This document shows, piece after piece, positions 1 through 38,142 of a stretch of 38,142 nt of DNA. The notes beneath the pieces are model-generated. The model saw only the letters and a program-made list of their open reading frames with translations. It was not told the DNA's origin and ran no database searches. Origin of the DNA: Flavobacteriales bacterium (GTDB lineage: Bacteria; Bacteroidota; Bacteroidia; UBA10329); NCBI GenBank assembly GCA_021739695.1, contig JAIPBM010000035.1, positions 1-38,142 of the forward strand, given 5' to 3'. The translations under genes and the position numbers were made by a program. Position 1 is the stretch's first letter; every line of letters begins with the position of its first letter.

Positions 1-1034
1 TGGGATTATCGTCTCATCCGGAAGTGATCAAAGGGGCAAAAGAGGCCTTGGATACGCACGGTTATGGCATGTCGTCTGTTCGATTCATCTGCGGAACACA
101 AGACATTCATAAAGAGCTGGAGCGGAAGATCTCTGATTTTCTTGGAATGGAAGACACCATATTATACGCTGCTTGTTTTGATGCAAACGGAGGTGTTTTT
201 GAACCACTTTTTGCAGAAGCGGACGCCATCATCAGTGATGAACTTAATCATGCCTCCATCATAGATGGTGTGCGATTATGTAAAGCTGCTAGGTACCGGT
301 ATAAACACAGCGATATGGCTGATCTTGAGTTGCAACTTCAAACTTCGCAAGCTCAACGATTTCGGATAATTGTTACTGATGGCGTATTTTCCATGGATGG
401 CGATATTGCCAAGTTGGACATGATATGCGACCTCGCGGAAAAGTATAACGCTTTGGTGATGGTTGACGATAGTCACGCTTCGGGTTTTATTGGAAAAACG
501 GGGCGCGGTACGCACGAATACCATGATGTGATGGGAAGAGTAGACATCATTACAAGTACGTTGGGAAAAGCACTTGGTGGAGCGATGGGCGGTTTCACTT
601 CTGGGAAAAAAGAAGTGATTGACATGCTTCGTCAACGCTCTAGGCCATATCTTTTTTCGAATTCGCTTGCGCCATCCATTGTTGGCGCTGCTAGTAAGGT
701 TTTCGATCTGCTTTCATCCACAACAGAGCTTCGCGATAAATTGGAGGCTAATACCAAATACTTTAAAGAAGGCGTGCAAAAAGCCGGCTTTAATTTGAAA
801 GAAGGCGATAGTCCGATTGTGCCAATTATGCTTTATGACGCGAAATTGGCGCAGCAATTTGCCGATAAATTGTTGGTAAAAGGGATTTATGCAATAGGCT
901 TTTTCTATCCCGTTGTCGGAAAGGGACAAGCGCGAATCCGTGTTCAAATTTCGGCTGCGCACACTATCAGCCACCTCGATGAGGCCATTAAAGCGTTCAC
1001 ATCGGTGGGCAAAGAACTTGGTGTGTTAAAATGA
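1..1034 (+). CDS. kbl: 2-amino-3-ketobutyrate CoA ligase (glycine C-acetyltransferase), 5'-truncated by window edge
   Basis: This PLP enzyme converts 2-amino-3-oxobutyrate plus CoA to glycine plus acetyl-CoA, the second step of threonine breakdown after threonine dehydrogenase. The reading frame is open to the left edge (frame from base 3), so about 55-60 N-terminal residues lie outside; the GTG at 24 is an internal Val codon, not the start. Visible marks of the alpha-oxoamine synthase family are [14 protein letters not shown], the cofactor-binding DDSHASGF, and the Schiff-base lysine in [10 protein letters not shown]. The C-terminal [17 protein letters not shown] block is characteristic of Kbl. 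Similarity to the E. coli enzyme as I remember it is high along the whole length, so serine palmitoyltransferase, a relative common in Bacteroidota, is unlikely. It ends 105 bases before rplM, which has its own promoter. Confidence 0.93.
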
Positions 1035-1049
1035 ATTATCGACAAACCA

Positions 1050-1097
1050 TTGTTCATTCAAGAAATTAGTAATATCTTCGCAGCCCCAAATTTGGGG
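1050..1097 (+). promoter_or_regulatory. Promoter and 5' hairpin of the rplM operon
   Basis: TTG at 1050-1052 and TATCTTCG at 1073-1080 are separated by 20 bases and match the Bacteroidota sigma-A pattern TTTG-N19-TAnnTTTG. Directly after the predicted transcription start lies a perfect palindrome, CCCCAAATTTGGGG (1084-1097), so the mRNA would begin with or near a hairpin. The leader to the GTG at 1139 is about 55 nt. This could be an mRNA-protecting hairpin or part of a ribosomal-protein autoregulatory leader; the sequence alone does not decide. Confidence 0.7.
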
Positions 1098-1138
1098 AGG
1101 AGTGGAAGCTCTTTTAATGAACTGAAAACATATTTGAA

Positions 1139-1585
1139 GTGAAAGCACCAAGCTTTAAAACCATTTCTGCCAACAAGAATACCGCCAATAAGGAATGGGT
1201 TCTGATAGACGCTGAGGGCCTGACCCTTGGTAGATTGGCATCTACAATTGCGTACAGACTACGCGGTAAGAATAAGGTAAACTTTACTCCGCATGCGGAT
1301 TGTGGCGACAATGTGATCGTTATCAACGCTGAGAAAGTTGAGCTTACCGGAAACAAACGAGCCACTAAGCAATACATGCACCATACGGGTTTTCCAGGTG
1401 GTCAGCGATTGAGAAGTGTTGAGCAGGTTTTGGCCAAAGATCCTACAGGATTGGTTACCAAGGCTGTACGTGGTATGCTTCCAAAGAACAGATTGGGAAG
1501 AGCTATTTTCAATAATATGCACGCATATGCTGGGCCTAATCACCCACATGAAGCGCAAAAGCCACAAACCATTTCACTTAACTGA
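1139..1585 (+). CDS. rplM: 50S ribosomal protein L13
   Basis: L13 is a component of the large ribosomal subunit and assembles early on 23S rRNA. The 148-aa product has the family blocks WVLIDAEGLTLGRLAS near the N-terminus, FTPHADCGDNVIVINA in the middle, HTGFPGGQR, and VRGMLPKNRLGR. An in-frame TGA at 1118-1120 lies upstream with no ATG in between, so GTG at 1139 is the start; the extended N-terminus (KTISANKNTANKEW) matches Bacteroidota L13. It is the first gene of an rplM-rpsI-rpsB-tsf operon with its own promoter, and rpsI follows after 13 bases. Confidence 0.96.
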   Translation: MKAPSFKTISANKNTANKEWVLIDAEGLTLGRLASTIAYRLRGKNKVNFTPHADCGDNVIVINAEKVELTGNKRATKQYMHHTGFPGGQRLRSVEQVLAKDPTGLVTKAVRGMLPKNRLGRAIFNNMHAYAGPNHPHEAQKPQTISLN

Positions 1586-1598
1586 TCATTCTACTTAA

Positions 1599-1985
1599 AT
1601 GGAAATAATCAACGCATTAGGAAGAAGAAAGACCGCAGTTGCTCGCGTTTACGTGAAAGCTGGTAAAGGTGCATTCATCGTTAACGGTAAAGACGCGAAG
1701 GAGTACTTCCCAACGTCATTGCTTCAGGACACCATCCAAAGACCATTCAATGTTTTGGAGGTTGTAGGGAAATATGATGTGAAAGTGAATGTTGCTGGAG
1801 GTGGAATAACAGGACAGGCTGAGGCCATTTCTCTTGGGATTTCCAGAGCATTGGTAAAAGAGGACGAAACTGTGAAGCCTGCTTTGAAGAAAGTTGGATT
1901 GATGACGCGTGACCCGAGAATGGTTGAGCGTAAAAAATTCGGTCAGAAAAAAGCAAGGAAGAAATTCCAGTTCAGCAAGCGTTAA
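1599..1985 (+). CDS. rpsI: 30S ribosomal protein S9
   Basis: S9 belongs to the small-subunit head; its C-terminal tail reaches the P-site tRNA. The 128-aa protein begins NALGRRKTAVARVYVKAGKG and ends in the basic tail KKFGQKKARKKFQFSKR with the family's terminal Lys-Arg. GGGITGQAEAISLGISRAL and the DPRMVERKK block are also present. The length is normal. ATG at 1599 is 13 bases after rplM, in the conserved L13-S9 gene pair. Confidence 0.97.
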   Translation: MEIINALGRRKTAVARVYVKAGKGAFIVNGKDAKEYFPTSLLQDTIQRPFNVLEVVGKYDVKVNVAGGGITGQAEAISLGISRALVKEDETVKPALKKVGLMTRDPRMVERKKFGQKKARKKFQFSKR

Positions 1986-2024
1986 TCTATCAGTACAACG
2001 ATTTTTCAAAACAATACTATTTCA

Positions 2025-2825
2025 ATGGCTCAACCTACAGTACAGGAAATGCTAGAAGCAGGTGTTCATTTCGGACACCTTAAAAGAAAATGGAATCCTG
2101 CAATGGCTCCGTACATCTTCATGGAGAAGAACGGTACGCACATCATTGACCTTAACAAGACTTCTGCAAAATTGGAAGATGCTTGTAAAGCGATTCAAGC
2201 GATGGCACGTTCTGGCAAGAAGATCCTTTTTGTTGCTACTAAGAAACAAGCACAAGGAATTATCGCCCGTGAAGCAAGTCGTGTAAACATGCCTTACGTA
2301 ACTGAAAGATGGCCAGGAGGAATGCTGACCAACTTTGCTACAATCCGTAAAGCCATCAGAAAGATGGGTGCCATTGATAAGATGGAAGTTGACGGAACAT
2401 GGGAAACCATGTCAAAGCGTGAGCGATTGATGATCAGCCGTCAGAGAGCAAAACTTGAAAGAGACCTTGGTTCTATTGCTGATCTTACTCGCCTTCCTTC
2501 AGCAATTTTCATTGTTGATATCATTAAAGAACATATTGCAGTGAACGAGGCTCACCGTTTGAGCATCCCAACATTTGCAATTGTTGATACCAATGGAAAT
2601 CCGAAAGATGTTGATTTCGCTATTCCTGGAAACGATGATGCTGCCCGATCTATCGAGTTGATCGTTAAAGCAATGACCGATGCAATTGCAGAAGGACTTG
2701 CTGAAAGAAAAGCTGGAAAAGGCAAAGAAGATGACGCGAAGGATGATGAGGATTCAGAAGAGGAAGAAGTAGCTGCACCCGTAAGAGCAAGTGCAGTTGT
2801 TTCTGAAGATAAGGACGAAGAATAA
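2025..2825 (+). CDS. rpsB: 30S ribosomal protein S2 with acidic C-terminal tail
   Basis: S2 binds late to the small-subunit platform. The 266-aa protein shows [19 protein letters not shown] at the N-terminus, [19 protein letters not shown], and the central [10 protein letters not shown]...[15 protein letters not shown] block. The conserved body ends near residue 225. The last 40 residues form a highly charged, mostly acidic stretch rich in D/E, with a short hydrophobic APVRASAVV segment; E. coli S2 lacks this long tail. It sits 39 bases after rpsI and 11 bases before tsf, the universal rpsB-tsf pair. Confidence 0.97.
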
Positions 2826-2836
2826 ATCAAGACACA

Positions 2837-3667
2837 TTGGAATCTACAGTTAATATTACTGCAGCTCAGGTAAATGAGCTTAGAAAGAAGACCGGAGCAG
2901 GAATGATGGATTGCAAGAAAGCCCTTGTTGAGGCTGGAGGCGATTTTGATACTGCAATTGATCTACTAAGAAAGCAAGGACAGAAAGTTGCTGCAAAGCG
3001 TTCTGATCGCGAAGCTGCTGAAGGTATCGTTCTTGGTAAAGTAAATGGTAACAAGGCTATTTTGTTGAACCTTGGTTGCGAGACTGATTTCGTTGCTAAG
3101 ACAGATGATTTCGTTGGTTTTGCAAATGATCTGCTTGACCTCGCTTTCGAAAACAACATTACTTCTGCAGATGCTTTGGTAGCTGCAACCTATAAAGGAG
3201 CTTCTGTTTCTGATGCAATCACTGAGCTTACTGGTAAAACAGGTGAGAAAGTGGAAGTTTCAGGATTTGAAGTTATCGTAGCCGAAACTGTTGTTGCTTA
3301 CAACCATCCTGGAAACAGAGTTGGAACAATTGTAGGTTTGAACAAGGCTGGATTTGAAGAAATGGGACGTGATGTGGCGATGCAAGCTGCAGCAATGGCA
3401 CCGGTTGCTTTGAACAAAGAATCTGTTTCTGCTGAGGTTATCGCAAAAGAAATTGAAATTGGTAAGGAATTGGCCATTCAGGAAGGAAAACCTGCTGACA
3501 TGGCTGAGAAAATTGCAGAAGGTCGATTAGGCAAATTCTTTAAAGAGAATACCTTGATGGAGCAAGCCTTCATTAAGGACAACAAATTGAATGTTGCACA
3601 ATACCTTAAGTCAGGAAACCCTGAGTTGACGGTCACCGCCTTCAAGCGCTTTTCGCTTGGCAGTTAA
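2837..3667 (+). CDS. tsf: Translation elongation factor Ts
   Basis: EF-Ts catalyses GDP release from EF-Tu. The 276-aa product has the N-terminal UBA-like domain (ITAAQVNELRKKTGAGMMDC, then KKALVEAGGDFDTAIDLLRKQG) and the core block LGCETDFVAKTDDF that contacts EF-Tu, followed by the coiled-coil region and the conserved VAQYLKS near the C-terminus. No ATG precedes the conserved region in frame, so the start is TTG at 2837, 11 bases after the rpsB stop. A strong intrinsic terminator follows 10 bases after the stop codon, closing the rplM operon. Confidence 0.96.
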   Translation: MESTVNITAAQVNELRKKTGAGMMDCKKALVEAGGDFDTAIDLLRKQGQKVAAKRSDREAAEGIVLGKVNGNKAILLNLGCETDFVAKTDDFVGFANDLLDLAFENNITSADALVAATYKGASVSDAITELTGKTGEKVEVSGFEVIVAETVVAYNHPGNRVGTIVGLNKAGFEEMGRDVAMQAAAMAPVALNKESVSAEVIAKEIEIGKELAIQEGKPADMAEKIAEGRLGKFFKENTLMEQAFIKDNKLNVAQYLKSGNPELTVTAFKRFSLGS

Positions 3668-3677
3668 TAAAGACATT

Positions 3678-3707
3678 AAAAAGAGGATTTAAATCCTCTT
3701 TTTTTTT
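3678..3707 (+). terminator. Intrinsic terminator after tsf
   Basis: A perfect inverted repeat centred between 3690 and 3691 (AAAAGAGGATTT then AAATCCTCTTTT) runs directly into a run of T up to 3707. This is a classical rho-independent terminator at the end of the ribosomal-protein operon. Confidence 0.9.
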
Positions 3708-3732
3708 GCCCTAAAAAGTTTAAAATCGCAGC

Positions 3733-4446
3733 ATGGATGTGAAGTACAAGAGAGTGCTCCTGAAACTCAGCGGAGAATCGCTGATGGGGAATAAACAGTT
3801 CGGGATTGATCACGACAGATTGGGTCAGTATGCTCGAGAGATCAAAGGAATCGTTGACAGCGGAGTACAAGTGGCCATCGTTATTGGCGGTGGTAATATT
3901 TTCCGCGGCATTCAAGCTGCCGAAGGCGGAATGGATCGGGTTCAAGGCGATTACATGGGTATGTTGGCCACCATGATCAATAGCATGGCCTTGCAATCGG
4001 CACTCGAAAATCTTGAAGTAGCAACCAGATTGATGTCTGCCATCAAGATGGATGAAATTGCAGAACCGTTTATCCGCAGAAGAGCGGTTCGGCATTTGGA
4101 AAGAGGTCTTGTGGTTATTTTCGGTGCTGGCACTGGAAATCCTTATTTCACCACTGATTCAGCCGCTTCACTTCGCGCCATCGAAGTGGAGGCAGATGTA
4201 ATCCTGAAAGGAACACGTGTTGATGGTATTTACACAGCCGACCCAGAAAAAGACAGCAGCGCTGTGAAATTTGACACCATCAGCTTCCACGAAGTGTATG
4301 AGCGAGGATTGAACGTGATGGACATGACTGCTTTCACGCTTTGCAATGAGAATAAATTGCCGATCATCGTGTTCAATATGGATGAAGGTGGCAACTTGGC
4401 AAAACTGGTTTCTGGCGAAAGAGTCGGAACACTCGTTGAAGGCTGA
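3733..4446 (+). CDS. pyrH: UMP kinase
   Basis: PyrH phosphorylates UMP to UDP in pyrimidine nucleotide synthesis; the bacterial enzyme is a hexamer of the amino-acid-kinase fold. The 237-aa product has the N-terminal KLSGESLMG, the glycine-rich [10 protein letters not shown], the nucleotide site [17 protein letters not shown], and the [17 protein letters not shown] block, all standard. ATG at 3733 lies 25 bases after the T-tract of the tsf terminator. The frr gene follows after 36 bases, the common pyrH-frr arrangement next to rpsB-tsf. Confidence 0.97.
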
Positions 4447-4482
4447 TTACACAGAATCACTATTTTCGACCAAATTTCAACA

Positions 4483-5046
4483 ATGGAAGAAGAGTTAAAA
4501 TTCATTTTTGAATCCGCAAAAGAAGGAATGGAGAACGCCATCGAGCGTTTGGATCATGAATTGGCGCGAATTCGTGCTGGAAAAGCAAGCCCACAGATGC
4601 TGGGTAGTGTACAAGTAGAATATTATGGTTCTATGACGCCACTTAAAAATGTGGCGAATGTGAACACGCCTGATTCTAAAACGCTACAGATACAACCGTT
4701 TGAAAAGGGCTTGATCGAGGAGATTGAAAAAGGAATCATGCGCGCCAACTTGGGCTTCAACCCTATGAACGATGGAAAAGTGGTGCGTATTTCCATCCCA
4801 CCATTAACAGAAGAAAGAAGACGTGATCTTGTAAAGCAGTCGAAGGCTGTTGCCGAACAAGCAAAGGTTTCCATCCGTAACTCGCGGAAAGATGCCAACG
4901 ATGAGATCAAAGCCTTGCAGAAAGACGGCATGGCGGAAGACACAGCTAAAGTTGCTGAAGCGGACATTCAAGAATTGACGACTACATATTCGAATAAGGT
5001 TGACGCCATGGTAGTCGAGAAGGAAGTGGATATCATGACCATCTGA
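4483..5046 (+). CDS. frr: Ribosome recycling factor
   Basis: With EF-G, RRF splits post-termination ribosomes. The 187-aa protein has the RRF signatures ELARIRAGKASPQML, VEYYGSMTPLKNVANV and IPPLTEERRRDLVKQ followed by VAEQAKVSIRNSRKDAND. The length fits the family. It is co-directional with pyrH and is followed by an intrinsic terminator. Confidence 0.97.
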   Translation: MEEELKFIFESAKEGMENAIERLDHELARIRAGKASPQMLGSVQVEYYGSMTPLKNVANVNTPDSKTLQIQPFEKGLIEEIEKGIMRANLGFNPMNDGKVVRISIPPLTEERRRDLVKQSKAVAEQAKVSIRNSRKDANDEIKALQKDGMAEDTAKVAEADIQELTTTYSNKVDAMVVEKEVDIMTI

Positions 5047-5066
5047 TTTTTACAATCGCATTTTTG

Positions 5067-5100
5067 AAGCCTCGTTCGCTATGCGAACGGGGCTTTTTCT
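5067..5100 (+). terminator. Intrinsic terminator after frr
   Basis: Stem AAGCCTCGTTCGC (5067-5079) pairs with GCGAACGGGGCTT (5083-5095) around a 3-nt TAT loop with one G-T wobble, and is followed by a T-rich tract. It separates frr from recJ, which starts 15 bases downstream. Confidence 0.88.
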
Positions 5101-5114
5101 TTTAAATTCAACCC

Positions 5115-6827
5115 ATGCTTGAAACCGAATGGAAATACGCAGAGCTTCCTGATCCAGCGCAAGTGAGCGAACTGTGCGAACATCTTGGAGTGAAAGAAGA
5201 TGTGGCACAGCTTCTTATCAATCGAGGTATCACCAATTTTGATGAGGCAAGGTCATTTTTCCGACCATCTTTCAGTGATCTGCATGACCCATTTCTGATG
5301 AAAGGAATGGACAAGGCCATCGAACGGATTGAACAAGCGCTTGGAAACGGAGAGAAGACGCTGATCTTTGGCGATTACGATGTGGATGGAACCACTTCGG
5401 TTGCATTGGTCTATAGTTTCTTCAAAGACTTCGGACAGGTTGATTTCTACATTCCCGATCGCTACAAGGAAGGATACGGACTTTCCATTGCGGGGATTGA
5501 TTACGCCAAGGCGAATGGCATCAGTCTCATCATCACGCTCGATTGCGGCATTCGTGCCATTGATAAAGTAGCTTACGCGAATAAGTTGGGCATCGATATC
5601 ATCATTTGTGATCACCATTTACCTGGTGCTGAATTGCCCGCTGCTTACGCCATTCTAGATCCGAAACAGGCCGATTGTAATTATCCGTACAAAGAATTGT
5701 GTGGTTGCGGTGTAGGATTCAAATTGCTTCAGGCGTTCTGCGAAAAGAACAATGAAGACCTACAAAAGCTAACTGCCAAACTCGATCTGGTTTCTGTTGC
5801 CATTGCGGCAGACATCGTTCCGATAACGGGCGAGAATCGCATTTTAGCGTCATTTGGAGTCCGTCAGATAAATGAGAATCCTTCAACAGGAATTCGTGCG
5901 CTGCTGGAATACACGAAGATGAACCGTGAGATGACCATCAGCGATGTGGTTTTTACCATCGCCCCACGCATAAATGCTGCTGGGAGAATCGCATCTGGCA
6001 AGCGCGCGGTGGAATTGCTCATATCTGATGATCTGAACGAAGCACTGGAATTTTCGGCCGAGATTTCGAAATACAACACAGAACGCAGAGACCTCGATAA
6101 ATCGGTGACCGACAGTGCCTTGGAGATTCTGCAATCGGATGATTTTTACAGCAATAGCAAAAGCACCGTGGTTTTCAATCCTGATTGGCACAAAGGCGTG
6201 GTAGGAATTGTGGCCTCGCGATTGATTGAGCAGCATTACAAACCAACCATTGTCCTTACCGAATCGGAAGGAAAGGCAACGGGTTCTGCGCGATCGGTGC
6301 ACGACTTTGATGTGCACGCTGCGCTTACGGAATGCGAAGATCTACTTGAACAGTTCGGAGGACATAAATATGCCGCTGGAATGAGCTTGAGTTTGGAAAA
6401 TGTGGATGCTTTCCGAACCAAATTTGAGGAAGTGGTCGCTGCGCGAATTGAGGAACACATGCTTACACCCAAACTCAATATCGACCTCGAAATTGACCTC
6501 GACCGCATCACGCCTAAGTTCATGTCTTTGCTCAAGCAATTTGCGCCATTCGGGCCCGGAAATATGAATCCTGTATTTGTTTCTCGGAACTTGATTGCAG
6601 AAGATGTTCAGACCATGGGCGCAGACAATTCGCATCTGCGTTTTAAACCCAAACAGCAAGGCGTGCAGCACATGATGCTGCAAGCGGTAGCTTTCAAAAT
6701 GGGAAAGCTATTTCAGGATTTATCGAAAGGGAAACGCTTCGATATGGCTTACACCATTGAAGAAAACCATTGGAAAGACAAGGTTTATCTTCAGTTGAAT
6801 GTGAAGGATTTGAAGTTTTCGGATTGA
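5115..6827 (+). CDS. recJ: Single-stranded-DNA-specific 5'-3' exonuclease RecJ
   Basis: RecJ degrades single-stranded DNA 5' to 3' in RecF-pathway recombination and in repair. The 570-aa protein shows the DHH-superfamily metal motifs: DYDVDG at residues 88-92, DCGI near 143, DHHLPG from residue 166, and the DHHA1 motif FGGHKYAAGMSL. The length is typical. The start ATG at 5115 follows the frr terminator, so transcription probably starts locally, though I see no clear -7 element. The stop codon lies 1 base from the stop of the convergent dnaG. Confidence 0.95.
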   Translation: MLETEWKYAELPDPAQVSELCEHLGVKEDVAQLLINRGITNFDEARSFFRPSFSDLHDPFLMKGMDKAIERIEQALGNGEKTLIFGDYDVDGTTSVALVYSFFKDFGQVDFYIPDRYKEGYGLSIAGIDYAKANGISLIITLDCGIRAIDKVAYANKLGIDIIICDHHLPGAELPAAYAILDPKQADCNYPYKELCGCGVGFKLLQAFCEKNNEDLQKLTAKLDLVSVAIAADIVPITGENRILASFGVRQINENPSTGIRALLEYTKMNREMTISDVVFTIAPRINAAGRIASGKRAVELLISDDLNEALEFSAEISKYNTERRDLDKSVTDSALEILQSDDFYSNSKSTVVFNPDWHKGVVGIVASRLIEQHYKPTIVLTESEGKATGSARSVHDFDVHAALTECEDLLEQFGGHKYAAGMSLSLENVDAFRTKFEEVVAARIEEHMLTPKLNIDLEIDLDRITPKFMSLLKQFAPFGPGNMNPVFVSRNLIAEDVQTMGADNSHLRFKPKQQGVQHMMLQAVAFKMGKLFQDLSKGKRFDMAYTIEENHWKDKVYLQLNVKDLKFSD

Positions 6828-6838
6828 TTCACTTCAAA
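6809..6838. terminator. Hairpin at the recJ/dnaG convergent junction
   Basis: TTTGAAGT (6809-6816) pairs perfectly with ACTTCAAA (6831-6838). Much of the recJ stop codon region lies in the 14-nt loop and the dnaG stop borders it. There is no long T-tract on either strand, so a terminator role is only suggested by position between two converging genes. Confidence 0.35.
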
Positions 6839-8790
6839 ATCGTTGACCCGATTTCCATCGCCAGTTTTCTTCTAACCTTTAGCAGGTTATTCAAACGGTC
6901 CATGTTGAGTAACAGTTGATCTTCTTCAGATTGTTTCAACAGATCGCGCGTGTCGTTGATCATCTTCTCCAGTTTGCGCAGTTTAAGCACGTTCAGCGAT
7001 GAAAGAATAGAACGTTTCAGCACATCTTCTTCTCTGGTCACAACGATGTTGTGTTCTTTCCAGCGTTCGCTTACAGTATGCGGTTGCGCAAAGAAATTGA
7101 CTGCGAGTCCAGAAATTTCCGGGTTTGGATGATTGATGAAATGCTGCTCAGTAGGAATCTTTTCTTCTTCAAGCATTTTGGCAAACTCATCAAAAACCAA
7201 TTTGAAAAGCGTGTTTTCAAACGTGATCTCATCTTCCAGAATCTCGGTCACCACAAAATCAACCACATTCACTTCTTCTTGATCGATCACCTTTTCTCCT
7301 GCTTCATCCCACACATCAAAATGAATGTGCTTCTCGCTGTAAAGCATCAGGATTCGGATGATGTCGCGTTCCTGAAATTCGGCATCGCGCTTTTTTAGTT
7401 CCTGATTGGTTCTCCGAACAATCTGTGGTTCTTCGCTCGGTTCAGAATCGTGAGTGGAAATTCCATCGCGTTTCTGCTTGTCGTTCCAGTTTTTTCTTCG
7501 ATTGCGGTTCAGTTCCATCATCAGAACTTCCTCATCCATATCCATAATGCTGCTGCACTGGCGCACGTAAAGGTTTCTGGTTATCGGATCTGGAATGAGC
7601 GAAATGGAACTGATGATGTCTTTGATCAGTCCAGCGGTTCTGACTGGATCGCCTTTGGTTTCGCCCACCAGAAGTTTGGTTTTGAACTGAATGAAATCGT
7701 TGGAATTAGCATCGATGAAACTGGTGAGTTCGTCTCCGCCCATTTTTTTAGAGAACGAATCGGGATCTTCTCCATCTGGAAAAAGAACCGTTCGCACGTT
7801 CATACCTTCTTCCAACACCAGATCAATTCCTCGGAAGGATGCTTTTATTCCTGCATCATCACCATCGTACATGATGGTGAGGTTGTTGGTATAGCGCTTG
7901 ATAAGGCGAATTTGCTCAACCGTGAGGCTGGTTCCAGAACTGGCCACCACGTTGTGGATGCCTGCTTGATAAAGCGAAACCACATCTGTGTAGCCTTCTA
8001 CCAAAAAGCAATTGTCTTTTTTAATGATCTCGCTTTTTGCCTGGTAGATGCCGTAAACGATGTTGCTCTTGTGGTAAACATCGGTTTCTGGACTGTTGAT
8101 GTATTTGGCAACCTTTTTATCGTTGCGCAGCGTGCGTCCGCCAAAGGCAATGACACGGCCCGAAAGGTTATGTATCGGAAACATGACACGACCCTTGAAT
8201 CGGTCGAGCAGCTTTCCTTCGCGTTCGAGACAAAGACCTGAATCAATCAGAAATTTGCGATTGTATTGTTCTTCGAGTGCTTTGTTTCCGAACGAATCGT
8301 AACGGTCGAAACAGTAGCCGAGTTCAAATTTCTCGATTGTTTCCTGTGTGAATCCGCGCTCTTTGAAATAGCTGAGGCCGATGGCCTGACCTTCGTCTGT
8401 TTTTAGCAGATTGGAAGTGAAGTTGCGTTGCGCAAAAGCCAAAACGAGATAAAGACTTTCGCGCTCGTTCTGTTCGGCAACCTGCTCGTCTGTCTGTTGC
8501 TCTTCTTCAATTTCAATGTTGTATTTCTTGGCCAGATAACGCAGCGCTTCGGGGTAGGTGAGCTGTTCGTGGTCCATGATGAAATTGACCGAATTGCCGC
8601 CTTTGCCACAACCGAAGCATTTGTAAATTCCTTTGGGTGGCGAAACGCTGAACGAAGGCGTTTTCTCGTTATGGAAAGGGCAGTTTCCCCAAAGGTTGGT
8701 GCCTTTCTTTTTGAGGTGCACGAAATCGCCTACAACCTCCTCAACACGGGCGGTTTCGAATATTTGCGCTATGGTTTCCTGTGGGATCAA
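6829..8790 (-). CDS. dnaG: DNA primase
   Basis: DnaG synthesises RNA primers for replication. The 653-aa protein has the N-terminal CHC2 zinc finger (C37, H40, C58, C61; NCPFHNEKTPSF and CFGCGKGG), the primase core with RFKGRVMFPI and VIAFGGR, and a TOPRIM domain with catalytic Glu in LVEGYTDVVSL and the acidic MYDGDDAG. The C-terminal third, rich in charged helices, is the expected DnaB-interaction region. The conserved N-terminus (ETIAQIFETARVEEVVGDFV) begins right after TTG at 8790 and no in-frame ATG exists before it, so TTG is the start. A -7-like TATCTTTA lies on the minus strand at 8806-8799, only 7 bases before the start. Confidence 0.95.
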   Translation of the reverse strand: MIPQETIAQIFETARVEEVVGDFVHLKKKGTNLWGNCPFHNEKTPSFSVSPPKGIYKCFGCGKGGNSVNFIMDHEQLTYPEALRYLAKKYNIEIEEEQQTDEQVAEQNERESLYLVLAFAQRNFTSNLLKTDEGQAIGLSYFKERGFTQETIEKFELGYCFDRYDSFGNKALEEQYNRKFLIDSGLCLEREGKLLDRFKGRVMFPIHNLSGRVIAFGGRTLRNDKKVAKYINSPETDVYHKSNIVYGIYQAKSEIIKKDNCFLVEGYTDVVSLYQAGIHNVVASSGTSLTVEQIRLIKRYTNNLTIMYDGDDAGIKASFRGIDLVLEEGMNVRTVLFPDGEDPDSFSKKMGGDELTSFIDANSNDFIQFKTKLLVGETKGDPVRTAGLIKDIISSISLIPDPITRNLYVRQCSSIMDMDEEVLMMELNRNRRKNWNDKQKRDGISTHDSEPSEEPQIVRRTNQELKKRDAEFQERDIIRILMLYSEKHIHFDVWDEAGEKVIDQEEVNVVDFVVTEILEDEITFENTLFKLVFDEFAKMLEEEKIPTEQHFINHPNPEISGLAVNFFAQPHTVSERWKEHNIVVTREEDVLKRSILSSLNVLKLRKLEKMINDTRDLLKQSEEDQLLLNMDRLNNLLKVRRKLAMEIGSTILK

Positions 8791-8845
8791 AAGGGCGTTA
8801 AAGATACGCTTGTAAAACCGATTTGCGATGTAGGCCGCGAGGGCC

Positions 8846-8965
8846 GCGTTAGGGATGGAAGCGGCATCCTTTTTTCTGAGCTCTGCTTTCTACTGCGTTC
8901 AGTCATTGGCCTGAAAAAAGATATAGCGCACAGCCCGACCCCGATTTTTCATCGGGGGAACGCCC
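8846..8965 (+). repeat. 120-nt structured intergenic repeat, copy A
   Basis: This element recurs in the same orientation and at the same length at 35451-35570; by hand count about 107 of 120 positions agree, and 11 of the 13 differences fall in a central 35-nt stretch. Termini GCGTT and AACGC are complementary. Inside are three hairpins: GGATG/CATCC, a TTTTTTC/GAAAAAA arm, and CCCCGAT/ATCGGGG. The invariant core GATATAGCGCACAGCCCGAC lies between the last two. It sits between divergent dnaG and ftsX. It resembles a repeat I associate with many Flavobacteriia genomes and might be the Rfam Flavo-1 RNA, which I cannot check here. Confidence 0.85.
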
Positions 8966-9021
8966 TAAGTGCAGAAGACTTAAATTGCGTTAAACGCATG
9001 GTGGCCGCGGTTCAAAAAGTG

Positions 9022-9029
9022 TAATTTCG
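9022..9029 (+). promoter_or_regulatory. -7 element for the ftsX operon
   Basis: TAATTTCG fits TAnnTTTG with one change (C for T), 15 bases before the ftsX ATG. I see no convincing -33 TTG at the normal distance. Confidence 0.45.
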
Positions 9030-9044
9030 TCCGACTTCGAAAAG

Positions 9045-9923
9045 ATGGCAAGCGCAGAGGAAAAAGCACATAAGAAACAGATATGGTCGAGTAATGTGAC
9101 GGCCGTTGTGAGTATATCGCTGGTGTTGTTTATGCTTGGTTTGCTGGGGCTTACACTGTTGTATGCAAACGCGCTTTCGGGCTACGTAAAGGAAAACATC
9201 GGGTTTACCATTTACATGAAGGATGATGCGAAGGAGGTTGACATTCTTCAGTTTCAGAAGTTTTTGGATGCATCGGACTTTGTAAGAAGCACGGATTACA
9301 TTTCTCAAGATGAAGCTGCCGATCAGTTGAAGGAAGCGTTGGGTGAGGATTTTGTCGGTTTTATGGGCTACAATCCGCTGAAGCGTTCGATTGATGTGAA
9401 GATCAAAGCTGATTTTGCCAACGAAGAAGGAATCGTGGACATTAAATCGGATCTGCTGAAAAATCCGATGATCTTTGAAATTGATTATCCGGTTGATCTG
9501 ATTCGTGTAATTAATAGAAACGTGCGCAAAGCGGGAATTGTGATCCTTGTTTTTTGCGGACTTCTTTCGTTGATAGCCATTTCGTTGATCAACAATAACA
9601 TCAGGCTTTCCGTTTATTCGAAACGATTCCTGATCAATTCGATGAAGTTGGTAGGAGCCACGCAATCGTTTATCCGCAAGCCTTTTTTGGTTGAAGGTGT
9701 TCTGCGCGGAGCTGTTGGCGCAGTGGTGGCCAATGTGCTGTTGGCCGCTGTGATCTATTTAGCAAGCCAGAATATTCCTGAACTTTTTGGATTGGAAGAT
9801 ATCGAGATCGTGTTTACGCTTTTTGGTGCCGTGCTGGCGCTTGGGCTTCTCATCTCGTTCTTAAGCACGACATTTGCCGTTAGAAAATATCTGCGCCTGA
9901 ACGCAGACGAACTATATTATTGA
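9045..9923 (+). CDS. ftsX: Cell division protein FtsX (permease-like component)
   Basis: FtsX is the membrane partner of the ATPase FtsE; together they control periplasmic peptidoglycan hydrolases at the septum. The 292-aa protein has a cytoplasmic N-terminus, a first membrane helix at about residues 20-42, a large periplasmic domain (about 45-165, containing FTIYMKDDAKEVD), and three C-terminal helices with the conserved MKLVGATQSFIRKPFLVEG loop. ftsE is not adjacent, the usual situation in Bacteroidota. It leads a tight operon: the next ATG is 2 bases after its stop. Confidence 0.93.
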   Translation: MASAEEKAHKKQIWSSNVTAVVSISLVLFMLGLLGLTLLYANALSGYVKENIGFTIYMKDDAKEVDILQFQKFLDASDFVRSTDYISQDEAADQLKEALGEDFVGFMGYNPLKRSIDVKIKADFANEEGIVDIKSDLLKNPMIFEIDYPVDLIRVINRNVRKAGIVILVFCGLLSLIAISLINNNIRLSVYSKRFLINSMKLVGATQSFIRKPFLVEGVLRGAVGAVVANVLLAAVIYLASQNIPELFGLEDIEIVFTLFGAVLALGLLISFLSTTFAVRKYLRLNADELYY

Positions 9924-9925
9924 AC

Positions 9926-10168
9926 ATGAGCGAACAAGGAAACAACGAGAAGGAATTCGCCTTCGGAAAGGAGAATTACATTATTACCATCGTAGGAATG
10001 GTTTTTATTCTGGTGGGTTTTGTGCTGATGGCAGGAGGCGGATCTGATGACCCGAATGTGTTCAGCAAAGAGATATTCAGTACAACCAGAATTACCGTGG
10101 CACCGTTGGTTGTGTTGGCGGGTTTTGCGCTGGAGATCATCGGAATCATGTATCGCGCTAAGTCGTAA
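9926..10168 (+). CDS. DUF3098 small membrane protein
   Basis: This 80-aa protein has two predicted membrane helices (about residues 20-37 and 57-75) separated by a GGGSDDPNVFSKEIFSTTRI loop. FGKENYI at the start and the GSDDPNVF loop are the marks of DUF3098, found between ftsX and uppP across Bacteroidota. I prefer ATG at 9926, two bases after the ftsX stop, over the TTG that overlaps ftsX. The function is unknown; the position suggests a role linked to FtsX or to envelope synthesis. Confidence 0.85.
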   Translation: MSEQGNNEKEFAFGKENYIITIVGMVFILVGFVLMAGGGSDDPNVFSKEIFSTTRITVAPLVVLAGFALEIIGIMYRAKS

Positions 10169-10174
10169 TCGGGA

Positions 10175-10969
10175 ATGGATTTTTGGGAAGCCCTGATCTT
10201 GGGCATTGTACAAGGCCTGACGGAATTTCTTCCTGTAAGCAGCAGCGGGCATCTTGAAATTGGAAAGGTTCTGTTGGGAGATAAGAGCCTTCCGGAAGAA
10301 AGTCTGCTTTTTACGGTTGTCGTACACGCAGCTACATCACTCAGCACCATTGTCGTTTTTAGAAAAGATATTCTCGAAATTCTGAAAGGTTTGTTCCAAT
10401 TCAAATGGAACGAGCAAACGCAGTTTTCGCTGAAGATCATTGTTTCGATGATTCCCGCAGCCATTATCGGAGTGCTATTCAATGATCAAATTGAAGCACT
10501 GTTCAGCAAGCAGATTCTGTTGGTTGGAGCCATGCTGATCATTACTGGTCTATTGCTTTTTCTAGCTGATCGCGCAAAACGGACTGAAAAGCAGGTTGGT
10601 TTCAGTCAAGCCTTGATCATTGGAATTTCGCAGGCAATTGCCATTCTTCCAGGAATCAGTCGGTCTGGAGCAACTATTTCTACTTCGGTCCTTTTAGGAA
10701 TTGATCGCGAAAAAGCTGCTAGATTTTCCTTCTTGATGGTAGTTCCACTCATTTTGGGCAAGATGGCCAAGGATGTGATGGATGGAAATATTTCGTCAGA
10801 AATGACCCATGCCATGCCGCTGCTGGTTGGTTTTCTGGCTGCGTTTTTCTCAGGACTTGTGGCCTGTACTTGGATGATCTCGTTGGTTAAGAAAAGTCAG
10901 CTTCGTTATTTCTCATACTACTGTTTCGTGGTCGGATTCGGTGCCATTCTCGCTACACTGATTCTATAA
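10175..10969 (+). CDS. uppP: Undecaprenyl-diphosphatase (BacA family)
   Basis: UppP removes a phosphate from undecaprenyl diphosphate so that the lipid carrier can be reused for peptidoglycan and O-antigen synthesis. The 264-aa integral membrane protein has the two active-site motifs GLTEFLPVSSSGHL (E17) and LPGISRSGATIS, with about eight hydrophobic helices. It starts 6 bases after DUF3098 and ends 2 bases before truB, so it is an internal operon gene. Its length and motifs are normal. Confidence 0.96.
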   Translation: MDFWEALILGIVQGLTEFLPVSSSGHLEIGKVLLGDKSLPEESLLFTVVVHAATSLSTIVVFRKDILEILKGLFQFKWNEQTQFSLKIIVSMIPAAIIGVLFNDQIEALFSKQILLVGAMLIITGLLLFLADRAKRTEKQVGFSQALIIGISQAIAILPGISRSGATISTSVLLGIDREKAARFSFLMVVPLILGKMAKDVMDGNISSEMTHAMPLLVGFLAAFFSGLVACTWMISLVKKSQLRYFSYYCFVVGFGAILATLIL

Positions 10970-10971
10970 AT

Positions 10972-11685
10972 TTGGTCGATTCATTCAATTTCAAAGACGG
11001 GGAAGTATTGCTTTTAGATAAGCCTTACGGACCTACTTCGTTTTCCATTGTCAACCGTGTTCGCGGCATCATTAAGCGAAAACTGAAGGTCAAAAACATT
11101 AAGGTCGGCCATGCCGGAACATTGGATCCGCTTGCAACCGGACTGTTGATCATCTGTACAGGTAAAGCCACAAAAACCATCAGCACCATTCAAGATGCTG
11201 AGAAGGAATACACGGGAACCATCACTGTTGGCGCCACCACGCCATCTTATGATCTTGAAACGGAAGTGAACGAAACCTTCCCGATCGACCATATTACGGA
11301 CGAAATGATTCGTGAAATGGCTATGAAAATGGTTGGCGAACACGATCAAATGCCGCCAATCTTTTCGGCAAAACAAGTAGATGGCAAGCGCGCTTATGAT
11401 CTAGCTCGTGCAGGAAAAGATGTAAAGCTGAATACAAAGCGCGTGCTTATCAATGCCTTCGATATTACCTCAATCAATCGTGTTGATGGTAAAATCGAGG
11501 TCGGATTCAGAGCCCATTGTTCTAAAGGAACGTACATCCGTTCGTTGGCATTCGATTTCGGAAAAGTGCTGAATTCGGGCGGTTATCTTTCTGAACTAAG
11601 AAGAACGCGCATTGGTGATTACAGTGTGGAAGACGCCATCACAACCGATCAATTTCAGGTGATGTTGCACGGTGAAACCGTCTGA
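10972..11685 (+). CDS. truB: tRNA pseudouridine(55) synthase
   Basis: TruB makes pseudouridine 55 in the T-loop of tRNAs. The 237-aa protein has KVGHAGTLDPLATGLL with the catalytic aspartate D52, LLLDKPYGPTSF at the N-terminus, PPIFSAKQVDGKRAYDLAR, and CSKGTYIRSLAFDFG. There is no ATG before the conserved N-terminal region, so the start is TTG at 10972, 2 bases after the uppP stop. It is slightly shorter than E. coli TruB because the C-terminal PUA-like part is reduced, as is common outside Proteobacteria. Confidence 0.95.
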   Translation: MVDSFNFKDGEVLLLDKPYGPTSFSIVNRVRGIIKRKLKVKNIKVGHAGTLDPLATGLLIICTGKATKTISTIQDAEKEYTGTITVGATTPSYDLETEVNETFPIDHITDEMIREMAMKMVGEHDQMPPIFSAKQVDGKRAYDLARAGKDVKLNTKRVLINAFDITSINRVDGKIEVGFRAHCSKGTYIRSLAFDFGKVLNSGGYLSELRRTRIGDYSVEDAITTDQFQVMLHGETV

Positions 11686-11718
11686 TCAAATACCGGACGA
11701 TCAAGTCAACCATTTTCT

Positions 11719-11744
11719 TACCTTCGCAGCCCCATAAAAATGGG
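11719..11744 (+). promoter_or_regulatory. Promoter -7 element and 5' hairpin for queA
   Basis: TACCTTCG (11719-11726) fits TAnnTTTG with one change and is followed by CAGCCCC and a small hairpin, CCCAT-AAAA-ATGGG (11731-11744). The same architecture, CTTCGCAGCCCC and then a hairpin, is found upstream of rplM at 1076-1097. A -33 TTG is not evident. The leader to the ATG is about 37 nt. Confidence 0.5.
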
Positions 11745-11767
11745 CCCGTAAGCTCAAAATAAACACT

Positions 11768-12817
11768 ATGAAATTATCACAGTTTAAATTCAACATTCCC
11801 CAAGAACTTATTGCCTACCATCCAACACAGGATCGCGAAGAGAGCCGAATGATGGTTCTTGACCGCAAAAAAGGCACAATAGAGCACAAAACATTCAAAG
11901 ACATCCTCGATTATTTTGATGATGGCGATTCGTTTTTGCTGAATAATACAAAGGTTTTTCCAGCCCGTTTGATCGGTAAAAAAGAAAAGACCGAAGCTCA
12001 GATTGAAGTTTTCTTGCTTCGCGAATTGAACCGCGAAAGCATTCTTTGGGATGTTCTTGTTGATCCAGCACGTAAGATCCGAATCGGTAACAAACTTTAT
12101 TTCGGAGATGATGATAGCTTGGTCGCTGAGGTAATTGACAACACGACATCAAGAGGAAGAACACTTCGTTTCTTGTTTGATGGAACGCATGAAGAATTCA
12201 AAAAGACCATTTTTGATCTTGGCGAAACACCTCTTCCAAAGTACATCAAACGAGCTGCAGAGCCAGAAGATGAAGAGCGTTACCAAACTGTATTTGCCAA
12301 GCATGAAGGTGCTGTGGCTGCTCCAACGGCAGGATTGCATTTCAGCAAGCAATTGTTGAAGCGTTTGGAGTTGAAAGGCGTCAATTTCGCAGAGATCACG
12401 CTGCATGTTGGATTGGGAACTTTCCGCCCTGTTGAGGTTGAAGATCTGACGAAGCATAAAATGGACAGCGAGCAGCTGATCATTACTCAAGAAGCTTGCG
12501 ATATCGTGAATGCTTCTAAAGATGCGAGGAAAAAAGTTTGTGCTGTTGGTACAACTTGTATGCGAGCTTCTGAAACTTCGGTAAGCACAATTGGTCACAT
12601 GAAGCCATACGATGGTTGGACCAATAAATTCATCTTTCCACCGTACGATTTTCAAGTTGCAAATTGCATGGTCACCAATTTTCACATGCCGCAATCAACA
12701 CTATTGATGATGGTAGCTGCATTTGCAGGTTACGATTTCATGCGCGAAGCTTACGATCAAGCCATCAAAGAGAAATACAGATTCTATTCTTACGGAGATG
12801 CGATGCTGATCATCTGA
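11768..12817 (+). CDS. queA: S-adenosylmethionine:tRNA ribosyltransferase-isomerase
   Basis: QueA transfers and isomerises the ribose of S-adenosylmethionine onto 7-aminomethyl-7-deazaguanine in tRNA, giving epoxyqueuosine in queuosine synthesis. The 349-aa protein has [14 protein letters not shown] at the start, [58 protein letters not shown], and [19 protein letters not shown]. All are characteristic and the length is normal. An intrinsic terminator follows the stop. Confidence 0.97.
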
Positions 12818-12839
12818 TGATCGCATAAACAGTAATTTC

Positions 12840-12875
12840 AGTCCCGATTTTCAGTCAGAGAATCGGGACTTTTTT
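12840..12875 (+). terminator. Intrinsic terminator after queA, abutting the ispD start
   Basis: AGTCCCGATT (12840-12849) pairs perfectly with AATCGGGACT (12861-12870) around an 11-nt loop, followed by TTTTT to 12875. The T-tract touches the ispD ATG at 12876, leaving no room for a separate leader. Confidence 0.88.
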
Positions 12876-13550
12876 ATGAAGAAAAGCATGGTCATAGTCG
12901 CTGGTGGAAGCGGCACCAGAATGGGAGCGGAAATTCCCAAGCAGTTCATAGAATTGAACGGAAAGCCCATTCTTATGCACACGCTTCAAAACCTGCATGC
13001 GATGGATGAAGACATGCAGTTGGTGCTCGTTCTTCCAAAAGATCAGTTTTCTTACTGGCTTGAACTCACTTCAAAACATAATTTTTCTCTTCAACATGAA
13101 TTGACAGAAGGCGGTGATACGCGCTTCCTTTCGGTTAGAAATGGCCTCGCTAAAGTTTCAGATCCAGAAGTTGTAGGCATCCACGATGGTGTACGGCCAT
13201 TTCCATCACAAAAAGTGGTCGAAGCATGTTTTGCGATTGCCAAGCATAGTGGAGCAGCGGTTCCAGTCGTTCCAATTGTTCAGAGCCTTCGGATATTGAA
13301 TGATGGAAACAGTGAGTCTGTTGATCGAAATATATACCGTGCGGTGCAAACGCCTCAATGTTTTGAGACATCAATTCTCAAGAAAGCGTTCGAAAATGCT
13401 CAAGGTGTAGACTATTCGGATGATGCTTCCGTTGTTGAATCAAACGGGCAGCAGATACATTTGGTTGATGGAAATGTCGAAAACATCAAGATCACAACAC
13501 CTTTGGACCTCGAACTGGCCCAATTGATAATTGCAAGACCAATCAATTGA
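12876..13550 (+). CDS. ispD: 2-C-methyl-D-erythritol 4-phosphate cytidylyltransferase
   Basis: IspD joins CTP to methylerythritol phosphate, the third step of the MEP isoprenoid pathway. The 224-aa protein has the nucleotide-binding VAGGSGTRMGAEIPKQFIEL, GIHDGVRPF, AVQTPQCFE and YSDDASVVE, then VDGNVENIKITTPLDL; all are diagnostic. The ATG at 12876 sits on the last T of the queA terminator; a second in-frame ATG at 12888 directly precedes the conserved strand and is a possible alternative start. The product feeds the same polyprenyl supply as the synthase at 17526. Confidence 0.95.
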   Translation: MKKSMVIVAGGSGTRMGAEIPKQFIELNGKPILMHTLQNLHAMDEDMQLVLVLPKDQFSYWLELTSKHNFSLQHELTEGGDTRFLSVRNGLAKVSDPEVVGIHDGVRPFPSQKVVEACFAIAKHSGAAVPVVPIVQSLRILNDGNSESVDRNIYRAVQTPQCFETSILKKAFENAQGVDYSDDASVVESNGQQIHLVDGNVENIKITTPLDLELAQLIIARPIN

Positions 13551-13618
13551 AATTGAATTAACAACTTCATGTTAATAGAAACGTGTTCGAAAACATAACC
13601 TTACAGCATACTGGTAAG

Positions 13619-13626
13619 TATACTTG
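13619..13626 (+). promoter_or_regulatory. -7-like element upstream of the carboxypeptidase gene
   Basis: TATACTTG differs from TAnnTTTG at one fixed position and lies 6 bases before the ATG at 13633. The 82-base intergenic region holds no clear -33 element. Confidence 0.35.
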
Positions 13627-13632
13627 TGCCAC

Positions 13633-14664
13633 ATGAAGTCTAAGAACAGAATCAGGAGAATGAAAATAACCCGAAGATTGAGATCGACAGGATTGCTTCT
13701 CACCCCGTTGGTACTGTTCCTTCTTCTCCTTTTTTCAGAGCCTACAGCACTCTTCGGATGGTCAAGCGGGCCAAATAAAGAAGAAACAGTTACCGAAGAA
13801 CCTACCCCAAAACAGTTCGACTATATTAACATTGCCATTGATTCTTCATTGGCCTACCAACCCGAGCTCATCAAAGCAGGACTCGTTTACGATTATACGG
13901 AGAACCGTCTGGTGTGGGAGAAGAATCTCGATCAGCTCTTTCCTGTTGCATCGTTGACCAAAATGATGGTTGCTCTGATTGTAATGGAACAGGTTGAGGC
14001 AGGAAAATTCAGCTTAGATGAATTGGTTACGGTAAGTAAAGCAGCCACGTGCGTGGGTGGATCCTGCGTTTACGTAAAGACCGGACAACAGCTTTCTATC
14101 GCAGACCTATTGCAAGCCGCCATGATCCGTTCGGGCAATGATGCGGCATTTGCGCTGGCCGAACACGTGGGCGGAACCGAAGAAGATTTTGTGCGATTAA
14201 TGAACGAAAAAGCCGAAAGCCTTGGCATGGAAAACACGTGCTTCTCCAATCCGACCGGAATGCCCGTGAAATCAAATGTGCTTTTCGACAACGAATCGAC
14301 TGCTGCTGACCTGCTACTGTTAGCACGGGATCTGGTGAAGTATGAGGCTATCTTGAAGATGACATCCAAAAGCACAGAGTCTATTCGTAATGCAAACGGC
14401 ATTTACACCTATGAGACCCGAAACACCCTTGTAAAGGATTATGCGGAGATCGATGGATTGAAAACGGGTTTTACAAACGCGGCCAAATACTGCATTGTGG
14501 CAACTTCTAAGCGGTGCGACCATCGCGTGATCACCATTCTGTTAGGAGTCGAGACTAAGGCGCAACGCTACAATGTTGCTGTCAATCTTTTCAACAATTA
14601 CTACAGCTCAATCGGCTTGGGTAAACTTGGCGAGGAATTTGAAGAGACTGCAAACGCAAACTGA
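13633..14664 (+). CDS. D-alanyl-D-alanine carboxypeptidase (peptidase S11, DacA/PBP5-like)
   Basis: The enzyme trims the terminal D-Ala from peptidoglycan pentapeptides in the periplasm. The 343-aa protein has a basic N-terminus and a hydrophobic segment at about residues 20-37, acting as signal peptide or anchor. The penicillin-binding triad is complete: SLTK (S107-K110), SGN (S167-N169) and KTG (K277-G279). The PBP5 C-terminal beta domain is missing, so this is a catalytic-domain-only form. I chose ATG at 13633, because it precedes a basic signal-like N-terminus, over TTG at 13624; ATG at 13660 is also possible. A gene for a small secreted protein follows 22 bases later. Confidence 0.9.
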   Translation: MKSKNRIRRMKITRRLRSTGLLLTPLVLFLLLLFSEPTALFGWSSGPNKEETVTEEPTPKQFDYINIAIDSSLAYQPELIKAGLVYDYTENRLVWEKNLDQLFPVASLTKMMVALIVMEQVEAGKFSLDELVTVSKAATCVGGSCVYVKTGQQLSIADLLQAAMIRSGNDAAFALAEHVGGTEEDFVRLMNEKAESLGMENTCFSNPTGMPVKSNVLFDNESTAADLLLLARDLVKYEAILKMTSKSTESIRNANGIYTYETRNTLVKDYAEIDGLKTGFTNAAKYCIVATSKRCDHRVITILLGVETKAQRYNVAVNLFNNYYSSIGLGKLGEEFEETANAN

Positions 14665-14686
14665 TTTAACCATTTATCCTTAGAAC

Positions 14687-15244
14687 ATGAGAATTATAGC
14701 CTTGATGCTGCTCGCATCATTACCACTGACTCTATTGGCACAGAAAAAAGGTGAATTGAGCTGGCCAGCAATGACCGTTGACCCAAGCACCAATCTTATT
14801 ACTTACAGCGAGGTTCCCGAAGTTGCTGGTGTTGCTGTTGCAGACCTGTTTGACAGAGCAATGAAATGGGGTGGGGAACATTACAAGAATTTTGGAGAGA
14901 AACTGAGAAAGCAAGACAAGGAAGCGGGTGAAATGGAGATTTTCAATCGCTTCCCTATCTACGCGTATGATAGTAAAGGAGTGAAGACAACCAGCCGTCA
15001 AGGATTGGCACAATACACCTTGACCATCAAGTTTAGAGATGGTAGATACAAATACACCATCACCGATTTGAACATCAAGGCTTCAAGCTATGAACCCTTG
15101 GAGCCATGGTTGGACAAAGAGGACAAGGATGCTGCAAATCACTGTCATTATTTAACTGATATTGATGCTGAGATTCGCGCAACGATCCAGAGCATGAAAG
15201 ATAATCTTGCCAAAGACCCTGCGAAATCAGGAGACGATTGGTAA
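14687..15244 (+). CDS. Secreted DUF4468 (TBP-like fold) domain protein
   Basis: This 185-aa protein begins with a clear signal peptide, MRIIALMLLASLPLTLLAQ, with cleavage likely near AQ. The mature part has the DUF4468 pattern: a region around ITYSEVPEVAGV, then LFDRAMKWGGEHYKNF, and a strand pair, YTLTIKFRDGRYKYTITDL. The family is widespread in Bacteroidota and often acts in the periplasm or as a lipoprotein, but no function is established that I know of. It lies 22 bases after the carboxypeptidase and probably shares its transcript. Its stop codon directly abuts the stop of the convergent amidohydrolase. Confidence 0.75.
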   Translation: MRIIALMLLASLPLTLLAQKKGELSWPAMTVDPSTNLITYSEVPEVAGVAVADLFDRAMKWGGEHYKNFGEKLRKQDKEAGEMEIFNRFPIYAYDSKGVKTTSRQGLAQYTLTIKFRDGRYKYTITDLNIKASSYEPLEPWLDKEDKDAANHCHYLTDIDAEIRATIQSMKDNLAKDPAKSGDDW

Positions 15245-16432
15245 TCAGATAATACGTTGAACGGAAGCTGAATCTGTTAGAAGTCCATCTTCTAAATTCA
15301 GGTTTTTCAACCAAAGAACTCCAGGCAGTTTTCCTTTGTGGAAGCTGCCTTTTTCTTTTTCCATACCCAATGCTGCAGCACCATTAAGTGTTGCCATTTT
15401 GAGAAGCGTTGCAATGCCAATCTGAGGATAATTTGCCTGAATCAGCTTCAGTTCCTCCAAAATTGAAAGCCGATGATTACTGGCCAAACTATCTGTTCCC
15501 ACACATACGTTCGCTTCTTTTTTTAGCCACATTGGTATGTTTGGAATGCGATTTTCGATGTACTTGTTGGCCTGAGCACAAGTGCACCAGAACGCATCAT
15601 TCCGCAGCGATTTTACCACTTCAAATTCTTCTGCTTTGGTCATAGTATTATGAACCAAAAGTGCAGGTTGATCTTGTGGTAATTGCCTAAGATGATAATC
15701 GAGCGCACTGCTGAACTGAGGTTTGAAATTGGAAAAATCCTCTCCAAATTTTTTGAATATCTCAACGAGTTCGCCACTGCCCGAAACAAACATTTCATTC
15801 TCACTTTCAGTCTCTTGATTGTGAATACTGATCGGTCCGGGAAATTGCTGCTGTTGCGCTCTAATTCCATCGAACAGGCGTTCACTCACCGAGTAAGGCG
15901 CGTGCGGAACAATGGTGGCGTTCAGATCACTTTGCTGGTATTCATTCGCTACGCGAATTCCTTCTTTCAAAACCTCATCGGCTTTGGAAGAATCGAATGA
16001 AAAAACTTCTACGAATGAGTGATACTTGATTCGGCTATTCCGCTTCGTTTCAAGTGTGTCAGCCGTGTTGCAGATGTCGCCAACGGCTTGAATGCCATTA
16101 AGCCACATTTCTTCATCAGCCAAATGTATGGCTTCCATTTTCTGATCGGCATTTTCATTTCTTCTCGAAACGATTTGCATGATGAATGCTGGTAAACCTG
16201 TTTTTTCAGGCACCAAACCTTTCATATGCGAAAGCTCCAAATGGCAATGTGCGTTGATGAATCCAGGACACAAGGCGCCTTCAAAACGCTCAATACGACT
16301 TGGTTCTAGTGCATTTGAACTATCAGGAAGCATCACTTCTTGAATGGTTCCATTGGCACTTACAGCCACAATTCCATTAGGTATTGGATTGGCGTAAATG
16401 GGAAAGATGATGTCTGCTGAAAGGAATCGCAT
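15245..16432 (-). CDS. Amidohydrolase family protein (cytosine deaminase/chlorohydrolase-like)
   Basis: The 395-aa product belongs to the metal-dependent amidohydrolase superfamily: the HxH motif lies in PGFINAHCHLELSH (H62, H64), followed by VPHAPYSV and SIHNQETESENEMF for further metal and substrate histidines, and VGTDSLASNH with the catalytic Asp near the C-terminus. The pattern resembles the SAH/aminofutalosine deaminase branch; the substrate cannot be told from sequence. The frame stays open upstream of 16432 but those residues overlap rlmN and look noncoding; the conserved N-terminus starts at ATG 16432. Only 22 bases separate it from the divergent rlmN start. Confidence 0.85.
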   Translation of the reverse strand: MRFLSADIIFPIYANPIPNGIVAVSANGTIQEVMLPDSSNALEPSRIERFEGALCPGFINAHCHLELSHMKGLVPEKTGLPAFIMQIVSRRNENADQKMEAIHLADEEMWLNGIQAVGDICNTADTLETKRNSRIKYHSFVEVFSFDSSKADEVLKEGIRVANEYQQSDLNATIVPHAPYSVSERLFDGIRAQQQQFPGPISIHNQETESENEMFVSGSGELVEIFKKFGEDFSNFKPQFSSALDYHLRQLPQDQPALLVHNTMTKAEEFEVVKSLRNDAFWCTCAQANKYIENRIPNIPMWLKKEANVCVGTDSLASNHRLSILEELKLIQANYPQIGIATLLKMATLNGAAALGMEKEKGSFHKGKLPGVLWLKNLNLEDGLLTDSASVQRII

Positions 16433-16442
16433 AGTAAGCCTG

Positions 16443-16450
16443 TATCTTTG
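16443..16450 (+). promoter_or_regulatory. -7 element for rlmN
   Basis: TATCTTTG matches TAnnTTTG exactly and is followed by CACA and then the rlmN ATG. A transcript starting at the usual distance would begin at or within a base of the start codon, that is, leaderless. The element lies in the 22-base gap between divergent genes. Confidence 0.7.
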
Positions 16451-16454
16451 CACA

Positions 16455-17498
16455 ATGACCGAAAAAAAGGACATACGGGCATTGACCGATGATGAAATTA
16501 CTTCATTTTTCATCGACAATGGCGACAAAGCATTTAGAGCGAAACAGGTTCGTGAATGGCTTTGGAAGAAAGGAGCACAGTCGTTTGATGAGATGACCAA
16601 TCTCTCTAAACCTACACGCGACATGCTGGAAGAGAACTTCAGCATCAACGCAGTTACGGTTGATGAGAAACAGGTAAGCGAAGACCGAACCATCAAAAGT
16701 TCGTTCAAAACGACTGACGGAAAGTTTGTGGAAGGTGTTCTGATTCCAACTGCCAGCAGAATGACAGCTTGCATCTCATCGCAAATTGGTTGCAGTTTGA
16801 GTTGCAAATTCTGTGCAACAGGCCGCTTGGACCGATTGAGGAACCTGAATGCGGATGAGATATTTGATCAGGTCGTTCACATTGCAAGGCAAAGCGAAGA
16901 GCACTATGGAATTCCGCTCAGCAACATCGTTTACATGGGAATGGGCGAACCGCTTCTCAACTATAAGAATGTGCTTGATAGTATTGAACGGGTCACTTCA
17001 CCAGAAGGTCTGGGAATGTCTCCGAAACGGATCACGGTTTCAACTGCGGGAATTGCCAAGATGATCCACAAACTGGCGGATGATAAAGTGAAATTCAATT
17101 TGGCGTTATCGCTTCATGCCGCCAATGAGAAAAAGCGCGATTATATCATGCCAATAAACGAGTCGAATAATTTGATAGTTCTGGCTGAGGAAATGCGCTA
17201 TTTCTATGAGCAAACAGGCACGCGTCCAACCTTGGAATACATCATTTTCAAGGATTTTAACGATTCGTTGGAAGACGCGAAGGAGTTGGCGCTGTTCTGC
17301 AAGAATTTCCCAACCAAGATCAATATCATCGAATACAATCCAATTGATGGTGGAGAATTCAAGAAGGCTGATATTGCTAAAACGGATCAGTTCAAATTGT
17401 TCTTAGAAGAACGAAATCTGATCGTCAACATCAGGCGAAGCAGAGGAAAAGACATTGATGCCGCTTGCGGACAATTGGCCAACAAACTTTCCACCTAA
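16455..17498 (+). CDS. rlmN: Dual-specificity RNA methyltransferase RlmN
   Basis: RlmN is a radical-SAM enzyme that methylates C2 of A2503 in 23S rRNA and A37 of some tRNAs. The 347-aa protein has the radical-SAM cluster motif CSLSCKFC (C113, C117, C120), IVYMGMGEPLLNYKNV, ITVSTAGI, NLALSLHAANEKKR, INIIEYNPI, and the C-terminal RRSRGKDIDAACGQL with the methyl-carrying cysteine. Upstream in-frame codons overlap the amidohydrolase start, and the -7 element fixes ATG at 16455. The polyprenyl synthase gene follows 27 bases later, with its own promoter-like element. Confidence 0.97.
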   Translation: MTEKKDIRALTDDEITSFFIDNGDKAFRAKQVREWLWKKGAQSFDEMTNLSKPTRDMLEENFSINAVTVDEKQVSEDRTIKSSFKTTDGKFVEGVLIPTASRMTACISSQIGCSLSCKFCATGRLDRLRNLNADEIFDQVVHIARQSEEHYGIPLSNIVYMGMGEPLLNYKNVLDSIERVTSPEGLGMSPKRITVSTAGIAKMIHKLADDKVKFNLALSLHAANEKKRDYIMPINESNNLIVLAEEMRYFYEQTGTRPTLEYIIFKDFNDSLEDAKELALFCKNFPTKINIIEYNPIDGGEFKKADIAKTDQFKLFLEERNLIVNIRRSRGKDIDAACGQLANKLST

Positions 17499-17511
17499 AA
17501 GCTTGTTTATC

Positions 17512-17519
17512 TACATTCG
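17512..17519 (+). promoter_or_regulatory. -7 element before the polyprenyl synthase
   Basis: TACATTCG matches TAnnTTTG with one change, 6 bases before the TTG start at 17526. No clear -33 element is seen. Confidence 0.4.
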
Positions 17520-17525
17520 CAAAGC

Positions 17526-18500
17526 TTGTCATCACTCGATAAAATAAAGCAGCCGGTTCGGTTGGAAATGGAGGAATTTGAAGGACGTTTCCGTTCTTCC
17601 ATGCGCAGTGAAGTGGCGCTTCTCGACAAGATCACGCATTACATCGTCAAGCGAAAGGGCAAGCAAATGCGACCAATGTTCGTGTTCCTCACGGCCAAAA
17701 TGCTGGCTGATACGAATGATCAAACTTATCGCGCAGCAACATTGATTGAATTGCTTCATACGGCAACACTGGTTCACGATGATGTGGTGGATGATGCATC
17801 CAAACGAAGAGGTTTCTTCAGCATCAACGCACTATGGAAGAACAAAGTGGCAGTTTTGGTCGGAGATTATCTGCTTAGCCGCGGACTTCTTTTGGCAGTG
17901 AAGCATAAGGATTTTCATCTGCTTGAAATTACTTCAAACGCAGTTCGAGAAATGAGTGAAGGTGAACTCTTGCAAATGGAGAAAGCCCGAAAACTCGACA
18001 TAACGGAAGAAATCTATTTCAATATCATCAGACAGAAAACGGCCTCGTTGATTGCTAGTTGTTGCGCTTCTGGTGCGGCAAGTGTTTCTGAAGATAAGGA
18101 ATTGATAGAGCAGATGCGTTTGTTCGGAGAAACAGTTGGAATCGCCTTTCAGATTCGTGATGATCTTTTCGATTACGGAAGCGATTCCAACATTGGTAAA
18201 CCAACAGGCATCGATATCAAGGAAAAGAAAATGACCTTGCCGCTGATCCATGCCTTGAATAACTCGGACAGGTCAGAAAAACGATTTATCATCAACACCA
18301 TCAAAAATCACAACACAGATGAAGAGCGTGTGGCCAAAGTGATTGCTTTGGTGCGCGAAAAAGGCGGCATTGACTACACCAACAAACGCATGAAAGAGTA
18401 TCAGCAGAAAGCACTTAAGATGCTGGAATCCTATCCTGACAATGAGGCAAGGAAATCATTGGTTGATCTGGTCAATTTTGTGATTGATAGAACCAAATAA
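17526..18500 (+). CDS. Polyprenyl (all-trans) diphosphate synthase
   Basis: The enzyme extends allylic diphosphates with isopentenyl diphosphate to give the long chain used for menaquinone. The 324-aa protein has the first aspartate-rich motif HDDVVDDASKRRG (D85, D86, D89, D90) and the second RDDLFDYGSD (D212, D213, D216), plus KRKGKQMRPMFVFL. The N-terminus SLDKIKQPVRLEMEEFEGRF aligns with Bacteroidota homologues, and no ATG precedes it, so TTG at 17526 is the start. The chain length cannot be read with certainty; octaprenyl or heptaprenyl is usual in this family. A perfect 12-bp hairpin follows the stop. Confidence 0.9.
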   Translation: MSSLDKIKQPVRLEMEEFEGRFRSSMRSEVALLDKITHYIVKRKGKQMRPMFVFLTAKMLADTNDQTYRAATLIELLHTATLVHDDVVDDASKRRGFFSINALWKNKVAVLVGDYLLSRGLLLAVKHKDFHLLEITSNAVREMSEGELLQMEKARKLDITEEIYFNIIRQKTASLIASCCASGAASVSEDKELIEQMRLFGETVGIAFQIRDDLFDYGSDSNIGKPTGIDIKEKKMTLPLIHALNNSDRSEKRFIINTIKNHNTDEERVAKVIALVREKGGIDYTNKRMKEYQQKALKMLESYPDNEARKSLVDLVNFVIDRTK

Positions 18501-18532
18501 TTGAAGAGACGCGATGCATTGCGTCTCTTCAA
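18501..18532. repeat. Palindromic hairpin between convergent genes (GAGACGC type)
   Basis: TTGAAGAGACGC (18501-18512) pairs perfectly with GCGTCTCTTCAA (18521-18532) around the loop GATGCATT. It fills the 41-base gap between the polyprenyl synthase and yqeY, which converge. There is no T-tract, yet it could end transcripts from both sides. Its GAGACGCGATGCATTGCGTCTC core resembles a mobile interspersed palindrome that I recall from many Bacteroidota genomes. Confidence 0.7.
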
Positions 18533-18541
18533 ACTTCTGGG

Positions 18542-18988
18542 TTACGAAAGCAACTGCTTCACCACGGTAGAAATCGTCTTTCCATCAGCTTTACCGGCCA
18601 ATTCCTGAGAAGCCGCTCCCATCACTTTTCCCATGTCTTGTGGGCCAGCAGCACCTACTTTGGCGATAATTGCTTCTATGATAGGCTTCAACTCATCTTC
18701 TGAAAGTTGCTTTGGAAGATATCTTTCGATGATGGCGGCCTCGGCCAATTCTGGATCGGCAAGATCTTTTCTTCCCTGAGCCAAATAAAGTTCTGCGCTC
18801 TCTTTTCGCTGCTTCACCAACTTCTGAAGCATTTTGATTCCTGCTTCATCCGATGATTCGCCACCACCCTTTTCAGTAGCTGCTAAAAGCAACTGCGATT
18901 TGATGGCGCGCAATGCAGTTAGCGTTTCTTTATCCTTGGCCTTCATGGCCTCTTTCAGGTCGTTGTTTATTTGATCAGTTAAGCTCAT
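18542..18988 (-). CDS. yqeY: GatB/YqeY domain protein
   Basis: This 148-aa helical protein matches the YqeY family: LTDQINNDLKEAMKAKDKE at the start, LRAIKSQLL, a central KQRKESAELYLAQGR, then ERYLPKQLSEDEL and DMGKVMGA. It resembles the tail domain of the GatB amidotransferase subunit, but YqeY is a stand-alone protein whose role is unsettled; a link to tRNA-dependent amidation is only inferred. It is the second gene of a minus-strand pair, 40 bases after the esterase. Confidence 0.92.
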   Translation of the reverse strand: MSLTDQINNDLKEAMKAKDKETLTALRAIKSQLLLAATEKGGGESSDEAGIKMLQKLVKQRKESAELYLAQGRKDLADPELAEAAIIERYLPKQLSEDELKPIIEAIIAKVGAAGPQDMGKVMGAASQELAGKADGKTISTVVKQLLS

Positions 18989-19028
18989 TTTCTATCTTTT
19001 CTCAATTCTAATTACTCACTACTAAAAT

Positions 19029-19694
19029 CTATTTGTCAAAGCTATCAACAATCTTGGCAAGAGTCGGTCTGTCCATCACATGTTTTCCTTCAAATGGCCA
19101 AATGGTCAGTTGCATTCCCATTTTTTGAAATTCCGAGGTTTTCTCATTCACATTGATGTGTTGGAGAAACTGATCTTCGTTGCCATAAACGAAATGAACC
19201 TGTAGATTTTTGAAGGTTTGTTCGTGTTCGGCAGTCGCCACATCGTGAGGAAATGAACCTGCCCAAAGAACTAATTGTGCTGGTCTAATTCCATTATTCA
19301 CAAACCAACGGACTGCAGTGGCTGTTCCTTGTGAAAAACCCAAAACGATGAATTGGAATGATTCATCCGAAGGGTCAACGCCTGCATCTGCTAGAACTTC
19401 ATTGAGGTAACTCGATTGATCTTTGATCTCTTCTTCGCGGTCTTCTTTGGTCATCCAACTCGCCCCAACTCTTCCAGCTAAACCCTCGACATAAAAACGG
19501 GAAAGCCCTTCTGGAGCAATGATGAAATTCTCCTCCGGATCAAGATCCTCGAAGTGTTTGATGAAGTATTCCGCTAGCTGTGCGTAGCCGTGAAAGACAA
19601 TCCATACATTTTTTGTCGTTGATCGTACAGAATTCAGGCTGAAATAGCGGCCAGTTCTGGGAACTTCGACAAACGACTTTTTTGCTTGTGGCAT
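19029..19694 (-). CDS. Alpha/beta hydrolase, phospholipase/carboxylesterase type
   Basis: The 221-aa protein has the serine-hydrolase nucleophile elbow LGFSQGTA (S121), an acid in YGNEDQF (D174) and a histidine in EGKHVMD (H205), giving a complete triad in the right order. The oxyanion strand is WIVFHGYAQ. Size and motifs fit the YpfH/carboxylesterase family (PF02230). It has no signal peptide, so it is probably cytoplasmic; the substrate is unknown. It starts at ATG 19694, and yqeY follows in the same direction. Confidence 0.82.
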   Translation of the reverse strand: MPQAKKSFVEVPRTGRYFSLNSVRSTTKNVWIVFHGYAQLAEYFIKHFEDLDPEENFIIAPEGLSRFYVEGLAGRVGASWMTKEDREEEIKDQSSYLNEVLADAGVDPSDESFQFIVLGFSQGTATAVRWFVNNGIRPAQLVLWAGSFPHDVATAEHEQTFKNLQVHFVYGNEDQFLQHINVNEKTSEFQKMGMQLTIWPFEGKHVMDRPTLAKIVDSFDK

Positions 19695-19815
19695 GTTAAT
19701 ACTTGTTCATCGGGCATAAAACCCAATCGGTCTAAAACTACGTGATACTCGCAACAGAAAGGCAAATGAATCGGTAGATTGAACAATCATTGACCGACCG
19801 TAAAAACCTATCAAG

Positions 19816-21570
19816 TTGAAGTTTCAAAAGTATGCGTTTACAGTGCTGATGTCCCTGTTTTTTGGGGCTGAATTGTGGGCGCAATGCTTAACGCTTCCAA
19901 ATGCAGTGACGCAGCAGCTTGGTTCATCCAACAGCATCATTGAAGGAAAAGTTGTGGACCAACAAACGTTTGCGGGCGCAGACGGAAACATCTACACGAC
20001 CAATTCCATTGATGTGTACAGGGTTTTTAAAGGCGATGTCGGATTCAGTATTGATGTAATTACTGAAGGCGGTGTTTTTGGCGATCTGATGCAAGTGGTA
20101 ACTCCGAGTGCTCAAATGAACATTGGAGATTATGGTGTTTTGGTGCTCGAAAATGACAATCAGCGTTCGTTGGTTTCACTCGCATCTGGTTTCTTTCCTG
20201 TTGATGAGAGAACGGGAAACGTCTACGGGATTAAAAATGTCGCTCACCGCGAAGCATTGTACGAAGTGATTGCTCGTTCGGTTGGAACGCAAGCCATTGA
20301 ATTGAGACGATTGCCAGCAGATGTTCTGCACCCTCAGACGCAAAGCGAAAGCAGAAACCTGATGGAAGTTGCATCCATCTTTCCGCTTCAGGTAACGGCT
20401 GGAACGAGAACTACAATTATCATTTCCGGAGCCGGTTTTGGTGCTGATCAAGGAAGCGGTTATGTTGCTTTTCATAATGCCGATGATGGCGGACAAAGTT
20501 TTGTGGCCTTGCAAAGTGGGCCGCATTATTTGAGTTGGTCCGATACACAAATTGAGTTGTATGTTCCTTCTGCCACGTTGTATAATTCTGTTGTTGCGGG
20601 AACTGGTTTGTTGCGCGTTGTAAATGCTGATGGACAAGCCGCCATGAGCACGCAACCGTTGACAGTAGAGTACGCAAAAAGCGAGGTGATCTATTCTGAT
20701 CAACTGAACAATACCATGCTGGTTGGCATGCAGAATGGCGGCTACGCATATCAAATGAATAACCACTTGGCGCAATTGACTCAAGGTACGGCCATTGTGC
20801 CCGATGCCTTCATGAAATGGGCATGCAACACAGGCGTTAACTTCTATCTAGAAGAGGAAGTGGTCAACATTACAGATTGGGCACATGATGGCATTAACCT
20901 CATCGGATTATCCTATCCCGGTCAATTGCCTTCTTACCTGTTGGGAAAAACCATTACCACATTTTCTGGTTGCGGGTCTCCAAATGGAATACAATGGAAT
21001 TTGATTGAAGTCGACATTCTCATAAACAACGATATCGATTGGTGGATAGGAGAAGGACAACCGATGATTGATCGCTATGATCTGGCAACGGCTATTCTTC
21101 ACGAAATTGGGCATGCGCATTTATTGCAACACAATAATGAACTCAGTTCTCCAATGTATTTTCAGTTGATGGAAGGCGCCATGAGAAGAGACCTGCATGA
21201 TCCTTCGATTGACGGTGGCAATTATGTGAGCACAGAAAGTGCTGAGTCAGCATATACATGCGGAGAAGAAATTCATCAATATTTCGATTTCAGCACATGT
21301 AATTTGAGTGTGATCAATGGAATTGAAGAAGAAATGGATCATTCGCTCACCGCATTTCCGAATCCTTTCAACGATCAGATCACCGTTTCTGGAGATTGGA
21401 ATTCGAAAGCACAATATTCGGTGCTTGATGCGTTGGGAAGAACAATTTTATCGGGCAGTTTGAATTCCAACTTGCAAGTGATCAACACGACTGAACTCTC
21501 AAATGGTGTTTACTTCTTGCAGATAAATGACGGTTCGCAATCGCTAGTTGAGCGATTGATCAAAAACTGA
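19816..21570 (+). CDS. Secreted T9SS substrate with IPT/TIG domain and metzincin-like protease domain
   Basis: The 584-aa protein has a signal peptide (MKFQKYAFTVLMSLFFGAEL, then WAQ), a cysteine-start N-terminal domain, an IPT/TIG beta-sandwich at about residues 195-290 (FPLQVTAGTRTTIIISGAGF), and a zinc-binding motif HEIGHAHLLQH (H429, E430, H433, H439) preceded by a long catalytic region. It ends with a type A T9SS sorting domain (AFPNPFNDQITVSGDW to LVERLIKN). It is thus exported across the outer membrane and probably cell-attached or released. The start is TTG at 19816, which gives the basic N-terminus; the next Met is inside the hydrophobic core. The metzincin glycine (HExxHxxGxxH) is replaced by leucine. 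The promoter was not recognised. Confidence 0.85.
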   Translation: MKFQKYAFTVLMSLFFGAELWAQCLTLPNAVTQQLGSSNSIIEGKVVDQQTFAGADGNIYTTNSIDVYRVFKGDVGFSIDVITEGGVFGDLMQVVTPSAQMNIGDYGVLVLENDNQRSLVSLASGFFPVDERTGNVYGIKNVAHREALYEVIARSVGTQAIELRRLPADVLHPQTQSESRNLMEVASIFPLQVTAGTRTTIIISGAGFGADQGSGYVAFHNADDGGQSFVALQSGPHYLSWSDTQIELYVPSATLYNSVVAGTGLLRVVNADGQAAMSTQPLTVEYAKSEVIYSDQLNNTMLVGMQNGGYAYQMNNHLAQLTQGTAIVPDAFMKWACNTGVNFYLEEEVVNITDWAHDGINLIGLSYPGQLPSYLLGKTITTFSGCGSPNGIQWNLIEVDILINNDIDWWIGEGQPMIDRYDLATAILHEIGHAHLLQHNNELSSPMYFQLMEGAMRRDLHDPSIDGGNYVSTESAESAYTCGEEIHQYFDFSTCNLSVINGIEEEMDHSLTAFPNPFNDQITVSGDWNSKAQYSVLDALGRTILSGSLNSNLQVINTTELSNGVYFLQINDGSQSLVERLIKN

Positions 21571-21583
21571 TTTCCTTTGCTGC

Positions 21584-22252
21584 ATGAAAGCAGCAATAGC
21601 AGGTTCCACAGGATTTATCGGCAGTATTCTTCTTACACTTCTAGAGAAGGATCAAGATTTCACCGAAGTACAGGTTCTATCAAGAAGGGCGTTAGAACTT
21701 CCTGACAAGTTCAATGTGCTGGTAGGTAACCTTTCTGAGCAAAAATTAGACACGATTGATAGTGCATTCTGCGCCTTGGGTACAACCATCGCGACAGCCG
21801 GAAGTCAAGAGGCTTTCTATAAAGTAGACCATGATCTGGTCATCGATTTTGCCAAAAATGCTAAGGCTGCTGGCGCGAAAACCTTTGTGCTTGTTTCCTC
21901 CGTAGGCGCCAATCCTAAGACTTCTAACTTTTACTTGAAAGTGAAAGGCGAAACAGAAAAAGACCTCGAAGCACTTGAGTTCGATTCGCTCATCATTCTC
22001 CGACCTTCCATGCTGATGGGCGAGCGAAAGGAATTCCGCCTTGGCGAGTTGATTGGGAAAGGAGTGATGACGCTTTTCAATCCGTTGATGTTCGGTTCAC
22101 TCAGCAAATACAAAGGAATTCAAGGAAAAACGGTTGCCAAGGCGATGTTGCGCTTATCGAAAGAACACCTGAAAGGAGTTCACGTGTTGGAAGGAGATGC
22201 TCTTCACGCTTTTTCCCGAGCAATCGCTGCGCGTTCTTCAGGGGTTTTGTAG
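21584..22252 (+). CDS. NAD(P)-binding Rossmann-fold protein (TIP30/HTATIP2-like)
   Basis: The 222-aa protein begins with the nucleotide-binding AIAGSTGFIGSILL (GxxGxxG) and continues with CALGTTIATAGSQEAF, VLVSSVGANPKTSNFYLKVKGETE (a YxxxK-type site) and IILRPSMLMGER. This matches the atypical short-chain dehydrogenases annotated as oxidoreductase or HTATIP2-like. Its substrate is unknown. It starts 13 bases after the T9SS gene. TTCCTTTG-CTGC immediately precedes the ATG and may be its own -7 element. The last 49 bases overlap the 3' end of the convergent DUF983 gene. Confidence 0.85.
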   Translation: MKAAIAGSTGFIGSILLTLLEKDQDFTEVQVLSRRALELPDKFNVLVGNLSEQKLDTIDSAFCALGTTIATAGSQEAFYKVDHDLVIDFAKNAKAAGAKTFVLVSSVGANPKTSNFYLKVKGETEKDLEALEFDSLIILRPSMLMGERKEFRLGELIGKGVMTLFNPLMFGSLSKYKGIQGKTVAKAMLRLSKEHLKGVHVLEGDALHAFSRAIAARSSGVL

Positions 22253-22605
22253 GAAACAAAGAAGTTGAACCAAACCGCGCGAGAGACACGGAATATGGGT
22301 GGAAAAAGCACCACAATGGCCGCTGCGTTCAAGCCTAAATACCAGAGAATATCAAAATGCCATAGCACGACCATGGCAACAAACACGGCCACGCTCAATG
22401 CAATGGTCAGCGCGTAGCTCACATACATTGCCCCGTAATAGAATCCTGGTTCTGGCCAGTATTTCTCTCCGCACACCGGACATTTTTCCGGCATTTTCTC
22501 CAAGTTGGAATAGTTGTACGGATTCTTGGTCAGAAACAGGTCTCCCTCGTGACAACGAGGACATTTCAATCTCAGAATACTGTACATTTTAGTGCCTTCC
22601 AACAT
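22204..22605 (-). CDS. DUF983 membrane protein with zinc-ribbon
   Basis: This 133-aa protein has two CxxC pairs (LKCPRCHEGDLF and EKCPVCGEKYWPEPGFYYGAM) forming a probable zinc-ribbon, followed by two membrane helices (about residues 55-80 and 85-105). This is the DUF983 pattern, common in Bacteroidota and Alphaproteobacteria. The function is unknown; some relatives lie near cytochrome oxidase genes. ATG at 22605 gives the usual N-terminus MLEGTKMYSIL; ATG at 22587 is the alternative. The region upstream to 22689 stays open but has no family similarity. Its 3' end overlaps the Rossmann gene by 49 bases. Confidence 0.85.
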   Translation of the reverse strand: MLEGTKMYSILRLKCPRCHEGDLFLTKNPYNYSNLEKMPEKCPVCGEKYWPEPGFYYGAMYVSYALTIALSVAVFVAMVVLWHFDILWYLGLNAAAIVVLFPPIFRVSRAVWFNFFVSYKTPEERAAIAREKA

Positions 22606-22686
22606 CCGCAAATAATTTGACGACAAAGGAAAACAGATATTCCACAAACCGTGGCAACTTAGGTCACATTTCCGAAGACAAATCCG

Positions 22687-22694
22687 CACTTTTG
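22687..22694 (+). promoter_or_regulatory. -7-like element for the ABC-F gene
   Basis: CACTTTTG differs from TAnnTTTG only at the first position and is followed by CGAA and the ATG at 22699. That 4-base spacing is the same as for rlmN and predicts a leaderless transcript. Confidence 0.45.
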
Positions 22695-22698
22695 CGAA

Positions 22699-24636
22699 AT
22701 GATATCACTCAATCAGGTTTCAGTACAGTTCAACGGGAAATTCCTGTTCAATAACATCTCTTTTCTTGCCAATCCAAGAGATAGAATAGGTTTGGTAGGC
22801 AAGAATGGCGCAGGAAAGTCTACGCTTTTAAAGGTTATCTCAGGTCAGCAGGACCCAGAATCAGGTACCGTTTCCAAACCAAGCGGCTCCACCATCGGTT
22901 ACCTTTCTCAGGACATCAAACCAAAAGTTGGAAAAACCATTTTTGATGAGACTTACAGTGCGCTTGCAGAGCTGAAAGATCTGGATGCAAAGGTGAAATA
23001 CTACACCAAGCAACTGGAAGAGCGGACAGATTATGAAACAGATTCTTACATGGATCTGATTCAGGACATGCACGTGGCCAACGAGCGTTTCAGTTTGCTT
23101 GGGGGAGATACGGCCGATGCTGAAGTGGAAAAAGTACTGATGGGATTGGGCTTTTTGCGTAGCGACCTGACGCGCAAGATGGAGGAATTCAGTGGTGGAT
23201 GGCAGATGCGCGTTGAGCTGGCCAAAATCCTTGTTCAACGGCCAGATGTGCTGTTGCTGGATGAGCCGACCAACCACCTCGATATCTTGTCGATCCAGTG
23301 GTTGGAGGAATTCTTAAAAGAGCACAATGGAGCGGTTATTCTCGTTTCGCATGATAGAGCATTCTTGGATAACATCACCAATCGCACGATTGAGATCACG
23401 CTTGGCAGGATCAATGATTACAAGGTTCCTTATTCTAAGTATGTAGAGCAACGGGCAGAAAGAATCGCGTTGCAGATGGCATCTTACGAGAATCAGCAGA
23501 AATTCATTGCTGATACAGAACGATTCATAGATCGATTCCGATCTAAGGCATCCAAAGCAACGCAGGTTCAAAGTAGGATAAAGGCACTTGAAAAAGTGGA
23601 TAGAATTCAAGTGGAGCAGCAGGATAATTCGGTCATGCGACTTCGTTTCCCGCCTGCACCTCGCTCTGGTAAAGTGGTTGTGTTGGCCGAAAATGTTTCT
23701 AAAAGCTATGGCGGGTTAGAAGTGTTGAAGAATGTGAATCTGATGCTTGACCGTGGCGAGAAAGTGGCGCTTTTGGGAAAGAACGGTGAGGGAAAAACCA
23801 CGTTCTCGAAAATCGTAGTAGGAGATTTGGATTACACTGGAAATCTTGAATTGGGACACAACGTTTCAATGGGCTATTATGCTCAAGATCAGGCCGAATC
23901 GCTCGATTCTAATAAGACCGTTTTTCAGACTTTGGATGATGTGGCGCGTGGAGATATCCGTACCAAGCTGCGCGATATTCTGGGTTCGTTCCTATTCGGT
24001 GGCGAAGACATTGATAAGAAAGTGAGCGTACTTTCTGGAGGGGAAAGAGGTCGATTGGCGTTGGCCAAATTGCTTCTTGAACCGGTGAACCTGCTGGTTT
24101 TGGATGAGCCGACCAATCACTTGGACATGCATTCTAAAGATGTGCTGAAACAAGCGCTTCAGAAGTATGATGGTGCCATGATCATTGTGTCTCACGACAG
24201 GGATTTCCTCAGTGGACTGACTTCCAAGGTCTATGAATTCCGAGATAAAAATGTGAAGGAACACATTGGCGATGTGTACGAATTCCTACAAAAGGTGAAT
24301 GCCACGAGCATTGCTGAATTCAGCTCGAAACCGAAGGTTGAAGAAGTGAAAGTGGATGCAGGCAAAGAAACCAAAGAGGAACAAAGGCTGCGTAAGGAGC
24401 GCGAAAAGGAAGTTCGCAACGCCAAGAACAGAGCAGACAGATTGGAGCAGGAAATTGCCGTGATAGAAAAGGAAATTGCTGATCTGGACGAACTGATGCT
24501 AGATGCTGAAGGTTATAAAGAAGCCTTGGCCGAGCGCGATGTATTTAAAGAATATCAGCAGAAACAGAGCCAATTGGATTCCAAAATGGCCGAGTGGGAA
24601 GAGGCAGTTAGCAAGTATGAAGCGCTGAGTAATTAA
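22699..24636 (+). CDS. ABC-F family ATP-binding protein (translation factor type)
   Basis: This 645-aa soluble protein has two ABC ATPase domains and no membrane segment. Domain 1: GLVGKNGAGKST, signature FSGGWQMRVELAK, LLLDEPTNHLD. Domain 2: LLGKNGEGKTT, LSGGERGRLALAK, LVLDEPTNHLD. A linker of about 80 residues rich in charged helices (including RFRSKASKATQVQSR) is the P-site tRNA interaction motif, and the last 90 residues form a predicted coiled coil (from KEEQRLRKEREKEVRNAKNR). It belongs to the Uup/YheS-like ABC-F branch, which acts on the ribosome E-site; general translation maintenance is more likely than antibiotic resistance. Confidence 0.92.
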   Translation: MISLNQVSVQFNGKFLFNNISFLANPRDRIGLVGKNGAGKSTLLKVISGQQDPESGTVSKPSGSTIGYLSQDIKPKVGKTIFDETYSALAELKDLDAKVKYYTKQLEERTDYETDSYMDLIQDMHVANERFSLLGGDTADAEVEKVLMGLGFLRSDLTRKMEEFSGGWQMRVELAKILVQRPDVLLLDEPTNHLDILSIQWLEEFLKEHNGAVILVSHDRAFLDNITNRTIEITLGRINDYKVPYSKYVEQRAERIALQMASYENQQKFIADTERFIDRFRSKASKATQVQSRIKALEKVDRIQVEQQDNSVMRLRFPPAPRSGKVVVLAENVSKSYGGLEVLKNVNLMLDRGEKVALLGKNGEGKTTFSKIVVGDLDYTGNLELGHNVSMGYYAQDQAESLDSNKTVFQTLDDVARGDIRTKLRDILGSFLFGGEDIDKKVSVLSGGERGRLALAKLLLEPVNLLVLDEPTNHLDMHSKDVLKQALQKYDGAMIIVSHDRDFLSGLTSKVYEFRDKNVKEHIGDVYEFLQKVNATSIAEFSSKPKVEEVKVDAGKETKEEQRLRKEREKEVRNAKNRADRLEQEIAVIEKEIADLDELMLDAEGYKEALAERDVFKEYQQKQSQLDSKMAEWEEAVSKYEALSN

Positions 24637-24692
24637 TAATGGCGAGTTGATAAATAGCTGCTTTTTGTCAAGCTGCTCAAAACGATGAGTTC

Positions 24693-24700
24693 TAGTTTTG
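24693..24700 (+). promoter_or_regulatory. -7 element for the lipoprotein gene
   Basis: TAGTTTTG matches TAnnTTTG exactly and lies 24 bases before the ATG at 24725. A TTTG at 24664-24667 is upstream but 25 bases away, longer than the usual 19-20. Confidence 0.55.
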
Positions 24701-24724
24701 CGACATAAACTTAAACCATTGGTT

Positions 24725-25438
24725 ATGAAAAGAAACGTTCAGATTCAGGCATTGATAGCGGTTTTGGCCGCAGGGTTGATGTTCTCTTCGTGTGGAAACA
24801 TCGATATTATTAAGAGGAAATACCGTCCAGGTTTCCATGTGGACATTTCGAAGAAGCGACAGAAAGTTCAGGTTGCCGAAGAAACGGCTGTGGCTTATGC
24901 TCGCAAAAGCGAGGAAATGAAAACAGTTGAAGTTGTTGAGCCAAAGGCCGCAGATTCAAATGAAGAGTTGGTCCTAACTGCCGATGCAGCCGAAGCACGT
25001 CCACAGACCTACCAAGCAGAGCAAAGAGAAACCATGAAGGAAGTGGTTCATTCAAAAGAGTTCAAAGAAATGACCTTTGATGAACGGATGAAAACCATAA
25101 GAAGAGAGGTTTTGAAGCCAAATCCAGCTCCTGTAGCGGGAACAGATTGGATGAAATGGGTTTCTTTCGGAACTGGAATCGGTTCACTTGCGTTTGGCGC
25201 ATTGGCGTTGATTTTCGCAATTCTTACGGTAGTTTTCTTTTCATCATTTGTTTGGGGCGCTGCCGTGCTGGCAATCTTGCTTGGCGGAACTGCTGTTACA
25301 TTTTCAATCCTTCATAAGAAGAACAATGGAACTGGATCTCAATCTAAATTAGGTTTCATCTTCGGAATAATCGGAGCCGGTCTTGGGCTCTTGGCCATCA
25401 TATTGGGAGCTATTTTCTTTGCCGTATTCGTGCTGTAA
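24725..25438 (+). CDS. Putative lipoprotein with C-terminal membrane helices
   Basis: The 237-aa protein starts with a lipoprotein-type signal (MKRNVQIQALIAVLAAGLMF then SSCGN, lipidated Cys at 23). A charged middle (about residues 30-135) is followed by three hydrophobic segments in the last 95 residues (from WVSFGTGIGSLAFGALALIF), spaced like the DUF4190 family. A lipoprotein N-terminus joined to multiple membrane helices is unusual. I chose ATG at 24725 because it begins the signal peptide; the upstream TTG falls inside the -7 element. The function is unknown. A strong bidirectional terminator follows. Confidence 0.7.
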   Translation: MKRNVQIQALIAVLAAGLMFSSCGNIDIIKRKYRPGFHVDISKKRQKVQVAEETAVAYARKSEEMKTVEVVEPKAADSNEELVLTADAAEARPQTYQAEQRETMKEVVHSKEFKEMTFDERMKTIRREVLKPNPAPVAGTDWMKWVSFGTGIGSLAFGALALIFAILTVVFFSSFVWGAAVLAILLGGTAVTFSILHKKNNGTGSQSKLGFIFGIIGAGLGLLAIILGAIFFAVFVL

Positions 25439-25457
25439 GGAATACTAGAATAAATCG

Positions 25458-25492
25458 AAAAGGGCGAATCTCAACTGAGATTCGCCCTTTTT
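25458..25492. terminator. Bidirectional intrinsic terminator
   Basis: A perfect 15-bp stem, AAAAGGGCGAATCTC (25458-25472) with GAGATTCGCCCTTTT (25477-25491), has an AACT loop and T-tracts on both strands. It lies between the lipoprotein gene and the convergent DUF2064 gene and touches the stop codon of the latter. Confidence 0.93.
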
Positions 25493-26085
25493 CATTCTGG
25501 AAAATTCAGATTGGAATGTTTCAGATCATCCAAGTTGTCGAGGTCTGATAATTCAGAAAGTAAGCTGTAGCTCAGATTCTTTTCTTCGATGTCGTTGATC
25601 GTTTCCTGAAGCACCGAATCCGTGCTCCACGTTTTTCCTTCGAATAGAAACGGGCGCAGTTCCTTCATTCCAATAAGGTAATAACCGCCATCCTGAGCTG
25701 GGCCAATACAAACATCTTTGTCGTTCAGTGCCGCAAAAGCACCTTTAATAATGTCGGAGGTAAGCGCTGGGCAATCGCTTCCAATGATTGCAGCCTTGGT
25801 TGCTCCCAGAGCAAAAACCTGCTCGAAGGCATTTTTCATCCTCTCTCCCAACGAATCTCCTTCTTGCACAAACTTGTTGAACTTATCGTCATCCCACGCA
25901 TCTGCTGCAATCTCATCCGAATAGAACACATTTCGAACACAATCAGTTTCCAATGCCGCTTTTCGCGTGATTTCCAACAGCTTGAGATACACGTCCAGTG
26001 CCCGTTCATTGCCAATGCTCGCAGCCAATCGCGTCTTCACTTTTCCAAGCACAGGATTCTTCACGAAAATGATCAGGTGATACAT
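25492..26085 (-). CDS. DUF2064 / TIGR04282 glycosyltransferase-like protein
   Basis: The 197-aa protein begins YHLIIFVKNPVLGKVKTRLA, the signature of this small GT-A-like family, followed by GSDCPALTSDII and PAQDGGYYLIGM, motifs shared with nucleotidyltransferases such as CofC and MobA. Family annotation is by fold only; a nucleotide-sugar or related transfer is likely but no substrate is known. ATG at 26085 starts the conserved strand; the open frame up to 26259 is not conserved and would overlap the ceramidase gene. The genes around it do not suggest a pathway. Confidence 0.82.
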   Translation of the reverse strand: MYHLIIFVKNPVLGKVKTRLAASIGNERALDVYLKLLEITRKAALETDCVRNVFYSDEIAADAWDDDKFNKFVQEGDSLGERMKNAFEQVFALGATKAAIIGSDCPALTSDIIKGAFAALNDKDVCIGPAQDGGYYLIGMKELRPFLFEGKTWSTDSVLQETINDIEEKNLSYSLLSELSDLDNLDDLKHSNLNFPE

Positions 26086-26215
26086 ATGTTGCGTTCGATA
26101 CGGATTCTGGCCAAATGACTGAAAAAATATGGAGCAGCGTGAATAAATGCATGCATTGTTTCTAATTTTAGATTTCAAGCGATCCGCTTGCGAAACTTTC
26201 AAATTCGTGTGAAAA

Positions 26216-27970
26216 ATGTATGAAATAGGTGTCGGGAAGGCAGATATCACTGCCTTCAAACTTGGCGTTGGAATGATGGGCTATGGAATGTATTTCAACA
26301 TCGTTAAAGGTGTTGAGACAGACCTTTATGCAAGAGCAGTCGTTTTCAGGGACCCCACCACAGGGAAAAAAGTCGCCTTGGTGAATGCCGAGATCTGTTT
26401 TATTACCATCGCCATCAGGCTTGGTGTAATGAAGAAATTACAACGCAAGCACGAGAATCTGGGTTTTACCGAAGATTCGGTCATGATCACAGCGCAGCAC
26501 ACGCATAGCGCACCAGGCGGTTATTCGCATTTTGGCCTGTACAATATGTCTATTCCCGGTTTTGTTCCGGAAGTGTACCAGAAGGTGGTTGATGGCATTG
26601 TGGAAGCCATTGTAGAAGCGGCCGAAAGCCTTCAACCTGCAACTATTAAGATATCCAAAGCAGAGATCGGTGCCGATAAAGAAGTGGCATTCAATCGTTC
26701 GTTGGATGCTTACAATGCCAATCCTGAGGTTAAAACCAAGCTTAAAAAGGAAGAGACTGATCAAGCGGTTGATCGTAATATGCTGCTAATGCGTTTCGAT
26801 GACCTTGAAGGAAACCCGATCGGATCTTGGAATTGGTTTGGTGTTCACACTACAAGCTTGAGCAACGACAATCATCGTATTTGTTCCGATAATAAAGGCT
26901 ATGCAGCCACATTTCACGAGAATAAGGTCAGAAAGAACAGGAAGGATAAATTCATTTCGGTGTTTGCTCAACGCAAAACAGGTGATGTGACACCCAATTA
27001 TAAATGGGACCGCAAGAAGAAATGGACGCGTGGTAAGTTTGAAGACGACTTTGAAAGCGCCAAATACAACGGAAACATCCAATTTGAGCACGCGCACAGT
27101 CTATTTAAACAAGCTAAAACAAGCAACGACATTCCAACGCAGATCGATCATGCGCTGACTTTCGTTGATTTCAGAAAAGTGATTGTTGACAAGGAATTTG
27201 CCTGTGGACAAAAAGATGCCCGAACCGGACCAGCCTGCCACGGTGTGGCCTTTTTTGAAGGTACGGTAGAAGGCCCAGGAATGGCTCCGGCTGTTGGCGC
27301 CTTGGCTCGCACGCTGATACGCGCACAGAAAGCTTACGAACTGGCCGCAGCTCCATTCAAACCAAAGGAGAAGGCGGAGAGGATCTATCTGAAATACCAA
27401 ACGCAGGGTCCTAAGGATATACTGATTGAAGCTGATGATAGACGCATTCTTGGAACCAGAGATATCAAAAACCTGGTGGTTCCAGGTTGGGCCGATCCTG
27501 CTGTTGGGCAGTTCAAGCGTTTCCACGCAAACGGAAGTTTAGGCGATAAACCTTGGATCCAACAGATTCTTCCAATTCAGATCATCATCATAGGCAATAT
27601 TGCAATGGCAGGAATTCCTGCTGAGATCACCACTATTGCAGGACAGCGTTTGGAAGATACATTGCTTGAGGTGCTGGCAGATCGTGGAGTTACTGAAGTG
27701 GTTTGCTCTACATACACCAATGCTTATTGCGGTTACATTACAACCTACGAAGAGTATCAGTTGCAATTATATGAAGGAGGACATACCGTTTTCGGTCAAC
27801 ATTTTTTGGGTGCAGTTCAAACTAAGTTCAAACAATTGGCGCTTGAATTATTGAAACCGGAAAATGACCGTAATGTGGTAGAAGACGGTCGTCCAGCCAC
27901 TTTTACGGACGAAGAGCTGCAACTCCGCTCGTTCGATATCAAAACTCAAAAGCGCTTGATTCAATTGTAA
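26216..27970 (+). CDS. Neutral/alkaline ceramidase family hydrolase, no signal peptide
   Basis: Family members cleave the amide of ceramide. The 584-aa protein shows GVGKADITAF at the start, the zinc-site ITAQHTHSAPGG (H95, H97), NWFGVHTTSLSNDNH, and CSDNKGYA, whose Ser224 aligns with the catalytic serine of this family. EFACGQKDARTGPACHGVAF and MAGIPAEITTIAGQRLEDT are also ceramidase blocks. An in-frame TGA at 26210-26212 fixes ATG at 26216, so there is no signal peptide, unlike the secreted Pseudomonas and mammalian enzymes. Bacteroidota make sphingolipids, so an internal substrate is plausible. It diverges from DUF2064 across a 130-base gap. Confidence 0.87.
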   Translation: MYEIGVGKADITAFKLGVGMMGYGMYFNIVKGVETDLYARAVVFRDPTTGKKVALVNAEICFITIAIRLGVMKKLQRKHENLGFTEDSVMITAQHTHSAPGGYSHFGLYNMSIPGFVPEVYQKVVDGIVEAIVEAAESLQPATIKISKAEIGADKEVAFNRSLDAYNANPEVKTKLKKEETDQAVDRNMLLMRFDDLEGNPIGSWNWFGVHTTSLSNDNHRICSDNKGYAATFHENKVRKNRKDKFISVFAQRKTGDVTPNYKWDRKKKWTRGKFEDDFESAKYNGNIQFEHAHSLFKQAKTSNDIPTQIDHALTFVDFRKVIVDKEFACGQKDARTGPACHGVAFFEGTVEGPGMAPAVGALARTLIRAQKAYELAAAPFKPKEKAERIYLKYQTQGPKDILIEADDRRILGTRDIKNLVVPGWADPAVGQFKRFHANGSLGDKPWIQQILPIQIIIIGNIAMAGIPAEITTIAGQRLEDTLLEVLADRGVTEVVCSTYTNAYCGYITTYEEYQLQLYEGGHTVFGQHFLGAVQTKFKQLALELLKPENDRNVVEDGRPATFTDEELQLRSFDIKTQKRLIQL

Positions 27971-28135
27971 GTGAGTGTAACGTCCGTCACAATTGAGGTG
28001 CCGATACAGTCTTACTTTTCGATGCTGAATGGCGATAAGCTTGCTTGCGAATATTGAGATAGACTAGGAGAATTGGATTTAGCCTACGTGTTTTTGATTG
28101 GTCTTGCTTTGGTTTCGATTCATTGTTGGAATTTG

Positions 28136-28143
28136 TACTTTCA
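28136..28143 (+). promoter_or_regulatory. -7-like element for the gmhA-yifB-kinase-regulator operon
   Basis: TACTTTCA resembles TAnnTTTG with two changes and lies 5 bases before the ATG at 28149. The 178-base region from 27971 holds no gene; I see no other clear site there. Confidence 0.35.
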
Positions 28144-28148
28144 ACCCC

Positions 28149-28721
28149 ATGTCTTTAGAACAGATAGATGGAGAATTGCAAGAAGCTGCGGCAGTGCTTG
28201 ATTCGTTTATGAACGATGCAGCGAATCTGCAAGCAATAAGAAAAGCGGCTTCGATTCTTGTTCGATGCATTCAAACAGGAGGGAAGATCATTACTTGCGG
28301 AAATGGCGGTTCGATGAGCGATGCCATGCATTTTGCGGAAGAATTAAGCGGAAGATTCAGAGGTGATAGGCCCTCCATTGCGGCCATGGCCATTTCCGAT
28401 CCAGGATACCTTTCGTGTGTTGCAAACGATTACGGATACGAGAAGGTGTTCTCAAGATTTATAGAAGGTTTCGGAAATACAGGAGATGCTTTGGTAGCCA
28501 TCAGCACCTCAGGCAATTCGGCCAACGTGATACAAGGAGCAAAAGCAGCAGCCGAAAAAGGCATGGCGGTCATTGTCTTAACTGGCAATGATGGCGGAGA
28601 ACTGGCAAAGTTGTGTGATGTGGAGATTCGCGCACCGCATTCAGGATATTCAGACAGAATTCAGGAAATTCATATCAAGGTCATTCACATTCTTGTAATG
28701 CTGATTGAAAAGGAAGTGTAA
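28149..28721 (+). CDS. gmhA: Sedoheptulose 7-phosphate isomerase (SIS domain)
   Basis: GmhA converts sedoheptulose 7-phosphate to D-glycero-manno-heptose 7-phosphate for lipopolysaccharide core heptose. The 190-aa SIS-domain protein has [20 protein letters not shown] with [22 protein letters not shown] and the C-terminal [10 protein letters not shown] with its conserved histidine. These match GmhA rather than a generic SIS regulator. ATG at 28149 is preferred to the longer frame from 28098. The partners hldE and gmhB are not in the window. yifB starts 5 bases after its stop. Confidence 0.9.
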
Positions 28722-28726
28722 CTCAA

Positions 28727-30268
28727 ATGCTGGTCAAAACCTACGGTAGCGCGGTTTATGGGGTAGATGCAAACATCATCACCGTAGAAACCAATGTGGC
28801 TGCAGGTGGTGTGAACTTCTACATGGTCGGGTTGCCTGACAATGCGGTGAAGGAAAGCCAGCAACGGATCTATGCTGCGCTCAAAAACATCGGATACAAT
28901 GTTCCAGGGAAAACCATCACCATAAACATGGCACCGGCCGATCTGCGCAAGGAAGGTTCAGCATATGATCTCACCATCGCTACAGGCATTTTGGCCGCTT
29001 CTGGACAGATCAAATCTGCAGGAATTTCAGATTACATCATTATGGGCGAGCTTTCGCTTGATGGTGGTTTGCAACCGATGCGCGGAGTGTTGCCAATTGC
29101 CATCAAAGCCCGCGAAATGGGTTTCAAAGGATTCATCCTACCCAAGAAAAATGCGCGTGAAGCTGCCATTGTTGATGACTTGGATGTGTACGGAATTGAG
29201 AATATTCAGGAGTTGATCCATTTTTTTGATGGAAAATTGCCGTTGGAAAAAACGGTGGTTAACACGCGTGAAGAATTTTACAGACAACAGAACGATTCCG
29301 ACCTCGATTTTTCGGATGTGAAAGGTCAGGAGAATATTAAACGGGCCATGGAAATTGCTGCGGCTGGTGGGCATAATCTCTTGTTGATCGGCCCGCCAGG
29401 AGCAGGAAAGACGATGCTTGCCAAGCGATTGCCTTCCATTCTTCCACCACTTTCTCTGAAAGAAGCGTTGGAAACAACCAAGATCCATTCTGTGGCAGGA
29501 AACCTAGGTTCGGAAACATCGCTGATGACCAAACGTCCGTTTCGTGCCCCGCACCACAGGATTTCGAACGTAGCCTTGGTCGGAGGTGGACAAGTACCAC
29601 AACCGGGCGAAATTTCATTGGCCCACAATGGCGTGCTGTTTTTAGATGAGTTGCCCGAATTTCAGCGTACAGTTTTAGAAGTAATGCGTCAACCGCTGGA
29701 AGACCGCGTAGTGACCATTTCGAGGGCGCGCATGTCGGTAGAATATCCTTCCAGCTTCATGTTGGTTTCTAGTATGAATCCATGTCCTTGTGGATTTTAC
29801 AACCATCCAGAGAAGGACTGCGTTTGTGCTCCAGGCGTTGTGCAGAAATATCTGAACAAGATTTCTGGGCCGCTTTTAGACCGGATTGATATTCATGTGG
29901 AGGTAACGCCTGTTCCGATCAACGAATTGGCAGATTTTACACCCGCAGAGAAAAGTGAAAACGTGAGAAAACGCGTCATCGCGGCACGCGAAAAACAAAT
30001 TGCAAGATTCAAGGAAAATCCCTTGGTTCATAGCAACGCCATGATGGGAACCAAATTGCTGAAGGAGGTTTGCAAGATTGATGAGGCGGGAAAGAACATG
30101 CTCAAAAAAGCGACAGACCGATTGGGGCTTTCGGCTCGTGCGTTCGATCGCATACTGAAGGTTTCCCGGACCATTGCAGACTTAGAAGGCTCGGAAAATA
30201 TTGAGCCGGGTCATTTGGCAGAAGCTATTCAATATCGAAGTTTAGACAGACAGAATTGGGCAGGATAA
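28727..30268 (+). CDS. YifB/ComM family Mg-chelatase-like AAA+ ATPase
   Basis: This 513-aa protein has the N-terminal ChlI-like domain (VYGVDANIITVETN, GLPDNAVKES), the Mg-chelatase AAA+ core with Walker A LIGPPGAGKTMLAKRLP and Walker B VLFLDELPEF, and a C-terminal domain with NPCPCGFYNHPEKDCVC and LSARAFDRILKV. In naturally transformable bacteria ComM is a branch-migration helicase in recombination; the same role is likely but untested here. Its stop TAA overlaps the ATG of the sensor kinase by one base (TAATG), which suggests translational coupling to an unrelated-looking gene. Confidence 0.92.
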   Translation: MLVKTYGSAVYGVDANIITVETNVAAGGVNFYMVGLPDNAVKESQQRIYAALKNIGYNVPGKTITINMAPADLRKEGSAYDLTIATGILAASGQIKSAGISDYIIMGELSLDGGLQPMRGVLPIAIKAREMGFKGFILPKKNAREAAIVDDLDVYGIENIQELIHFFDGKLPLEKTVVNTREEFYRQQNDSDLDFSDVKGQENIKRAMEIAAAGGHNLLLIGPPGAGKTMLAKRLPSILPPLSLKEALETTKIHSVAGNLGSETSLMTKRPFRAPHHRISNVALVGGGQVPQPGEISLAHNGVLFLDELPEFQRTVLEVMRQPLEDRVVTISRARMSVEYPSSFMLVSSMNPCPCGFYNHPEKDCVCAPGVVQKYLNKISGPLLDRIDIHVEVTPVPINELADFTPAEKSENVRKRVIAAREKQIARFKENPLVHSNAMMGTKLLKEVCKIDEAGKNMLKKATDRLGLSARAFDRILKVSRTIADLEGSENIEPGHLAEAIQYRSLDRQNWAG

Positions 30269-31824
30269 TGGGAGAGACTGAGATATATAAACTCGTTTAC
30301 GAGATTGTGACGGAAGCCATGATTCTGGCCAATCGCAATGGAATTATTATTGATGCCAATCCATCTGCTGTTGCAATGTTTAAATATCCGATGGAGAAAT
30401 TGATCGGAATGAACGTGGATCAACTGTTGCCCGATGCCTTGAGAAATGCCCACGCGAAACACAGAGAAGGATTTGTAGAAAAACCTCAGAAGCGTTCGAT
30501 GGGTAGCGGAATGGAACTGTGCGCGCAAGATTCGGAAGGCAATCAGATACCGGTTGAAGTTTCCTTGAACCATGCCAATTTTGATGGGGAGTTTCGGGTA
30601 GTGGCACTGATTACGGATATAACTACGCGGAAAGAGGCAGCTGATAGAATGCTGCAATTGAATAAGGAACTTGAGGAAGGAGTGAAACAGCGAACCAAGG
30701 ACCTGGATGCGGCCGTAAAGGCACTTGAAGAAAGTCAGCATCTATACACACTTATCGCACAGAATTTCCCTGATGGGACCATCAACGTTCTTGACCGAAA
30801 GCTCAATTACATTTTTGCGGAAGGAAAGGAGTTTGTACGTAGCGGCATTGATCGGAGAAAAGTCATTGGTCTCAACTACATTTCGTTGCTGCCGGTTGAC
30901 TTTCGGCAAATGGTGGAAACCGAATTGAATCGTGTTTTCGAAGGGCTTCCAAGATCATTCGAAATTGTAGCTCGTGGCAATACCTTTATCATGAGCGCGG
31001 TTCCGTTGTATGACGAGATAGAAGGAGTGAACCGGATTCTGTTGGTGGAGAAGAACATTACTGAACAGAAACAAGCGGAGCGGGACATGGTGGCTGCCCT
31101 CAAGAAAGAGCGCGAACTGAACGAGATGAAATCGCGCTTCGTTTCCATGGCATCGCACGAGTTTCGGACCCCGTTGGCCACTGTGCTCAGTTCGGTGAAT
31201 CTTGTAAGTCGCCACGCAGAAGCAAATAATCAAGAAGGTATTACCAAGCATGTGGGACGCATTCGTAATTCTGTTCGGAATCTGACATCAATTCTCAACG
31301 ATTTCTTATCGTTGGAAAAACTGGAACAAGGGAAGGTTCAGTTCAAACCAGAGGATTTTGACATGTGTAGTCTGGCCGTTTCTGTCACTGAAGAGATCAG
31401 TGGTATGACCAAAGAAGGGCAAAGCATCCGATTGGATTGTTGTAAGCAAAACACGTGCTCTGGGCGGATTGTGACCAACCTTGACCCACAACTTATTCGC
31501 AACATCCTTTTTAACCTGTTGTCGAATGCAGTTAAGTATAGCAAGGAGAACATGGAGATCGTATTCTCGGTTGACATAGGCGATAACCTCGTTCTGAAAG
31601 TACAAGATCACGGAATGGGAATTCCAACAGATGAGCAACAGCATCTTTTTGAACGATTTTTCCGAGCTAAGAATGCCACCAATATTCAAGGAACCGGATT
31701 GGGGTTGAACATCGTTCAGAAACATGTTGACCTAATGGGTGGCACCATCGATTTTACCAGCAAATTAAATGAAGGAACTACCTTTATCATTACGTTACCA
31801 ACCCAGCAACCAGAACCTGAATAA
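30268..31824 (+). CDS. Soluble two-PAS sensor histidine kinase (FixL-like arrangement)
   Basis: The 518-aa protein has no membrane helix. PAS1 (about residues 5-120) has a FixL-like pattern: H65 in HAKHREGFV, then GMELCAQDSEGNQIPVEVSL. It is followed by a short coiled coil (about 125-155), PAS2 (about 158-268), a HisKA domain with the phosphoacceptor H297 in ASHEFRTPL, and an HATPase with FNLLSNAVKYS, DHGMGIP and GTGLGLNIV. H65 aligns by eye with the proximal heme histidine of FixL, but the arginine that FixL uses to sense oxygen is not obvious. The ATG at 30268 overlaps the yifB stop, and its own stop overlaps the regulator's ATG by one base. Confidence 0.92.
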   Translation: MGETEIYKLVYEIVTEAMILANRNGIIIDANPSAVAMFKYPMEKLIGMNVDQLLPDALRNAHAKHREGFVEKPQKRSMGSGMELCAQDSEGNQIPVEVSLNHANFDGEFRVVALITDITTRKEAADRMLQLNKELEEGVKQRTKDLDAAVKALEESQHLYTLIAQNFPDGTINVLDRKLNYIFAEGKEFVRSGIDRRKVIGLNYISLLPVDFRQMVETELNRVFEGLPRSFEIVARGNTFIMSAVPLYDEIEGVNRILLVEKNITEQKQAERDMVAALKKERELNEMKSRFVSMASHEFRTPLATVLSSVNLVSRHAEANNQEGITKHVGRIRNSVRNLTSILNDFLSLEKLEQGKVQFKPEDFDMCSLAVSVTEEISGMTKEGQSIRLDCCKQNTCSGRIVTNLDPQLIRNILFNLLSNAVKYSKENMEIVFSVDIGDNLVLKVQDHGMGIPTDEQQHLFERFFRAKNATNIQGTGLGLNIVQKHVDLMGGTIDFTSKLNEGTTFIITLPTQQPEPE

Positions 31825-32885
31825 TGGCGAAGAAGAAGATACTTGTGATAGATGATAATATGGATATGCGCGAAAATATCGCGGAGATCTTAGATCTGGC
31901 AAATTATGAGACCATCACGGCCGAGGACGGAAAAAAAGGTGTGGCAGCAGCTAAAGCAGAATCACCCGACCTCATTATCTGCGATGTGATGATGCCCGAA
32001 CTTGATGGTTATGGCGTACTCCATATATTGGGAAAAGACCCAAATACATTGGGAATACCGTTTATTTTCCTGACGGCAAAATCGGAAACCTTAGACATGC
32101 GAAAAGGCATGAGTTTGGGAGCAGACGATTATATAACCAAACCGTTTGAAGAGACCGATCTGTTGGATGCGGTGGAAATGCGTTTGAAGAAGAGTGAAGC
32201 CATGAAAGGTGGTGCAAATCGCACCATATCCGGGGTTCAGGGTTTTATGGCCACAGCCAGCGGAAAGGTGTTTGATCAGGTTACCAAAAACCACCGCACC
32301 AAGCATTATTCGCTAAAAGAATACATTTTCCGAGAAGGAGATTCGCCCATTTATCTGTTCTTCCTCAGCAAGGGAAAGGTCAAAACCTTTAAAATGAACA
32401 TGGATGGCAAAGAATACATCACAGGACTGTACAACGCTGGAGATTTCTTTGGTTACACTTCTTTGTTGGAGCACTCGAATTACAGCGACTCGGCACAAGT
32501 GATTGATGATGCCGAAGTGCTGCTTATTCCAAAGGAAGATTTCTATTACCTGATGGGTTCCAATTCGGAGGTGATCGGCAGTTTCATCAAACTTTTGGCA
32601 GATAATATCCATCAGAAGGAAGAGCAATTGATTGAATTGGCTTACAGTTCAGTGCGCAAGCGCGTGGCCAATGCATTGGTGCAGGTTTACGAGAAATACA
32701 ATACGGAGCACCGCGAAGATTTCACCATCAGTTTGGGGCGCGAAGACCTAGCGAGCATCGTTGGAACAGCCACGGAAACCGTGATCCGTGCACTTTCTGA
32801 GTTCAAAGAAGACGGCTACATTGCTTCCAAAGGCCGCGACATCAAGGTGCTGAACATTCACGCATTGAAGAATTATAGGTTCTGA
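31824..32885 (+). CDS. Response regulator: REC domain fused to Crp/FNR cNMP-binding and HTH domains
   Basis: This 353-aa protein combines a receiver (residues 1-120; acidic D10 and D11, phosphoacceptor D54, T84, K106) with a cyclic-nucleotide-binding fold (about 150-265; FREGDSPIYLFFLSKGKVK and GDFFGYTSLLE) and a Crp-type winged helix (about 275-350; LGREDLASIVGTATETVIRALS). The recognition helix keeps the E-x-x-x-R of FNR-type proteins. No N-terminal cysteine cluster for an Fe-S centre is seen, so oxygen sensing would have to come through the kinase. It is the direct partner of the kinase, with a 1-nt overlap, and the likely regulator of the downstream fixI. Confidence 0.93.
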   Translation: MAKKKILVIDDNMDMRENIAEILDLANYETITAEDGKKGVAAAKAESPDLIICDVMMPELDGYGVLHILGKDPNTLGIPFIFLTAKSETLDMRKGMSLGADDYITKPFEETDLLDAVEMRLKKSEAMKGGANRTISGVQGFMATASGKVFDQVTKNHRTKHYSLKEYIFREGDSPIYLFFLSKGKVKTFKMNMDGKEYITGLYNAGDFFGYTSLLEHSNYSDSAQVIDDAEVLLIPKEDFYYLMGSNSEVIGSFIKLLADNIHQKEEQLIELAYSSVRKRVANALVQVYEKYNTEHREDFTISLGREDLASIVGTATETVIRALSEFKEDGYIASKGRDIKVLNIHALKNYRF

Positions 32886-32913
32886 CCTAAGCTGACAAAT
32901 TTCAGTTTTACGT

Positions 32914-32927
32914 TTGACAGCCATCAA
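32914..32927 (+). promoter_or_regulatory. FNR-type operator upstream of fixI
   Basis: TTGACAGCCATCAA matches the FNR consensus TTGATNNNNATCAA with one change. It is centred at 32920.5, about 41 bases upstream of the transcription start predicted from the -7 element at 32950-32957, the position of a class II activator. The binding protein would be the REC-Crp/FNR regulator just upstream or another FNR. Confidence 0.65.
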
Positions 32928-32949
32928 GCTGCCGATAGAATGATGCCTA

Positions 32950-32957
32950 CACTTTTG
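32950..32957 (+). promoter_or_regulatory. -7-like element for fixI
   Basis: CACTTTTG differs from TAnnTTTG at the first position only. It lies 18 bases before the ATG at 32976, and no -33 TTG is present, consistent with activator dependence. Confidence 0.5.
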
Positions 32958-32975
32958 TCAGTGTAATTACCATCC

Positions 32976-35417
32976 ATGTCTTCTATCATCAAAACTGCTA
33001 CTTGCTATCATTGCAATGACGAATGTGTTGACGAAACCATTCTTCTTGATGACCATACCTTCTGTTGTAATGGTTGTAGCACTGTTTATCAGTTGCTTCA
33101 AGATGTTGGGTTGGATGATGCCTACGCCAATGGGCCACTCGGCATAAGGCCAGATGCGGCAAAAGGGCAGGAATTGGCCTATTTGGACAATGAAGAAGTG
33201 CGCGAAAGTCTCTTGGATTTCTCGGATGGCAACATGGCGCGCATCACGTTTGAGTTGCCGGCCATTCATTGCAGCGCTTGTGTTTACTTGCTAGAGCGCT
33301 TGGAAAAGTTGAACGCAGGTGTGAAAAACTGTGAGGTCAATTTTCCTAAGAAACGCGCCAATATTCTATTTGATCAAAAGGAGATTTCGCTCAAGGAGCT
33401 GGTCGTATTGCTTCATTCCATCGGTTATGCGCCAAATCTCAACTTGGCCAAATCGTCTAAGGCAGAAGAGAAACCTTCTACAGATAGAGACTTACTGTAC
33501 AAGATAGGCGTGGCCGGATTCTGTTTTGGGAATATCATGCTGCTCAGTTTTCCTGAATATCTGATCGGAGATCACGTGTTGGAATCGAAGTGGTCGAACT
33601 TGTTCAACTTCTTGAATTTGGCTTTAGCGTTTCCTGTTCTGCTTTATGCGGGGCGCGATTACCTGCTTTCGGCCTATAAGGGACTGAAAGTGGGCCATGT
33701 GAACATGGATGTTCCTGTTTCCATTGGTATTCTCACCATTTTCGGGCGCAGTGCTTTTGACATTCTTTCGGGCGCTGGACCTGGTTTTCTCGATTCCCTG
33801 GCGGGTTTCGTTTTCTTTCTACTCATTGGTAAGTGGTATCAGGCCAAAACCTATTCGGGGCTTTCGTTCGAGCGCGATTACAAGTCGTTTTTCCCCATTG
33901 CGGTCAATAGAATTGGTGCGGATGGTGAAGTGAATGCCATCATGATCAAGCATCTTTTGAAAGGTGATGAGATTCAGATCCATAATGATGAGTTGATTCC
34001 TTGCGATTGCGAATTGCTTTCTGCCGATGCTTCCATTGATTACAGTTTTGTGACCGGAGAAGCCGCGCCATCATCTAAATCTATTGGCAACCGCATTTAT
34101 GCAGGCGGGAAAAACCGTGGCTCGGTGATCCGATTGCGTGTGGTAAAACCCGTTTCATCCAGTTATCTCACTTCGCTATGGAACAGTTCTGACCAAAGCG
34201 AAAAGGCAGAGAAACCGCCATTGCTGAAAATATCTGACACCATCGCTTCGTGGTTCAGTGCGGCCATTCTTTCCATTGCTGCCATCACAGCCATTTATTG
34301 GTTCATCGTTGATCCGAGCAATTGGCTGAACACAACAACATCGGTCTTGATCATTGCGTGCCCGTGTGCGTTGGCGTTGAGCATCCCGTTCACCTATGGT
34401 TCTATGCTGCGGCATTTTGGTCGCCACGGGTTTTTTGTGCGTTCGGTTGAGGCAGTTGCTAAGCTAGGACAGGTCAATCATGTGGTTTTTGACAAGACAG
34501 GAACCATTACCATCAGGCAAAAAGGCAGCGTAAATTTTGCTGGAAATGATCTGAGTGAAGATCATTTGGAAGCGTTGGTTAACGTAGCCCGACAATCGCT
34601 GCATCCGCTAAGCAAAACCTTTGCAGCTGCGTATCCAAAAATGAAAGTAGTTCCTGTCATCGGTTTTACGGAGCATGCGGGTGTTGGCATTTTTGGAATG
34701 GTGAATGGTGTGCTGGTAGAGTTGAAAAACCCGAACCGATTGGATGAAAATGAACTCAAACTGTTCGATTCGTGGCAGACAGAACATCATGGAATGGGAA
34801 GAACAGCTGTGCTGATAAACGGACATCTTTGGGCGCGTATTGATTTTACCACCAGCTATCGGCACGGACTGAAACAGATCGTGCATCACATTCAGGAAGA
34901 GAACGAGCTTTCCTTGCTTTCGGGCGATAATAACGCAGAAGCAACGGCTCTGAGCAACACGCTTATTGCTGGGTTTGACAGCAAGAACATGTTCTTTGAA
35001 ATGGACCCACACGATAAACGGGAGTGGGTGGAACAAAAGCAGATAGACGGAACACAGAAAGTGCTGATGGTGGGAGACGGACTGAACGATGCGGGTGCTT
35101 TGAAAGAAGCGCATTTCGGTATTTCCATTGCAGAGGACAATAGTCAGTTTACGCCTGCTTCGGATGGTATTCTAACTGCCGAATCGTTTGAGAAATTGCC
35201 ACAGTTCATTGCCTTGGCGCGCCAATCGCGGAACGTGGTTTTGGGCGCATTTGCCTTATCGCTGCTTTATAATGTGGTTGGTGTTTCGGTGGCGGTTCAA
35301 GGAAATCTGTCGCCTGTGATGGCTGCCATTCTGATGCCGCTGAGCTCGGTGACCATTGTGCTTTTTACTACCATAAGTACAGCGGTGTTGGCCAAAGCCA
35401 AATTGCGAAAAGCGTAG
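32976..35417 (+). CDS. Heavy-metal P1B-type ATPase, FixI/CcoI-like
   Basis: FixI/CcoI supplies copper for cbb3-type cytochrome oxidase assembly. The 813-aa protein has the N-terminal cysteine module CYHCNDEC (C10, C13, C17) and CCNGC (C30, C31, C34), an HMA domain with HCSACVYLLE (C99, C102), membrane helices, the TGEAAPSS actuator loop, the membrane CPC (C462-C464), the phosphorylated DKTGT (D506), the HPLS motif and GDGLND. The N-terminal double cysteine module is specific to the CcoI branch rather than CopA. Normally ccoS and the oxidase genes ccoNOP are nearby; here neither follows. An FNR box precedes it. Confidence 0.88.
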   Translation: MSSIIKTATCYHCNDECVDETILLDDHTFCCNGCSTVYQLLQDVGLDDAYANGPLGIRPDAAKGQELAYLDNEEVRESLLDFSDGNMARITFELPAIHCSACVYLLERLEKLNAGVKNCEVNFPKKRANILFDQKEISLKELVVLLHSIGYAPNLNLAKSSKAEEKPSTDRDLLYKIGVAGFCFGNIMLLSFPEYLIGDHVLESKWSNLFNFLNLALAFPVLLYAGRDYLLSAYKGLKVGHVNMDVPVSIGILTIFGRSAFDILSGAGPGFLDSLAGFVFFLLIGKWYQAKTYSGLSFERDYKSFFPIAVNRIGADGEVNAIMIKHLLKGDEIQIHNDELIPCDCELLSADASIDYSFVTGEAAPSSKSIGNRIYAGGKNRGSVIRLRVVKPVSSSYLTSLWNSSDQSEKAEKPPLLKISDTIASWFSAAILSIAAITAIYWFIVDPSNWLNTTTSVLIIACPCALALSIPFTYGSMLRHFGRHGFFVRSVEAVAKLGQVNHVVFDKTGTITIRQKGSVNFAGNDLSEDHLEALVNVARQSLHPLSKTFAAAYPKMKVVPVIGFTEHAGVGIFGMVNGVLVELKNPNRLDENELKLFDSWQTEHHGMGRTAVLINGHLWARIDFTTSYRHGLKQIVHHIQEENELSLLSGDNNAEATALSNTLIAGFDSKNMFFEMDPHDKREWVEQKQIDGTQKVLMVGDGLNDAGALKEAHFGISIAEDNSQFTPASDGILTAESFEKLPQFIALARQSRNVVLGAFALSLLYNVVGVSVAVQGNLSPVMAAILMPLSSVTIVLFTTISTAVLAKAKLRKA

Positions 35418-35450
35418 TTCCTGTAACGCACTGCGGTTGGCAGTTTGCGC

Positions 35451-35570
35451 GCGTTAGGGATGGAAGCGGCATCCTTTTTTCTGAACTGTGTCTTGGACTG
35501 CGCTGAGGCATTGGTCAGAAAAAAGATATAGCGCACAGCCCGACCCCGATCTTTCATCGGGGAAACGCCC
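35451..35570 (+). repeat. 120-nt structured intergenic repeat, copy B
   Basis: Same length and orientation as copy A at 8846-8965. The first 34 bases are identical and the differences are concentrated in the centre. The internal TTTTTTCTGA/TCAGAAAAAA arm is a perfect 10-bp stem here, longer than in copy A, where only 7 bp match. CCCCGAT/ATCGGGG differs only in the loop. It lies 33 bases after fixI and 116 bases before the OmpA-fusion gene, both plus strand. Confidence 0.85.
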
Positions 35571-35647
35571 AGAAACGATTGTTTGTCTTGTAGAAATGTC
35601 TCAAAATCTTCACTGCGCACAATAGCGCGATGGTTGCGCGAGTTATA

Positions 35648-35671
35648 GTGGTCATTCAGTTTAACGACCAC
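35648..35671 (+). promoter_or_regulatory. Inverted repeat upstream of the OmpA-fusion gene
   Basis: GTGGTC (35648-35653) and GACCAC (35666-35671) form a 6-bp inverted repeat with a 12-base spacer, ending 15 bases before the ATG at 35687. It could be an mRNA hairpin or an operator. Several GCGC palindromes lie just before it. Confidence 0.3.
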
Positions 35672-35686
35672 GCTTAATTCGCTGCC

Positions 35687-37798
35687 ATGAAAAAGTTCCT
35701 CTCCTTCTTTTTGTTCGTATCGAGCACTGCTTTTGGTCAGAATACGGTGGCACTTTCGGTGCATTTCGATAAGGACAGCGATGTGCCGCACATGCCCGAA
35801 ATGGCCATGCTGAATGATATTTCGGAGAGTGAGAATGCGAAGAATCTGCGCATTTCGGTGGTTGGGCATACCGATTCGAGAGGTTCTGTTGAGCACAATC
35901 GCGACCTATCGAAGCGCAGGACATGGTCGGTGATCAACCATCTTCTGCTGTCGGGTTTTAGGCCATACAATATCGTTTTTGAGTATCAGGGCGAGGAGTG
36001 CACGGATGGCGAGCAAGACGAACAGACCTTGGCTGAGAATAGGCGCGTGGATATTCTGATCTCGAATGTTGGCCCGCTGGAAGAGGTTGGTTTTGCGGGA
36101 ATCTATGGCGAAGAAAGCTTTGATAGGCCGTTGCCAGGTGTGGTATCGGATGCGGAGGTTTTTGTGATCAATGCGGAAGAGAGCAATTGCATTGAAACGG
36201 CCAGCGGCACCCTGATCGATATTCCGCCCATGGCGTTTGTGGATGCCTATGGCCGACCGATAAGTGGTGAGGTGGAAGTTGCTTACAAGGAGTACAACGA
36301 TCCATTCTCCATTTTTTTGAGCGGCATTACCATGAAGTACCAAGCGGGCGGCATGGTGGAGAATTTCGAATCGGCAGGAATGTTCAGCCTGAGCGCTAGT
36401 CAAAGGAAAAGACCGGTGGAGTTACGTGCCGATAAGCCTGTGAGCATGGATTTTGTGTCTGCAAGTTCGGAGGATGATTTCGACTTTTTCTTTCTCGACC
36501 CCAACACAAGCGCATGGAATAATATTGGGCAGGCATCCATCAGGCAAGACAATGCTGCGCTGAAGGAGGAAGTGCAGAACATATCGGAAGCAGTGGTCAG
36601 TTACCTGGCGCAAACAGATTATATGGCGCCTTCCAAGGCGAGTAGAACCACGCTGGAAGAGCATTTTCTGAATGTGGAATACATGCACGCCCGACCCATT
36701 GCCAGTTACTATCGATTTCTGAGGAAAGGAAATGAAAAGGAAAGCCATCAATTTAAGCGGCTTTGGAACAAGGAGGCCAATTTTGAAACCCGACTGCTGC
36801 CAAAGCGAAGAAAGAATGACGCGGACGCCATTTACTTTAAGGTGCAACGGAAATTGGGTAGCGGCTACAATAAGGAATGGACACAATTCAACTACCATAC
36901 TTGGGAATATGATGGCGCGCTTGGCCGAAAGCAGTTGAAGGAAATGCTGGGGAGAAAGCGGTTTCATAATCTGCGGGTGAGATATGATGCGGCCAACCAA
37001 ACCGTGAGTCTGGAACTGAAGAACCTCGATTCCATCGCCCACATTCCTGTGAAGAAGGTGACGATTGAGAATGCTTCTGCCGATCTTAAGAAACGGATGT
37101 GGGCAGAGTTTGCCCCGGCCTACCAAAAGGCGCGTTTGCGCAATCTCAACCGTTCATTTGAACTGCGCTACCGCATTTACAAACGATCGTTGGATAAACA
37201 GGAAAAGGCCATTCAGAGCAATGCCGATAGGTATGACAAGGACGCGCAACGCAATTACCAAAAGAGCCTTCGCGCAGCGTGGAAGGAGAGCAGGCCGCTG
37301 ATGACCGAAGCTGAGCGGATGATGGATATGGGAACATGGATGGCCTACACCACAGACCGATCCAACATGTTGCAGGAGTATTACATCAAACAGAAGAAAG
37401 GCGAATCGGTGGTGCGGAGTCTGGTGGTGGGGCGAATGGGTATTTACAATTGCGACCGCATCATAGAACTCAAGAATCCGCAAGTGGTCAGCCCAAGGTT
37501 TGTATTGGCAGATGGCAAAGCGGTAGACTGGAAATCGGCCTATGTGTTTGACGAAAAATTGAATGGTGTGATCATGTACGATAGGGCTGCTGGCAACACC
37601 ATTACCTTAAGTCCCAAAAAGCTGAAAACCATTATTGTTACCGATGAGGATGGCAGAACCTATAACCTGAATGAGAGCGAAGCCATTGCCATGAATAAGA
37701 GCAAAGTGGCACAACGCATCATGCATGTTTCTGAGTTTGACCATACGCCCAATTCGTTGGATGAAATGCGCGAGATGTTGGGCTCGGCAGGAGAATGA
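35687..37798 (+). CDS. Secreted protein with N-terminal OmpA-like domain and large uncharacterised C-terminal region
   Basis: The 703-aa protein has a signal peptide (MKKFLSFFLFVSSTAFGQ) and then an OmpA-like peptidoglycan-binding domain at about residues 22-127 (VVGHTDSRGS, NRDLSKRR and AENRRVDI). Next is a beta-rich block of about 200 residues with SGTLIDIPPMAFVDAYGRPI, SGEVEVAYKEYNDP, FLSGITMKY and ESAGMFSL, a pattern seen in large Bacteroidota envelope proteins. The last 350 residues are highly charged and mostly helical (rich in K, R, E) and unlike any family I know. OmpA domains usually sit at the C-terminus. A peptidoglycan-anchored envelope role is inferred. ATG at 35687 gives the complete signal peptide. 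Confidence 0.75.
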   Translation: MKKFLSFFLFVSSTAFGQNTVALSVHFDKDSDVPHMPEMAMLNDISESENAKNLRISVVGHTDSRGSVEHNRDLSKRRTWSVINHLLLSGFRPYNIVFEYQGEECTDGEQDEQTLAENRRVDILISNVGPLEEVGFAGIYGEESFDRPLPGVVSDAEVFVINAEESNCIETASGTLIDIPPMAFVDAYGRPISGEVEVAYKEYNDPFSIFLSGITMKYQAGGMVENFESAGMFSLSASQRKRPVELRADKPVSMDFVSASSEDDFDFFFLDPNTSAWNNIGQASIRQDNAALKEEVQNISEAVVSYLAQTDYMAPSKASRTTLEEHFLNVEYMHARPIASYYRFLRKGNEKESHQFKRLWNKEANFETRLLPKRRKNDADAIYFKVQRKLGSGYNKEWTQFNYHTWEYDGALGRKQLKEMLGRKRFHNLRVRYDAANQTVSLELKNLDSIAHIPVKKVTIENASADLKKRMWAEFAPAYQKARLRNLNRSFELRYRIYKRSLDKQEKAIQSNADRYDKDAQRNYQKSLRAAWKESRPLMTEAERMMDMGTWMAYTTDRSNMLQEYYIKQKKGESVVRSLVVGRMGIYNCDRIIELKNPQVVSPRFVLADGKAVDWKSAYVFDEKLNGVIMYDRAAGNTITLSPKKLKTIIVTDEDGRTYNLNESEAIAMNKSKVAQRIMHVSEFDHTPNSLDEMREMLGSAGE

Positions 37799-38004
37799 AC
37801 CGTGCATTCGGGTCATATACAGGAAACGCAGCTCAAGTTTCAATAGCTGCTTTGGACAGGTTTCAAAGAACGAACCTTTCCGCAAAATTCACGGAAACAG
37901 GTTAATGAACATGGGTGCAATGTTCTAATTGAATACCCGATCGTACTCGGCCAACCACCGTTAGATGGGGCGGAGTTCACTGAGTGGATCCCGTCTCAGA
38001 TAAC

Positions 38005-38142
38005 GAGTCTGTTCAATAAACTGTGTCAACGGTCAGTAATACTTAATTTAAAAACTGAAAAAGACACAGACAATGAAAGAAGAAGAGAAAGACAGATTCG
38101 ATTACGCCAACTTTGAGAGGGAAGCGATAGAGAAATTGAAGA
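38005..38142 (+). mobile_element. Left end of a probable IS256-family insertion sequence (cut by window edge)
   Basis: GAGTCTGTTCAATAAACTGT (38005-38024) resembles terminal inverted repeats of IS256-family elements, and a reading frame starting at 38073 has the typical transposase N-terminus. The preceding CAGATAAC (37997-38004) would be the 8-base target duplication. The right end is outside the window, so neither the inverted repeat nor the duplication can be confirmed. Confidence 0.6.
38073..38142 (+). CDS. IS256-family transposase, N-terminal fragment cut by window edge
   Basis: The visible 23 residues include the pattern FDYANFEREAIEKLK, close to the N-terminal (F-D-Y-x-x-F-E-x-E-A) motif of Bacteroidota IS256 transposases, which use a DDE active site further along. 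ATG at 38073 lies 68 bases inside the inferred left end, a normal distance. The identification rests on a short stretch and on the adjacent terminal repeat. Confidence 0.55.
   Translation, partial: MKEEEKDRFDYANFEREAIEKLK

Follow-up and report, generated by a model that had tools for sequence, protein, structure and literature searches.

In three genomes of one genus, nearly all examined copies of Flavo-1 (Rfam RF01705), a family filed as RNA, are surrounded by zones in which G exceeds C on the element's own strand, in genes of either direction, and this polar zone is a new observation. The starting point was a stretch of 38,142 nucleotides from a Flavobacteriales bacterium, here called the window, which holds two Flavo-1 copies. 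Flavo-1 has stood as a computed "RNA" without known function since 2010, and the polar zone gives a handle on its role. Our leading explanation, which we hold at slightly less than even confidence, is that Flavo-1 is a dispersed element working mainly as DNA, whose folded + strand would engage a host process on one strand, with loss of C and a G-over-C zone as the outcome.

The available portions of the literature say little about the family. Weinberg et al. 2010 enter Flavo-1 in a table in the part consulted (PMC2864571), and the corresponding part of a 2022 review lists it without a function. In the accessible portions of the literature on such repeats or on skew, mostly exclusive of subscription papers and with PMC12306157 included, nothing concerns the surroundings of Flavo-1.

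Two Flavo-1 copies in the window

An initial annotation, made from the letters alone, had described two 120-nt same-strand elements about 89% identical. Copy A (8846-8965) and copy B (35451-35570) do agree at 107 of 120 positions (89.2%; 13 mismatches, no gap), both on the + strand. The next-best ungapped match to copy A elsewhere on the window's + strand reaches only 52/120, so the A/B pair is far beyond chance. The changes had been placed mainly in a central arm, and the 38-nt arm (A 8876-8913, B 35481-35518) holds 11 of the 13 mismatches; the other two fall in the loop of the 3' hairpin and on the base directly after that hairpin. The GCGTT/AACGC ends and the core GATATAGCGCACAGCCCGAC, reported as kept, are present in both copies. 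The suggestion that the elements might be Flavo-1 was borne out by a covariance-model search (cmscan), in which copy A scored 49.3 bits and copy B 54.9 bits against an RF01705 gathering score of 42; membership of both copies is certain for practical purposes. The features of the window are as follows.

8846..8965, + strand: Flavo-1 copy A, full element; RF01705 49.3 bits (gathering 42); intergenic between dnaG(-) and ftsX(+)
8846..8850, + strand: copy A closing stem P1, 5' side (GCGTT); pairs with 8959-8963; covaries among 54 copies
8852..8875, + strand: copy A long stem P2, 5' side
8876..8913, + strand: copy A variable apical arm (degenerate REP-like hairpin); 11 of 13 mismatches; arms differ in other copies
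8914..8936, + strand: copy A long stem P2, 3' side
8939..8957, + strand: copy A 3' hairpin P3 (CCCCGAT-TTTTC-ATCGGGG); mostly past the end of the Rfam match at 8944
8959..8963, + strand: copy A closing stem P1, 3' side (AACGC)
35451..35570, + strand: Flavo-1 copy B, full element; RF01705 54.9 bits; intergenic between a heavy-metal P-type ATPase gene and an OmpA-domain gene
35457..35480, + strand: copy B stem P2, 5' side
35481..35518, + strand: copy B variable apical arm
35519..35541, + strand: copy B stem P2, 3' side
approx. 7400..10400, no strand assigned: G>C zone at 4-fold sites of the + strand around copy A; window track maximum at 8900, +0.48; extent from the genome average
approx. 34000..37000, no strand assigned: G>C zone at 4-fold sites of the + strand around copy B; second peak at 35500, +0.46; extent from the genome average

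The gap between dnaG and ftsX that holds copy A is 254 bp long. The ATPase gene beside copy B is probably ccoI, a name taken from its neighbours in relatives. As dnaG and ftsX are separate in relatives, and the sequence past the ATPase gene differs from that of the window's genome in the five relatives where it is readable, both window copies sit where gene order changed. Elsewhere in the window, a sub-threshold Rfam match to MicX at 25447-25586 (31 bits against a cut-off of 75) is most likely due to chance.

Fold of the element

Base pairs were tabulated over 54 of 60 copies from the window's own genus, which could be anchored without gaps; four copies without the 3' anchor (one from the window's genome, G000, and three from G005), one without the tail, and copy L026 were left out. 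Every copy was counted as one, and the pair counts are inflated by relatedness. Comparison of these copies supports well a + strand fold made up of a closing stem, a long stem whose A·G mismatches are conserved and which bears a swappable apical hairpin, and a 3' hairpin. The "three hairpins" of the initial annotation stand as regards the 3' hairpin; the rest is replaced by the closing stem and a single long mismatched stem carrying the variable arm.

Many compensatory changes across the 54 copies support the earlier idea of selection on a fold. The closing stem occurs as GCGTT/AACGC, GCGTG/CACGC and GCGCT/AGCGC, its innermost pair being T-A in 33 copies and G-C in 17, and the next pair T-A in 50 and C-G in 2. 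Pairs of the long stem vary in the same manner (G-C 40/A-T 11; G-C 53/T-A 1; T-A 43/T-G 5/C-G 3/A-T 2), as do further pairs of that stem (G-C 36/T-A 14; G-C 52/A-T 2). Internal mismatches are conserved like pairs: A·G in 54/54 twice, G·A in 53/54 twice and C·A in 54/54. One internal mismatch itself covaries (A·G 46, G·A 7, G·G 1, never A·A), and this A·G/G·A exchange without A·A fits a real non-canonical pair.

The 76-position Rfam match takes in neither the 3' side of the closing stem nor most of the 3' hairpin. The apical arm varies from copy to copy and, read by eye, is often a REP-like hairpin; this variability accounts for the concentration there of the differences between A and B. In one counted copy, the T/A arm gives way to a G/C arm. 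Single-sequence folding is weak evidence for the structure: copy B folds better than its shuffles (z -3.9), and copy A no better than shuffles (z -0.8).

Distribution of Flavo-1

The genome of the window, G000 (4.24 Mb, 53 contigs, 98.5% complete), contains 27 Flavo-1 matches at E<=0.001 on both strands, and 24 exceed the gathering score. Further copies thus exist genome-wide, and as the A/B pair is 2 of these 27, the recent copying proposed at first is not needed to account for it. Matches were found in 16 of the 29 genomes searched, G000 included. Within its own genus, G001 has 24, G004 25 and G008 11, four other genomes have 2 to 6, and G007 gave no match. At least one match was found in 166 of 173 genomes of another genus, that of G028, with counts per genome capped at 25, and none in the remaining seven; an even draw of the phylum Bacteroidota gave Flavo-1 in 60 of 392 genomes, where, as in every search over more than 40 genomes, stricter filters and capped scoring were used and a zero means none found. 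The control genomes gave 0/14.

An exact 24-base piece of the local Flavo-1 subtype is present in 36 named stretches, with carriers that include Flavobacterium, Chryseobacterium, Epilithonimonas, Mesonia, Winogradskyella, Hufsiella and unclassified MAGs. Searches of plasmids with copy A and of phages with copy B gave no match, in collections from which records near the window's own genome were possibly left out. The family looks dispensable, patchy and old.

The polar G-over-C zone

The zone emerged from exploration of G000, and tests in G001 and in other taxa followed; gene calls came from a simple longest-ORF rule. Read in the element's orientation, third codon positions near all 27 G000 copies have an excess of G over C. 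At 4-fold sites within 150 bp of G000 copies, the G/C skew is 0.40 in genes on the element's strand and 0.49 in genes on the other strand, falling to 0.14 and 0.03, respectively, at 1.2-1.5 kb. The composition of the zone is G 0.356 vs. 0.251 and C 0.143 vs. 0.213. In the longer G000 contexts, all 16 copies are positive within 700 bp (mean 0.354), 15 on the left and 16 on the right. At 68 control intergenic points, the mean absolute skew is 0.111 and the two sides share a sign in only 30. For 6 of the 16 copies, none of the 68 controls reaches the observed asymmetry; for 4 of the 16, 11 to 23 controls do.

The sign of the zone belongs to the element. It flips between oppositely oriented G000 copies lying 2.9 kb and 5.5 kb apart, and less cleanly in a third such pair (contig C8). 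A G004 gene located between opposite copies runs through 0.70, 0.47, 0.24, -0.21, -0.61 and -0.50 along its length, and the orthologue in G008, which has a single copy at the 3' end, through 0.20, 0.58, -0.04, 0.29, 0.00 and -0.20. Since the sign follows the element in both gene directions, replication strand and gene direction do not explain the zone; replication strand was rejected as its cause in G000 on the flips between neighbouring copies. Arm length does not correlate with skew. REP-like hairpins away from Flavo-1, considered as a skew control, number three, too few for the purpose.

We regard it as very improbable that the zone arises artificially from gene calling or from replication strand. 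The simple gene calls would allow it, and the plain GC skew of the window has no peaks at the copies. At 4-fold sites, however, the two highest peaks of the 38-kb window fall at 8900 (+0.48) and 35500 (+0.46), at copies A and B, and the signal appears in both gene directions and both flanks, decays with distance, changes sign within a few kb, and recurs in G001 and in other taxa.

The zone and strand bias in other genomes

Positive copies number 27/27 in G000, 19/20 in G004 and 19/20 in G001 (mean 0.17), together 65/67; G008 gave 7/10, and G022, from another family, 5/6. The third-position analysis was restricted to loci with enough sites (18/20 in G004, 13/20 in G028). Among the 36 named stretches, four that are possibly own-genus (near values 0.75, 0.64, 0.35 and 0.09) were set aside and one had too few sites. 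The 31 stretches from other taxa were positive within 700 bp in 24 cases (mean 0.151, Wilcoxon p=0.0003), several coming from one genome and some copies being shared by descent, so that not all are independent. Farther out, the counts were 19/32 at 700-1500 bp, 18/32 at 1.5-3 kb and 12/30 beyond 3 kb. In the genus of G028 (12/20 in G028, 19/30 in four others) and at 22 loci, 21 of them from family f24 (14/22 positive, p=0.09), the zone is weak or missing.

Two complete genomes of a second genus show a bias on the chromosome scale. Among the matches listed, the + strand of Flavo-1 lies on the G-poor strand in 35 of 44 in G147 and 39 of 50 in G178 (Fisher p about 2e-4 and 1e-4), with skew taken from 20 samples per genome. 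A half-chromosome split among the matches listed was reached by 21 of 1000 permutations in G070 and by 424 of 1000 in G161, which therefore shows no such split; the matches listed for the four genomes are 44/52, 50/58, 23/27 and 33/38. Provided that the G-rich strand is the leading strand, the folded strand avoids the lagging-strand template, as one would expect for a hairpin in DNA. Because its sign is the reverse of that of the local zone, the chromosome-scale bias is probably a separate effect.

Orientation and transcription

With crude ORF calls, the 27 G000 copies lie relative to neighbouring ORFs as ++ 9, -+ 9, -- 7 and +- 2. Two candidate roles were not supported: a cis-regulatory RNA, for want of a consistent sense orientation among the 27 copies (crude ORF calls) and with an antisense position at purM-purN, and an intrinsic terminator, with only 2 of the 27 copies between convergent ORFs on the same calls.

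In the broader form of the RNA reading, Flavo-1 would be a structured RNA, a small RNA or UTR element, made from the + strand, and the zone would reflect transcription in the + direction through both flanks. The Rfam type is sRNA, and the covariation includes G-U type wobbles on the + strand. The consulted part of a Flavobacterium psychrophilum transcriptome (PMC9723704) offers something to each side: several 5' transcribed regions coincide with hits, yet hits occur indistinctly sense or antisense to transcribed regions, and many lie outside them. We consider this reading unlikely, given copies in any orientation to ORFs (crude calls), the conserved antisense position in the purM-purN operon, and a G000 zone about equally strong over genes opposing the element.

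Mobility, rearrangement and conservation

A REP/RAYT identity was likewise not supported, as the partner Y1 transposase was not found in G000: PF01797 has no match in this 98.5% complete genome, and is present in 5 of 9 genomes of its genus. No target-site duplication was readable at the loci examined, and no autonomous partner was found, Y1_Tnp alone being sought. Some copies elsewhere are positional orthologues.

The copy at G000:C7:56230 shares its left flank with one G004 copy and its right flank with a second, equally oriented G004 copy 14 kb from the first, and the 14-kb segment between G004:C49:50749 and 64567 is absent at this single G000 copy. Such mixed flanks suggest recombination between copies, with the segment lost or gained. 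Comparison of G000:C1:186663 (L007) with G004:C33 reveals an inverted block of genes, one edge of which is marked by a Flavo-1 copy. At the ends of G008 contigs C2, C34 and C62 (L114, L115, L119), three copies are cut at the same 5' point by an identical sequence of at least 116 bases that runs off the contig ends. It has no other match in the G008 assembly and is possibly an insertion sequence targeting Flavo-1.

The genus of G028 carries Flavo-1 between purM and purN, genes named by Pfam AIRS_C and Formyl_trans_N on gene fragments, in the orientation opposite to both. The best-ranking 50 loci out of 173 genomes comprise 33 with Flavo-1 and 17 without, the latter with no recognisable remnant; full versus empty here is not a frequency, gain and loss are not told apart, and the exact ends of the element vary. 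Over the 33 loci, the 49-nt core differs by 3.7% on average, staying at 2.7-4.0% however diverged the genomes are; copies decayed past the motif limits would escape detection, an ascertainment that favours intact copies. The 4-fold sites of purM-purN differ by 10% to 62% (mean 39.7%) and codon positions 1+2 by 7.1%, and 16 G028 copies including the purM-purN one (of 20 fetched) differ among themselves by 22.8%. The low difference of the core relative to 4-fold sites and sibling copies points to purifying selection rather than homogenisation, and from these comparisons the purM-purN copy looks to be under purifying selection and not homogenised with its siblings. At the same site (L153-L182), different species carry unrelated apical hairpins on an unchanged core, a pattern that resembles an exchange of arms among copies. 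On the purN side (L154-L173), Flavo-1 is often adjoined by another palindrome, GAGCCTTGTCAAGG...CCTTGACAAGGC, which looks conserved.

The element and the origin of the zone

In dnaG, beside copy A, the + strand of codons 1-450 lost 61 C and gained 5 in the G000 lineage; for codons 500-653, 7 were lost and 6 gained. The losses in the near part went to T (39), G (12) and A (10). With each of seven genomes taken as the focal one, the net G-over-C shift in this near part is largest in G000 at +57, and is +23 in G008, +17 in G003, +6 in G002 and +2 in G006, and -43 in G001 and -45 in G004, which both lack the element there; such large shifts without the element mean that they have other causes too. 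The shift in ftsX is small and common to G004, also without the element. In ccoI, next to copy B, there is no loss of C peculiar to G000. Skew without the element occurs in ftsX of G004 and in ccoI of G008, and purM-purN loci with and without Flavo-1 have similar skew (33 v 17, p=0.59).

Zones that are rare in the background and centred on the element favour a causal role. The ccoI result, together with G004 ftsX and G008 ccoI, favours older or independent zones, or lost copies. Either the element produces the asymmetry, or it occupies places where one is already present.

The second possibility belongs to an explanation that we consider marginally less likely again than the RNA reading: Flavo-1 would be a selfish, REP-like mobile element whose insertion is oriented by a pre-existing strand asymmetry, such as R-loops or exposed single strands. 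Patchy copies, empty sites without remnants, the altered gene order around both window copies compared with relatives, skew in some relatives without the element, and ccoI without lineage-specific change are all as such an element would leave them. Against this, none of the 68 controls reaches the asymmetry of 6 of the 16 copies, the part of dnaG close to the copy changed in the G000 lineage and the distant part did not, and the conservation at purM-purN is unexpected for a selfish copy. G000 also has no Y1 transposase match, and no target duplication was established.

Proposed mechanism

Under the DNA reading that we prefer, the + strand of Flavo-1 would fold when single-stranded. A host process acting on one strand, either nicking of the hairpin or cruciform with long-patch resynthesis or use as a priming or restart site, would keep about 1 kb of the + strand exposed on either side, and cytosines on the exposed strand would be lost over time, giving rise to the G-over-C zone. 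Action as DNA rather than RNA, the exposure of the + strand, the enzyme and the causing of the zone by the element are all parts that we infer. The most specific form of the proposal, that an element filed as RNA is a DNA element making its surroundings mutate asymmetrically through a folded + strand that recruits a strand-specific process, is put forward more tentatively than the general one. If it is true, Flavo-1 copies leave a polar mutation footprint, and footprints without the element mark lost copies. More broadly, the observations suggest that mutation bias in bacteria may be determined locally by small intergenic hairpins, in which case codon usage and skew-based maps close to such repeats would be affected.

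Comparison with known systems

The window copies resemble Rfam Flavo-1 (RF01705) in passing the gathering score, in the same long stem with internal mismatches and in their occurrence in Bacteroidota. In contrast to the 76-position model, the own-genus element is larger, with a covarying closing stem GCGTT/AACGC, whose 3' side is outside the model, and a 3' hairpin; its apical arms are often REP-like. Hairpins for single-strand initiation or primosome assembly function as folded single-stranded DNA and are strand-polar, and by analogy Flavo-1 would likewise act as a polar folded DNA strand. REP elements, as described in the consulted part of PMC3733652, have a GTAG- or CGTC-type tag beside the hairpin. 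Like REP/RAYT (Y1/HUH) elements, Flavo-1 is dispersed, intergenic, palindromic and strand-polar; unlike them, it is longer and has conserved internal mismatches, in a genome with no Y1_Tnp match.
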